From the NCBI GenBank assembly GCA_014825775.1, contig MVAQ01000091.1:1-64000 (forward strand): DNA of 64,000 bases, in the 5' to 3' direction. Positions 1 to 64,000 of this stretch are shown here, in pieces. Origin of the DNA: Krasilnikovozyma curviuscula (Eukaryota; Basidiomycota; Tremellomycetes; Cystofilobasidiales; Mrakiaceae). A program made the translations under genes and the position numbers. How positions within the stretch are numbered: position 1 is the stretch's first letter; every line of letters starts with the position of its first letter. Below the pieces are notes generated by a model. That model saw nothing but the letters and a program-made list of their open reading frames with translations. It was not told the DNA's origin and ran no database searches.

Positions 1-1007
1 GTGCATTTGAGTTTGCTTTGGCAAGAGATACAGTGGTGACTGGCTCACTGTTCGAAGGGGCAGTTACAGTTCAGGGACGGAGAGGTAACTTATAAAGGGT
101 AGTGACTATTTGTGGATGGTGACGCCGTCGTTGGGTACGTCCCCTTCGCGAGCAGAGGAATTCTGGAGCGTTTGTCGCGTTTGACTTTTAATTGTATATT
201 TTCCAGATGAATATGTCCACAAACATTAGAGACTTTTAGGCATATCTGAAAGGGAAGAAGAGAAGCGAAAACTGTACTCCTAGTGTAGATCTCAACTCGG
301 CAAAGCGATTATTCTCCTGCTCTGCTCGACCTCGCCGGTCTCCCTCGTGTCCCTCTAGAACTTCCTGAAATCCTCCTCCGTTGCAAAAGCAGTACTAAAT
401 TGAATCCAACACCTTCAGTCACACTTATAGGACAGATGCAGACATCAAGAGCTCACTGTAGGGTTAGTATCACTTTGCGCTCCTCTACAGCGGATTCCCA
501 CGCGCCTTGGTTTCTTCATTATGAGCATAGCTCACATAACCCTCCGCCCATCCTCATTTTATAGCCAAATTTACCTGCAAGGAAGGGGCCGTCATGAATA
601 TTTGGAGTGCTGGTAGATTACGGGTGGGGCTAAAACGATTGCGCGATTTAGAATAGGCAAGGTCAACCTAACGAGTGTTCTCTAGAGGTTAGGGGGGATG
701 ACTGCATCGTCAAACGTCATAAAACGAGTAGTCTTTTATTTTGTTGAGATCGGGTCGCATACTGCCGCAAATCCCCAGCGGCGTCATGTCAATTTTTTCC
801 GCTTCAAGAAGGAACAAGACAAGAATAATCAAACAATTCACATGCAGCAATTTTTGTTGTTTTAATACGAACAGACAGAGCGGCATTTTTACTCGTTTGG
901 GATACATGGGATACCGACCGACAGCAAAAAAAAGTAGTCGTTTCAAGAGCGAGCGAGTGGACACAAACAGAAATAGCTGGAAAAGCAAGGTTTAGAGTTA
1001 ATCACTA
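1..1007. other. intergenic, no gene recognised
   Basis: I see no convincing coding exon in this first kilobase. The short open frames on both strands lack family resemblance and splice context. It lies downstream of the minus-strand ITC1-like gene, so its right end should hold that gene's 3' UTR and polyadenylation signals. The left end may belong to a gene outside the window. Confidence 0.5.
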
Positions 1008-4000
1008 CTATTGAGGTAAAGCCTTTCTGTTGATCCACTGCATATAGTCTGCCGTGCCGTCCTCGTACAGCTGCGCCCTCGTCGCTCTTCTCGCGTTCTC
1101 GGATGAGTTCTTTAGCAGCGAGTCCTGATATCACCGCCAGCATCACACACACAAAGTTTTCAGTCTCAAACCACAATATAGAAGGAGAAAGAGGGAGTAA
1201 GGGACGTACGTTGACTCGAGTCACGGCGCCGCCGTGTAGGAAATGCCACCATTTCTTGAGCGAGTCGTGCAGTTTGATTTCACGAGTGCCCTTGATGTTG
1301 AGCCACTCGAGAAACTTCGTCATCTGGAACAGGACAGAACAAAATCAGCTTTCCAAATCCGATTGGAGAACAAGTCAGAAAAAAATCCAACACAGTACCT
1401 GTTCAGGATCATCATAAACGGCCCATTCGCCCGGCTTCAACACGTCCTCACTCCCCTCCTCTGCCAACCTGCGCATCGTCACCTCCTCAACCTCAACCCC
1501 AGATTTAATTCTGAGCCTCTCCAACTCCATTTCAGCCACGCCCTGCAGAAAAACTCTCCCGGTCCCAAACAACACTTTACCCCCAACTCCGAGCAACGGC
1601 GCGCTTCCCACCCCGTCAAACCACCAGACTTTATTCCCAAACCGGTCATATCCCATCGGTTTCACTCTGGGAGCATGAATCAGCTTCCTAAAGTCGCGCT
1701 CAAGCTCCTCTTCGCGCTTGGTCGCGATACGGATATCATCCTCCAGCTGGCTCCTGTGTGTGGTTGCCTTTTTCGCCTGGGCCTTAGACACTTTATCCTT
1801 CGCCCGCTGAGCACTCCTTGCCTTCTCGTCAGCGGCCTTCAGTAGTTGGTTCTGGCGGATGATTTCATGTCTCGAAGAAGGGCCGCGTGCGCCCCCTGCA
1901 AAGGGGCTGCCGAAGTTGGACGACGACGGACCGCCAGCGGTAGAGGACTCGCCGGACAGAGAGGAGGAGCCGTCGTCTGCCAGCTGATCTTCGTCGTCGA
2001 TGTCTCTCGTTGAAGGGTGGTCCACGCTCATGTTGCCGTCATCCGACATGGCGCTCGCGGATTCGAGAGCGGGCGTTGCAGAAGAGAGTGATTCTTCCTT
2101 CTTCTCTGTCTCATTAGGACCAGTAATGGCAAGTAGGTCTTCCTCCCTACAGAAAGCAGCTCACAACTCGGTTAGCAACTTAAAAGGGCCAACAAAACGG
2201 AAGTGTGCAATCATCGAAAAGGGACGTACCACTTCTTTCGATCCCTCCTGACATCTTGAATCTCCTTCCTGACCTCCGTGAGCTGTTGAGTACAGTCCTC
2301 CATGTAGTCCCTCACCAGCTTAGTCTGTACTGCGAGCTCACACAAAAAGGCGACTGTTTCGAGCTTCCAGACGGCGTCCATGAAAGCGAACCTTCCAGAG
2401 GGGTCAGCAGCGCTGAATGTCTCATCTGCATCCGCCGGGTCGACAGCCATGGTGGCCCAGCTCGGAGGTGCATCATCCGCATCTTTGAATAGAAGGTGGG
2501 CAAGAATGTCGTATATGTGTGGGAACGTCTTGATCGTTCCACGCTGGTAACAGGGATGCGAGAAGTCAGGATGGTTTCACTCGAGGTCCGAAAGAAAAAG
2601 TTCACTGCTCACCTCTATCAGACATCCCACAAGTCTAGCTTCCCAGCCTTCACGACCGTCTTTGACCGACAGCTCTCCTTTATATTGCCAGTTATCACCA
2701 ACCTTGATACCAGCTCTGATGCAGTTATCAGCCTTGATACCATCTTTTCCTTCCCATAAATCTGTCTCATCCGGTTCTTCTTCAACCGACAGCTCGCTAC
2801 TGTCCTCTGGCGCGTCTGGATCAAGCGGGTCGAGCTTCTTGACGGCGCCGTAGCTCGCGAGCGGCCGCACAAAATTAGATGGGTGGTCTTCAATGATGGC
2901 GTTCAGGAGCGTCGCACAGATTTCGTTCATGAGCGTGCAGTTCATCTTGGTTTGGAGAGCGGATTCGTAGTCGTCGAAAGAGAAAAGGGAGAGGACAAGC
3001 GGATCACTGTACCACAGAAATCATGAGTTAGAGCTGGAGGACGCAACCCCAAGACAAATACAAATAAAGGAACTTACCCAAGAGTTGTCAGACAACTCCA
3101 AGTTGACAAGAAGATTTCGAAGAGTTCGCCAAAGGGAAGCAGCTTTGACGGTCGTGGACGTTCGAGTATCTTTCCCATCTTGAGTTCTCTGGCAGAGTAT
3201 TCAACCAGTAAATCTTTTAAGGAATATTTCAAGAACAAAACAATCAGTGCCAAGACCAACTGTTAAAGGGATTGCAAATTACCTTCAGCAGGGTATTTGA
3301 CAGGCTTTTTCCTCTTGGGCGCGGGCGTTTCCGGTTTCTTCTCTTCGGCTGGCAGGATGATGCCAGATTCTTGAAGCTCCTTTTGTCGAATCAGCTCCTC
3401 CTCTACAAGAACCAGAAGGATAGTTGCGTTAATTCCAATGATATTTGTCAGAAAATGCAGAGGCTCGAGTGAGACTTGCCTTTCTCAATCGCAATTCTCG
3501 CCTTCTTCGCACCTTTCGTCTCCTCGTCACCTTCCTTCCATCCACTCGCTTTCTTTCTCTTATCCAGTTTGTCCTTCTTCACATTTGCAATCCCCTTCAT
3601 GACATCACCAGTGATCTGAGTTGGGATTCCGTACTTTTCAGCAAGAGGCTTCTTGACGATCCACGGTGACGCAGTTGCGGATTCTCGATCGACGCAGTCT
3701 CTGAGGAAACGACGGAGGATCGATTTTGAGAACGACATTCTATCACGACTAGAAACATGTGGAGGAAGTTTAGAAACGCAAAGCAGATGAAAGTGCAGAG
3801 AACTAGATCTCACCTCAAAACATCGCAGTGAACCTCCATAAAACTGCCACTCCACTTCTCGCCACTCTCACCAGGAATACTAACTCCGCCTTGAATTGCA
3901 CTCGGAACGAAATCCTCCCCCATGATCTGAGCAGTCGCACCCGAATCAATAAGTTGGACGTTATAGATGTACTTGTTCGGGTCATCCATCGCATCTGCTT

Positions 4001-5042
4001 CGGCCTGCGATAAGTTGAGGTTACCAGCTGCACTGTGTGGTTCAGAGCTGGCTCCATTCTGTACTGGAAGGGACTTCTTTGAGGAGAACCCCGGGCGCCC
4101 GTCATCGGAAAGAGCTGACATGGATGAGGCTGGCGAAGAAGGCGCGACAGTGGGCTTGAGATTCCGCGGTGGGAATGTTTTGGTTATCCGGCAGTAGTAT
4201 TTGTCACCTTGGACATCGACAAAGAGTTTTTCACCATCGAAGAATCGGTTGTTGAATCGGTCGTGGACGGCATCCGTCAAATGGTCAAGACGACCGATCA
4301 TCTCTGATAATGAGAACAGGAAGAAAAATTACAAAAGGGTGAGAAGATTCGCGTAGTTAGAGTTGATGTTACTGGTTTGGCACACTCACGGAATTGCACA
4401 GCTCTCAAGACAGGTTTCTTTAAGCATTCTGGAAATCGAGCATGGAGATTGCGTGCCTCCTGCCTTTCACTCTCAAGAGCCGCAAAGAAGTCGAGACCAG
4501 AGCGACCAGAAACTTCGCATTGGAATACTAGGGAAAAGAAAGAGCCATGTTCAGCTTTAAGCACAGTTTGAACGGCGCCGAGTGGGATATGATGAACCAG
4601 CGATGGTCAACTCACCTCGTTGCTTGTAGAATGTCATTCGGCGAGCGTAAGACCTAATGGTAGATTAATGTAAGAAAGGGGTACCGAGAATAGAGGAGAG
4701 CATTAGTCCAAACGTGTCTTCATAGGTGACGTGACCTGCGAGGAGGAGCAGGTCGACCAGAAGACGAACGGGAGATCACTTCGCGTGAAGTGAGCTTCTC
4801 CGTGGCAGAAACAGGACTCACTCATAGTCAGCAAATATTTCGCCAGTCTGCTTCAGATAGTATACATCAGGTTCAGCAGCAGGTGCGCCGCCGTTGGCAG
4901 AAGAGGAGGAAGTACCGTTGGCATCTGAGGTGGTTGCAGGGGTCTCTTCGACCTTCACCTGGTTTGAACTCGAAGCTTCTGTGAATGTTGAAGGCTCAGG
5001 AACCGGATAAAGGACCACTTTTTTACGCTTGACGAGAGGCAT
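1008..5042 (-). CDS. ITC1: Itc1/ACF1-type ISWI chromatin-remodelling subunit (WAC-DDT-WHIM)
   Basis: Multi-exon gene (roughly a dozen exons). The start at 5042 gives MPLVKRKKVVLYP, matching the basic N-terminus of Itc1-family proteins just before the WAC domain. The WAC region follows (DVYYLKQTGEIFADYE, then the exons around 4560-3830 with FQCEVSGRSGLDFFAALE and DGEKLFVDVQGDKYYCRI). A DDT-type region lies around 3200-2800 (SKLLPFGELFEIFLSTW, then MNEICATLLNAIIEDHP). A Lys/Glu-rich coiled coil and WHIM-type motifs (RVKPMGYDRFGNKVWWFDG; EWAVYDDPEQV) close the protein, and the last exon ends DYMQWINRKALPQ before TAG at 1008. In this family the protein is the accessory partner of the ISWI ATPase, spacing nucleosomes and repressing transcription in the nucleus. 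The fungal equivalent is Itc1 of the Isw2 complex; the human relatives are ACF1 and WSTF. Exon borders are approximate, but the family is clear. Confidence 0.88.
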
Positions 5043-7085
5043 TATGCTTTAGGGCTTTTTTCCACAGACCAAGCGAGCGAAGAAACCGCAGAAAACGAAG
5101 AGGGCTGATGGGGGGAGTCTGGGTAGGCTGCAGGTGATATGTGAACTGATTCTACACTTCTGAGGGCGATGAGAGCGTCCAAAGGGGTCCAAGACCTGTA
5201 AAATATGGGGGAAGGAGCGTGATGAGCGTGCCAGCGAGCCACTTAGGTTGAAATAGGGAGAATTTCACGTACCCAGGGCTGTCGAGCTGACCTGAAACAA
5301 CTAGAGGGATGGGAATGGGCTGGTTTGGGGTCTGAAGGCAGTCTCCAGGGAAGGTGACAGTTCTCAGGACCGTTGGTGGTGGTGCACGTCGACCTGACGG
5401 GAGACAAAGTGGGAAGGCAGGTTCCCTCTTTTTTCACGCATTCATAGGTCTTTTGGCGGGCGAAGCAAATTCGAGCCACAGCTGGATGAAAAACCCAATT
5501 GCAGCCCCTTCCTCTCCTCAGAAGGCTCTATTCAACTAGCGATCTGTATTTGATGGATTGGGTAGGGGCAAGGATCAAGAGTTAAGTCAATTTGTCTTTC
5601 TTTGATATGAAACGGCAGTGCGCCACGTCTCTTGGGTAACATTGTCAAGTTCTACAGTTCAGAGTACCCCTATCACGCTCATCCGAATGGCTAAAGTCTG
5701 GTAGCTATTTCTGTTTTCTAGTACGGAGCCCAAAGCGCAAACAACCAACACTCCATCTCTAAATTTACCCCAAGTGAGGGGAAAATATCCCCTTTGATCT
5801 CAACACCCAGCGCTACTATAAGCCTGATTACATGGTGTAGGTCACAGTATTGCTCATTATCTCAACAACCGCTTATCTCCAAATGTGCCTTTCCCTTCCC
5901 CGATTTAGTTGTGCTCCATCTCATCGAAGATATCGTCTTCGTGATCCTCAAGATCCTGATCATCTAGTCAGTGCAGTTTAACACCACCATCTAGAAAGAT
6001 GTTTATGGTGATATTGAAACGAGAGTCGCGTCTGCCAGTCCAACTTGCATACAGCTTCGAGTTGATGTTAATGACGAATTGCGCTTTGTCAGATCGGGAG
6101 CGTTGTTTCCACGCAAACTCTGCTGAGTATAGTAATGTGCCATTCATAACCTATCCAGAGAAACATGAGATCTGGGATGTCAGATTCAGCATGAGCTCAG
6201 CCTCTGTTACTCTGTTGTCTCAAGATCAACTGCCTACTAACATTGCCAGGTAACCTTCCTCTTGCTCTCAAACAACCCGTGCATTTGTTCCATATATTGA
6301 CCCTATCAGGATCTCTTAATAGTATTTTCTCCAATGGGAGGAGCTTTACGCCCCTCCTTCCGTGTATTCGTCCACGATCTGTTCTTTTCTTTGTGGGGAG
6401 TCTGGATTAGATCTAGCTGCCATGTGCTGCTACTGAATGGTATGAGAGGTGAAAGTAAATTATGAAGTTTGGATAGATAGATACAAACTTGAAGTCCAAA
6501 AAAAATTTAAATTGAACGTTGCGGTCAACAAGAGGAAGTATGAAATGTGCAGAGTTTCTTTGAATCATTCTTTTCAAGAACTGATGCAGTGATATCAAAC
6601 CTGAACCATACAATGACAGGATGAAGTTCACATAATAAAGTTCACATGTCAAAGCCATACCCAAGAGCAATTGAAATACATCAGAAAGGAGAAAAAGTGT
6701 CTAAGATAAGGTTCTAATAAGCGGCGAAGAGCGTGGCTTTGTACATAAAGTGCTTGAACAGAAGGCGAAACGGGCTGTATGGGATCTATATCTATATTTT
6801 AGGATAATGTGGTGCAAGAGAGTTAGGGCGGAACGAATGCATGAATTGGAAGATAGAAAAAGCGAAGTGTGGTGAAGCTGAACGAAGGGATACCATGGTG
6901 GGTAACATACGAATGTGAGCGTCGCGAGAAGGCTAGCTTCTAATTGAGTCGATGTAAGAGTAGAGGAGCCACAAGGGTCCAAGGGTGAGAACGATGGGGA
7001 GTAGTATGCGATGGAGTTTGGTGGATGTTGAAGGTGGTTTTAGTTTGTTGTGACAAAGCCATGATAGTTTCGAGGGCGCAGTCTT
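5043..7085. other. intergenic/promoter region with one doubtful small gene
   Basis: About 2 kb between the start of the ITC1-like gene and the end of the glutaredoxin-like gene. The part next to 5043 should contain the ITC1 promoter. A possible small spliced minus-strand gene at 5905-6423 is listed separately. In the rest I see only short random frames and A/T-rich sequence. Confidence 0.4.
5905..6423 (-). other. possible small spliced gene, product unknown
   Basis: Two pieces look coding but cannot be joined with certainty. A start exon at 6423 reads MAARSNPDSPQRKEQIVDEY, hydrophilic, with a good CACATGG start context and a GTAAAG donor. A terminal exon, entered through a CTAG acceptor, reads EDHEDDIFDEMEHN and stops at 5905. 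Such acidic tails are common at fungal protein ends. The middle exons are ambiguous: several open frames lie between 6000 and 6320. I do not recognise the protein, and the two pieces could be chance. Confidence 0.22.
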
Positions 7086-8204
7086 TTATTTTTTATCAGG
7101 GTGAGAATCCTTTTGCTTCAGCTTCTTCGTCTGGACTTTGTTGACGATCTTCATTCCCGCAGCTTCAAAGAGTCCTCTCAGCGAACCGGCATCGTGGAGC
7201 GCTTTGATCTCCTCGTAGCCCTAATGAAGTAACGTGAAGGAGTGCATAGTCAATAACGATTTCTGACAGATCAGACAAACTCTTTCACAATGGAAGGAGG
7301 ATCCACCCTCCTCGATTTCTCCCAGACGAGAACAAACGATAAGACTTACCCCAATGGGAGTACCACCAACGATTAAACTAGGAATATGATTGTACCCAGT
7401 CAATCTCGCAACGATTGGCGTCAGAATCTCTCTGTCCTTCCTCTTCCCCATTTCAACGACGAGCGGTGCGGGTGAGAGGTGGTATGTCGCCAAAATAGCG
7501 CGGACTTCTTGAGACCAGATGGCAGAGTCACGAGAAAAAAGCACCGTCTGGTAATACGAATGGATGAGCTCGAGGATCAAAGTCATGTTACAGATGGCAT
7601 GTCGCGCGTAGTAATAGCACTTACGGGATATCGGTCCCACACTTCGGTCGTCATCTCCTTCAGCCTGGCAGCCCTCTCGTCCTCATCCAAATCATCCAGG
7701 TCGAAATCCAACAAAGAATCTGCATCTAGTGGTTTTTCAGGATCTGCGTTGTCCGGTAAAGTTGGGAATGCATTTGATGCAAGAAACCCAACCAACGACG
7801 CCAATTCTTCGGCTTGCGTGAGATGAACCATGGGCTTGTTGGAGGTTTCTGGGAACGTTTGCTGTCGTGATTTTGAGTGGCGGTCTGAAGAGGAAAAGAG
7901 TGTTGCGTGAGTGGAACGTTCGAGGGTAGCAGTGACTGGAAATGATCTGCGAAGCACTAGTGGCGACTTTGATGCGAGCATACTCACCGTGCACGACTGC
8001 CTTCGCAAGCTTGTAATGTTCCTTAATCTTCTCTTTGCCAAACAGCTGTCCTAAGATGCCCTCTTTCTCTTGGATGATAAGCGCTTTGGGGCTGTAGAAG
8101 GCGTCGTGAGGGTCCTGATCATGACTGGCCGTCGATGACGAGAGAGACAATTCATTCACCGAGTGCACCAGCAAGTACACGAGGAGAACCAAACAACCCC
8201 CCAT
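7086..8204 (-). CDS. membrane-anchored glutaredoxin-fold protein lacking the active-site cysteine
   Basis: Four exons. The start chosen (8204) gives MGGCLVLLVYLLVHSV, a single N-terminal membrane segment, so the protein probably sits in the ER or Golgi membrane with its domain in the lumen, like yeast Grx6/Grx7. An alternative exon further upstream is possible. A linker with an acidic stretch (DFDLDDLDEDERAARLKE) precedes the thioredoxin-like domain: TVLFSRDSAIWSQEV, then TGYNHIPSLIVGGTPIGG with the usual cis-Pro and GG, then EEIKALHDAGSLRGLFEAAG. At the position of the catalytic CPYC/CPWS motif the gene encodes A-I-W-S, so the nucleophilic cysteine is absent. The fold assignment is good. A redox role is doubtful, and a structural or binding role is an inference. 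Confidence 0.75.
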
Positions 8205-9208
8205 TGCTAGCTTTCGTAGCTTTCGCAGGCGTGCTCTGTGAACTGATGGAAGGATTGGCAGAGAATGTGTGTCTGGGGTTGGCCAAACAAGCAGACGCCG
8301 AACAGAATAAAGGCGAGGCAGAGTAAGCAAGCTGCCATTGACTTTGTTCTCAACCTAACATCAGATACCAAGGGACATACCATAGTACTGTGGACCATCA
8401 GACTGCTTCCTTTTCATAGCAAACTGAGCAATTCGTTCGTTTGGGGGCTGCGGCAGCGAGAGGACTGGTGAGAATTGGGGGAGTGGCATGATAAGGGTAC
8501 GTGTTTGGGTGGTTTGCTGGATGGATATAGGCTATAGATTATGGGTTGCTGTTCAGGGTGATAATGAGTGTTGGTTGGGCTTTTCTTACGCTGCAAAGAG
8601 AGGGGCAGATAGCTTGTCAGATTTCGCAGCTTTTGATCCAGTTGATTCAGTCGAGGTGGTTCTCACGGGCAGGGGAAAATGCTCCTAGGGCGTGAAGCTT
8701 GAATACAAGTATCCAAACTAGAAGAATTTCCAGCTTTCTAGTAGGATTAGGAGAAGGAAAGGAGAAGGCAGTAGGGAAAATGGAAGGTGTGAGTTGGGTG
8801 ATGTTTAGTACCTATTATTTTGTATTTTGTGTCTCAAAGACAAAAAAGGGGCGCAAGCCTCAATTTGCCTTTACACTCCGATTACAGTCAATACCATAAA
8901 AATCAGAAGAGCATAAATTTTCCTCTCAACGTAACCTGAAAGACATTCGAAAAGAAAATCCAAGATAAGATCGGAAAGCTCGAGGTGCCCAACGTGAGAA
9001 TAAGGTTGGGATAAATTGCGCCACGGCTGACAGGCAAAGAATATGAAAGACACTGTAGCACAGACAAGCACACACAGAGGGACGCGTTGCTAGACCTTTT
9101 GAACTGACCCTTGCCTCGTAAAGACACGATTGGAAAGACCTTCAGCTAGACACTACGCGTTCATGTCTGCAGTGTAAACTCCAGCTCGTCAGTGCTTAGC
9201 AGTCTTCG
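8205..9208. other. intergenic, nothing recognised
   Basis: The stretch upstream of the glutaredoxin-like gene should hold its promoter. Short open frames on both strands have no plausible start context, splice partners or resemblance to known families. Confidence 0.45.
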
Positions 9209-9770
9209 TCACCTGAAGGGTATATGCGTTTTGAGACCACCTCGAGTCCCAGCTCGACAATACAATAAGAACCTTGGAGGGAAAACAAAGATATTCAAGA
9301 TCATAGGCAAGAAGAGCGGGACAGAGTCCAGTATGTACGAGAACGACTCGTGTTTCTGGGGGTAGCCTGTCGCTTCCGCGAGTTTGCCTGTACGATTGAG
9401 ACGAAGTATCTTCGAAAATATAGAAGAACCATCAGAACGAGGTAGGAGGAGAAACTCGATGTTCTACTCACTCGGTCATTGGAGAGGATCAAGGTTGTGA
9501 AGAGGTGCTTTTCGTCAATGTTTACAAGTTCTGATGATATTGGCCCCAGATTCAGATCACGTCCTGCTTGATAGCAAAGAATAGAATTTCTTCAATGACA
9601 TCTGTGGGAAGATCATCAAGGATGAAGAGGGCAGAATTTTGAGTTTCATTCAGATAGAGTTTGTCTTCGCAGGCTGAGACTGCAGAGGAACGGACCCAAT
9701 TCGAGAGAGCCCTACTGGCGCCCAATGATGGTCCAATGAAGGCAGCGATGAACCTAGCAAGCAGTTGTCT
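9209..9770 (-). pseudogene. broken F-box-like gene
   Basis: Reading the minus strand, an F-box-like segment (FILDDLPTDVIEEILFFAIK, about 9640-9560) is followed in another frame by RDLNLGPISSELVNIDEKHL and TTLILSNDR. A GTGAGT...AAG intron leads into a last exon that ends KTHIPFR at a TGA (9209-9211). The order of elements resembles the intact F-box-like gene at 29480-30475 (LDEIPHSDEILKRILYFAI, later YLVSTLALD). The two parts are separated by a one-base frame change near 9555, and the upstream part runs into a stop without an ATG. I therefore read it as a decayed member of the local F-box-like family. A sequencing error or unusual splicing could also explain the frame change. Confidence 0.4.
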
Positions 9771-10360
9771 CTAAAACAGTACTGAACTTGATTAGATGTA
9801 CTCCTACTAACTTTACTCATACTGAATAGAAGCTAGGTTTGTAGACTGTAATGCAATTGCTGCTCGAGGTTTCACCGATTCTAATTAATAAGAGACATGG
9901 CTCGTACCCTCATTTTTCTATTGTAGATTCAATTTTGCCAGCGGTCAATAAAAAATGTAGATCAGAAAGCAATAAGACAGAAGTTCTGTCTACTGAGAGA
10001 TGCAGATATGTAACGCAGCGCTTGTTCTCAAATATACGCCATCACCATCAGTTTGGTTACATTCAGTGCGCCTGATTCAGATCATTCTCCGAACAATCGA
10101 TGCACCAAAACTTTACTTAAGACACGGTGTTTTTTTTATTTGGTTTTTGAGTTGAGTTGAGATTTTAAGATTCAGACAAGTAGATAGTTCGGATGTCAAT
10201 TCCTGGTGTCTCACAGGGACTGACAGAAATTGTCCGTCCTTATTCTGCTCCCCGCACGTACAATGATTGGGAACATTTTTTGATACCCTTCTCGCTCCCA
10301 ACAACTACATCAAAGTCTTCTTCATATCATTGCCCTCTCTGCCTGATTCAACACATCAGT
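9771..10360. other. intergenic, A/T-rich
   Basis: No gene is recognised. The right end, with pyrimidine-rich sequence and CATCAGT before the ATG at 10361, is the likely promoter and 5' UTR of the secreted-protein gene. Confidence 0.45.
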
Positions 10361-11423
10361 ATGAAGAACTTCGCGCTCTCATCATTGTTGTTGGCAGCCG
10401 CGTTGTCAACGCTCACCGCGGTGTCGACAGAAGCAGCACGTCTCTCCTTCAAACAACAGATGGGAAAAGAATGGAAGTCACCAAGAAACCTTCCTAAAGG
10501 AACACGGGCACTCTCAGCCCGTCAAGCCACTACGAGCGGTATGCAGTTGTTTTTTTGTTATTTTAGGCTGATTTAGAGTTTGAGTAGCGACCTTGACTTA
10601 TCACCACACTCTTTTCTCATTCATGTGAGGTATACAGATACATCTTGTGCTTCTACAGACTACTGCTGCCTTTATCCCACAGATTCTTGCTGTATTGGGA
10701 CCAAGAAGCGATCTGAAGACCATGGCTTCACCGGTGACATCCTCGACCCACCCAACGCAGCCCTCTTCCTCCTGAGTCCAACAGGAACCTTCACTCATAC
10801 AAATGGAACGACTATGTTCGATCATATCTACGACCTGAGAGCCAGACAGCTTGTAGCTAGGAAGTCTCAACAGAGCAGTCTTCGACGATGGGTTTCTGCT
10901 GCTGTTGTGAAGGCGATGCCTATGTCCATTGTTAGTGAATTTCATTTCTTCTGAATATAATCTGTCCTTCTGCAGCCAGTGTCCTAAAAACTGACTCATT
11001 TCTCTATCTCTCACTTCGGTCGCTCCTTGCCATGCAGCTCATGCGAAGAGTCGCGCGGATCATCGCTAAACCTGATCACATTATGATCTTCAGCCCTTCA
11101 ACCGCTATTCAGACAGAGGACTTGCCGGCAATTGCCAAAGAGCTGCTAAGACATGAATGGGAATCCTTGGCTGTAAGTCGCAGTCCATTGACCTGACATC
11201 TCCATCCTATGCAGAATGAAACTCAACAGTATTAATCATCACTTCGTTTGATTTTTCTACCGACCGATAGATAGCGGCTCGTGTATTTAGTAGATCTTCA
11301 GTTGAGGAACTTGATCGAGCTTTTGATGCGATCAGTCTAAAAGATGGATTCTCTTCGACTTCCACCATGATTGATTTGATGGACGAAGAAGCGGAAAAGG
11401 TAGCTGATAGGGAATCAATTTAA
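10361..11423 (+). CDS. secreted Cys-rich protein of unknown function
   Basis: Four exons with clear GT...AG introns. The ATG at 10361 opens a classical signal peptide (MKNFALSSLLLAAALSTLTA, cleavage probably after TEA). A basic stretch ending ALSARQ resembles a propeptide border. Exon 2 begins with a compact Cys-rich block containing two CC pairs (SCASTDYCCLYPTDSCCIG), followed by a hydrophilic part with a possible N-glycosylation site (NGT). Exons 3 and 4 encode amphipathic segments (LMRRVARIIAKPDHIMIFSP; SSVEELDRAFDAISLKDGF) and end in DRESI before TAA at 11421. I do not recognise the family. The signal peptide and Cys block suggest an extracellular or cell-wall protein; there is no GPI signal. 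The gene is supported by consistent splicing rather than by homology. Confidence 0.65.
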
Positions 11424-12795
11424 GGCCATCGTTCATTTTGGGTATATTCTCTGATTATGTATATAGGTTTGTATTGCTTGCCACAATTTCATGAGCGAGG
11501 TACTCGACAAAGCCAACAGCGCTCGCTCTCTTTCAAAATTCTCACCGGAACGCTCATTCACACATATGACACCACATTGACGGATGACATCTTCCACCTA
11601 GGTACGAGATAGAAGCAGGCTCAGGAACAATCCAGGGGGGAGACGAACTCTGCTTGATCATTACCCAACATTGGGACCTCACTTGTAAGTGTACACTCTT
11701 TCTTGATTTACTTTTAGAATTTCTTGCAACAAATTACTGAAAAGGGCGGAGGGTCCAAACTGACAATGTCGTTTGTTTTTCTATTGGACCGACCATTCAA
11801 CAAAGTTTTACACTTCAAACGGCCTTTCTGGACAAAATCAGACCCCTAATTGGTCTTAAAGCCTGAACCCCTTTCGCAGCCTATCATCCTCTGGGGGGTT
11901 CAAGGTGGTGTTGCATTATGAAGACTGGGCGACGTTCTCTGTACTTTCGATCACATCCGTTCAAGGCGCGGACACAGGTGTTGACATATTCCTCCATCGT
12001 TGCTTCGAGCAGCTCGATCCTACACCTTCTAAAGATAATCAATCGCTGCACTCGACAAAGTCTTCAACGTGATTGCTGCTAGAGAAGTCGCTTGATCTCA
12101 ACGGAGGTTGAAGGAACCGCACGGCTGAGAAAGCAAATGAATCCAACAATTAGATTGGGCTGTGGATTAGCGTGGATAGTTGGTTGAGTTTATGTTTCAT
12201 ACGGTGTACAACCTCTCGATCGGGTGATTATGTTGATTTTGTGGCAATAACTAAAATTGTTCACATTCCTTTGGCTGCAAGTTCGTAGAGTATTAGCAAA
12301 AAGCAAGTGAGTGTTACTTCTCAGAAGCTGAGAACGCATTACACGGCACGAGGTTCAAGTCGTCTTTGCCCCTTGTAGGGACATGGAGTGAGACGCGCTG
12401 CAGCTTCATGTCATTGAGTCAACCATGTCACAGACTGACACCTCTAACCAACCAGCTGCCTGTTTAATGCTTCATTCTTGCTACCAGATTGTATTATGTG
12501 AGGTGACGACTTTTTCTATAGCACGCCACTTGTCCCCATCTTCGATTCTGCGTCAAGTAGATGAATTCCTCCTTCTGCCCTTCTAAACCGCCTATCTGCT
12601 ATGTTTTAGTGTGACTTATTCCCTGTTTCGACAAGAGAACTAAGCTGAAGTTGAGTTGTTGGTTTAAATGCCCTCTGTTGAACCGCAAAACGAGGATTGG
12701 TGGAGAAAGCAGCACAGGGACCAGGTGGGAAAAAAATGTATCAATAACTTAAAAACAGCACGGAATGACCATACACTCCAAGAAATAAAGCAGTA
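11424..12795. other. intergenic region containing gene-like debris
   Basis: The right two thirds (12.1-12.8 kb) show no coding signal and should contain the 3' end of the OSCP gene. The left part holds protein-like fragments listed separately (11490-12070). Confidence 0.4.
11490..12070 (+). pseudogene. possible degraded gene, unknown family
   Basis: Three protein-like pieces lie in order on the plus strand. The first is LTGTLIHTYDTTLTDDIFHL; a one-base shift away, YEIEAGSGTIQGGDELCLII with QHWDLT follows and ends at a GTAAGT donor. The last piece reads HYEDWATFSVLSITSVQGAD and TGVDIFLHRCFEQLD, then stops at TGA near 12070. A middle piece (GGSKLTMSFVFLLDRPFNK) may be an exon or intron read-through. 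No clean ATG-to-stop splice model works without a frame shift, so I treat it as a probable pseudogene. It could also be a real gene with unusual introns. The family is not recognised. Confidence 0.25.
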
Positions 12796-13640
12796 CTAAC
12801 GAGCAAGGACAGCGTTCAGCTTGTTGACTTTACTCTGAGCCGACAAATCGATCGATTTGTCACCGACTTCAATAATGATTCCACCGAGAATATCAGCCTT
12901 GACCTTGTTGACAACTCTCAGGGCCTTTCCCTTCGCACTCTCCGAGTTCTTCAAGGTAGTTTCGATTTGGCTAAGGGTCTTTGAGTCCAAAGGAGCGGCG
13001 GAGGTGACGAGGACTTCAAGGGAACCGGTGTGGGCTTTGACGAGAACGTCGAAGTCTTCGAGGACCTGCTGGATAGAAGCGAGACGACCATTTTCGGAAA
13101 GGACCTCGAGAAGAGAGGTGGTGATGGGAGTGATCTTGGAGAATTTGGAGGTCAAGGAGGAGAGGGCTGAGGCTCTTTCAGAGGCGGAAAGGGTTGGGTT
13201 GACTGCAGGAGGGCAGCGAAGACGACAGGTTTGATAACAGTATCAAGCAAGAACATACAGAACAACAACATCAGCGATCTGATCTATACTTTCCTTAACA
13301 TATGCTTCACGTAAAGTCGGCGGTGGAAATAATTAACTCACTGAGGAAAGCAGCGGATTCATCACCCTTGGAAATCAAGTCGCCAATGGCCTTCAAGTCG
13401 GCAGATGTCTGGGTAAGGGTGGATTCTCCCTTGGTGAGAGCTCCAACAAATGCAGCAGAAGCGTACTTTCCCGTCAACGTCTGGAGAGCAACTGGGGCCT
13501 GAAGAAGGGTAGAGGGTGTACAAAACCAAACGTCAATTCTTTGCACAGAAAAAGAGGGTGAAGAGGGGCCGACGTACCACGACCTTGGAGGAAGTAGCGT
13601 AGGAACGGCTGATGACACGGGAAGCTGATCTGGAGAACAT
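12796..13640 (-). CDS. ATP5: mitochondrial ATP synthase subunit OSCP (subunit 5)
   Basis: Three exons. The start at 13640 gives MFSRSASRVISRSYATSSK, an Arg/Ser-rich mitochondrial presequence. The mature part begins APVALQTLTGKYASAAFVGAL, the typical OSCP/delta N-terminus. Exon 3 carries NPTLSASERASALSS, the central FDVLVKAHTGSLEVLVTSA region and the C-terminal signature block KVKADILGGIIIEVGDKSID, ending NAVLAR. OSCP sits on top of F1 and joins it to the peripheral stalk of the F1Fo ATP synthase in the inner mitochondrial membrane. Length (about 215 residues) and motif order match the family. Confidence 0.95.
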
Positions 13641-14158
13641 CCTGATTAAGAATCAACTGGGGTGTGGTCGACAGAATCAGAGGTCGTCTCAGCGTATTGC
13701 TGCAGCGGTGCGATGGGAAAAAAGTGTGGCCAAAAATTTCAGGCGCGAGATGAGGATAACAACGAGAACAAGGGGAGATACGAGGGGAACGATCAATCGT
13801 ATTAATTTCTACTTGCAAAAAGATCAAGGATCATACAAAGAACCCAAAAAAATAATATGCGTGCAGCGCAGATCTCAACTCATTCCCCCCTGCCCCGCAA
13901 CTTGAAAGGTCGTAACGAGACTGCATTCCCTCCTTTTTAAGTGGTTCGCTGACCAGCTCTGGCTGTGGTAAAAATGACTTTGGCGTTGAATAAATAACAA
14001 CATATTGTAAGGGAAGAAGCTTGTCGTGCTACAATAACGGTATAAGAAAGATGCGGGAAGAGATCGTTAACAACGTGTGACAAGCTATAGCCAGAGGTAT
14101 CAGGCGGAACTAACAATAGATTGAAACAGCCGCCCTTAACATGAAAATTCTTCAATTG
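13641..14158. other. intergenic, OSCP promoter side
   Basis: This is the upstream region of the minus-strand OSCP gene and the downstream region of the minus-strand PIG-P gene. No further coding signal was seen. Confidence 0.5.
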
Positions 14159-14850
14159 TCACTGGGCACTGGCCTCCAAACTCACAACTCGTCTCTTTCT
14201 TCGCCCGTACGCGACTTCACACACGACACCAAGAGGAATATCCCAAGGCTCTGGGTCTGAAACTCCTATAGATTTGGCATATGAAGGGCTGGTGGTATGT
14301 CGAAGCAAATTGGGCACTGGGGCAGTTGGGACGAAGAAGCGACAGAGCTGCGATGGTGACGGTGACGGTTCAGAAGGCAGGATGAAGCCACGGTCATCTA
14401 AATCCGGCTCGAATGTTAAACTTTTGATCGGATACAGAAGGTAGTGATGGAATTCAGTGCTTATCTTACCCGTAATCAAGCAGCTGTCTTCCGAATCAGG
14501 CGTACTCGCCAGCATCAACCACAGGTAGCACCAATACGCCGTCAAGAACAGCATCACGGTCCAGCAAGGGATCAAGACGCTCCATTCTTTGTTTGGGTAC
14601 CATGTGATTCCTGCGTAGTCCAGACACGACGATGGGAGCAGCGCCCAGAGCAAGTAGATGACACCAAAGGTCTGTAGGACATGCTCGTCAGCTTGAAATA
14701 ATAGAAGAATAGACTATGCCATATACTTACGCTCGTTGAGATAGCAGCAAGAAACCCATAAACCTCCTTAGCTTTTGGTCCAAATGAAATTTCTGCCTCC
14801 TCAGATAGCAATTCAGCACCAATCCCATTTGTCAAAGAGGTTTCTGCCAT
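14159..14850 (-). CDS. GPI19: GPI N-acetylglucosaminyltransferase subunit P (PIG-P/Gpi19)
   Basis: Three exons; the start at 14850 reads MAETSLTNGIGAELL. The PIG-P domain follows: KEVYGFLAAISTS, then across the first intron VIYLLWALLPSSCLDYAGITWYP, NKEWSVLIPCWTVM and a second hydrophobic segment, giving two membrane spans with the conserved W-YP between them. A second intron (GTAAGA...TTTAG) connects SCLIT to DDRGFILPSEPSP. The C-terminal part is a Pro/Ser-rich cytosolic tail with a basic cluster (YGRRKRRV). PIG-P is a small subunit of the ER complex that transfers GlcNAc to phosphatidylinositol, the first step of GPI-anchor synthesis. The window also encodes a likely GPI-anchored client (GH16 at 19822-21618). 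Confidence 0.88.
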
Positions 14851-15232
14851 TTTTGAGCTCTTGTTTCACTCAAAGCATGATTGTACCACCCGGCAGAAGT
14901 TCTACCTATAGATCCAGGTTATATTTCCCTTTGACCGGTAGGAAGCTAAGCACGTTGCGCTTCCCTTTGCTGTGGACCTTTCTGGTCAGATCGTTTCCTA
15001 TATTTTTTTCTCTATTCTCAGCGGCATCTCCTCTGCTATACGCTGATCAAACAGTGAATAGGCTCGAGTAGTTGCTCTCAGCAATTTTCCATTCGTGCCC
15101 GCCACGTTCCATCCCTCTATCCCAGCAACCCTTGCCCCAGTTGTTTTCCCAACAACGACCTTCTCTGGTCAACCTAGCAAACGCCATCCATTTCCTGCCT
15201 TGACTTTAAGCCATCTTCTATCGTTGCCCAGT
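14851..15232. promoter_or_regulatory. divergent promoter PIG-P / SNU66
   Basis: A 382-base stretch between the starts of two genes transcribed away from each other, so it should carry both promoters. The right half is C/T-rich, as expected for a fungal 5' UTR. No specific factor site is claimed. Confidence 0.5.
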
Positions 15233-17924
15233 ATGGCGGACTCAGAAATGACGCTCGAAGAGACCAACAAGCTGAGGATATCGCTGGGTATGAAGCCGTT
15301 AGGTGAGCCTTCTGCATCCAGTGGTGAACCCGCAGAGTTGGATGCAGATCAACAAGCTGAACTCAATTGGAAGCAGAGAAAGGAAGATGAAGAGAAGGAT
15401 GCTGCTTCAAAGTAGGTGCTTGGTTTTTTGGTAGTGCAATTAGTTTCTACGCAGGTGAATGAATGACTGACTACCTCCCTCACCTTCTCGCTCTTGGTTC
15501 GCAGGGCTCTGGCAGCGAAGATAGCAAAGAAGAAGAACAAACAGGAGCTCAATGCCAAACTCAAAGGCTCAACACTCGGTGACGAGGAGCCTGGTCTTGC
15601 TTCATCGAAGGATTGGTTGAAGCAGGCGAGCAAAAGGGCTAAAGAATTGAAGGAGAAGGAGAAGGAGAGGTTAAAGATGGAGAAGAGGAGAAAGGAACAG
15701 GAAGAACAAGATGCACTGTACGGCGAAGGTAAGTGTCTTACTAATCTCAAGTTGGAGTCAGTTCGACTACCGGCGCTCGATGGAAAACTGACCTTCATCC
15801 GGCTTTTACTTAAACTCTCCATAGACGACCTCACAGGCTTGAAAGTCTCGCATGATGTGGATGCTTTTGAAGAAGGTGAAGAACACATCCTGACCCTGAA
15901 GGACTCCCGAATTCTTGACAACGACAACGAAGACGAGCTTGAAAATGTCGACCTGGCCTACACGGAAGCAACCAACAAGAACGTCGATCTGAAGAGGAAG
16001 AGAAAGGAGCAGGAGTACAAGGGCTATGATGACGACGAGTTCGATCCTGCAAATATTGGGAAGAAGAAGAATGTTCTAGGGAAATACGACGAGGAGGACG
16101 AGAGCAGCGGCTTCAGACTTGGTGGTGCGCCTCCAAAGAAAAAGGAGAAGAATGCTGAGGATGAAGACACTTCAAATAAAGTGCTCCTTGATGGTGGCTT
16201 AACTTATCTCAGCAAGTAGTTTTTTTCCGACGTGAGTCCTCGTGACAGATTAGAACTGACCTCCTTCTTTCGTTCTCTCACTGCAGAAAACCTTGAAGTG
16301 TCAGACTACCTCCAAGAAGGGGAATCAGGATTCAAAGTTAAGAAGAAGAAGAAGCCAAAATCTCAGTCATCCGCTCGAGCTCGTCCAGAAGCTGATCCGG
16401 AAGAAATGCAGGTAGAAGATGAAAAGCCGGTAGTCCCTCAAGCACCCGTTGAGAACTACGTCGATGATGATGATCTACAACTGGAGTTGGCTAGGAATAG
16501 AAGACTGAAAGCGAAGAAGATTGGAAATGGGAAGAAGCTCTCGCCCGAGGACATCGCTAAACAACGTACGAGCTTTCCTGATGGTGATAGTCTAAGTGTG
16601 GGATGCTGACTTCCTGTCTGTTCAATAGTGGCCGAGCAACAAGCTGAAGAAGCTACGGCGCTTGCAGTCGAGCGAGCGTCCGCTGCTGCCGCAGTCGTTG
16701 GAAATGAAGACGACGGCGAAGGTGGAGTGATACAATTCGACGACACATCCGAGTTTGTTCGATCCATCAACATCCCCGTGTTGGCTGAGCCCATTGTGCG
16801 CGTCATCAAGACGGAGACTGTCAAGGAAGAACCTGAAGGTGATATCGACATGAACGCCGTCCTCGCTGGCCCGAGTGGGACGTCTGGCGATGTCGAGATG
16901 GAGGATGGCGAGATGGATGATGAAGATGAACAGCTGGCTCTAGCTGCACTTAGACAGGGACTGAGTATTGAGGAAATGAGGACTAAGATGGATGCTGAAC
17001 TCGACGAAGGTGAAGTTAAGGAAGAAGAGAGCGAGAATGGTGCTGTTCCAGAGGATGGTGTAAGTTCTGCTCTCTGCATCCTTCTTTTACGAACTGTGCG
17101 ATGATTGATTGGTTTCCTTTGCTCGTCCCCCTTCACAGATTGGATCAGCCGCCGAACCGACACTCGGACGAGGACTGGGTGGTGCTCTTGCTCTTCTCAG
17201 GATGACAGGTACCGCACCCAAAACGACTCAGGAAGGCCTCGATCGAGAAAAAGTTCAGAAGGAGAAGGATTTATGGCTTGCTGATCGTCGACGACGACAA
17301 GCAGCACGTGATCTGGAGCGCATCAAATCAAGAGGAGAGAACAAAGATCAGGCAACGAGGGAGTATGAGAACAGGCTCCGTGAGCAGAGGGAGGCCCGAG
17401 AAAGCTTGGAAGCGTACAAGACGTACAAGCCGGATGTGGAGATTGTCTACCACGATGAGTTTGGTAGGACGCTTACTCCGAAGGAAGCTTGGAAGGCTCT
17501 CTCTCATCGATTCCAGTACGTTCAAATACCTTCCCCCCTCTCTCTTCATGCATTTTATATCACTAAGTGATTATTGTTTCTTGCTTGGAATTCTCAGTGG
17601 TAAAGGATCTGGTAAAGCCAAGGAAGAGAAGCGTCTTCAACGTATCAAAGAAGAAATGAAGCGAAACGCCATGTCGCACGGCGACACTCCTCTCAGCATG
17701 AGTAAGACATTCCAGGAGAGACAGGAGAGGACTGGAGAACACTACATGATCCTCTCAACCGGTAACAAAGGGTAATAGCACATTGTCCACCTCACTGTCG
17801 ATCAACTTTCTGATTCTTCCTATCTCTATTTCTTTTTAAATACAACAGGTCTATATCTGAAGATGCTTTCGACAAGGGCAAGGGCAAGAAGAAGCGCCAA
17901 GATGGTCCGAGGGTCCTTGGCTAG
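15233..17924 (+). CDS. SNU66: U4/U6.U5 tri-snRNP protein SNU66/SART1
   Basis: Multi-exon gene. The ATG at 15233 (MADSEMTLEETNKLRISLGM) fits the conserved SART1 N-terminal motif; an in-frame region upstream is probably 5' UTR. Conserved blocks follow in order: long Lys/Glu coiled coils (ASKRAKELKEKEKERLKM), LYGE then across an intron DDLTGLKVSHDVDAFEEG, SFDPAN-like DDDEFDPANIGKKKNVLGKY, a Gly/Leu segment VLLDGGLTYLSK joined to NLEVSDYLQ, later GLGGALALLRMTG, YHDEFGRTLTPKEAWKALSHRF and the C-terminal HGDTPLSMSKTFQERQE. The final exon ends GPRVLG. The protein is needed to assemble the tri-snRNP and activate the spliceosome in the nucleus, consistent with this intron-rich genome. It is transcribed away from PIG-P and converges with the next gene. 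Confidence 0.93.
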
Positions 17925-18137
17925 GTGGTTCGCAGTGGATTGAAGATCGAGGGACGAAAAAAGATATTGTTTGTAAGATAAAAATGTTCTATGGACATAG
18001 TTGTATATTTCCTAGACTGGTTCGTCAGTGGACCGAGCGCGAAGCGCAGAAGGGATGACTTATGATCTCTCACGAATATCAGCAATCGAACGAACAGCAC
18101 CTTCATAAGAGAATCAAAAACTTCAGCTTAAATTATG

Positions 18138-19046
18138 CTATAGACACTTGAAGACATCCCAGTCATCTCTAAACTCGACAATCGCGTTCTTCGGCAGCCC
18201 TAATCGGTTGCTCTCCACCATCACCTTCACCGCTTTCTCCTCCTGCACTAGAGCGGGCAATAAAGCGACCTTTCTTATATTTACCAGTCTCCTGAAGACG
18301 TCCAACCCTGTAATGGTCCACTGATATACCACCATCTCCATCGGGCTTGAGACCATCAGCAGCTCCAGCTCATCAAACGGCACCTCTGACCCATCTTGAA
18401 GTAAGAAATTAATGAGGGAGCACCAATCAACTCTTAACGCTCGAGTTCGATGAAGGAGACTTGATTGACAGATCGGTCGTCCAGAGATCAGGTAGTCCCA
18501 GATGGTGCTAAACTCCCAAGAGACATACGTGCACGAAATACCTCCGAGGAAATCAACAAATGACTGAGCTTCCGCTTCTGTATAGACCTCATCCAGCCCA
18601 CCGATGTCGATCTCTTCCAAGTTGGGTAACAATTGTCGACCGAGGCGCGAGACAAGAAAGAGATCCGGACAGCGAATCCAGTCCCTCAACTTGAGCACCT
18701 TAACCTTTGTGAAGATATCACTGGAGGTAACGTTTATACCCTGCTGCACGTCAATCCACAGCCTCTGAAACGCAAGTGCCGAGAAATGCGTGGGGAGAAC
18801 CACCGTGCGGTACGCCAGCGGCTCCCCCAGTCTTCGGAAGGTCTGGCAAACGGTGAGAAGGCGGGTGTTGTCAATGGGTAAGGAGAAGTTGGTGATAAGA
18901 TAGGAGAGGATGAGTTGCAGAAGTTCGGGTAAGAGGACGTCGACGAGTGACCTTCTGCTAGTGCTGTGAGTCGAAAGGGGGAGCGATACGCTGGATAGTT
19001 GTAGTGAGAATGGGTTCGACATGAGGGAGTAGTATTCATGGATCAT
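18138..19046 (-). CDS. F-box-like protein (copy A)
   Basis: An uninterrupted frame of 302 codons, unusual among the intron-rich neighbours. Near the N-terminus LVDVLLPELLQLILSYLI is followed by RLLTVCQTFRRLGEPLAYRT, the usual F-box helix pattern of a leucine/proline start and a later W/R-rich turn. The rest is a leucine-rich, repeat-like body (VKVLKLRDW; LPNLEEIDIGGLDEVY; DELELLMVSSPMEM) without a recognised domain. Fungal F-box proteins couple substrates to SCF ubiquitin ligases through Skp1. The substrate is unknown and F-box matching by eye is weak. ATG at 19046 was chosen; a second ATG nine codons further on is possible. Confidence 0.6.
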   Translation of the reverse strand: MIHEYYSLMSNPFSLQLSSVSLPLSTHSTSRRSLVDVLLPELLQLILSYLITNFSLPIDNTRLLTVCQTFRRLGEPLAYRTVVLPTHFSALAFQRLWIDVQQGINVTSSDIFTKVKVLKLRDWIRCPDLFLVSRLGRQLLPNLEEIDIGGLDEVYTEAEAQSFVDFLGGISCTYVSWEFSTIWDYLISGRPICQSSLLHRTRALRVDWCSLINFLLQDGSEVPFDELELLMVSSPMEMVVYQWTITGLDVFRRLVNIRKVALLPALVQEEKAVKVMVESNRLGLPKNAIVEFRDDWDVFKCL

Positions 19047-19821
19047 CTGGTAGAAGTGAGAATAGGATCAACCTTCGAGAAGAGGAAGTTGAGTGTGACT
19101 GGATGCGTAGCTAGAGATCGAATATACCTCCTCTCGTCCATAAATTGACCCTTTATTAGCTAATGCCCTAGTTGCAAGATCCAGATCCCATGCCCTGTCA
19201 AACTAGGGCGGCAGACACAATTCTCAATTTCCCGGGGTTCACTAGAGGAACGAAAGGCTCAGAATACGTCAAAATCACTGGATTTTGGGAGCTTCAAGAC
19301 TCACCGGTTACGGTACGACTGACAGCAGATCCCAGAGTTCACAATTTCACCTTCCGGGGTGTTCCAACACCCTGAAGGTTTATGATTTTATTCTCAGGGG
19401 ACGACGTCAGAAGCTAGCGCGCACGCTGTGCTATACTCACGTCCGGTCGTATTTTATTCTGACTGCACCTCGAACAATATTGACCCTAGCTCGAAACAAT
19501 CAGCGACACTTCCTCATAAGTAGTGTGTTGAAGACAAGAAAAAAAAAGAGATGTGATAGGCACAGCCTGCTGTGGAGTTTGTTTTGATATCTCCGGTCTC
19601 AATTGAGAGGAGTGTGAGAGCTAACTCAACGTTCAATAGTGCCAAAAGGAGAATGCAAACATCTTTCAGTATCCATCCGACAATGCCTTTTTTTTCTCCT
19701 TGCTCATGGTGCTTTATTGGAAACCCCGCTGGATCCAATCTAGCTTCGGAACCCCTGTTGAGCGATGGGAATCTTCACCACGCTGGCTCCAGACCAAATT
19801 CTGGGAGAGATACTATGAAAA
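19047..19821. other. intergenic, promoters of copy A and GH16
   Basis: The stretch lies between two divergently transcribed genes. I see no gene. Open frames near 19572-19952 on the plus strand start at non-ATG codons and are replaced by the signal-peptide exon at 19822. Confidence 0.5.
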
Positions 19822-21618
19822 ATGCTGACTGTTTTATTGTCTCTTTGGCTTCCTCTAAGCGTCCTAGCAATCCCGTATTCCCTACAGGTAAGCATCATCA
19901 CACTTTGACCTCTTCAAGAGCATCGAGGCGGTTTATACTACACTACTTCTGAGCCTAGGATAACTATTCCGGTGGGAATTTCTTCAATCTCTGGACATTC
20001 TTCACCGAAGCGGACCCGAGCAACGGTGCTGTGAGATATTTGAATGTCAGCGAAGCTTGGAATGCTGGATTAGTCTATTTCACGGAGGCTTTGAACGTGA
20101 GTCTCCTACTCTCTTCAAGGGTTCCAAGGTTGCGCTCAACTTGGGTGTTTGTAAACAGCCAGTAATACAGAGAACCACTGGGACAACTTCAGTGACGGTG
20201 TACCAAGGCCGTCCATCAGACTTCATTCATTAGGTGCGCACATCTTGATCAGGGAACGGTCAGACGAATGCCAGATTTTGAAGATTAATTTCTCCAGCCA
20301 CTTACAACGGAGGACTATTCATTGGAGATTTCAATCATTTGCCCTTCGGATGTGGAGTCTGGGTGAGCTCATTCCAATACCACCTGAGTGACGCCACTAA
20401 GCTCCCTTCCTCCCTTCTTTCCTCAAAGCCAAGCTGGTGGACCTTCGGACCCGACTGGCCCAACAACGGAGAGCTCGATATCATTGAAGGGATCCACAAT
20501 AGTAATAACAACCAATATACAGTGCATACCAATAATAGCCTCGGCAGCTGTACGACCCCGCCCTCTATCTGGGGTCTCTACAGCGGGTATGAAGGCAGTA
20601 GTCAAGATTGCAGCGCTAATACTGGGTGTCAGGTCATTGATGATTGGTATGGTAGCTATGGAAGTGGGTTTGTCCAGGCTGGAGGTGGGGTATTTGCTAT
20701 GGTTTGGTGAGAGCGATCTCCTTCATCACAAATCTCAAGCCGTAGTTGGTCTTGACGTTCCCATGCCATTAGGGATGGAAATGGGATCAGATTTTGGTGT
20801 AAGTTGAAAGACTTTCCTGAAGCTGGCCGGAGTTTATCGGGCTGCTTTTACATCTATAGCTTGGTGGAGAGATGAGATCCCAGCCGACATTACCTCCTCT
20901 ACACCAGATCCTGATACATGGGCAACACCAAGAGCATTTTGGAGGAATGATTTATGCAATCCATTTGTTTTCTTTCATGAACATGTCAGTCTGATCCATT
21001 CGACCACTTTCCAGAAAAGACAATGACTGATGAGAGATGGTATGTTGGTTCCTCGGTTCGACAGACGATGGTGATCAGCGAGTGCAAACTTCACTTTGAT
21101 CATCATCTTCACAAACTCACTAAAAACTATTACTACAGATATTGATCTCTGTGGTGATTGGGTAAGCTTTCTTCCTGTCCTTTCCCATCGCTCCAGCTCT
21201 TCTACTTCGCATCTTTTGTCACCCATCTTGCAGGCAGGCGATGGCACCTATTCTTCCGGGGGCTGTCCAGGGAGCTGTTTAACGCAAGCGGAGACTGGAG
21301 CTAATTTTCCAGATGCGTACTTGTACGTATTGAAAATTTCAACCTCTGTCTGACGTTTCAAGTCTCTATATGGATGAGTTGGTCTCAAGCATATTTCTTC
21401 CTTGCAGCAACATCAACTATATCCGCGTCTACCAACCGTCAGCGACAACCAATTCGGCAACAAATAGCTCATACGGCTCTACTAGTGTGGCGACGGTCAG
21501 TGCCTCTACAGCGAGTGCAAGTGCTGCAAGTAGCCGGGGAGCAAGGTCGGTGAGGTCGAATATAGGAGTAGTGAGATGGGAGGCGATAGTCGCTGGTTTG
21601 CTGCTGATGTTCATATGA
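19822..21618 (+). CDS. GPI-anchored GH16 family endo-beta-1,3(4)-glucanase
   Basis: Many-exon gene. The ATG at 19822 opens a signal peptide (MLTVLLSLWLPLSVLA). The mature protein begins DNYSGGNFFNLWTFFTEADP. Next come TYNGGLFIGDFNHLPFGCGVW and, across an intron, WWTFGPDWPNNGELDIIEG. The last holds the GH16 catalytic E-x-D-x-x-E motif (ELDIIE). Further family blocks are TGCQVIDDW, QAGGGVFAM, DPDTWATPRAFW and DLCGDW then AGDGTYSSGGCPGSC, ending NINYIRVYQ. The C-terminus is a Ser/Thr/Ala-rich stalk, a small-residue region (ASSRGA) and a hydrophobic tail (AIVAGLLLMFI), the pattern of a GPI signal. GH16 enzymes of this type hydrolyse or remodel beta-1,3/1,4- or 1,6-glucans at the cell surface. Exon borders around 20110-20230 are uncertain. 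Confidence 0.85.
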
Positions 21619-21855
21619 TGATCTAACGCGATAATGATTTCACAAATTCATGAGTAACGAATCTTGCAGCCGTAGAATGAAGAGAAAAAGAAAAAGGTCG
21701 TCTATTCATTACAACAAGCGTGGTATTGTTGAAACCAAAACGCTGAGTCTACCAAAGAGGCTACAAAATGAAAGTCATTATGGGCTAAAGAGGTCTTGAA
21801 GACCATTAGCATTTTTGGTTATGGGTTGGGTTGTACAATGAGGAGAAGTCTTCGA

Positions 21856-23057
21856 CTAATTTCTTCCTTCTACTTCCCTCTCGTCCTTGCCAACCAGCTC
21901 ATCGCCCCATAACCTCCGAAGCACGCACTCCATTCCTTCCCGTCCCACAGCAGCATTCTTCCTGAATCTCTCGACAGACATGGTCTCGATTTTCTCTGCA
22001 AGCTGCTTCCACAGCCCTCGAGCGCGAATCTCGGCCGTTTGGGAGAAAAGCGTCTGAGATTTCGGTTTGGTGAGTGAGGGGGTGTAGTGGATCGTTTCGT
22101 GAACTGTTATTAAGAAAGAAGTGTACTTCAAGCGATTAGATATTGGGTGCGACAGGGCAGAGGATTAGGACTAGAACTCACCACTCAACACAGAACCGTA
22201 TGTCAGGTTCACACTAAAGGCGGTTGTTATTCTATTCACTGGATCCATGAATGAAACCTCTCGGGAATATGCTTCCTCAGATCCTCCTAATATCGATGTC
22301 ACCCATCCCTACAAGAAAAGCAATTCGATTGAAATGATATCTGTCAGTTAAGGGCTGGTGGAACCGGAAGTGAAACACAAAGAGCGAGGATAATCGAAAA
22401 ATCATTGAGCTGGAGAGCTTATCAAGATACTTCTACATGTTAATGGAACCTCATCCAGGCTCGACGGCAGTTCGGAAGAAGCGAGTGCACACATTTTTGG
22501 GCAGGCGCTCAAGACAGTGCCATCAACAAAGGTTAAACAAATGATTCCACAACGATCTGTAAAGATCTTGAAATTCCGTGAGGCTAACCAGAAAACAGGG
22601 CAGCAATGCTAGTCCGTAGCCATCTCTGACGGCTTCCCCGTGAAAATCCTTCGAAAACACTGGCCGACTCCAATGGAAATCAAGCTGGTACTCACAGGTA
22701 ACGCCTGTCTTGTCCCCAATAGCCTCTCGCTGAACAACCAAATTAATACAGAGTAAGACCATGTTCGAGTATAGAGAGAAACGGGTGTGGGAAGAAGACT
22801 CACGTCCTTATAATTCCAGTTAAAGGGTCAATCGTCCTGCTGATTGTATCCACACTGACAACATGGCTCGTCATCGGATTAGGGTATTTCTGCCATACAC
22901 CCAAAGTAACTTTCTTCCAGCTATGTCTGCAAATAGAAGAAGAGGGCAATTTTGGAATCAGCGACTCATCCCCTAATGAAAGTCGATGAGGGCTCGGACG
23001 ACCAATGAGAATGGTGTCTACTCACGGGAAATCAAAGGCGTTCTCGTACACCTTCAT
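21856..23057 (-). CDS. UPS2: UPS2/slowmo (PRELI/MSF1 domain) mitochondrial lipid-transfer protein
   Basis: Spliced gene with a very short first exon: the ATG at 23057 reads MKVYENAFDFP. The next exon carries WQKYPNPMTSHVVSVDTISR, the signature of the PRELI/UPS family. It is followed by TIDPLTGIIRTERLL, then across an intron of about 380 bases WVTSILGGSEEAYSREVSFMD, NRITTAFSVNLTYGSVLSV and HETIHYTP. The C-terminal helix is ARGLWKQLAEKIETMSVERF and the protein ends REVEGRN. Family members move phosphatidic acid or phosphatidylserine across the mitochondrial intermembrane space together with Mdm35. The YPNPM form and Glu-rich tail look nearer Ups2/slowmo than Ups1, but the subfamily is an inference. 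Confidence 0.82.
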
Positions 23058-23670
23058 GCTGAGGTTGATGATCTAATACTAATCTTCTACTCTATGCTGA
23101 GACTTCAAATGGGAACACAAAATTTTGAAGGAGCTGGTCGATGGAAATGGCGTTACGGTGCAAGGTGCCGCGAAGTTTTCAAGGTGGTTCGCCGTGAGGC
23201 CACACAGCCGTCAGCCCGACAATCAATCAAGACCAAATTGCAACTTCATTATTACTGGAAAGTAATACTGCACAAGATCTAGAGTACTTTGTATTCTTCA
23301 TTGAGAGAACTAATTCAGGTTAGTACCTTAAAAATTGGAGCTGCAGCTTCTCATTTTGACTCTGAACTCGTTTCCCTCCTGGTAATTGCAAGCCGTTTCA
23401 GATAACGTACTCTCAAGGTTCACACTCTGGTGCTGCTTACTAACTTCCGGTGGTAGCAGAAATATCTTTGTAAGTGCTGTCGAGAGCTCTTGAGACCGCT
23501 GTAAACTTGCGACTCTGTTTCGTACTTGCTATCACCAAAGTTTCCAATCACAAACTGATCAACATTCAGGTCATATTGTTTCTTAAAATCTGGTACTCTA
23601 GGCCCTTCGTTCAAGCTTATTTGTCCTCCAAAGAATCTCAAATATCTCAACCTCAAAGCCTTCACAGATT
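23058..23670. promoter_or_regulatory. divergent promoter UPS2-like / RRP40
   Basis: 613 bases separate the starts of two genes transcribed away from each other. No extra gene is recognised; both promoters should lie here. Confidence 0.5.
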
Positions 23671-24652
23671 ATGTCCACAGCAACTCCGGTAATCCTTCTC
23701 CCGGGAGACCCAATCCCACCATATATCTCATTAGAGCCTTCCCTTAGGCTAGGGCCAGGTACATTTTCATCCTCCTCGCGCTCGTCTGCTACGGGAGCCG
23801 GTTCTTCAACGTCTGTAGTTGCGACCAGGTCAGGGGTGATGGAAGTGACAGCGACAAAGTCAGGAAAGGGGAAGGATAAAGGGAAAGGGGTTTGGATTGA
23901 GGGTGGAGGACGACGTGTGAGTGCCTGATTGACGCTCGACCTTAGACGGATTGCAGATTTTCTCACTCAATCCATTTTGACGGTGGTATTGCAGTACGTT
24001 CCAGCTCCACAGGAGCCAGTGTTGGGAACGATAATAGGAAAGTTTGCAGATGGTTACAGGGTGGATATTGGGAGTGCGCATATGGCTCAACTCGACGGTC
24101 TCGCGTTTGAAAGCGCGACGAAACGAAATAAGCCAAACCTTAAGGTATGCTGTTGTCATCTCCATCAGCTGTCTTCTTCTGAATTTTGTTGACTTTCCTT
24201 TCGTCCGTCAAAAGATTGGAGCCCTCGTCTACGCTAGAGTCTCCATGGCCCATAGAGACATGGAACCGGAACTCGAGTGTACCAACGCGGTGACACATAA
24301 AAGTGACGGATTTGGTGAACTCAAAGGTGGCATCACGCTTCAGATCTCGTTGAATTTTGCTCGAAGGTCTGTTGTATCATCATCATCCTCCTTCCTAGGA
24401 CCTAGCCTGCATCCTTGCTAAGTATTGTTCTCCACTAGTCTCTTCACTCCCTCACCCCAAGCCCCACTTCTTCGAGTCCTTCCTTCACTTCTCTCATTCG
24501 AAATGGCAATCGGTCTGAATGGAATCCTGTGGCTCTCGGCGCCGTCGGTCAAGGATATGGTGTTGCTGAGGGGCGTATTCGAAGGTATTGATGATGGGAG
24601 CCTTGCGGTCAATCAGGTTGAGAACTGGATCAAGAAAAGGAAGGAAGATTAA
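23671..24652 (+). CDS. RRP40: exosome cap subunit RRP40
   Basis: Four exons. The start at 23671 reads MSTATPVILLPGDPIPP. A Ser/Gly/Lys-rich insert follows in exon 1. Exon 2 gives YVPAPQEPVLGTIIGKFADG and YRVDIGSAHMAQLDGLAFE, the S1-domain core of Rrp40 (GDGYRVDIGS-type motif), then ATKRNKPNLK. Exon 3 continues IGALVYARVSMAHRDMEPELE and DGFGELKGG. The last exon carries the KH-domain part EMAIGLNGILWLSAPSVKDM and ends WIKKRKED. Rrp40 is one of the three RNA-binding cap proteins of the nuclear and cytoplasmic exosome and guides RNA into the barrel for 3'-5' decay. Confidence 0.93.
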
Positions 24653-25253
24653 TGTTTGAGATTCAAGTAGAGACTGATGGGAGTTATATGTTTGTTTACT
24701 TTTTCGCCACGCAAGGCGTAATGTTCAGGCCAGAAACAAGTGACACTTTGGTATGAATTTTAGTCGCACTTCTTTATATTTTGGGTATGCTTCAATTGGT
24801 ACCACAAGCTGCGAGTAAAAATAAACAAATTATGCGGAGGTGAGACGGGGGCGAAAGGGATGCGAAAGGATTCCTTCCTCAAACCACGATAGCGAACAGG
24901 GATTTTCAGAAAAAGCAGCTTCTGAGGTGTCATACCCCATGGTAAGTCTGACTCATATCTTGAGCTACCCTTTGTCCCGTTTCCTGATAAGATATGCGCT
25001 TGTTTCGTGCGATTCCGTAGCAATTGGCTACGCTGAGCCTGCATAGCCAAACTCTCTGAGAATAATCAGCTCCAGTGAGTCTCTATCTTTTATATCAGCA
25101 CCTTTCTCTGGATTCTGGATAATGTGCTCATGACAATGGCCTCTTCCAATACCCCGGCTTTTGTTTAAGGCTCTGAATTCGATAGCGTCGAAACAGCCTT
25201 TGCTGTGCTAACACTCTCTTCCCCCCTTCCTACCAGAAAGTCATCATTTGAAC
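24653..25253. other. intergenic
   Basis: No gene is recognised between RRP40 and the next plus-strand gene. The right part is pyrimidine-rich and probably the 5' UTR of the BED-like gene. Confidence 0.5.
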
Positions 25254-27834
25254 ATGGACTCCAACTTCTTCAGTCAACTCGCCAGCAACATTAATTCGAG
25301 TACCACGTTCTCACCCTCCTCTTACAGCACCGCTTCGACAACTCCCACCGAATCAGCTCCCACGCCTGTCGTATCCGTTCCTACAGGAGGAAGTTCTTGG
25401 AGAATCCCAAGGTCTCAAGGTTCTGTCGAGAATGCGTTCTTCATCATTGCACCCGAGCCTGATAACTCCGCCAGAGTGCAGGCCCAATGTCGGATATGCG
25501 ACGTTGTGCTGCATACGACTAAGAATCACCAGGTCAAGTCGTTCAGAAAACATTTGAATAAGAAAGATGAGTGTAAAAGTGACAGGGATAATCTGGATGT
25601 CCAGATGAAAGCTCTCAACATTGTTTGCAATCAAAGTTGGTAAGTATCCATGAACTCTATGACTGATTTTAGCGGACTTTTGACGTTGGCTCTAATCTCT
25701 GAAAGGCCTGATGATTTCTGGATGGACCAATACAATCACTTTCTCTCAGTGAGTTGTCCCTTCCATTGCCAGTCAGAGGTCGATGACATCAATCCTGACA
25801 TTGGCAATCTCTGCTCTTACAAAGAGGACCTTCGAAAGCGCTCCAAAAAAACCTCTATTAAGCAAAGGGAAGAAAAAGGCACCCGAAGAAGCCAATACCC
25901 CGCAGTTCTCCTCCACCTGGCTTCAAACATCAGAGCCTAGGCAACAGCCACCCACTTCACAACCCTCAGTGAAATCAGAAGAGGATCCACTAGACACAGC
26001 AACACTTCCAGAATTTGCCAATCTGTCAACTTTGGAATCTTTCAAGTTTAACTGGATGGACATCGATCAGTCGCAGATCCCAGCTCAGGATGATGAAGCT
26101 GCCTCGTCCACCCTTTCCCAAACAGTTCCATCAATGCCAACAGTACGCGGGAATCTTCCAGCTTCGTTCGACATCTTTGCACCTCAACCTGTCTTCAATT
26201 CAGTCTATCAAACTCCTCTTCTCAACACATCTGCAGCTTCCTCCAATGTCAGCATGGCGCTTGAACTTCCCGCCGCTACCAACAGTTCCTCCCTTCAAGT
26301 CAACACTAACGGCGGCTTTGACAACTCCAGGACTCCAGTCCCTCTAATTCCTCAGAATGAATCTCCATCTGAAGGCACTGCTACTCCACTTCTACTACGA
26401 TCACAACCGGCAGCTTCTCCTGGCGAACAACCGCCCAACTACACTCACAACGACAACCACGAAGAAAATCAAGAGCCACTTGAAGATGAAGAAGATGAGC
26501 ACCCCCCGTCATATACTTCATCATCCAACACCAATCCAATTCCTTCCCTGGAGGCTCTCATCCTTGACGAAAGAGTACTGCCAATCGACGATGCCCCACC
26601 ACCACCAACTTACCCTGCAGCTACACATAACCGTGCGTCCAGCAACAGTGCAACACGAAGACCGTTGATTCCCAGACCTATTGCGACACCTGCGAGGTTG
26701 CGGCTGAGGTCAGCCCTCTGGGAGATGTTGTCGCGCTCGGCGACAAGGGAGAAGGAGACTGGTTGGGAGATGGTTGAGGGCTCGTTTGATGAACAGAGTT
26801 TAGTTGCTCCTGCTGTTGGAGAAGCTGGCAGTGTGAGTAAAACCCTGCCGTTGCATCATCTTTCCATCTGTTGACTTCTCGTTTCGTTCTCACAGAGCCA
26901 ACCTCCCAGTCGGTCCTTCTCTAAAGGCACCTTCAAACGAACCTATAGCCCTCTTCAAGATCTTATCTCGACTCTTACTCTCTCCATCGACTTACACGCC
27001 GGCCATCGAACACCCCAAGTGAGATGGAACATTCAAACATTCGACAAGTCATTCTGGTCTGATTGCACCTCTCACTCTGGCAGCATCAACATCACCGACG
27101 ACTTCCCGAAACGGTTCAGCAACACATCTGGTATCACTTTCGAAACTCCTATCTTGAGCCAAATGGTGTTGTTCATGGACGGCAAGGGGAGGATGATGAC
27201 TCGGTTCGAACCGGATGAACTGATGTTTAAAGAGGATAACGAGAAGAACGAATGCAACGATCCACTCTTCAGAATTTTACAAGTCATTGCGGATCTCATT
27301 CTCATCGACCCGCTTGGAAGGATCACCCATCATTACAAAAGATCAGCTAGTGACGGGCTGTCTGGGATCTGGGATCGAGATCAAACCCATCATGCGCTGC
27401 ATCCCAACTGGGGTTCATCTTCATCCCCAGCTCTCAATTACGCCGATCGAGCACTGGATACTTATCTCCAACAAGTACATATATCGAGTTCCATGGACGA
27501 TGACGAAGGTAGCAGTAATAAAAAGCCTGATGAAGAATACGAATGGAAGATCCTCCAACAGCAGAAGAACGAAGCTGAAGAACGGCAGTTCCTATCGGCC
27601 TTCCATCTTATCTCACGGGTCTACTCTTCAACTTTTTTACCATCATCAGAGTACTCAGCGGATGAAGTGACGGCCAGCTTTGATGCTTTCTGTGCACTGT
27701 TTGGGGAAAATGAGAGTGTGGTTGAGATTTTTAGTGATTTGTCGTTAGTATCGACGGGCGAGGAGCTGAGACGTGTTGAGAAGAAGTGGGTTGATGTTGC
27801 AAATGGGGAGTTTGATTTGGGTTTTGGAGGATAA
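25254..27834 (+). CDS. unknown protein with BED-like zinc finger
   Basis: Spliced gene; the ATG at 25254 reads MDSNFFSQLASNINS. A Ser/Thr/Pro-rich start leads to a C-x2-C...H...C pattern (QCRICDVVLHTT, then SFRKHLNKKDEC), like a BED or degenerate C2H2 finger. Short exons (DDFWMDQYNHFLS) join a long Pro/Ser/Asn-rich middle with an acidic patch (LEDEEDEHPPSYTSS). After an intron at 26832-26895 the C-terminal third looks folded: LISTLTLSIDLHAGHRTPQ, LFRILQVIADLILIDPLGRI, ASFDAFCALFGENESVVEIF; it ends NGEFDLGFGG. I do not recognise the family. The finger suggests DNA binding, possibly as a transcription factor or a domesticated transposase relative; both are inference. Confidence 0.6.
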
Positions 27835-27981
27835 TCAGCAGATTTTTGGTGTACATAGAATTCGATTACTTCTTTTGTACCTTTTACTTTTTCAACTTCT
27901 AAGTCAATCGATTTTTCAACATACCAGCATCAAAACGACGGAATGAAAAGAGCTGCATCAGCCTCTGATTTGATGAACAAT

Positions 27982-29337
27982 CTAATCGTCGAGCTGGCGC
28001 GATGGGAAGAATAAGAGGAAGGTCAGGGACGCAAAATAGAATGAGGGAAGATAACAACTAACCTCGTGCTCTATCAGCTCATAACACTCACTGTAAGCGC
28101 TAGAAGTGTACCCGTCTTCACACCAACTTTCTTCGCTTCCTTCAACTGACATGTCATCCCCGAAATCACTAAATTCTCCCGTTGAGAACTCCCCATCCAA
28201 CCTGTTGCTCCTAAGGCCCAGCTCCTTGGAATCGGCCATATACTCTTCTCCGCTAGAGGCGTCGCTCCCGTTCGGGCAATTCTCTTCGTCTGACTCACTA
28301 CCTGCAATGGTTTCTGTGCAGTCCGAGTTGGAGTCGTGGACCGTATCTCCATCGTCGTCCTCGAAGTCATCGTACATGAAGTCGTCATCATCTTCTTCAG
28401 ATCGATCACCTCCACAACGTCCAGATTCAACGAACCCGCTCATGACAGCTTCAGAGTTGATTGCGTTTGATACCAGAGTAGCAGAGAGGCCGTAGCTAAA
28501 GTTCCAAAAGGGGAATCGTGACATTTCAATATGAGGGGCTCTCGTGTTTTGAATTCGTCGCCAGGTGTCAAGGAAGAATTGCTGGTGATTGAAGTGTCTG
28601 AGATTGAAAGAAGAGGAAGGGAAGTTGATGTTGTAGTGGAGTGAGACATGGGGAGGAAGACCAGCCAGTAGATTCCAACACCCAAGCTGTTCCAGAACGT
28701 CTCGCGATGGTTCCTCGAAAGTGCCTTCAAGAACTAATTGGGTAATAGCCGGGAACGTCTTCAATATCGAAGCGCTATTCCATACGAAAATCAGTGGACT
28801 TGGCTTATAGTGGATGCTCAGGTGAACGACCTTGACCTGACGGGGTATAGAAGAAGTGGCTGAAGAGATGGACAAATTGACCGCGTTTTTAAAAAGTGCC
28901 ATGGGTGTTTTCCCTTTCTTCAGCTCCAAGATCGGTGGAAACGACCAGCCCCCAAAAAAATTACCCCAAGGTTTTTTCTGCAAGGTCTCCGGACCAAGCA
29001 AGTCATCATCCTCCGAATACACCAGTCTCTTAAGATTTGGAAACATCGACAAATTGAATTTGTGGAAAATGGGAGTTTGTTTAGTGATGTGAATTATCAA
29101 AGTGTTGACTTCCCCGGACCAGAATGGCTGGAGCTGTTGTCTCCAGATCCCGCACCGACAGAACACTTTTTGGTTGGCACTGGATGAGAGGGAGATGGTT
29201 GAAACAAAGAACGGGATACTAAGCTGGTGAAATTGTTGTGATGAGAGTAAGATGGGAAGCGATGACTTTGACGAAGGATCGATGCAAAAGGAGAAGATGT
29301 TCTGCAGTATATTCGCTGGTAAAGCTGACAAAGCCAT
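27982..29337 (-). CDS. F-box-like protein with acidic tail (copy B)
   Basis: One long exon plus a tiny last exon: a GTTAGT...CCAG intron joins YELIEHE to LDD and the TAG at 27982. The start at 29337 gives MALSALPANILQNIFSFCID, an F-box-like first helix, then LLSSQQFHQLSIPFFVSTIS. The body is leucine-rich (FPNLKRLVYSEDDDLLGPE; FPAITQLVLEGTFEEPS). The C-terminal third is extremely acidic and Ser-rich (RSEEDDDDFMYDDFEDDDG; AGSESDEENCPNGSDASSG), which is unusual for F-box proteins. A frame continues upstream of the ATG but lacks another ATG. Role as an SCF substrate adaptor is inferred from the F-box-like start only. Confidence 0.55.
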   Translation of the reverse strand: MALSALPANILQNIFSFCIDPSSKSSLPILLSSQQFHQLSIPFFVSTISLSSSANQKVFCRCGIWRQQLQPFWSGEVNTLIIHITKQTPIFHKFNLSMFPNLKRLVYSEDDDLLGPETLQKKPWGNFFGGWSFPPILELKKGKTPMALFKNAVNLSISSATSSIPRQVKVVHLSIHYKPSPLIFVWNSASILKTFPAITQLVLEGTFEEPSRDVLEQLGCWNLLAGLPPHVSLHYNINFPSSSFNLRHFNHQQFFLDTWRRIQNTRAPHIEMSRFPFWNFSYGLSATLVSNAINSEAVMSGFVESGRCGGDRSEEDDDDFMYDDFEDDDGDTVHDSNSDCTETIAGSESDEENCPNGSDASSGEEYMADSKELGLRSNRLDGEFSTGEFSDFGDDMSVEGSEESWCEDGYTSSAYSECYELIEHEVSCYLPSFYFASLTFLLFFPSRQLDD

Positions 29338-29479
29338 CGGAAGTTTCCACGATGGACGAGATGGTGAAGACTTGGAATCGACCGTAAGTGTTGAAGGTTG
29401 ACGGGAACGAGATCTACAATTGCTCAAACACGCGATCTATTTTGAGACAGATCATGTTGAACGGAGCTGATATTGGAAC

Positions 29480-30475
29480 TCACAAGGTACTGAAACCTAC
29501 TCGAGGAGGTGTTTCAGACTCATCCATTACCTCTATCACATCTATGAGTGCTCCTGCGAAAGGACACTCCTTTTCCAGAGCGGCTTTAATCGCCCTCAGC
29601 GACCTCCAGCCCATCACCCCCTTTTGAACATAGAATACCAGCTCTAATTCATAAAAATGGTCGAACCAATCTGTTCCGACCGATCGACAGTCGTTCAAAA
29701 GTGCCTCTATGGAGTTGTAATAGCCAGAGAGACAAATGGTACACTCCTTCATCCATCGAGGCGTTCCAGGCCATCCAAGGAGCAGTACTGTGAAGTCCCT
29801 AAAGTTCATGTGCAGCATCCATTGATGTATTGAAGGGAGGGGATAGACGGATCCCGATTGTAGGATCAACGATGACAGATCCAATGATGAACCATCGGGG
29901 TCTTCCCACAAGATGACATTGAGCTTCGGCGACACGCGCGACATCACCTTCGCTAAGCCGGTTCTTCTACGAAGACCATCACTCTCACTGTGTGAAAAAT
30001 TCACATTCGCTATTTTAGTGAGATGAAAAATGGTGCATTGCTTTAGGAGCTTTAAGTTGAAGTAGGTACCCGGTAAGTGATGAGCAAAGTCGTTGAAGAT
30101 CTTGAGTTTGAAGACCTTGACGTAAATGAACCAAGAAGGAGGATGTTCTGGTAGGTTTTGGCTGAATATCTGTTGCTGGTTGTCGCCTTTGTCCAGCGCA
30201 AGAGTTGAAACGAGGTAGGGCATGCCGAGCCGGTTCCACCGTCGACAGACTTGAGTGATCCAATTGCCGCCAGGAGAGGATGGTGAGATTGCGAAATAGA
30301 GAATTCTTTTTAAGATTTCATCAGAGTGAGGGATCTCATCAAGCGCTATATGAAACAAAACCAGCCATCGGTGATGTCAACTGAAGTGTTTACATAGAGC
30401 CCTACGTCAGGAATCTCACTCACAAGATAAAGGGAGAAGAAAAGGACTGCATAAAAGAGATTGAGTCAAACTCAT
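29480..30475 (-). CDS. F-box-like protein (copy C)
   Basis: Two exons. A short first exon with ATG at 30475 (MSLTQSLLCSPFLLPLS) joins across a GTGAGT...TATAG intron to LDEIPHSDEILKRILYFAIS, an F-box-like helix pair, then WITQVCRRWNRLGMPYLVST, the conserved W/R turn. The rest is a leucine-rich body without a known domain (FKLKIFNDFAHHL; ELELVFYVQKGVMGWRS). It ends TPPRVGFSTL at TGA 29480. Only about 140 bases separate it from copy B on the same strand, suggesting an old tandem duplication, though the two bodies differ strongly. The start exon is my own model; a frame without an ATG continues past the acceptor. Confidence 0.58.
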
Positions 30476-30969
30476 CGAAGTGTTGCAAAGTTCGAAGGAC
30501 GTAATCCTCACTGGTCCATCAGTGATAATGTGTGGTGCCCGCCGTGGTGAGGATCGCTCTGAATGGTGGGGACTAACAGTTTTCCGTTGTAGGAAACAGA
30601 CACTAAATAATCTGAATAAGCACAGAGGTAGAAAGTCTATCCAATGCGAGTAAGAGCTTTACCGTTGTCTGTTCGAATGCCAACAGAAGTGGCAAACTAG
30701 CTAACCGGCGTTGTGAACAAGAATTCTGGGTTTGAGAGGACAAACTGGCCTTTCAAGTCCACTTCGTAATCTCTTCAGTTTCTTTGATCTGGTGGTGAGG
30801 TGGACGCTAGTGAGTGACTCGATAAATTAAGGCTTGCAGATCCTTCAGTTAAACGAGAAACGAAAATAAAATGGTTGTTTACCTCTGACCAAGTCGTCGA
30901 ACTCAAATCTCTTTATTTTTCTTTGCAGCAGAGTTCCTCTGTGAAGTAGAAGATTTGAGTCGAATCAGA
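30476..30969. promoter_or_regulatory. divergent promoter F-box copy C / USE1
   Basis: 494 bases between oppositely transcribed genes, without a recognised gene. Both promoters should lie here. Confidence 0.45.
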
Positions 30970-32213
30970 ATGGCTCCAGAGTTTAAAAATACTGTTGTCA
31001 GTCTTCAAAGGCTAATAGCAAATCTCGACGTGGCTTCGACTGGTCTTCCAACAGGTCCAGATATCACGAATGAGCTTGAATCATGGATCCAGATGAAAAA
31101 GATGGTCGTAGTGAGCTCGTTTCCTCACTCTAAATATTCTTTTGGGCAGGCTTGCTAACACGAATTGGCATACAGGACGCTCTCTGGGCGGAGAGGACGT
31201 TGGAAGATCTGACTTTACATTCGAATGAACCTTCGTGAGTTTGACTCCTTTCTTTCTGTATGTTTGAATATAAGCTGAAGATTGTGTTTCTCTTGGTGTC
31301 GTTGTACTTGTCCCCTCCAGAACGTCGACACTGCTACCGAACTTAGCGATCAAGCTGGTGGCTGTTCAGAAGCGTCTTCAAGATATAGCAGCATCCCCTT
31401 CCTCTCCCTACGTACGTGACGTTGACTCAAAAACATTTAATGACTGTGATTGACATCCAGATCGCTACTATAGGCCTCAGCTCTCCCCCCTCTTGCACCT
31501 ACAGCCAAGTCGTCACACGAACAGCCCGTCCTCCCACCTTCAGCTTTCTCTTTCCCTCCTCTTCCAAACTCAGACTCTTTACCAACACCACTGACAGAAT
31601 CCAGTAATTCCACTATACCTATCTCTTCATCCGCCTCCCCAACAAAAGAAATTCCCTCTGCTCAGGAGAAGTCAGTCGCTTCTACAGAACATTCCCCCCT
31701 GCCAACGACGGAGAAGGAGATCTACGAGACCGGAGAAGGATTACGGTCAGCTTTGTTTTCCGGATACAAAGCGAGTGACAGTAGCGGAGGAGGTACGGCG
31801 AGAGTGCACGACGAGCTCACTGAACAACTCTTCCAAGTTCGTTTTGCTTTCACTTTGCTCCCAAGCGACTCCTAAGTTGACAAAAAGGTTAAATACTTCT
31901 TGACAGATGTCAACTCAACTGCGTAAAAATGCACTCCATCTTGGCCACTCCCTCGACTCCGAAAAAGAGTCTCTCTCCGACGCCCAAACGCTAATGGAGA
32001 ACAACCTGACGACGCTGACGACCTCGAAGGGTAAATTGGCGGGTGTCAGCTCTCAGGGCTGGGGTACCACGTGGCTGACGTTGATCGCAGTCGCTGGTGT
32101 CAGCTTGGCTTGGATCTGGATGTTTTTGGTAAGTTATCTGATGGTGCACTTTCTTCCTAAAAGCTTGCTGACTCTGCTGGTCTGGGATCTACCAGATTAT
32201 CAAAACGTTTTAA
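30970..32213 (+). CDS. USE1: ER Qc-SNARE USE1
   Basis: Spliced gene. The ATG at 30970 gives MAPEFKNTVVSLQRLIANLD, the N-terminal helix of Use1-type SNAREs. After several short exons with Ser/Pro-rich linkers, the SNARE motif follows: LTEQLFQ, then MSTQLRKNALHLGHSLDSEK and ESLSDAQTLMENNLTTLTTS. A short basic link and one C-terminal membrane span (TTWLTLIAVAGVSLAWIWMFL) come next, and the last exon adds IIKTF. The polar zero-layer residue lies in the central D/E-rich part (D of HSLDSEK fits the Asp of Use1). Use1 works in retrograde Golgi-to-ER vesicle fusion with Ufe1, Sec20 and Sec22. The protein is tail-anchored in the ER. Confidence 0.82.
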
Positions 32214-32560
32214 AGCTATCCCACATGGATTTTACACTTCTATGTCGAACAGATATCTGCCGAGGCACCGATGGGAAGAGTTGAATACATTACTCCATTG
32301 AGATTGCCAACATAGTAACCGTGAGAACTGTACGTTGCATACAAGAAGGTAAGAATGAAAATCTAATTAAGCGCATCTAGAGAGTGAAATAGAATAGTGT
32401 TCGAGCAGTGATATGATGAAACAAAAGAGTGTTGGAGTGGAGAGGCCCAATGAGATCATGACAAACTAAAAGTACGTCTAGAGTGTACAAGTCGATAGAG
32501 GAGGAAATCACACGAGAAAGATAAAAAAACAGCAGTCGGATGAGAACCTTCTGTAAAGCT
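32214..32560. other. convergent 3' ends of USE1 and arrestin
   Basis: A 347-base stretch between two genes that end towards each other. It should carry both polyadenylation regions; no gene is recognised. Confidence 0.5.
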
Positions 32561-35500
32561 TTACTTCAAGCTAGTTATCCCGGCGCTGCCCATTGGACTG
32601 ACGATCGTCGCGTTGCTCTGACTACGCTTCGACCTGGACTTTAACACGAACGCATCTTCATCTTCATCCTCCTCGTCACATTCTATCTCATTTTCCAAAG
32701 AAGGTTGGAAAGAGTTGCTTGCTGAGGAGTGATGGGAGTGAGAAGGGTGATGAGCTCCATCACCACTAGGAATCGAGATAGGCGAGCTGTGATTACCATC
32801 GCCGTTGGTGTTATTATGCTTGTTAGCTTCAGCAGCCATGTCTGCCAAGTGCATCTGACTCTGCGTTCGAACATAAGTCTCTGACGCATCGTACGATGGA
32901 AGACCCTGGTAAGCTGAGATTGGAGGAACGCCACCACCCAAGAAACCACTGGCCGCGATTTGATACGAAGGGACTTGAGACAAAACAGTAACGTCATCGG
33001 TGGATGCAATTCTAGAGGGCGCGTTTGAGTTGTTAGCGCTGCTGGAGTGAGACCCACCGCCGTGGTGATGGTGCTGGTAACCTTGGTGAGAATGAGAGTG
33101 GGCAAGGTTCTGAGATGAGGATGTAGCAATCAGAGGCTGGTGATTAGGGTAGATGAGCGATCCACCTGAGGATGGAAAGGATGGATCTGGGTGAAGAGGA
33201 TTTCCGCTTCCTGGTGTCTGTGGGTGCTTCGATGGGGTACGACTAAACGGAGTGAAGGCCATCTTGGACTTTGGCAAGTGGAAAGCACCAGATCCTCTTC
33301 GCTCAGCAACAGGAGCGTGGATGACACCGTTGGAACCCGAAGAGTGCGAGGACGCGTCGAGGTTACTGGAAGATGATGCACCTCTCTCAGGACTTGAGTT
33401 TCTACTTCCAGGTCTGCTTCTCCTTCCACTTCTACTCGAAGGTCTAGATCCAGCACGGGATTCTGGTGGAGTCGCGTGGGGACTGCTGGAATTGCTGTTA
33501 GCACCGCTGCCACCCAAATTAGCGCCCAAACTCAGGAGTAGCTCCGAATCAGCCCAAGTGAGGTGTGGACGTTCTGGGATCGAGTTATCATCGGCGAAGG
33601 AAGATGGAGCTGAAGCGGCTCCTGTAGGGTGACTCCCGCCCATCGAGAGGGCGCTAAAGGTTCGACCCAAACCAGTTGGAGATCCCGGTCGCGAAGGTGG
33701 TCTTGAACCAGGTGGTGTGTTTGATGGTGATGAATTACGAGTCCAGGCGGCAGCCATAGTCGAAATTGTTGATGGAACGGATGCGTTGGCAACACGGTCG
33801 TAAACGTGGTTGGAGTAAGATGGCAAGTCCAGAGTGGTGACTTGATTCTCGGCAGTTTGACCACCAAAGAGGAGAGCTCTAGTGCCAGACGAAGCGGCAA
33901 AGGCTTCAGCAGCGAGAGGGGCAGCCAAAATGTGGATTGGAAGAGCGCATCGCAACTCAGAAGCTGCGAATGAGGAAGGCCTGGTCAGACAAGGCAGAGG
34001 GGGAGGGGGGTTGGAGATAGAGAAAGACTCACTATGGCCATCAGGGTTACTGATCACACAGCTCCACTTGATCTTGTGGGTCACAAAGACAGGGTGTATT
34101 CCGTGAGTCGGAGTAGTCCAAACTGGAACAGGCAGCGTAATCATCGTGTCTACCTCTCCATCACCCAGCTCGACTTCTCTAGCAATCTCCCTTACCCTCT
34201 GGTATTCTTCTTGTGCATCAGCAAGACCTTCACCAGTAACACTTGATCCAGCTGGCAAAGCTGCTGATGGTACAGGTTGTAGAGGGAAGTAACCGTCCTC
34301 CCCTCCCTGTCCGACACCTGTTGGGGCTGCTGATCCAGAGCCACCGTGACTTCCATTACTGGTTGGCAAGTTCATATGAGACCCCCCTCGACTAAGAGAA
34401 GGTGTTGCTGCGGGAGAATGATCTTCACTGTGGGTTTGTGCTGGTGGCAATCCAACAGCGAGTCCGTCCTTATGGATGATCGCTCGACCGTTCACGAGGT
34501 CGTGCTTGATCTGAGCTGCAACTCGGACTTCTGGATGAGAGGAGTTCTTGGTGTGGACTAGAGTGTATTCTTTGAGGACAGTGGTAATAGAAGTTACGAA
34601 GACGCCTTTGGCTAGAGGTTGGAACTTGATGGCCATCGGGATCTCATCACCAGCGGCGAATGCTCTGAAAGGTATCACATGAATTAGCAACTTCAAAAAA
34701 ATTCTCAGGTCGAAAGATGTGCGTACTTGTGGGGTAAGGTTATGCAATAAGAGACTTTCCCAGGCCAGGTGTTTTCTAAACGAGGGCAAGAAGACATCAG
34801 AACTTGTTAAAGTACAAGCAACGAGATCCCACTAACCAATTTCCAAAGTTTGAGTGTACTCCAAGGCCTCATTAGTGAATGTTCTCAGAATAGTGACTGG
34901 TTTCGTGGCCAAGAAGTTGGAAGCGAAGGCACTCCTGTAAGCCACAGCTCTGAGCTTGTAGTTCACCGCAGCATCGTTTGAGAACGTCTTGATGGATGAT
35001 GGAATGGCAGTATCAGATTCGATGGTGTATTGAAATGGAAACTGGGTATAATTGGCAACAGAATCATTAGTCAAAAAACAAAAAGCGAATCTGCCAGGTT
35101 AGATAGATAAAGTAAACTTACAGAATGAGCTCCTGCTTTTAAAGTCTGGTAGTGTTTCTTTGAGTTAGCTGTTTGGAGGAAGTTCCAGTCATGGTGAAGA
35201 AGTAAATGTGTGTAGTGGTGGTTACTGTTGTGGCGATTTCGTCATGCGAAAGTGAGGCAGTCGGCAAAGGGTGTTAGAGAGGGGAAAGGAAGCAAGGGAA
35301 ACGGTACAGCCTGAAATGAGCGTATATAACTCACCCATGGCCTTCGTTGAACTGGACCTTGCCCTTCCCAGTCAAAGTCAGAGAGATCTCCCTGATACTC
35401 GTGCTCTCACTCAAGTGCAGCACAACTCTACCACTCAAGCTGCCTGGGTTCGTATCACCACCAGCACCTCTCAGGATGACACTCTCATGATCCAGGATAA

Positions 35501-35807
35501 TTTCTAGATGGCTGTTCCCATGATGAGAAGATCCATCGATGAAAGGTGTCGTTGCGCCTGAAGCGAGCCCTTGAGAGAAGTACGAGCCAGGCTGGGACGA
35601 GCTACCTGAAGCACCGAAGCCTGGAGTGTCATGGATATCGTTTCCGAACGGCGTTGATGGGATAGATATGGATGAAGGGTGTGAAGATCGTAGCAGAGAC
35701 GGCGTGGAGTGTCCAGTTGGAGAGCCTGGTCGTGACGGTGGATTCGAAGCCAGTCCAGAGAGATGGGTCGAGCTGGAACCACCTCCTAACCAAGATGAAC
35801 GAGGCAT
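32561..35807 (-). CDS. alpha-arrestin (arrestin-related trafficking adaptor)
   Basis: Several exons. The start at 35807 reads MPRSSWLGGGSSSTHLSG. After a Ser/Pro-rich leader come the arrestin N-domain strands (LEIILDHESVILRG, LSGRVVLHLSESTSIREISL, LTGKGKVQFNEGHG) and an arrestin C-domain (RAFAAGDEIPMAIKFQPLAKG, FVTSITTVLKEYTL, VPVWTTPTHGI). The C-terminal half is a very long Ser/Pro/His-rich tail with a His run (QHHHHGGGSH) and the motifs VPSY and LPSY near the end, which resemble the PY motifs that recruit Rsp5/Nedd4 ubiquitin ligases. It ends SAGITSLK. In fungi such proteins direct ubiquitination and endocytosis of nutrient transporters. I saw no canonical PPxY. The N-terminal extent and splice sites around 34700-35300 are approximate. 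Confidence 0.82.
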
Positions 35808-38800
35808 AACTGGTGAATGGTATTCAGTCAGATGGCTAACCAATCCTACGTTATTAGGTGTTATTAGCCTGTCCGGTTGGAAATGCTATTGTTGCCGCCT
35901 GTCCACTAGCTTAGTGGTTCCTAGTCCAAGTCAAGTTAATTTCGGTTTCGAGTTAGGTCCCCCTGCAGCGCAGCTATCATCACGTATCACGTATTCTTCT
36001 CACCTTGATATCAAATGACTCGAATATATCGTTGCTCGTTGCTCACTCGAGTTTGAGGTCCTGTAAGGTTTCTGTGCAACACGCCAAACGGCAACGAAAC
36101 CAAACACCGACTTTCAGCCACCTGAGCTCTCAATACCTTGATAATAATCTTCAAAGTGCTCACACTGTCTCTAATGTCCTTCCAAAATGCTTCTTGAACG
36201 GTTGTGGAGGCGGAAAAATCTTAATTACGGCCTGCTATTCAAAAACACAAGCTATAAAGTCAGATTTTTTCGATCTTAAGACGCTAAGAGACACGACAGG
36301 ATCGGGATCCTTACCTTCTCAAGTCAATTTCTGCAAAGCAACTGGCCCAATCAAGCTTCTAGGAAAGTTTTCTAAAAGCCAGATAGTCGCAGTTCGGAAG
36401 AGAACTATATCAGGCAGGGACGTGGAAATTAAAACAGCACGCAAGATGACTACTTCCCGTTCGGAAAATCAAAACTTACCAGATCAGATGTAATCCTAGT
36501 AGGAATACTGCCCTTCTTCTAACCTTGGGCAGATTTGGTTCGATGCTGGCAAGCTCGATGGCGTCCGTCCTCAATGCAATAAAAATTGCCGCGCGCCGTA
36601 GATTTGTGGTTCTGATTACTTCGTTTTCTTGTTCGTTCCCAGAACTTCCCGCACTAATTCCAAATCAGAGTTGTAGAAAGCAGACAGACACCCTTTCCTT
36701 TCAAAAACACGATGGCGAAAAACCTCTTCAAGCTTCCGACGGAAGTCTGTCTACAGCCGCAATGCTGCTACCCCGGATTCTTTCATCATTGCCTGGCTCT
36801 ATGGGGACAAGCGTCCAATCAGAGCGTTGCCTCTGCTCGCAAGCGCGACTATGACGCTTTAGCCTTAATTTGTGAGATGGAATGATGGTCAATGGGATGA
36901 GGAAGTGGTGTTCAGGCTACAAAGTGGCGGCGGAGAGATCGAATGGTTGTTTACGCTGGCACTACTGGGCGTCTTATTGATGAACAACCTTTTGAAGTTG
37001 GTTCATCGCATAATCGCATAAGCTCAAAATAAGCAGCAAATTTTTGACAGTCAGTCACGGTCTCGCTAAAGGATCAAACATCAGACTTTAGCTTAAAACC
37101 AACTGAAGTAAACAAACGCACTTGCAGCTTTCTCCTTGCCGAATTTTCAATTTCCATCGGCCACGGGCATTTTCAATGAGAGAGATGATGTGGAATGTGC
37201 CCTTCTCATCTCATATTCATTGGGTACTGCCACGGCCGCTATTTCCTGCTTTGCATTCAAATTCCCTCGCAGCCTGTTTCCAAGTCGCAGAAGAGCCAGA
37301 GTTGAGCAAACTCTGGCTCGAAAGGCCAATTGTAGGACTCGCAGTGGGTTTCCCAGGGTCATTTTAAACTGACTTGCCATTGTTCTAATGAGGCGCTCGA
37401 TTGCAAGAAAACAAGGTGGCTTTTCAGGTTGAGAGCTTGATCGACTTGAACTTTATGACTGCCATACCCGAGCTCTTTCTTCGACATTCAAAACTAATGA
37501 GAACCATTTCTGATTCGGACAGTGTTGACGGGTCGGGTTGATTTGACGGACGTCACGTTGGCGTGCGACAAGATTAAATCAATTTTGATTTTGGTTCCAG
37601 CGAAGGGAATTTTAACCGTTCTTTTTCTCATCATCCCGAACTGTTGGTCTTAGGCTAAGGTCTCCATCACTACCCACCAAACCACGTCCTCCTCTCTTGT
37701 CCTCATGATGTTTGAAGTTCAGCTTCTCCTCTTTCAGCTCCAGCAAGAGAATAATCTCAGCGTTTTGACCAATCACTTAAGCAAACCTCCGATACCCACT
37801 TCCTGTTGTTGGTAAACGAGCAGTTCACCGAACTGGGAAACTTCTGTCTCCCCATTCCGTTTTTAGAAGCTCAGCCTCCGAAGCAAAAGCCTATGTCGCT
37901 TTTGAAAAAGTCCTTGAGGTAGTTGATACGATATCTTCAATCATATATCCTATGGCTCATGTTGATGGTCAATTTGTTTTGCGAGAGGTGCTAGTAAGGA
38001 AGTACAGTCTTCACTTGGTGAATTATGACGTGTTTATTTTGACGCGTCTTGTGCTGCGCTCCCTACCTCTCGAACTACTAGAGTCCCTGGCACCCTATGT
38101 AGTACTTCTGCTCATGACTACTATCTTACCATCTTCTAAGAGTATTGGAACAGACAGAGTCAGCAAGCTGGCCCACTCAGCGGAGTGATTCGCGCCACAG
38201 AAAGGTTCAGTTGCATACCGACCATCGGCAGTTGGAACCTAGCCTCCCACTGTCTTGGCTCCCAGCTCAATCCTGCTAGGAAGAAAGATAGACACCTAGA
38301 AATCTAGTGTACACTGTCAATATCATCTTGGTTTTCCAACTTTTTCAGAGGCTTGCACTCCCAGCCATCTCAAGACGCGTAACGCGCTGCTGGACCAGAT
38401 GCCAGCAGAAAAGGCTGCTCTTAACCACACCATAAGCCTATCCTGGAAAGAATAGATATACAGAGTATTCCAGTTGTGTCTATCTGGAATTCTGGCGCCA
38501 AAAACTTCCCGATCAAGCTAATCCTTGAGTCGCGTTACCTTGGCCTTGCTTTTTTGCGCTGCGATTTTTTCCTGCCTCTGTCCACCAGCCAACTCTTGGT
38601 CCCGGCCAACCAACCCTCACCCTCTGACCTTTGTACTTCACCCTCCAACCACCTGTCCCCCTTCTCTTGACGAAAAGGTCTCCATCCCCCAACCAGCAGG
38701 CTGTTCAATTTCTATCCTAGCTTTAGAAACCGGTTCAGACAGGCGCGTCTCATTTCTTGATTGGTCACCGCTTTCCTCTTCTCCCACCTCGACAGCACCT

Positions 38801-38816
38801 CCTACAATCATCAAAA
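35808..38816. other. 3-kb region without a convincing gene
   Basis: This is the longest gene-free stretch of the window. Open frames at about 36005-36493 and 36525-36854 (plus) and 37147-37380 (minus) either start at non-ATG codons or have no resemblance and no splice context. A GACGTCAC sequence at 37549-37556 resembles a bZIP/CRE site. The last 200 bases are strongly pyrimidine-rich and look like the 5' UTR of the large gene that follows. The left end should contain the arrestin promoter. Confidence 0.45.
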
Positions 38817-41800
38817 ATGGATAGAAGGACTGATTTTGTAAGTCACAGTGTCCATATGAGAGTAACAGATCGCTACTTGAACAGAGGTTTGGTTTGCTAA
38901 CTCTAAAAACGCTTGCGTGATGGTCTGTCTGCTTTTACCTAAGGTGTCTTCACGACCGATTCATCCCGGCTTCAGAGGTGCTCGAGGCGCCTCGCCTTTA
39001 CACTCAATCCCCAATGGTCCCCAACACCTTCAATTTTTCAGGAGGCCGTCCGTTTCTGAGGCCAGCTACACGCTCCCCACCCCAGTTCGCGGTCCAGTTT
39101 CACCTACAGTCGCGCCTCATCCCTCAGCAACCTCACCGACCAGTAGCACGTACAGCTCAACTTCCCCAGTAGTTCCACCTTTTGTACAGCAGCCGAGATC
39201 AGTGTTGGAGAGACGAGGTTCAGAAGTCTTGCAGGGTGACGAGAATAACGCTCCGGTAGGAGGAGGGCTGCGGTCACCGACAAAAATGGCGTCGTCCATG
39301 GAACAACCGCCGCCTTCCCCAGCTGTCGTTTCCAGCAGAGCTAAAAGTCCTTCACCTTTGCTCGCAACATCTGCCAAATTGGTTTCGACCCAGAATCCAA
39401 CATCACCTAACGCGATTTCTTCATCCTCACACGCCAGTGCCTACCTCCACCCTTCACCTCAACAAAATGTGTACACTTTCCCCTTTCCTTACCCACCCCA
39501 GCATTCGAAGTCATCCTCTTTACCGCTCCCTCCAAATCACCACTATTCGGCTCAGCTGCAGTCTACGAACGGTGGCTTCGTGAGCGCCCCTTCTGATGAA
39601 AAGAAGGCGTCGTCTGATCCTAGCATGAAGACAAGTGATCAAGGGCTTGGATTTGTGGGATTGACACCGATGAACGACCGGTCAGACATTTCTTCGTCAT
39701 TTGTCCCTCATCCAGCTCTTCCAGCTGCAACAGACGCTCAACCAACAGGCCTTGGAATCACCACGCCTTCGTCGCGTCGTCCTTCTTTCGGGGAGTCATC
39801 GGCTGCTCTCACTCCACCAGCCACTCGACCAAGGAAAGGATCCGTTTCTGAGGTCGGCTCTAAAGGTGGAAAGAACGCAGCGCGACAGCTTTTCAACCAG
39901 CCTCCAGCTGCGACACCGCAACGGCAGCGAACAACCGTCGCTTCGTTCACACCACCTTCCAAGACACCTCCTCCAAGACCTGCACCACCCCCACCACTTC
40001 ATGTCTCTGGTGTCCCAGGAAGACCTCGAGTCGAACGAGGAAGCTCGGCTCCTATTGCTCCAAAACAAATGCTCCCATCACCACCGAACTCTCAATCTCG
40101 ACCAGCGTCCTCAGCATCTGCCGTGCCTTCAACAGTCCATCTCAAGGTTGACAAGACGGGAGGCATCTCCAACGTTCCAAACAAAATCATCACTACTAAG
40201 AAGAGTGAAGGCATCCTTCGGGGTCTCTTCAGCAAGAAGTCGTCTGACAAGTCGGCGTCCAGCCAAACGTCAACCACCGCTTCCGCCTCACCCCCAACTG
40301 CAAGTGATTACGGACGTTCCACTGCTATACCTGCATCGGCCTATCCATCTCCACCGCTCGCAACCTCGTCCACCACCGCCCCGAAGTTGATCAAAAGTCG
40401 TCCTCAACGTTCCTCACCAGCTGCGGTAGATTCGTTGAACTCATACCAAGGAACAGAGTCATCACCAAAGAAAGCTCATTTCTTGCCCATGACATCATCT
40501 TCTCCACCTCCGGCGCACCAACAGCTCACCCAGGAGAGAGCAGCTGAAGCTACCAAGACGCCGCCGATGAGGAAGAGGAAGTCTGCCATCGGTGCGGGTA
40601 GCGATGAGGGTTCTGGTGAGAATGTTGGACAGGATAGTCCGTTGGCACATTTGAGTAAAGGCCAAGCTGCCAGCCTTGGAGGTGACAAGGGTAAGCTACT
40701 CAAACTTTCTAAATCCTCTTGACTTGCCGCTGACACCTTGACGTGCTATCTGTTTAGCTCAACTTTCAAGTCTACCATCTTTCAAGCCTCTGGAGCTGAA
40801 TGAGCTTGGCGGAGATTTAGATCTTCGTGCCAGTCGACTCTTCCCTATGAGTTCTTACTCTTTGTTCAACAGCTTAACAACACCGTCGAATCCACTTCCG
40901 CCCGTCCCATCTCTTCCAGCGACAGTTGTTACTCCAGAATTCAAGCCCTTCTCTTGGGAGATTGACGAAAGCGATAGCGAAGCTGAAAAGGGTCTGTCTG
41001 ATTGTCGATTTTCGACGGCATCGTCGACCACTGCCGAGCAAGTCAAGAGAAGCTCGTCTGACTGGGCGCTAGGAATCGGTTCAGCATTCGACAAGATGGT
41101 TGAATCATCAGAAGATGAAGATGATGATCGTTCTCCTTCTTGGTTGAGGAAGTCAGTTCCACCACCGCCTCAGAAGGAGCCGTCTTCTGAACAACTTGAT
41201 CAAGTTGCTACTGGTGACACTGGTATTCTCAGTCCACCTGCTACCCCCATGGCATCTAAGCGTCTCAGCACATTTGGTACTCCAGCACCTGCTGCTTTTG
41301 CTTTGGTCAAGCAACACGCACTTCCACTCTCACCCGAGTCCCCGCACCAGCTGTATGGCGAAACGGAGAGCCCAAGCTCAGGTCAACAGGTTTTCCAAGT
41401 CATTGACGAAGAAGATGAGGACGGTGATACCGAGCCTGGATTTGACGATAATGAGATCCGATTCTCTATGATTGACTTCTCTGGATCGTTCTCGACCATC
41501 GCTAACTTGGCTGTGGAACCACAACAACCTCCTTCACCCGCAACCACTGAGCCTCTGCGAATCAAACCAAAACACCGCGGGATCTCCTCTTCTTCTTCAA
41601 TCTCCTCTTCAACATCATCTGGCTCATCCTTGAGCTCAACACGATCCAGTATCTCTATGGAGCATGGGCAAAGCGGTAGCTCTGCTACCACTTTCGCGAC
41701 CGCCACCAAAGTCATCGTTCCTCCGCTACTTCCTGTCATTCCTGTTGTGCAGAAGAAACAGAAGAAAGAACTCATTGTGAGGAAAGGTGCTTTACCCTCT

Positions 41801-44764
41801 CTGCCTATGGAAGGTGTCAAACACACTGATCTCGTTTCTGAAATGAACAGATGTTTGCATGCGTAAGTTTACTTTGTCCGTTCCTATTTAATATACCAGA
41901 ACAACCACTAAACTTGCTACTTTCGCTCTTCAGTATTCAAACGAGTCCCACAAAGGCTGCTTTGATTCGAGGGGTTCTGTTGCCTATCTTGTACGCCGAC
42001 GAAAAGAGAGGGTACAACGTCTATGACTTCGAAGACAACAAGGCGATGCGAAGGGCTTCTTTCGACTGGTTGTCTGTTCTCATCACTAACGGTCTATGGC
42101 TTGAACAATCTGCCAACGAAAGAGGTGCTACGTTGGAGGCAATTGCTGCTTTGGTAGAAAGGTAAGCTGTTTGGTCCATGGTGATGCAGTCTTCACTTGC
42201 TGATGTTTTGCGCTATACCGTTAGTCCTGCGATGTCTGTTCAAGCTCTCGACGCTGATCCAGAAGACGCGATGCTTTTCCGTCAAGTCGTCAGAACCATC
42301 TTGACATTTGTGATGGAGAAGCTTTCCTCCAAGGGAATCTTCCAGAACACTTTGTCTTTCACCGGTCGAATGTTAGCTTTTGCCTTTTTCAGAGTTGAAG
42401 GAATCGCTCAGCAGCTCTTGGTTGGCCTGCCTGTTCATCGAATGGCTCTTCAACGCCTGGAGGCTCAGGTCAACGTGTCCTGCGAGGAGCAAACAGAGAG
42501 CGTCAAATTCGAAATTAGCTGGCCACATCATCTGAAGGATTTCGTGTTTGAAAATGGAGCTGTTGAATACCTCAAATCACTCCAAGTCGAGCCTCATGTG
42601 TATGAAAACCAAGAGGACGACTTTGCGTTTTCCTTCCAACCTGGCAATTGGCTGCGACGATTCCAAGTTAGTCTCGCTACCCTATGACATGCACCATTGC
42701 TGTTCTATCTGACTTTTGATTTGTGTTTAGTCCGACGACTCTGAGTTGTTTTTCTCTTTCTTCCGTGCATACCATCGACAACTGGCGCTATTCTTACCAA
42801 CTCCAGAGATGAGTGCTTCACCAGCCACAGTGTTCTCGGCTCCTGGATACGCCCACCTGGTCACCGTGTTTGCTACCAAGTGCCTTTCCTATGTCCAAGG
42901 AAAGGTTATCTCTGTCACCACCACCGCATCTTTGAGCTCCTTTTCTAGCACTGAAACGGCCGGCTTCGCTTCCTCTGGCGGTAAACCTCCAATCCTCGAG
43001 AGCGCCAACCGCAGGTTAACAGAAACCTTTAGTTACCTTCTCAACTCACCAGTCCTCATCGACATCAACCAAGGCGTTGAGATTGAAGGATCCAAAGCTT
43101 GGGGTCGTATGACGGATATCATGCTCAGATCCGTCATCACTCGAGTCAACTTGTACGATCCTCGGGGTGTCTTTTGCATGTTTGATCTCCTTGATGGTGT
43201 ATCCACCTCCCCACCAGATCCCTTCAGAGATTTGACTCTGCCTCCTGCACCATCGCCGGTCTTCAACACCCCCTTCATCATCAATGTTCTTTCCACTATC
43301 TTAAAAGAAGCTGATCACGCTTTGACACTTTGCAAAGTCATCTCATACATCTTCACCCACTACGAGACTCTGTGTGCTAGATCAGCAGATCGTGAGGCAC
43401 TACTTGATGGTCTTCTCCTCACTCAAGAGGTTTTCGAGCGGCTGTTCCTTTTCTGGTCCCAATCAGTACGGTCATACATCGTCAGGTTAATTGTCTTCCG
43501 ACTTTCTCACTTGCCGCAACCAGCCGACAGCAACAACAAGCCTAACGCCAGTGCTCTTGAAGTTGCGACTGTACGCCTCCTCAATGATCGATTGGAAGCT
43601 ATCAGACATCGTCATGCCGCTCTAGAACCAGCCTCGCCCAAAATGGAACCTCTTGTAATCTCCTCACCGATCCCTGGTATGACTCGCAGTCGCTCGACGA
43701 TCGCTATGACAGCTGGTTCAACATCCTCTTCGAGTGACAACACACCAGAAGGCAACGCCGCATCACCAGCATTACCTGCTTCCGTTGCCGCCGTCAGAGG
43801 ATTAGGAATGAGCCCGGATTTGAGGAGAGATGATACAGAGGTCATCGGTGCAAAAGCGATTGGAAGAGCTGTAAGTTTTTGTAGCCCTTCTGAATGTCGC
43901 GCGAACGACAGTTTCTGACCGTTCTGTGGATCTTGTTTTTAGACTTCGTGGTTCAAGAAGTCGTTTGGCCAAAACAAAAAGCGTGTCAAGAACTCGGAGC
44001 CTCTTGCATCAATCCGAGAAGCCGTCGTCTGTGACGATGGCTACTCGTCTGATTCTGATGACGAAGACAATACTACCAACAGTAGCAGTATTAACTCAAG
44101 TGGTAGTAGCATACTTCTTAAGGTCCCACCAACAGGTCTTCTACCAGGCGTAGAAATTAACATGCCTGACAGTCCTTTCCCTGCCAGAACCGACTTTGAC
44201 TGTTCCCCTAGCCCAACAAATTCATTTATATCATCCGACAGAGATGAAAGCTCCCCTGAGCTTTCTTCATCTTACAAGATGCCTAACGGACTATCTCTTC
44301 CACCACCTCAACCTGCTCAATCACCCACCGGCGTGCCAACAGCCTTCTTCTCCTTTGAATTCGCCAATTCACCTCGATCTGACGCTTTTGATGCACCAGT
44401 TGCCCCAACCTCACCGCAACCACCAACCTCGCTCAAATTCCCAGCTTCCCCAGTTGTTGGCCCGTCGCCAACAATGTCTAGATCATTCTCCAAACGATCC
44501 AGTCTCCTCACCCCTCTCGCCATCTCAATCATTGATGGAACCCCAGATGATGATGAGTCCACCGACAAAACCATCACTGCACCAGCCAGCAAAGCATCGG
44601 AAGGCTATGACAAGAAGCTCCACCCTTACGCCATCAGGGCTTTCGCTGAGTTGGAAGATACCATCATGGAGTACGGGGAATGGTACGGAGAGAACGGTCA
44701 AGGAACGATCGATGGCCAACCCCCAAGACTCACTGTGGCATGGGCATTCCATGACGATGACTGA
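38817..44764 (+). CDS. very large Ser/Pro-rich protein, probable DUF1765/UPF0592 family
   Basis: Gene of about 6 kb. A tiny first exon (MDRRTDF, 21 bases) is joined by a GTAAGT intron ending GAACAGAG to VWFANSKNACVMV. A 600-residue Ser/Pro/Thr-rich region follows, with basic patches (RPRKGSVSEVGSKGGKNAAR) and a low-complexity Ser run (GISSSSSISSSTSSGSSLSS). The middle is a folded helical part: ALIRGVLLPILYADEKRGYN, RASFDWLSVLITNGLWLEQS, VVRTILTFVMEKLSSKGIF, GRMLAFAFFRVEGIAQQLL, SYIFTHYETLCARSADREAL and YIVRLIVFRLSHLPQP. The tail is again Ser/Pro-rich and ends RLTVAWAFHDDD. Helical content, size and order remind me of fungal DUF1765 (UPF0592) proteins, whose function is poorly known. That family call is from memory of layout and not certain; the gene itself is well supported. 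Confidence 0.7.
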
Positions 44765-45782
44765 AATCGTCAATTTGGGAGGAGAGCTTGAGCAGTGGTG
44801 GCTCGAAGTTTCTCTTCACGCTAGCAGCAATTCAATAAATACTGTATTGGTATCTTTCTCCTCGTATGTCTGTATTTTTACCTAATTATGCTTCTTCTCT
44901 TTCTCTTGCACATTTCTTCTTCTCTTCGGTAGCCCTCGTTATTTGCTCTTTCTATAGCGTTGTGATGACTTCATGAACCTCTGGCTTGCGGATTTCCTCC
45001 TTTCTAACTTGTATATTGTGTACTTGTTCGCAGCTGTCATAAGAACCATCGTTTCTTGGCAAATCAAAATGTCTGACTGGAAGGCAAGCAGTAGGACCTA
45101 AATTGACTTTGTGGAGACACGCTCCGGGAACAAGATAAGAGATCTTACAGAAATGCTTCTGCCAGACCCTGCGGGTTGGACGGGATGTCAACAAACGAAA
45201 GCCATATATATGTAGTCATACCCCCGTCTCAGTTACACGGCATCGTCACTGAGATTTGAACCACCACACGGCGCCCAATATTATGACCCATTGGAGCACC
45301 GATGACTTGCAACGCACTCACGGCCTTCTTCAAGTTGTTCTCGTAGTATATGGTAGGGCGATATTCCGGTGTATCACTTTTTTCTTTCTTAAGGCGATTG
45401 TGACGTACACTTGAGCATTAAGCAACTCGCTCATGATGAGCAGTTGTATCCGAAAGGAAGAAGGGTTGTGTGTACCCCCTATGGACGAATATGCACGTTC
45501 CTAAAGAGTTAGAAAAGTGCTTGTACGTCCTTCTACTATTCTGCGGCGGAAGCCCTTTTCCAACAATAACATGGTGCGGAGGACACTTTCTTCAGTCAAA
45601 GCAAAGAAAAAGTTGGATATCAGCCACAACCACCATATATTCGAAGTTGACCCTATCTCACCGTATCGAACTCTCCTCCATCACACCTTGAGGTATCACA
45701 TCGAAGGATTTGCTGATATCAGCTCCAAATGGTTAGTTTTTCTCATCAGAACTCAAGAAATCCTGTGGTCCGCCTCCGCCTA
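44765..45782. other. intergenic with one unrecognised minus-strand frame
   Basis: About 1 kb. The left part is T/C-rich 3' sequence of the large gene. On the minus strand around 45430-45240 a possible spliced reading starts MSELLNAQ and continues YYENNLKKAVSALQVIGAPM, ending QISVTMPCN. It looks protein-like but I cannot support it with homology or a firm intron. The right end contains the eIF2B-beta promoter. Confidence 0.3.
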
Positions 45783-47592
45783 ATGACTGAGACTGACGTT
45801 CCTACCTGATTTCGCTGGATCTGGATGGAAATAACAGGCGCCTGGAGAAGCAAAAAAGCTGACATCTCAGCGTCAGGTCGATGCTATGTGTGAGAAACTG
45901 AGGAGGAGGTGAGTTTACTAGCTGCTTTTCGCGTTCTGAAAGAGTGTATTCAAGACGACAGCAGACAGTAAGCGAAGAAGGAAGAGCAAAAGGCAATATG
46001 CTTTTGGAGGGAAATGGTTTCATTGTCACATTGGTGTCCTGGATGGTGTAATGAGGAAAATGAAATAGCTCAAGCTGACTAGGAAACCCCTGCGCTCTGT
46101 CTAGGCAATTGCAATCCTCAAGATTGGTAGCTCTGGAAACAGCCCACCTGCTTAAGACGGTGGTCTCGCATGCTAGATTCAACAAGATGGATCAGCTGAT
46201 AGATATCATCAAGAGCGTGGGCAAACAGTTAGGCGAGGCACAACCATTTGGTGAGACCGAATTTGACACCCATTGGCTTTAATACCCCCACTTTAGATGC
46301 CGTCCACCCCTACTGACCTACATCTTCGTCTATCCTTTCTAATTTTGTTCTGTTTTTAGAGCTTTCAACGCAGAATGTCACCCGAAAAATCCTTCACCTT
46401 GTTCGCGAAGAACAACGTCTGCAGCAAAGCGCCAGCCAGCCATACGATCACGACCACAGCATAGATGACGAATGGACGTCACTCTCCAATTTTATGCTTA
46501 AGGGTCCCTCATCTTCCGCTGCGCGGAACGGAGCGCTTGGCGATATCGCGCCGTTAGGATTCTCTGCACCGCCGACGCCTGCCCTATCGAATATCCACGA
46601 GATGGAATGGGTAGCTAATGGAAAGAATGGTACTTCAAATGGTGCGAAGGGTGAAAGTGGAATAGAGATCAAACCGTTGTTGATTGGCGCTATTCAAGAG
46701 GTTATTGATGAGATTGAAGGTGTCGAGGAGAGCATTGGGAAGAGTGCGGTGGGGCATATCCATTCAGGGTAAGCGACAATGTATTCTTCTTCTTTAAGCC
46801 TCATAATTGAAACTGACTGTGACAATTCTAATTCAGCGAAACGATTTTGACGCTCTCCTATTCCTCGACGGTTCTGACCTTCCTCAAATCAGCAACCAAA
46901 GATCGAAAATTCACCGTCCTGATAGCTGAATCATTCCCATCTTACCTCGGTCACCTTACAGCTCGCTCTCTTGCGTCACATCACCCCAACATTGCCCCAG
47001 TGCTCATCAACGACTCATCGATCCACGCCGTCATGCCTCGAGTCACAAAGCTCCTCTTACCAGCATCCTCGATTCTCTCCACCGGTGGTATCTTCTCACC
47101 CTCTGGGGCGCTCCTCGCAGCGTACGCTGCGAAAGCACAGGCGGTGCCCGTCGTCGTCTGTGCAGGCATGTACAAGCTCACAAACTCATGGAACGTCTAC
47201 CAGGAGTTTGGGGCCGGTGATTTTGGCGACCCGGCAGAGGTGCTACCGTTCGAGATGGGTGGCTGGAGCGGAAGTGATGACAGAGGCGAAGAAGTCGAGG
47301 TCGTCAATCCAAAATGGGATTATGTTGGGCCAGAGCTAATTGATGTGTTTTTGACGGACCAGTAAGTGGCTGTCATTACATTACCTTCGTTTTTTTCAAC
47401 TCGAGAGAAGTTGTTGATTTGACTATTTTGGTTGTCTTTTTGTGGCATCTAGTGGTGATCACGCTCCTAGCTACATCTACAGGTGAGCAGCACATCAACT
47501 ATTCCTGCTCACGGCGTCTCAATGCTAATCAATGTCCCCATTTCCTCAGGCTTGTCAAAGAGAACTACGACGACGAAGATGATGATTTGTAG
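45783..47592 (+). CDS. GCD7: translation initiation factor eIF2B subunit beta
   Basis: Spliced gene. I place the start at 45783 (MTETD), joined by a very short intron (about 40 bases, GTTCCT...AACAG) to APGEAKKLTSQRQVDAMCEK. The family pattern follows: VALETAHLLKTVVSHARFN, MDQLIDIIKSVGKQLGEAQP and NVTRKILHLVREEQRL. A Ser/Gly-rich insert (about 46490-46680) is followed by IGAIQEVIDEIEGVEESI and the Rossmann-like core: GETILTLSYSSTVLTFLKSA, RKFTVLIAESFPSYLGHLTA, DSSIHAVMPRVTKLLLPASS, VPVVVCAGMYKLTNSW and WDYVGPELIDVFLTD. The C-terminal motif is GDHAPSYIYRLVKENYDDED. eIF2B is the GDP/GTP exchange factor for eIF2, and the beta subunit belongs to its regulatory core that senses phosphorylated eIF2. 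The first exon is the least certain part. Confidence 0.9.
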
Positions 47593-47898
47593 CCTAGTTG
47601 TCTCATTGGTTCATATCCCAGGAAGGACGGGGCGATTTTTGGCATTGTCGGGCACTCTGTCCGTGAAGTAGCCAGCTCTTTGCTTGCTACTTGGCATACA
47701 CCGCAAATCTCTCCACTCAACTCGCATCCTTAACAGCACTGTATGGACCTACCTTTTGACGAGCGAGCATGCGCTGCCTCTGCAAGTGATCCGAACACAG
47801 CGGACGCGCTGGCCGATGTAAGACCCAGCAGTTCGCAAGTGTTGCGTCAGGCTAATTCTGACGCCCAAAGCCACAAATCTTTTCACAAAAAAACAATT
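47593..47898. other. intergenic, SOD2 promoter
   Basis: 306 bases between eIF2B-beta and SOD2 on the same strand; it should hold the terminator of the first and the promoter of the second. No gene was seen. Confidence 0.5.
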
Positions 47899-49309
47899 AT
47901 GTCCACCTCAATTCTTGCCAGATCCTTCAGATCCTCAGCCGCTTTAAAAGTTGTTGCTGGAAGTAGGAACGCTCACACCGTTCCAGCTCTCAAGTTTGGG
48001 TGAATAGATATTTCAGTCTCCAACGGATTTCTTAATCAGCTTTTTTTCTGACGTACTTATCTTCGTACTGCTGTTGTATAGCTATGAAGCTCTGGAGCCA
48101 CATATGTGAGTCAATACCCTCGTGGTGGTGGTCACGATGGAGCAGAAAGAATGGTAAATCTGATGCATTTTTCGCTGGGCCTGATTGGTGGATCAAATAG
48201 CTCGAAGGAGATTATGACTCTTCATCACACCAAGCACCACCAGACATACGTTACCGGTGAGTAAACTCCTCAAGGCTCTTTGGAGCAGCGAACTGGACTG
48301 GATAGAAGGGTGAGATAAGGATGATGGCAGGTGACGCAGGCGTGAGATTTGCAGCAGCCATCTATGGCAATGCATCTCTGAGCTCAAACACCAGATTGGA
48401 GTTTTATAAGAGGGTTTGTCATTTGTTGTGTTAGGCTATACCAGGTCTTGCGATGGTGCAGGAGAAAGCGGCTCTCATAACTCAAGTACTCACGTTCTCA
48501 CGCTGTCGAATCATTCCCTCCAGGCCTCAACGCTGCTGAAGAATCTTACGCCGCTGCCGCCGCCAAGGGAGACATCAAGGCCATCATCGGTCTCCAAAAT
48601 GCTCTCAAATTCAATGGAGGAGGTAAGCATGCTCTTTTTACAATTCAGTTTGGGTCGTCTAGCCCCCCTTCGTCAGACTTTGACGTTTATTTACGTGTTG
48701 TTCTGAAAGGGCACATCAACCACACACTCTTCTGGGCTAACCTCACTCCAGCATCCTCTCCATCTGCGACTCTCAAGGACGGTCCTTTGAAGTCTGCTTT
48801 GGAGTCGACTTTCGGTTCCGTCGAGGAGTTCAAGACCAAGATGAATGCTCAAACTGCTGCCATTCAAGGTTCCGGATGGGGATGGCTCGTAGGTTAAATT
48901 TGTAACTTATCTGTAAACTGTATCTAAGACCGACACCTCCTTGATTTGAATGGTTCTAGGGCTACAACAAGGGTACCAAGTCTCTCGAAATCATCACCAC
49001 CGCCAACCAAGACCCTCTCCTCTCTGCTGTCCCAATCATCGGTATTGATATCTGGGAGCACGCTTTCTATCTCGACTACAAGAACGTCAAGCCAGATTAC
49101 TGTGAGTCTTGCGCGTCGATCTGCTTTACGTCTGCGTCCCAGGATCATTCTGATGTTTCGCTGTATCAAATCTGACAAAACAGTGAAAGCAATTTGGAAC
49201 GTTATCAACGTAAGTGATGTTTCCTTCCATCGCCCTTTTTGTCAATCACTGATATCCTTCTATCGTTCAGTGGGAGGAAGCTGAAGCTCGTTTCGCTGCC
49301 GCTCAGTAA
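47899..49309 (+). CDS. SOD2: mitochondrial manganese superoxide dismutase
   Basis: Many short exons. The ATG at 47899 gives [18 protein letters not shown], a mitochondrial presequence. The mature protein starts [17 protein letters not shown]. Metal ligands are visible: the first His in the N-terminal helix ([14 protein letters not shown]), the second in NHTLFWANL, and Asp and His in [13 protein letters not shown]. Other family marks are [25 protein letters not shown] and [17 protein letters not shown]. The residues fit the Mn/Fe family, with the Gly and Gln pattern of the Mn type. It removes superoxide in the mitochondrial matrix. The gene ends towards the Zn2Cys6 factor, which lies on the opposite strand. 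Confidence 0.95.
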
Positions 49310-49541
49310 CGACGACTTTATTTTTCCTTGTGTATAGCTCTTTCCGCCTATACTTTCACGTATTGCAAGTCCTACAACAGAATTTTTTTATTTGGAAATA
49401 ATATGTCAGGTGTACACCTTCAAATAATCCAGTAATTCTACTCGGGACCCCACTCGCAAGCAGTGTTCACACGTAGATAAATAAAACTTATGATGAGTTA
49501 TGGGCAGACGATAGGCTGCAGCTTGATATTGCAAAGCTTTT

Positions 49542-52500
49542 TCACCATGTCTGATTGCCATTCCTACCCAACAGTAGATATGCGAGGGAGTCATCAGAAA
49601 ATGATGTCTCTCCGAAGGTCTGATAGAGGTCCAGAGCAGGCATGTTGGATTGACTTTCACTTTCATTGCCTGAGAAAGATAATGCACTAGAGCTGCTATT
49701 ACTGGCAGAAAAGAGTGGTTGCTGTTGTTGTTGTTGTTGCTGTTGTTGGAGTTGGGGAGGTGGAAATTGGTCGCGTTGTCGGTAGAAGGCAGAAGGTGAA
49801 GCTGAGTGGGCGAGTTGATATATGTTGTGGTTCAGAGAGGACTGGAAATGAGGAAAGTGCTGTTGACTAGGGAATTGCGTCATTGATGAGCTGCCTGCGT
49901 TTACGGACTGATGAGATGGTGCGTACTGGTGAAGACTTGTTGCGCTACTAGGGCCAGCAGATTGAGATCTCGAATTTAAATCTCCACTAACTATGGCGGG
50001 TGGGGATTTTGAAGTAGTTGTACTTGTGTGTGCAGGTTTTGGAGAGGGTTGACTGTTTCGTGCTGACTTTAGTTGAAGATCTCGCCTCGTTGAACCGAAC
50101 GCGACCAGTTCCAGCCATGCTTCATCTGAAAGAGTTGTAGCACTCTCATCCTGAGTCAGCCTCAAGGTTACAGGAAGGACCTCGACGCGCTTGCGAGGAA
50201 CCATCCGCACCCAAGTGATTGGGAAAGGAGCATGGGGGAGAGGAGGGATGGAAAGCCTGATGTGGAACCCAGTTGCCATTTCTCGGAGCAACGCAGCAGC
50301 TCGAAGCGCTGCTGGATATGTTTTGCTGGCTTGCTGGAGGAGAGATATGGTGATCTCGAGATCGGAAATCCCAGCGGAAGAAAATGCTAAGCAGGACGTG
50401 AAATCTTGGTCAGCGCTGGTGCCTTGATAAAGCGACGGAAGAGAAAATTACCTGAGTATAGCGCCATGACTGACAGAAAAGTATGTCCTGAGAAGGTGAG
50501 ATGATTGATGTGGATGGAACCAAAGTACGGAGTGAGACCAAGAACTTCAAGTCTGGCATAAGTTTGGACGATGGTCGCGGCAGCTTCCTTTGCCCTGAGT
50601 CCGATGTCAGAGAGCTGCTGTTCATCTTTCTTTTTTCCCTTTCCCGCTTCTTTTGTTTTGTTTCTATCTTTGTATTCGATGACCAGACGCTCTCGCGCTA
50701 TGAGCGCTCGAACGTAGCTGCTGTCGATTACCAATCGCATTGCTTGGATGATAGTCTGTCGATCTTCAGGGATGGACTCCTTATCCAAGTTCGCAGGAAC
50801 CTTCAGACATGGTGGAAGATGTTCCAGCCAGTCATCTATGAGTCCATCAGCCCTGTCCAAAATCGCGACTCGGCGAGGAGTCTCATCGTCTCGAAAGACC
50901 GAGTAGAGGAAGTTGGTGGTCGACGGTTCAGAATAATCCGGCCGGTGCCCGGGTGAGTTACAGGCGAATAACACCTGCTCTAGGATGGCATTCATTTGAG
51001 TTGCTGCATTGGAACTCAAGATAAGAATGTTAGGGCTCGAGGAAGATGTGATAGTGTCAGATGATATTGAGGTGTCGTCGACGGGAACCGGCAGCTCGAT
51101 GTCGCATTCAGAAAGTCGCAATAGCGCTGGTCGGCCGATTGATGAAGCTGAAGCTCTAAGTAAGTAACAACGGAACTAGTGAGAGACCTGCAGATAGGAT
51201 GGGGAAAGCGAAAAACCCTCGCTCAGCAACTTACTTGTCGAGCTAGCAAACGAACGGAAAGGTTAAATTGTCAATTCACAAGAAGCCTTAGATATGCCCT
51301 AAAACACTTACAGCATAGATAGCAAAGAAGGTGCGTTTCCGAGTTTCCTTCACAACATGGTCAAACTCCCAGAATTCCGATGTCCGCCTATGCATACCAG
51401 TTCTGGACAAAGATGGGGCTCAATCAGAGTGGTATCTCAAGCTTAACTCATAAATGAACTCACGTCAGAGCGATAGCCACCGCTTCGGCAATATGACGAC
51501 CACTGGCCTTCCCGAGACCCTCAGAGAACAGTGCCATGTAATAGGATGCCTTACAACAAAGGTTACGAGGCGGATCTCAGCGTCGTTTTGAGTTTCGTAC
51601 CGAGTAAGAAAAAACTCCACCTGTATATAATGAAGATTCAACCTGTTTTCACTCATCCCGGAGAGCTGCTTCGCCATCTGAAAGTAAGCTAAACCACTGC
51701 TTCTTGTGTCGCCTGGAGCAGGAAAACCCTCGCGTCGTCAATAATTCTGGAGTTCACAGCTGCAATGCCCATCAGTAACGCCCCGAATTGAGGGGACATT
51801 GGGTGTCTGTCTAATGTATTGATAGTAGTCTTCAAATAAAGCTAGAGTCGAAGCCCCAGAACTCTGGTCAACGGGTGGCATATCTGTCTGGAAAGAGAGG
51901 GGCGACTGACCTGTAGAAAGGTAGGATGATGCAGTATCGGACGGATTGCTTCAGTCATAGACAGATGAGTTCTGACTATCCGGTTTAGCAGGTCGATTGG
52001 GCAAACACTGAGAACTAGTGGTTGGACATCTTCTGTGCCTTCCGACCCAACACTCGCTTGAGCAGGAGAGCCATCTGCCGAGTCTGCTTCTTCTGGTTTG
52101 ATACTCATACTGGACGTTTGGTAAACATGTGCATCGGAGACACGATTACTGTTGAGGTCGCTGTTGATGGAGGGGCTACCGTTGTTGTTGTTTGTGTGAG
52201 ACCAGGTTGACTCATGGCCTGTGCTTGGTGGATGTTGAGGACCAGAGGGGCTGACGGAGATACTGTTACGATTGAGACCACCAAGCTGTTCAATCAGAGG
52301 GAGTCCAGAAGTTGAACCTGAGAGGATGATTTGCCCATCAGGATCGAGGTACAACGAGCTTTGAAGGTGTCGATTGGCGAGGACCTCCATCGCGGCTTCC
52401 TGTATGAAGAAAATCTCTCAGTAATGGATCGGAGACCTTGTTCTGACAACCGGGCGACCGACAGATAAATTCTCCAACCCGCTGCCACCGGGTGAGCTCG

Positions 52501-52913
52501 ACACTCTACGCCGTTTTTTGCTGGGCTCACTGATTCATGAAACCCAAACATAGGAGTGTATCAGCATTCAACTTGTATTACTGATAGTTTTGTGGGAGAA
52601 CATTTCATACCTATCTGTTCCACACTCCAGCCCAGCTTTGCAGCATTTTTCGCATGGTCTCTTGTCTTCGCATCGTATTTTTCTCCTGGTGATCCAGCGC
52701 CCAGATCAGTAGAGACAATGCTATAATGATTGTGAGGATTGCTTACCTTCTGCAGTGATTGCAAGCTGTCGGGCGATAAAACGATCAGTGATGAAACAGC
52801 GGAGGGCTAAAATGCCATTGTTCACCAAGCTGCTAGCAGCCAGACGCACCTTCCCTGACCTGCTCTTTGGGTGGCTTCCGACTATCTGGAGCAACAGAAG
52901 TCTCTTTCTGCAT
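49542..52913 (-). CDS. Zn2Cys6 fungal transcription factor
   Basis: Spliced gene. The start at 52913 reads MQKETSVAPDSRKPPKEQVR. Exons 1-3 join into the binuclear zinc cluster CNHCRRRKIRCEDKRPCEKC, then CKAGLEC: Cys spacing C-x2-C-x6-C-x5-C-x2-C-x6-C is canonical, preceded by REA and with basic residues for CGG contact. A Ser/Asn-rich linker, the VLANRHLQSSLYLDPDGQ segment and a fungal-specific regulatory domain follow (FPIDLL-like VCPIDLLNRIVRTHLSMTEA; GRPALLRLSECDIELPVPVD, typical of that domain). The C-terminal part is Gln/Ser-rich with ten consecutive Gln and ends LLLGRNGNQTW. It probably binds CGG-type repeats in the nucleus. It lies tail-to-tail with SOD2 and is followed at its 5' side by the permease on the same strand. 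Confidence 0.9.
49719..49748 (-). repeat. poly-glutamine coding repeat
   Basis: Ten consecutive CAA/CAG codons (minus strand) inside the C-terminal region of the Zn2Cys6 factor. Mixed CAA and CAG make pure slippage less likely. Gln-rich stretches are common in activation domains. Confidence 0.9.
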
Positions 52914-53385
52914 TGCCTACAATGGTTGGTTGGATATTATTAGCGAATATTGTGGTTATTCCATTTGCGGAGAACAGCGCGATAAGAAGACCGTTACTTG
53001 TGGCAACTGAACGGAGACAGAAATTGTCAGAAAAGTCGCTTACAGCAACACGGGAAAGTTAAGAAGATGATTCTATGTCGTTTGGGAGATATCCGAGACT
53101 GCGAGGGTTGACAGGAAGAGTAGCGCGATGTTATCCTGCTCTTGCCACAAAATAGGAGGGAACCATCGCCTCTAGGGCAAATAACAACAAAAAGAATATT
53201 GGAAAAAGAATTTCATATATGAAAAGCCGTATACAACCGGAGAACCACTACAAAAGGGTAAGAAATATAAAAGGATCACACCGCAGTGCGAACCAGGTTG
53301 ATCATCCTAGCAATTGCTGAAAACCCACGAGCAGGATAACACCACAAGTAGGAACACATCAATAAAGGAGCATTTTAAAAACGCA
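52914..53385. promoter_or_regulatory. promoter region of the Zn2Cys6 factor
   Basis: 472 bases between the factor's start and the end of the permease, which is on the same strand. No gene is recognised. One near-copy of the CGGAGG element (CCGGAGA, 53237-53243) is present, so autoregulation is possible but unproven. Confidence 0.4.
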
Positions 53386-55875
53386 CTACCACATCCAGTT
53401 GAGGAATCTATGAAAAAAGCGGAACAACGTTAGTTTAATTGAAAGCTCCAGAGATCTAAACAGAGCGACACACCTCTCGTATCTCGTTTCAGGTTTCTTG
53501 AGGTCGAGCGACGCCTCATGAGCAACCACCTCTTCCAGGCCAGTAGTGATGTCCATCTCCTCGAGCTTGACCCATTTGCTTTTCTTGACGACCTTCCAGA
53601 ATATGAAGACGAAAGCGTACAACATGAGACCAAAGTAAGCGGTGAAGAAGTCGGAAATGTTCCAGTGTCTAGGATAGAGAAAATTAAACGTTTCAATACG
53701 GTACCCAAGGTTTCTGGAAGGAAATTGACTAACCCTTTGATGACTGATACAGCGGCGAAAGTGATAGAAACCCACGATAAATGTCAGTGAGGACTGACTA
53801 ACCATATCAATTGTTCACGAAGAACTTACAAACAGCGTAGCCATTTGTGAAGAGGATCAAGAAGATTCCTCCTCCCCCGATGATAGCAGTGTAAGGGTAA
53901 AACTTGGCTAAGAAGGGCATCTCGTCTAGGTTTTTACCTTGAACCACCAGAGCTTTACGGAATCGCCACTGAGCAAAGCCTGTGATCACATTAATAGAAA
54001 GGTCAGCGATGATTTTAAGCCCGTCGGGTGAGATATCTTACAGATATTGATATATGCAAGCATATTAGCCGTTGCTCCAAGGTTGATCAGCCAGTTCAAC
54101 ACGGTGGTCGCTGAGTTGCTGACGGCAAGATAGGCAAGAAGAGGTCCACAGTGAACAAAGATGAGCGCGAAGAGAGGCACACCATGTTTGGTAGTGTACG
54201 CTAGGAATTTGGGAGCTCGACCGTTCAAAGCTAATCCGTGCAAAGTTCTCGAGCCGGTAAACATCATCGAGTTACAGGATGACCAGGCACTGGTGATGAC
54301 GATGGCGTTGATGAGGTTTGGAAGGAACGGAATCTTGAAATTATTGATGGCGACTGTCAGAAAGAAAGGATCAGTTCCACATGTGTTTCAGTAGTTTGGT
54401 AGTTTGGATAACGTACCAACAAATGGTGAAGCAGCAACACCCTTTCCAGTGAGCCTAGCAGCAATCAAAGCAGCAGAGTTGGATGGAACCAAAACACCGA
54501 TGGCCAAAGTTGACAGGACGAAAAAGATAGTGAGACGCCAGATGACTCTACCCACAGCTTTAGGTACTACTCTTCTTGGGTTGACGGCTTCAGGAGCACA
54601 GACTGAGATGATTTCAGGCCCAGAAATGGCGAAGGAAGCAAAGACAAAGCAACTCCAAAAAGCGCAGAATCTTCCCAGCGCACCGGTAGTGTACTGCTCG
54701 TTGAAAGCGCCAGGATCTGTGATAAGAAAAACTAGTCAGTTGTTGAATAGATGATATGATGAGGCTCCAGCTTACTTCGCCAATACCTGAAGCCAATTCG
54801 ATCGTGTTGCGGATTTCCTCCCAAGAAAGTCACAAACGTGAAGATCAGGAATCCAGCGATGAGGAATATTTTTACGATTGCAAAGTTGAACTCTGCGGCT
54901 CCGAAGAATCTGACAGCACAGCAGTTGAGCGCGAAGATGCCGACAACGGTGATGGTGACCCAGACGGCAGCTGAAGATATTAAGGTCGTCAGCTGTCGCT
55001 CAACCTGCTTGCCGCACCTGTTCAAAACTCACGGCTGATATCTGGAAACCAATACGCCCATAGCGATACAAGACTTAATGAAACGAAGTGTTGATTAGGT
55101 TAGTGCATGGCAACAAACAGCAAGCGACCGGTTCTCACTCACGCAGAAGTATCAGCCGCACAATTCATCATCATTGAGTAGACATAAGCCCATCCGACAG
55201 CACATCCAGCAGCGTCGTCGACGAATCTTGAAACGTCTATTTTAAACCCCACTTAAATAAGTGCTCGTAAACCACAAAAACAGAAAGATGAGATGTACTC
55301 ACGAGTTCCAAAGGCACCAGGAACAGGAAGGTAAGATGACATTTCACCAGCACATTGACCGACACACCAGAGGAGAGCGCACCTGGACATATTGCATCAG
55401 AAGGGATGAATTTCAGTCAGTGAGGAGTGCAGAACTAAACGCAGGTTAAGAAGTGATATACCAGATAGTATAGGATATGAACATTGAGCCAGGACCGGCC
55501 ATGATCAGAGCCCCTCCAGAACCAACGAATAACCCAACACCTGCAAGGTCAACAGTCAGCAACCGAATTGTTCAAAACCGCAAATGTCTCTCCATCCTTA
55601 CCGATGACACCCCCTACGAGACGACAAACAGAGTTAGAGTTGAGATCCGATTGTTTTGATTTTACAATGATCGACAACCACTTACCGATGGACAACAAGG
55701 CGATATGGTGACTCTGAAGACCCCTGTGCACGTCGGTGGGTCGACCATGATGGTCAGAGTCAGAGGAAACCTCTTCGACATTGTAAGTAGCATCGTTCTT
55801 TGATCCTGAGAAAAGGGATCCTTCCTTGGTACCAGCTGGTGAGTGCTCGAGCACCGTAGCTTCTACAGAGGACAT
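53386..55875 (-). CDS. amino-acid permease (AAT/YAT family)
   Basis: Intron-rich gene. The ATG at 55875 gives MSSVEATVLEHSPAGTKE; a hydrophilic cytosolic N-terminus precedes the first span (HHIALLSIG, then across introns GLFVGSGGALIMAGPGSM). The Gly/Ala-rich first span (GSGGAL) is the substrate-binding signature of this transporter superfamily. Later segments include CVGQCAGEMSSYLPVPGAF, VGWAYVYSMMMNCAADTS, FASFAISGPEIISVCAPEAV, SWSCNSMMFTGSRTLHGLAL, GVPLFALIFVHCGPLLAYLA and FLILFTNGYAV, about twelve spans in all. The C-terminus is cytosolic and ends, after a last short intron, with ERFLNWMW. Plasma-membrane proton-coupled uptake of amino acids or related amines is the family role; the exact substrate cannot be read from the sequence. 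It shares a promoter with the BVMO gene. Confidence 0.87.
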
Positions 55876-55967
55876 GGCAAAAAAAAAACACGGAAGGGAG
55901 AAGGGAGCAGAAGAAGAAAGGCGATGTCAAGCTGGGACTTGATACATTCTTGCTCCTTCCCGTTGGA

Positions 55968-55976
55968 CTTTATATC
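55968..55976 (-). promoter_or_regulatory. TATA-like box of the permease
   Basis: GATATAAAG on the minus strand, about 93 bases upstream of the permease ATG. Distance and sequence fit a TATA element; no functional evidence. Confidence 0.4.
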
Positions 55977-56050
55977 ATAAGAGATGTGAACGGGAGAGAT
56001 GGAAGTCCTAGACACACTGATAAGGGTACCCCGATGAATTCCCTACCTCT

Positions 56051-56056
56051 CGGAGG
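56051..56056 (+). promoter_or_regulatory. CGGAGG element 1
   Basis: A CGGAGG hexamer in the divergent promoter, same word as the arms of the inverted repeat at 56216-56233. Candidate Zn2Cys6 half-site. Confidence 0.35.
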
Positions 56057-56215
56057 ATGGCCACTGTGGCGTCCAACCCAGACTCCGTTGGGCTCCGTTC
56101 AAGAGTCCGTGACGGGATTGTCTTTTTCGGAAGCAAATGCGTTGTTCAGGTAATATGCAAGAGCATTTGCACTTGAATTTTGTGACAACGGAGATGGCAG
56201 AGGAGATAGGGGCGG

Positions 56216-56233
56216 CCTCCGAAAGTACGGAGG
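56216..56233. promoter_or_regulatory. inverted repeat CCTCCG-N6-CGGAGG
   Basis: A perfect 6-base inverted repeat with a six-base spacer (AAAGTA). Its inner triplets form CCG-N6-CGG, a spacing class used by dimeric Zn2Cys6 proteins. It is 303-286 bases upstream of the BVMO start and about 340 bases from the permease start. A Zn2Cys6 gene lies in the same cluster, so it is a candidate operator. Confidence 0.5.
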
Positions 56234-56271
56234 TGTGAAAGCGACCCGTCAGTGGTATATACATCGCCGAC

Positions 56272-56277
56272 CGGAGG
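56272..56277 (+). promoter_or_regulatory. CGGAGG element 3
   Basis: A further CGGAGG hexamer about 40 bases from the inverted repeat, within GCCGACCGGAGG, which also includes a CCGACCGG-like palindromic core. Confidence 0.35.
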
Positions 56278-56392
56278 CAGTCCCAAAATACTTAGGCTAT
56301 CTATCAGCAACGGAGAGTGGCCCGTTAGGAATAAATCTTTCAATGATAGGACGGGATAGCTGCTAGGAAAACGGAAGGCGCTGCGATGGGAA

Positions 56393-56416
56393 CCTACGCG
56401 ATTGCGATCGCGTGGG
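56393..56416. promoter_or_regulatory. inverted repeat with CGCG arms
   Basis: Nine-base arms CCTACGCGA and TCGCGTGGG (one mismatch in the pairing) around the spacer TTGCGA, about 100 bases upstream of the BVMO ATG. Position just upstream of the TATA-like box suggests a second factor site; the factor is unknown. Confidence 0.4.
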
Positions 56417-56433
56417 TGGGACTACAACAATAC

Positions 56434-56440
56434 TTATAAG
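56434..56440 (+). promoter_or_regulatory. TATA-like box of the BVMO gene
   Basis: TTATAAG, about 80 bases upstream of the BVMO ATG, a usual distance in fungi. Confidence 0.4.
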
Positions 56441-56518
56441 AGATTCCAACACCTAGAGCAAGAAAGATACTAACTATCACTTGGTTTTCTTATACCGATT
56501 TCTCTCTCCTTTCCCACA

Positions 56519-59082
56519 ATGCCTGTAGCTATCCCACAAGTTATCAAGGAAACTACCTCTTCTATCACCAATGGATTGAAGGCCGCTCCTGTTGCAGCTT
56601 CATCCCCCCCTAATTCAGCTCCAGAGCCCAGCACTACGCCATACTCCGTATGGCAACAGCCTATGGGTACCAAGCGTACTGCGTAAGTCACTCTCCTGGT
56701 GTTTGTCTGCTCAAGAGGTTTGTTGACATTTCTTACTTCCGGCTTTTTAAAGCAAAATCATCATTGTCGGTGCAGGTGTTTCAGGAGTGACCATGGTTCA
56801 GAGACTCAAGAAGTTCATGACTGATGTTGAGTATGTCGTTTATGAAAAGAATGAGGACGTTGGTGGAACTTGGTGAGCATACTTCTCTCACATGCGTCAA
56901 GCGGCAGCTTTCTCCTTTTGTTGCGCAAAATCTGACTTTTATGTCTCTCAGGTTGGAGAATAAGTACCCTGGATGTCGATGTGATGTACCATCTGTTACC
57001 TATCAGTGAGTCCAAAATGTAGTTACGGATTGCGCGAGGCTAAAACTAACTTCAAGTAACACATAATCTCGCGCTGTTTAGATTCTCGTGGGCTCCCAAC
57101 GAATCCTGGCCCCAGTTTGTGAGTTTGAATTAACTTGATGAGGGTGTGAAGGACAAGCTATTGACTGTCTCGGGCCCACTGTTTTTCCATCATCAGTACT
57201 CCAATGCTCCAGAGATTTTAAAATACTTCAAGCGTGTCTGTACAGAGCATCAGCTGCTGGACAAAGTGAAGCTCCAACATCAGGTCATCGGAACCACCTG
57301 GAACTCGGAGACCTCAAAGTGGCAGGTTAAGGTGCAGAACGTTGCCACCGGAGTAGTATTCGACGACGAGTGTGACTTCTTTGTCAGTGGAACCGGTATC
57401 TTAAAGTAAGCCTCGATTATCTGTATCTGTATCGTTGCTCTTTCATCTACTGATGTTTGTACTCCCTTTTTGTCTCTACCAGCAACTGGAAATGGCCCAA
57501 CATCCCTTCTCTCGACTCCTACAAAGGCACCCTGGTTCACACTGCTCGCTGGCCCGAATCGATCGATCTTGCTGGAAAGAAAGTCGGTGTCATTGGTGTT
57601 GGATCCTCCTCTGTCCAGATCATTCCGCAAATTCAACCTATCGTCGAGACATTGACCACCTTCATCCGGTCTCCAACTTGGATCACTCCCAACTTCGGAG
57701 CCAAGTACGCTGGTCCTAAAGGCTCAAACTTCTACTACACTGAAGATCAGCACAAGGAGTTCCAAGATTACGAAAAGTACTTAGACTACAGGAAGAAGGT
57801 GGAGCAGGAGCTTTCTTACCGATACAAATGGGTCCGTTCATCTCGTGGTTTCGTTCTAATCCTAATCTTACGCTGATTTATCTCTTTTTCGTTCCCACAA
57901 GGCTCTCAAAGATTCCCCGGAACAGGCTGAAGCGGCAGCGTCTGCCAAAGCTGAGATGATCGAAAAGCTTAAAGGTAAAGACGAGCTTATCTCCAAGCTC
58001 ATCCCAACATTTGCCGTTGGATGTCGTAGACCAACAGTAAGTTTGCATTTCAAAAGTATCTGCTCTAGTCCTATTGGCTCAGTCAATTCCGCTCTCGTCG
58101 CGTCTTCCGTTTTGTTGCAGCCTGGAAACGGCTTCTTGGAAGCACTTCAGAAGGACAATGTCGTTACGTGTATGAGTCCAATTACTCATGCTACCGAGAA
58201 GGGTCTCATGACGTCCGACGGCGTCGAACATGAAATTGACGTGTTGATCGCTGCTACGTAAGTTTACTCCCTTATCTGAACTGCTTAGTGAAGTTGACAA
58301 CTCTTAATTCTTGAAATGACAGTGGATTCGACAACTCTTTTGCTCCTCGTTTCCCAGTTATCGGTCATGAAGGCAAGAACTTGCAGGATCTGTGGGCAGA
58401 TGGAAAGGCCGAAAGCTATATGTCCATCATGACGTCTGGTTTCCCCAACTACCTCATCTTTTCGGGACCGTCCTACCCAGCTGGACATGGATCTGTTATG
58501 CCAGTCATTGAGCTGCTGGCAAATTACTTCTGCAAGGTGAGTAACCTTCACTGATGGTCATACCTCACGTTAACTCAGCCTTGCTGTTCTTATAGATGAT
58601 ATACAAGTGGCAGGTGGAACCTAATCTCCGTTCAATTGAGCCATCAAGGGAAGCTCAGGATGAGTTCAACATCCATCGTAACGAACAGCTCAAGACAACC
58701 TGCTGGGCATCTCAGTGAGCTTTCTGTGATTTCTCGAACAACCTTCAAAACTGATCATAAGCTCTACTCCGCAGCTGTTCTTCCTGGTTCAAGAATGGTA
58801 AGCCCGACGGACCTTTGATTGCGATGCACCCAGGGTCAAGAACACATTTCTTCTTGCTGCTCAAGAACCCAAGGTTAGTCTCCCCTCCTTGTTTACCCAT
58901 CGCTTGTCCGATCTGAATCGGGACTTTTTTTTCAAAGATGGCAAGACTACGTCTTCAAGTATGAAGGGAACCGTTACACCTTTTCTGGAATGGGTTTCAC
59001 AACTAAAGAGACAGAGGGCGGCGACTTGACTTGGTACTTGAACAAGGAGGATGATCACAACAACCTTATGCTTGAGATCTGA
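56519..59082 (+). CDS. type I Baeyer-Villiger monooxygenase (flavin-dependent)
   Basis: About a dozen exons. The ATG at 56519 reads MPVAIPQVIKETTSSITNG. The FAD-binding GxGxxG is in KIIIVGAGVSGVTM, followed by VVYEKNEDVGGTW and, across an intron, LENKYPGCRCDVPSVTYQ. GGTW...YPG...D is the second fingerprint of type I enzymes. The diagnostic motif F/Y-x-G-x3-H-x3-W is present as YKGTLVHTARW (57520-57552), directly before the NADPH-binding VGVIGVGSSSVQIIP. Later parts are IRSPTWITPNFGAKY, FAVGCRRPTPGNGFLEAL, ATGFDNSFAPRFPVIG, SGFPNYLIFSGPSYPAGHGS and MHPGSR. The enzyme inserts oxygen next to a ketone using NADPH and O2, forming an ester or lactone. The substrate is not known. The gene is divergent from the permease and directly upstream of an esterase. 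Confidence 0.92.
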
Positions 59083-59552
59083 TAGGATCCGGCTGCATTT
59101 TAGACGACAATTCTCGTTGTGTTCTTTGTCCTTTTTCCTTTTTTTTTTTAACTTCAATTGTATTTCGTCTTGTATCTGTGTATCTGATCTCATTGAATCT
59201 CAGTGTGCGACAACTGTCGCTGCACACTTCTTCGGCTTGCTAGGTATATATGTATTATATGTCAACGTATCTTATCTGCCAAAGCTCTCGTCATAAACCA
59301 ACTTTACTCAACTTAATTTGAAGCTCAGAAAAGTAATAAGCAACTCCAAATTTCTGGACGTGGCTCTAATTTCCAGCAGGAGTCGAGGTGCTCCAAACGA
59401 TCAAATCCGTTCTAATTCTCGAAATATTCCTAAAACCCGATACCCTTCACATTCAAGTCTTTAAACTCTCACTTCATTTCAAATCACCTAGATTGTGCTT
59501 TAAGACTCATAACTCTTGATAGCAGCTGGAAAGGAGAGGCGACCAGAAATCC
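59083..59552. other. intergenic between BVMO and hydrolase
   Basis: 470 bases between two plus-strand genes; T-rich 3' sequence of the BVMO gene, then the hydrolase promoter. I saw no CGGAGG copy here, so coregulation through that element is not obvious for the hydrolase. Confidence 0.5.
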
Positions 59553-62034
59553 ATGGCTATTGAACTGGTCGACCACTATGTCCTCGCTGAGCAGAAGTAT
59601 GCCTACGATCAACCGCCTGTACCTCCTGAATTGATAGAAGGTATGCTCTTTTATGCATTCAGCGCCTGGATGAGCGACAGTACTGACACTGAGCTGCAGC
59701 CAACCGCCTGGCCCAAACCAAGGATAGAAACCCTCTGCTCAAGATTCAACCATTCAAAGTGAGTAGCCTGCCTTCAGTACTCTGTATTCTGGTTCTGATC
59801 ACCTTCCAGCTTCTGTATATCATTTATGTTCTCCTAAGCACCCTTTTGATGTAAGCGAACTACCATTTCAGCGTCATCCTTCTGTCCAGATCATTTGACC
59901 GGATAAACCTGTTTCTTATCACTTCATCTTATTGGGTTCTGCAGTTCAATACCATTCTGGGCCATCTATTACTTCCCTGAGAAGAACAGACAAAGACAGG
60001 GCTGGCGTACGTATTCCACGTTCAGAAACGAGCCGTTATCAGCAGGCGGGTCATTCAGCTGATACGCCTTCTTTCTCTTTGCAGCGTTGACTCGTTGCCT
60101 CAGAATCAGTGCAATGAGAAGGTTACAAGGTGTTGTTGCTAGATGGTGCGTCTTACACCGTGCACTGAAATCTCCAGCGATAGGCTGGCTGAGGTTGCTT
60201 ACCTCTCATGTTGCTTTACTTTCCTTTTCAGCGAAATCGATCACCTTGGAAGAGATCTTTCATTTGAACCAGTGTGTACCTTCGTTTCTTTGTTTTCCTT
60301 GATACTGTTATCAAATGACCAGGCTCACTTTGCCCAATCGAACGGAACGTCGTAATAACACCTTGTTCCTTCTCACCACTCCGTGTTTCGCTGTCGCAGC
60401 CACCAGAATCCTTACTCGAATCGCACCACACGTGGATCCCGCCGGCACCAGAAACACTTATCGCCGGGTTTGTCCTGTCATCAGCTCATTCAGTCGAATC
60501 TGCCCGTGGGTCCTGGAAGCCATTCCATTCCTCGTCGCCGAAGACCCCAGTAAAAATGAACGGGTCCGTTCCCAGAGGCAAACGACGCAGATGGAAACAT
60601 GGGATCTTGCCATGGGAGAACAGAGATGCTGGAGTGAGAGTTGCGCCTGTGGCTGGGTTCTGGTATCAGGGAAAGAAGATGTATCCTGAACAGAAGTTCA
60701 AGCCGATTGACCGTAAGAAGAACGAACTAGTTGGGTTGTTCTTCCATGGTGAGTCCTGAGTCCTCACAGACCTCTTCCGTTATTTTAGACTCTCAATCAA
60801 TTTTGATTTGCTTCAGGTGGTGCATACTTGGCCGGGTCTGCTCTCGAAACTGACGGCACCGCTCGAATACCGAAATCCCTAATCGCCAGTACCAAGATCA
60901 AGCACGTCCTTAGCGTCGACTATCGAATTAGCCACTGTAATCCTTTCCCAAGCTGCTTGTTGGATGCGATTTCAGCCTATTATTACTTGCTTCAGTTCAC
61001 CGAGCCTGAGAACATCATCTTCTTCGGTGACAGGTTCGCAATTTTTGCTCTCTTCACGTTGAAGCGATTTCTGACTTGAGTATTCTATTGAAATTAGTGC
61101 TGGGGGAAATCTGGCGTTAGGTTTGATGCGTTACATCCGCGATGAAGGTTTCCAGCTTGGGTTGCCCAAGCCTGGTGGACTCGTTGTCTTCTCTCCATGG
61201 TGTGACATGTCGTTCTCCCACCATGTCCTACCAGGCTCATCATCATTTCTTAATAAGAAGTCAGGCGAGTCACTATTTTATTTTGTGATTCAAGGAAGGC
61301 TTTGCTCTGACAGTTGCTCGCTTCACCAGACATCATTCACGACAACTTACCCCCTCACTCAGTTTCTCTTTTCTTGCGTGGTTCACCTACACAGATCATG
61401 AATTCTCCATACCTCTCTCCAGCAGCTCTTAGTTTACCCAAGACAGTACATCAGTTCGAAGGGTTCCCGAAGACTTTCATAGTCGCTGGGGAATCTGAGA
61501 GGATGACGGATGAGATCAGAGACTTGGTTCAGAGAGTAGAGCTGGGGATCGGGAAGGAGAACGTAGAGTATCTTGAAGTTTACGGAGCGTGAGCGACTTC
61601 CCTTGTTGCTCTCCACCACATCGATTCGCTGACCTGCGTCGTTCTTAGTCCACACGACTTTGTCATCTTCCCCTGGATGGCAGACGAACGACGTCTCGTC
61701 TTCTCTCAACTAGATAACTGGCTTGCTGATAACTTTGAAATTGCTCATCACAAGAAGTCGAAACCATCACCATTCTTGCCTCCGGCAAAGGACGAAGAAG
61801 GTCTCCTCGAGACAGCGTTCGATTTGGGTTCGGCTGGTTTGGAAATGTTCGACTCTTCGTACTTCTTGGGTGCGGCCAACTCGAGTGAAAATTTGGTTCA
61901 TCAGAGTGAGTAGCTCATTTCTCATTTTTGACTCCTCAATCTGATCATCGCTTTGTGTAATCTTCCTAGGTGAACCGTCCGACGGCTGGGGTCAAGGCGG
62001 TGAATGGGAGTGGTCTGATGACGACGACGAATGA
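59553..62034 (+). CDS. HSL-type alpha/beta hydrolase (esterase/lipase)
   Basis: Many exons. The ATG at 59553 gives MAIELVDHYVLAEQKYAYDQ. After N-terminal family segments (IPFWAIYYFPEKNRQRQGW; LTRCLRISAMRRLQGVVAR) and VAPVAGFWYQGKKMYPEQKF come the catalytic motifs. FFHGGAYLAGSALE, spliced across an intron, contains the oxyanion HGG. SVDYRISHCNPFPSCLLDA is followed by FFGDS joined to AGGNLALGL (nucleophile Ser in GDSAGG). AGESERMTDEIRDL carries the likely acid and PHDFVIFPWMADER the likely His. A hydrophilic tail ends DGWGQGGEWEWSDDDDE. The hormone-sensitive-lipase family hydrolyses small esters. It lies just behind the BVMO gene on the same strand and could hydrolyse its ester or lactone product; that is inference. 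Confidence 0.87.
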
Positions 62035-62595
62035 ATGAATGAATGGTTGGACTCGAACGAAAAATCTCCACGACTCAGCATACTTTATACCTTAGGAGGC
62101 TCCAATAGAACTCAGCCTCAGCATGGCAATAGACAGCATCGAACAACCACGCCCAACAATACCCTTCTCACGTAACTTAGAACAATCATGAACAATTCTT
62201 TCGCTTCTTTCTAATTGTATTTCTTCTCATACATCGGTTCCCACCTCCATGTTTCTACTCTGGGTCTCCTTTTGTCGGGATCCGTTTATAACTAACACTG
62301 CGCTTGGCACGACGTCCCTGCTTCTACGGTTTTTAATCGAAATTAACTGCAAGGCGGTTGCGCATACAAGAACTGGACCCTTGGACCATACCCGTCAGCG
62401 AATCTGTCGGCTTTGCGAATGCCTAAACTGCGCTATGCGGGGTTTGAAGTTCCCTGTGGGTAGAGAAGGCGCCACTCGCGCAGCAGGAACTACGAGGTTG
62501 TTGCGATCTTACACTTTTCTACATGAGCCATCAAGAAGAAAACGCGAGAAGATAGATATTTCGAGAGAGAGATTTGAGGAGAGATCTTTCGGCAG
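62035..62595. other. intergenic
   Basis: No gene is recognised. The left end contains the hydrolase 3' UTR, beginning in an AATG repeat. An open frame around 62249-62650 begins at a non-standard codon context and was not accepted. Confidence 0.45.
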
Positions 62596-64000
62596 ATGGG
62601 TAGAATTCAGTCAGTGTGTACCTGCTGCTTTTTCGCTCTCTGGTAGCTAACAATAAATCACGACCCTTCCTCTTTATGCAGACGTTTTAGAAGCGCAGTT
62701 TTACCACTCTTGCCTTCCCAGTACCCAATAACATCTGGCTTTGAGAAGATCCATATCGCTGGCTGCTGGAGTAGAGCTTCAGCAGCCCGATTCATCAAGG
62801 TCCTTCTGGTCCTGCTGTTTACAATCCTCTTGTTCCTTCACGCAGGATTACCACCTTTCCCACCGTCTTACTCTCGTGAATGGAATACAGAGCTGAGTTT
62901 GGGTAGAGAATGGAAAAAGGGGGAGGTCAGGATGGTGTCTTTCGAGCATTGGTGAGTTGAGTTTGTCACCATGGAAATAAATGTGCTCTCTAAACTTTGC
63001 CTCGATACCTTTTTTTGACAGCAAAAGAAACGGGTTTAACAGTGGGTACTCTAAAGAGATGAACTGTTGTCTGTATTTATATATTTCTTGGCTTTATTGC
63101 TCTAGATCAGCTAATGCCGCATCTGGTTCAACATCAGCTCTCTATCGAAACCAACTTCAGCTATGCTTTCCAACCTTACATTTGGAGAACGTCAATATCA
63201 GCAGTTGTGTCACTTTACTTCTCTTGGCCAATGCGATCTGCGGTCATTCCTCTTACCGCCTACCTTTCTCATCCGTCGAGGCAGCTCGAGCCCATCGTCC
63301 ACCACACACCTCACGCCATATCTCTAAAACGGTACTCCCAGCTTTGCCCTATCAAAGATCGATACGTTATCGGTATTGAGAATCCCTGGTTCCGGGAAGA
63401 TCGCTGGCTTCGAGAACGTCAACAGCAGCACATAACCAAAGGTCCAAAAGCGATGTTGAAGTTGATGGAAACCTACGATGGGAAGGAACGCTACCAGATC
63501 ATACGAGAAGCTCTGTTGCACGTTCCTCAGGACGAATACTGTGTGGAAATACGAGGAGAGAGCTTTGATTTCCAAACTAACACGCTCAGTTTGTACCCGG
63601 AGATACTAGACTACTTCAGTCTCAAGTTCTTCAGGTGGAGCGCTAGGATCGAGGAAGTAGTGGAACGAGCTGTGAAGTTGATGACCAATAAAAGTGGGAA
63701 GCTTCGAGCAATGTCCTTCGACTACGAGTCGTTTACGCCCCCGTTGATGGAGGACGTTCTTGGTGAGCGACCTTTTGTATTGGTTTCTTCACAACGATGT
63801 GGTTAACGCCAACCTTCTAGCGATTCATGTCCGACTGGACGACTTCCCAGCCCATTGCATCAATCTTGCTGATTGGAACGCTAGATACAACACCTGGAAT
63901 CAACTCGACGTGCTCCCTGATCGTTTTCCAGCAGACATACCTTGGGATGACACGCGCCATCAACGATACCTCGAGCACTGCAGTCCCTCTATCCAACGAA
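62596..64000 (+). CDS. type II membrane O-fucosyltransferase-like protein (partial, runs off the window)
   Basis: A short first exon is proposed (MGRIQ at 62596), joined by an intron with a good CTAAC branch site to RFRSAVLPLLPSQYPITSGF. One membrane span follows (FIKVLLVLLFTILLFLHAGL), giving a type II Golgi topology. The luminal part has the basidiomycete layout of this family: FNSGYQLMPHLVQHQLSIET, FSYAFQPYIW, PMRSAVIPLTAYLSHPSRQL, HAISLKRYSQLCP and, after an intron, AIHVRLDDFPAHC, the first donor-binding-type motif (HVR-x-D-F). Such proteins resemble GDP-fucose O-fucosyltransferases (PF10250-like), but their real donor and acceptor in fungi are mostly unknown. The 3' end lies beyond position 64000. 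The start exon is uncertain. Confidence 0.68.

What the first reader, a model, noticed from the sequence alone, without database searches (positions are those of the whole stretch)
49542..62034. Candidate metabolic cluster: Zn2Cys6 factor, permease, Baeyer-Villiger monooxygenase, esterase
Four neighbours have roles that fit together. A pathway-type transcription factor, a plasma-membrane permease, a type I BVMO with the diagnostic YKGTLVHTARW motif and a GDSAGG/HGG hydrolase follow each other without housekeeping genes between them. A BVMO makes an ester or lactone from a ketone and an HSL-type esterase can open it, a known catabolic pair in bacteria and some fungi. An amino-acid-type permease in the same group suggests a nitrogen-containing or amino-acid-derived ketone. 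The motifs are seen; the pathway is inferred.
Basis: partly seen in the sequence, partly recalled or inferred. Interest (0 to 1): 0.75.

Follow-up and report, generated by a model that had tools for sequence, protein, structure and literature searches.

The report
Yeast ketone-oxidising enzyme gene neighbourhood
In a basidiomycete yeast, a gene for a Baeyer-Villiger-type (ketone-to-ester) enzyme shares one promoter region with an amino-acid transporter gene and lies beside a regulator and an esterase; the genes are real, but a joint four-gene pathway is not shown and the esterase looks like a bystander.

Summary
All four genes are there. Spliced models give a Zn2Cys6/Fungal_trans regulator (49542-52913, minus; one frame break I could not splice), an amino acid permease (53386-55875, minus, 559 aa), a Baeyer-Villiger-type flavoprotein monooxygenase (56519-59082, plus, 593 aa) and a membrane-anchored alpha/beta hydrolase (59553-62034, plus, 554 aa). 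Two corrections. First, YKGTLVHTARWP breaks the strict BVMO fingerprint at position 1 (Y for F); the other BVMO motif is intact. Second, the hydrolase is an Abhydrolase_3/Say1_Mug180 protein with an N-terminal hydrophobic segment; 3 of its named basidiomycete relatives are called 'endoplasmic reticulum protein'. In Cutaneotrichosporon sp. HIS471 the nearest relatives of hydrolase and BVMO carry different tags and lie on contigs of different length, which indicates that the pair is not linked there. The best-supported unit is the divergent permease/BVMO pair with one 643-bp promoter, next to the regulator; the esterase is probably a neighbour. BVMO-then-esterase chemistry is already described in Tremellomycetes (zearalenone, 2-dodecanone). 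Verdict: real genes, plausible small catabolic module, pathway, co-regulation and substrate unproven, ordinary interest.

The parts
49542..52913 (-). Zn2Cys6 regulator with Fungal_trans domain; five exons 52850-52913, 52747-52765, 52611-52685, 52463-52529, 51911-52399, a sixth from 51841 downwards; second part 51621-51713 (open frame from 51737), 51464-51549, 51312-51402, 51235-51242, 50452-51155, 49542-50386; frame break between about 51737 and 51691
   Evidence: Models; PF00172 E 2.5e-7 and PF04082 E 2e-16; in order on P0241 and P0242
51691..51737 (-). stretch in which the regulator's reading frame changes; no joining intron found by hand
53386..55875 (-). amino acid permease, 559 aa, 13 exons, frame intact
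   Evidence: Model; PF00324 E 8.2e-117; best NCBIfam model TIGR00913 at 464.6 bits, below its cut-off of 578.7
55876..56518 (.). shared divergent promoter of permease and monooxygenase, 643 bp; 23 CGG/CCG, 4 CGGAGG/CCTCCG
56216..56233 (.). everted repeat CCTCCG-N6-CGGAGG, the only exact copy found in the 22.4-Mb assembly; candidate Zn2Cys6 site (inference)
56519..59082 (+). Baeyer-Villiger-type flavoprotein monooxygenase, 593 aa, 12 exons, frame intact
   Evidence: Model; PF00743; phmmer to CHMO structures; motifs
59553..62034 (+). membrane-anchored Say1/Mug180-like alpha/beta hydrolase, 554 aa, 12 exons; GDSAGG with Ser306, His450, HGGA at 233; hydrophobic segment about residues 45-74
   Evidence: Model; PF07859, PF10340; relatives; hydropathy

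Best explanation
A small, probably inducible ketone-oxidation module made of the divergent permease/BVMO pair, with the Zn2Cys6 gene beside it as the likely local regulator; the hydrolase is most likely an unrelated resident gene. Mechanism: an unidentified inducer (a ketone or its precursor) activates a Zn2Cys6 factor that binds CGG-type sites in the 55876-56518 promoter and raises both genes (inferred); the permease imports an amino acid or amino-acid-like compound (family level only); the soluble FAD/NADPH enzyme inserts one oxygen beside a ketone carbonyl and gives an ester or lactone (inferred from family and motifs); the ester is then cut by an esterase, which could be the neighbour or another of the genome's Abhydrolase_3 proteins. 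Shown: gene structures, families, motifs, the shared intergenic region. Indicated: non-linkage of the BVMO and hydrolase relatives in one species. Inferred: co-regulation, substrate, direction of flux.
For: Divergent arrangement with one 643-bp intergenic region; 23 CGG/CCG there, a count reached by 12 of 2584 windows of that length (at least 4 of the 12 overlap the stretch itself); four CGGAGG/CCTCCG against a shuffle mean of 0.46 (2 of 1000 shuffles reach four); no CGGAGG in the regulator's or the hydrolase's upstream region. BVMO with GAGVSG, GVGSSS, GGTWLENKYPGCRCD and GCRRPTPG; the last lies where cyclohexanone monooxygenases have xKRP, the catalytic arginine region as I recall it; the GxGxxS form of the NADP motif is also reported for MoxY, an assayed fungal BVMO (PMC6315744, passages). 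A second BVMO of the same genome (about C376:41193-43517) shares a 509-bp divergent intergenic region with a transporter-like gene and has a Zn_clus match at C376:48041-48166. Hydrolase and BVMO relatives apart in Cutaneotrichosporon sp. HIS471.
Against: CGG content is not above dinucleotide shuffles of the same stretch (23 against mean 19.0; 141 of 1000 reach it), nor are its short palindromes (3 against 1.07; P 0.131), and CGGAGG was picked after looking. A stretch near window 1351-2193 has a higher CGG count (24-25). One copy of the palindrome is about what chance gives in 22.4 Mb (my estimate, about 1), and the C376 intergenic region has no CGGAGG and no such palindrome. No expression data. 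No relative's gene order was seen for regulator, permease and BVMO. The regulator's frame is broken in this assembly. Hydrolase and BVMO are tandem, 470 bp apart, which is compatible with a functional link.
Confidence: 0.45

Rival explanations
1. One reading: regulator, permease, BVMO and hydrolase act in one pathway. A refined form: the BVMO turns a methyl ketone into an acetate ester, and the Say1-like hydrolase, an acetyl-ester hydrolase type, splits off acetate.
For: Adjacency and same strand of BVMO and hydrolase. BVMO then esterase is a known sequence in Tremellomycetes: Apiotrichum mycotoxinivorans oxidises zearalenone and then cuts the new ester (PMC7416605, abstract and passages); Trichosporon asahii forms decyl acetate from dodecan-2-one (PMC4192553, passages). 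MoxY converts C8-C12 2-alkanones (PMC6315744, passages); EstA cuts the acetate in the same pathway (PMC3509697, passages). Say1 removes acetate from sterols (PMC4076087, passages).
Against: Nearest relatives on contigs of different length in Cutaneotrichosporon sp. HIS471. The hydrolase's listed relatives include Kwoniella and several Agaricomycetes, none of which appears by name among the 120 listed BVMO hits (whether those species lack such a BVMO was not tested). Hydrolase has a hydrophobic N-terminal segment, BVMO none. No CGGAGG upstream of the hydrolase.
Confidence: 0.2
2. Chance adjacency: four independently regulated genes next to housekeeping genes, with no shared pathway.
For: The families are common in this genome: 51 Zn_clus matches, some two to a gene; 13 further AA_permease loci by my grouping of 47 matches; 21 Abhydrolase_3 matches that I group into 19 loci, 16 over the cut-off; two further clear BVMOs. 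These counts miss genes split by introns. A reader who accepts any regulator, transporter, oxygenase and hydrolase will find such quartets by chance (not computed here). Hydrolase and BVMO relatives apart in one species.
Against: Divergent permease/BVMO arrangement with CGGAGG repeats; a second transporter-like/BVMO divergent pair in the same genome.
Confidence: 0.25
3. The enzyme is not a Baeyer-Villiger monooxygenase in function but an N- or S-oxidising flavoprotein monooxygenase that acts on an amino-acid-derived compound brought in by the permease.
For: The fingerprint starts with Y instead of F; the sister Mycena proteins (5 of 5) have YxGxxxHxxxYP, and 4 of those 5 also fail the other BVMO motif. 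H-x3-Y/F is the form of N-oxidising FMOs as I recall it. Amino acid permease next door.
Against: The top-ranked solved structures are cyclohexanone, steroid and phenylacetone monooxygenases and 'putative flavin-binding monooxygenases'; enzymes named flavin-containing monooxygenase appear only from E 7e-13 to 1.6e-13 and weaker. The window protein keeps the W and GGxWxxxxYPGxxxD.
Confidence: 0.1

Closest known systems
Cyclohexanone/phenylacetone monooxygenases (type I BVMO, PDB 6era, 5m0z, 1w4x)
   Same: Two Rossmann motifs, GGxWxxxxYPGxxxD, KRP/RRP region, similarity over residues 56-264 and 320-518
   Different: Y instead of F in the fingerprint, N-terminal extension of about 45 residues, residues 265-319 not aligned in the best match
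MoxY/StcW, fungal BVMO of aflatoxin and sterigmatocystin pathways, with esterase EstA/StcI
   Same: Fungal BVMO with GxGxxS NADP motif; BVMO makes an acetate ester that an esterase cuts (passages)
   Different: No polyketide gene seen among the genes tested here; hydrolase here is of the Say1 type; pathway unknown. The MoxY, StcW and EstA sequences were not compared
Zearalenone oxidation and hydrolysis in Apiotrichum mycotoxinivorans
   Same: BVMO followed by carboxylesterase in a Tremellomycete (passages of PMC7416605)
   Different: The enzymes there are predictions, C1_1820 (BVMO) and C2_44, C3_70, C5_1043 (hydrolases); the passages read describe no cluster of them
Say1 steryl deacetylase (S. 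cerevisiae) / Mug180
   Same: PF10340 over cut-off, N-terminal hydrophobic segment, Abhydrolase_3 motifs
   Different: General Abhydrolase_3 scores higher; substrate untested; C-terminal tail of about 80 residues; HGGA where five of six aligned relatives have HGGG. The Say1 sequence itself was not compared

Membership tests
Type I Baeyer-Villiger monooxygenase | Fingerprint FxGxxxHxxxW[P/D] | tested here: not met
   YKGTLVHTARWP at 208: only position 1 deviates; 47 of the 120 listed homologs also fail the strict form. I therefore call it BVMO-type, not a strict member
Type I Baeyer-Villiger monooxygenase | [A/G]GxWxxxx[F/Y]P[G/M]xxxD | tested here: met
   GGTWLENKYPGCRCD at 92; 113 of 120 listed homologs have it
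Type I Baeyer-Villiger monooxygenase | Two Rossmann dinucleotide motifs | tested here: met
   GAGVSG at 61; GVGSSS at 233, the GxGxxS variant also reported for MoxY
Type I Baeyer-Villiger monooxygenase | Conversion of a ketone to an ester or lactone | not testable with these tools
   needs enzyme assay
Say1/Mug180 steryl acetyl hydrolase | PF10340 over curated cut-off | tested here: met
   39.8 bits, cut-off 21; PF07859 scores higher (91.1)
Say1/Mug180 steryl acetyl hydrolase | Single N-terminal transmembrane segment | tested here: met
   one hydrophobic stretch about 45-74 (19-residue Kyte-Doolittle windows starting 45-56); also in 5 of 6 relatives tested (not P0128); hydropathy only, no topology test
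Say1/Mug180 steryl acetyl hydrolase | Steryl acetate hydrolysis | not testable with these tools
   needs assay
Fungal metabolic gene cluster | Gene order kept in relatives | tested here: inconclusive
   BVMO and hydrolase relatives on contigs of different length in Cutaneotrichosporon sp. HIS471; regulator and permease could not be placed; no fungal genome collection is held
Fungal metabolic gene cluster | Co-regulation | not testable with these tools
   no expression data; promoter motif evidence weak

The most novel reading that the evidence does not exclude
Basidiomycete yeasts use BVMOs for catabolism of nitrogen-containing or amino-acid-derived ketones: in this genome each of the three BVMOs found of this group has a nitrogen-compound gene nearby (here an amino acid permease; at C376 hydantoinase/oxoprolinase genes, a transporter-like gene, a Zn2Cys6 gene and a class I/II aminotransferase; at C193 a class V aminotransferase), and the window locus is one such inducible permease/BVMO switch, with the Say1-like hydrolase removing acetate from a methyl-ketone-derived ester.
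Probability: 0.15. Interest if true: 0.5.

Novelty: new member of a known kind. Interest (0 to 1): 0.25.

Why it matters
If the module is real it would give a gene-level entry to ketone catabolism in Tremellomycetes, where BVMO-then-esterase chemistry is described but the genes were only predicted in the one genome paper looked at here (passages of PMC7416605). The BVMO belongs to a basidiomycete branch (sister to Mycena proteins, 58% identity) and could be assayed directly. As it stands it is one more neighbourhood of common metabolic genes.

Tried and rejected
Whole four-gene cluster as first described: not adopted, because the hydrolase is a membrane-anchored type with relatives across basidiomycetes and its relative appears unlinked to the BVMO relative in Cutaneotrichosporon sp. 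HIS471. Recent duplication as origin of the BVMO: rejected; the two other BVMOs of this group fall elsewhere in a tree of 123 rows (C193 with Stereum, C376 with a group that holds ascomycete yeasts and moulds; quick method). Recent bacterial transfer: not supported; 11 introns and named fungal nearest kin. CCTCCG-N6-CGGAGG as a regulon marker: of no use, one exact copy in the genome; the looser TCCG-N6-CGGAGG has 21 matches, its reversed control 29. CGG density: high against other windows, not against shuffles. First exon choice for the regulator's sixth exon replaced by a 69-bp intron at 51842-51910 that gives a longer match. Paper searches: BVMO + Cryptococcus, 18 papers, none on this gene by its title; MoxY + versicolorone + esterase + Baeyer-Villiger, none; basidiomycete/gene cluster/permease/Baeyer-Villiger, 15 of 60 listed. 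No search was made for a published description of this very locus beyond these.

Full report
What is there. The window is the first 64,000 bases of a 75,836-base contig (C378) of a 22.4-Mb genome in 387 contigs. I built exon models by hand from GT-AG introns (one GC-AG in the hydrolase). Permease, monooxygenase and hydrolase give uninterrupted proteins of 559, 593 and 554 residues. The regulator gives a Zn2Cys6 part and a Fungal_trans part whose frames do not meet between about 51737 and 51691; both parts align in order to the same two proteins. I leave open whether that is an assembly error or a lesion.

Families. Pfam confirms all four. On the left lie an eIF2B-type subunit and a Fe/Mn superoxide dismutase; on the right a gene without a Pfam match in the two pieces tested.

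The monooxygenase. phmmer against solved structures ranks cyclohexanone monooxygenases first (E 2.5e-60). Of two published BVMO motifs, one is exact and one deviates at its first position. 5133 proteins matched among the 7997 candidates scored; the 120 listed begin with Mycena (58% identity), then Vanrija (52%); two Cutaneotrichosporon proteins are at 46%. In a tree of 123 rows (quick method, SH-aLRT) the window protein is sister to five Mycena proteins (support 100), next to the Vanrija/Cutaneotrichosporon proteins (support 80). No closer named tremellomycete protein is in that listing, so the gene looks patchily distributed. The genome holds at least two more of this group, at C193 and C376, on other branches.

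The hydrolase. It hits Abhydrolase_3 and, over cut-off, Say1_Mug180. Its best relatives are three Kwoniella and one Cutaneotrichosporon protein of 449-662 aa at 35-40% identity; further down are seven named Agaricomycete proteins, most of 349-407 aa; three of these eleven are named 'endoplasmic reticulum protein'. In an alignment of 7 sequences the GDSAGG motif, the late histidine and parts of the N-terminal region are shared; a hydrophobic segment there is found in the window protein and in 5 of 6 relatives tested. Say1 of S. cerevisiae is an ER and lipid-droplet sterol deacetylase with one transmembrane domain (PMC4076087, passages). That makes an acetyl-ester hydrolase a reasonable guess and a soluble lactonase less so.

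Linkage in a relative. The Cutaneotrichosporon sp. HIS471 hydrolase relative P0123 carries tag CspHIS471_0409230 on a contig of 3,136,557 bases; the BVMO relative P0069 carries CspHIS471_0201090 on a contig of 3,375,374 bases (hydrolase pair 40% identity over 454 columns). Different tag series and contig lengths indicate that they are not neighbours there. Orthology is likely but not proven, the database clusters proteins at 90% identity, and no gene order was seen directly.

Promoters. Permease and BVMO start 643 bases apart on opposite strands. This stretch has 23 CGG/CCG and four CGGAGG/CCTCCG, two of them forming CCTCCG-N6-CGGAGG. Among windows of equal length 12 of 2584 reach that CGG count, at least four of them overlapping the stretch itself, and a stretch near window 1351-2193 is denser. 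Against dinucleotide shuffles the CGG count is not unusual (141 of 1000) nor are the short palindromes (P 0.131), while four CGGAGG is (2 of 1000), with the motif chosen after looking. The palindrome is unique in the genome, its reversed control absent. The regulator's and hydrolase's upstream regions have no CGGAGG. This is a hint of joint control of permease and BVMO, no more.

How common are the parts. The genome shows 51 Zn_clus matches, some two to a gene, 13 further amino-acid-permease loci (my grouping) and 19 Abhydrolase_3 loci, 16 over cut-off (my grouping), counts that miss genes split by introns (the window's own members are absent). Adjacent regulator, transporter, oxygenase and hydrolase genes can be expected by chance somewhere when any member of those classes is accepted; I did not compute how often.

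The other BVMO loci. At C376 the BVMO has hydantoinase/5-oxoprolinase pieces on one side and on the other a transporter-like gene (509 bp divergent; MFS by eye, PF07690 only at E 0.099), a Zn_clus match with a Fungal_trans piece just under its cut-off, and a class I/II aminotransferase. At C193 a class V aminotransferase piece lies about 1 kb from the BVMO. This is the base of the novel reading.

Known chemistry. A BVMO followed by an esterase is described for zearalenone in Apiotrichum mycotoxinivorans (PMC7416605), for dodecan-2-one in yeasts including Trichosporon asahii, where decyl acetate was found (PMC4192553), and in aflatoxin synthesis (PMC6315744; PMC3509697); of each I read passages. 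The idea is sound; this locus does not yet show it.

Conclusion.

Noticed in passing
G000:C376:35331-51999 (L024, L025): A second BVMO (about C376:41193-43517, minus) is divergently paired (509 bp) with a transporter-like gene (MFS by eye; PF07690 only at E 0.099, below cut-off) and flanked by hydantoinase/5-oxoprolinase pieces (PF02538, PF01968, PF05378), a Zn_clus match (48041-48166) with a Fungal_trans piece just below cut-off, and a class I/II aminotransferase (51277-51999): a better-looking catabolic cluster than the one given.
   Followed up: partly
G000:C193:7431-11312 (L022, L023): A third BVMO, grouped with Stereum proteins, lies about 1 kb from a class V aminotransferase piece (PF00266, E 8.6e-8).
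   Followed up: partly
window 51691-51737: Frame break inside the Zn2Cys6 regulator that no intron I could find explains.
   Followed up: partly
window 62647-63803: Gene right of the hydrolase with a hydrophobic N-terminal stretch (by eye); no Pfam match in the two pieces tested.
   Followed up: no
G000:C155:611-14456 (L028, L029): An FMO-family match (PF00743, C155:611-793) and an Abhydrolase_3 gene related to the window's hydrolase (C155:13550-14456) lie about 13 kb apart.
   Followed up: no
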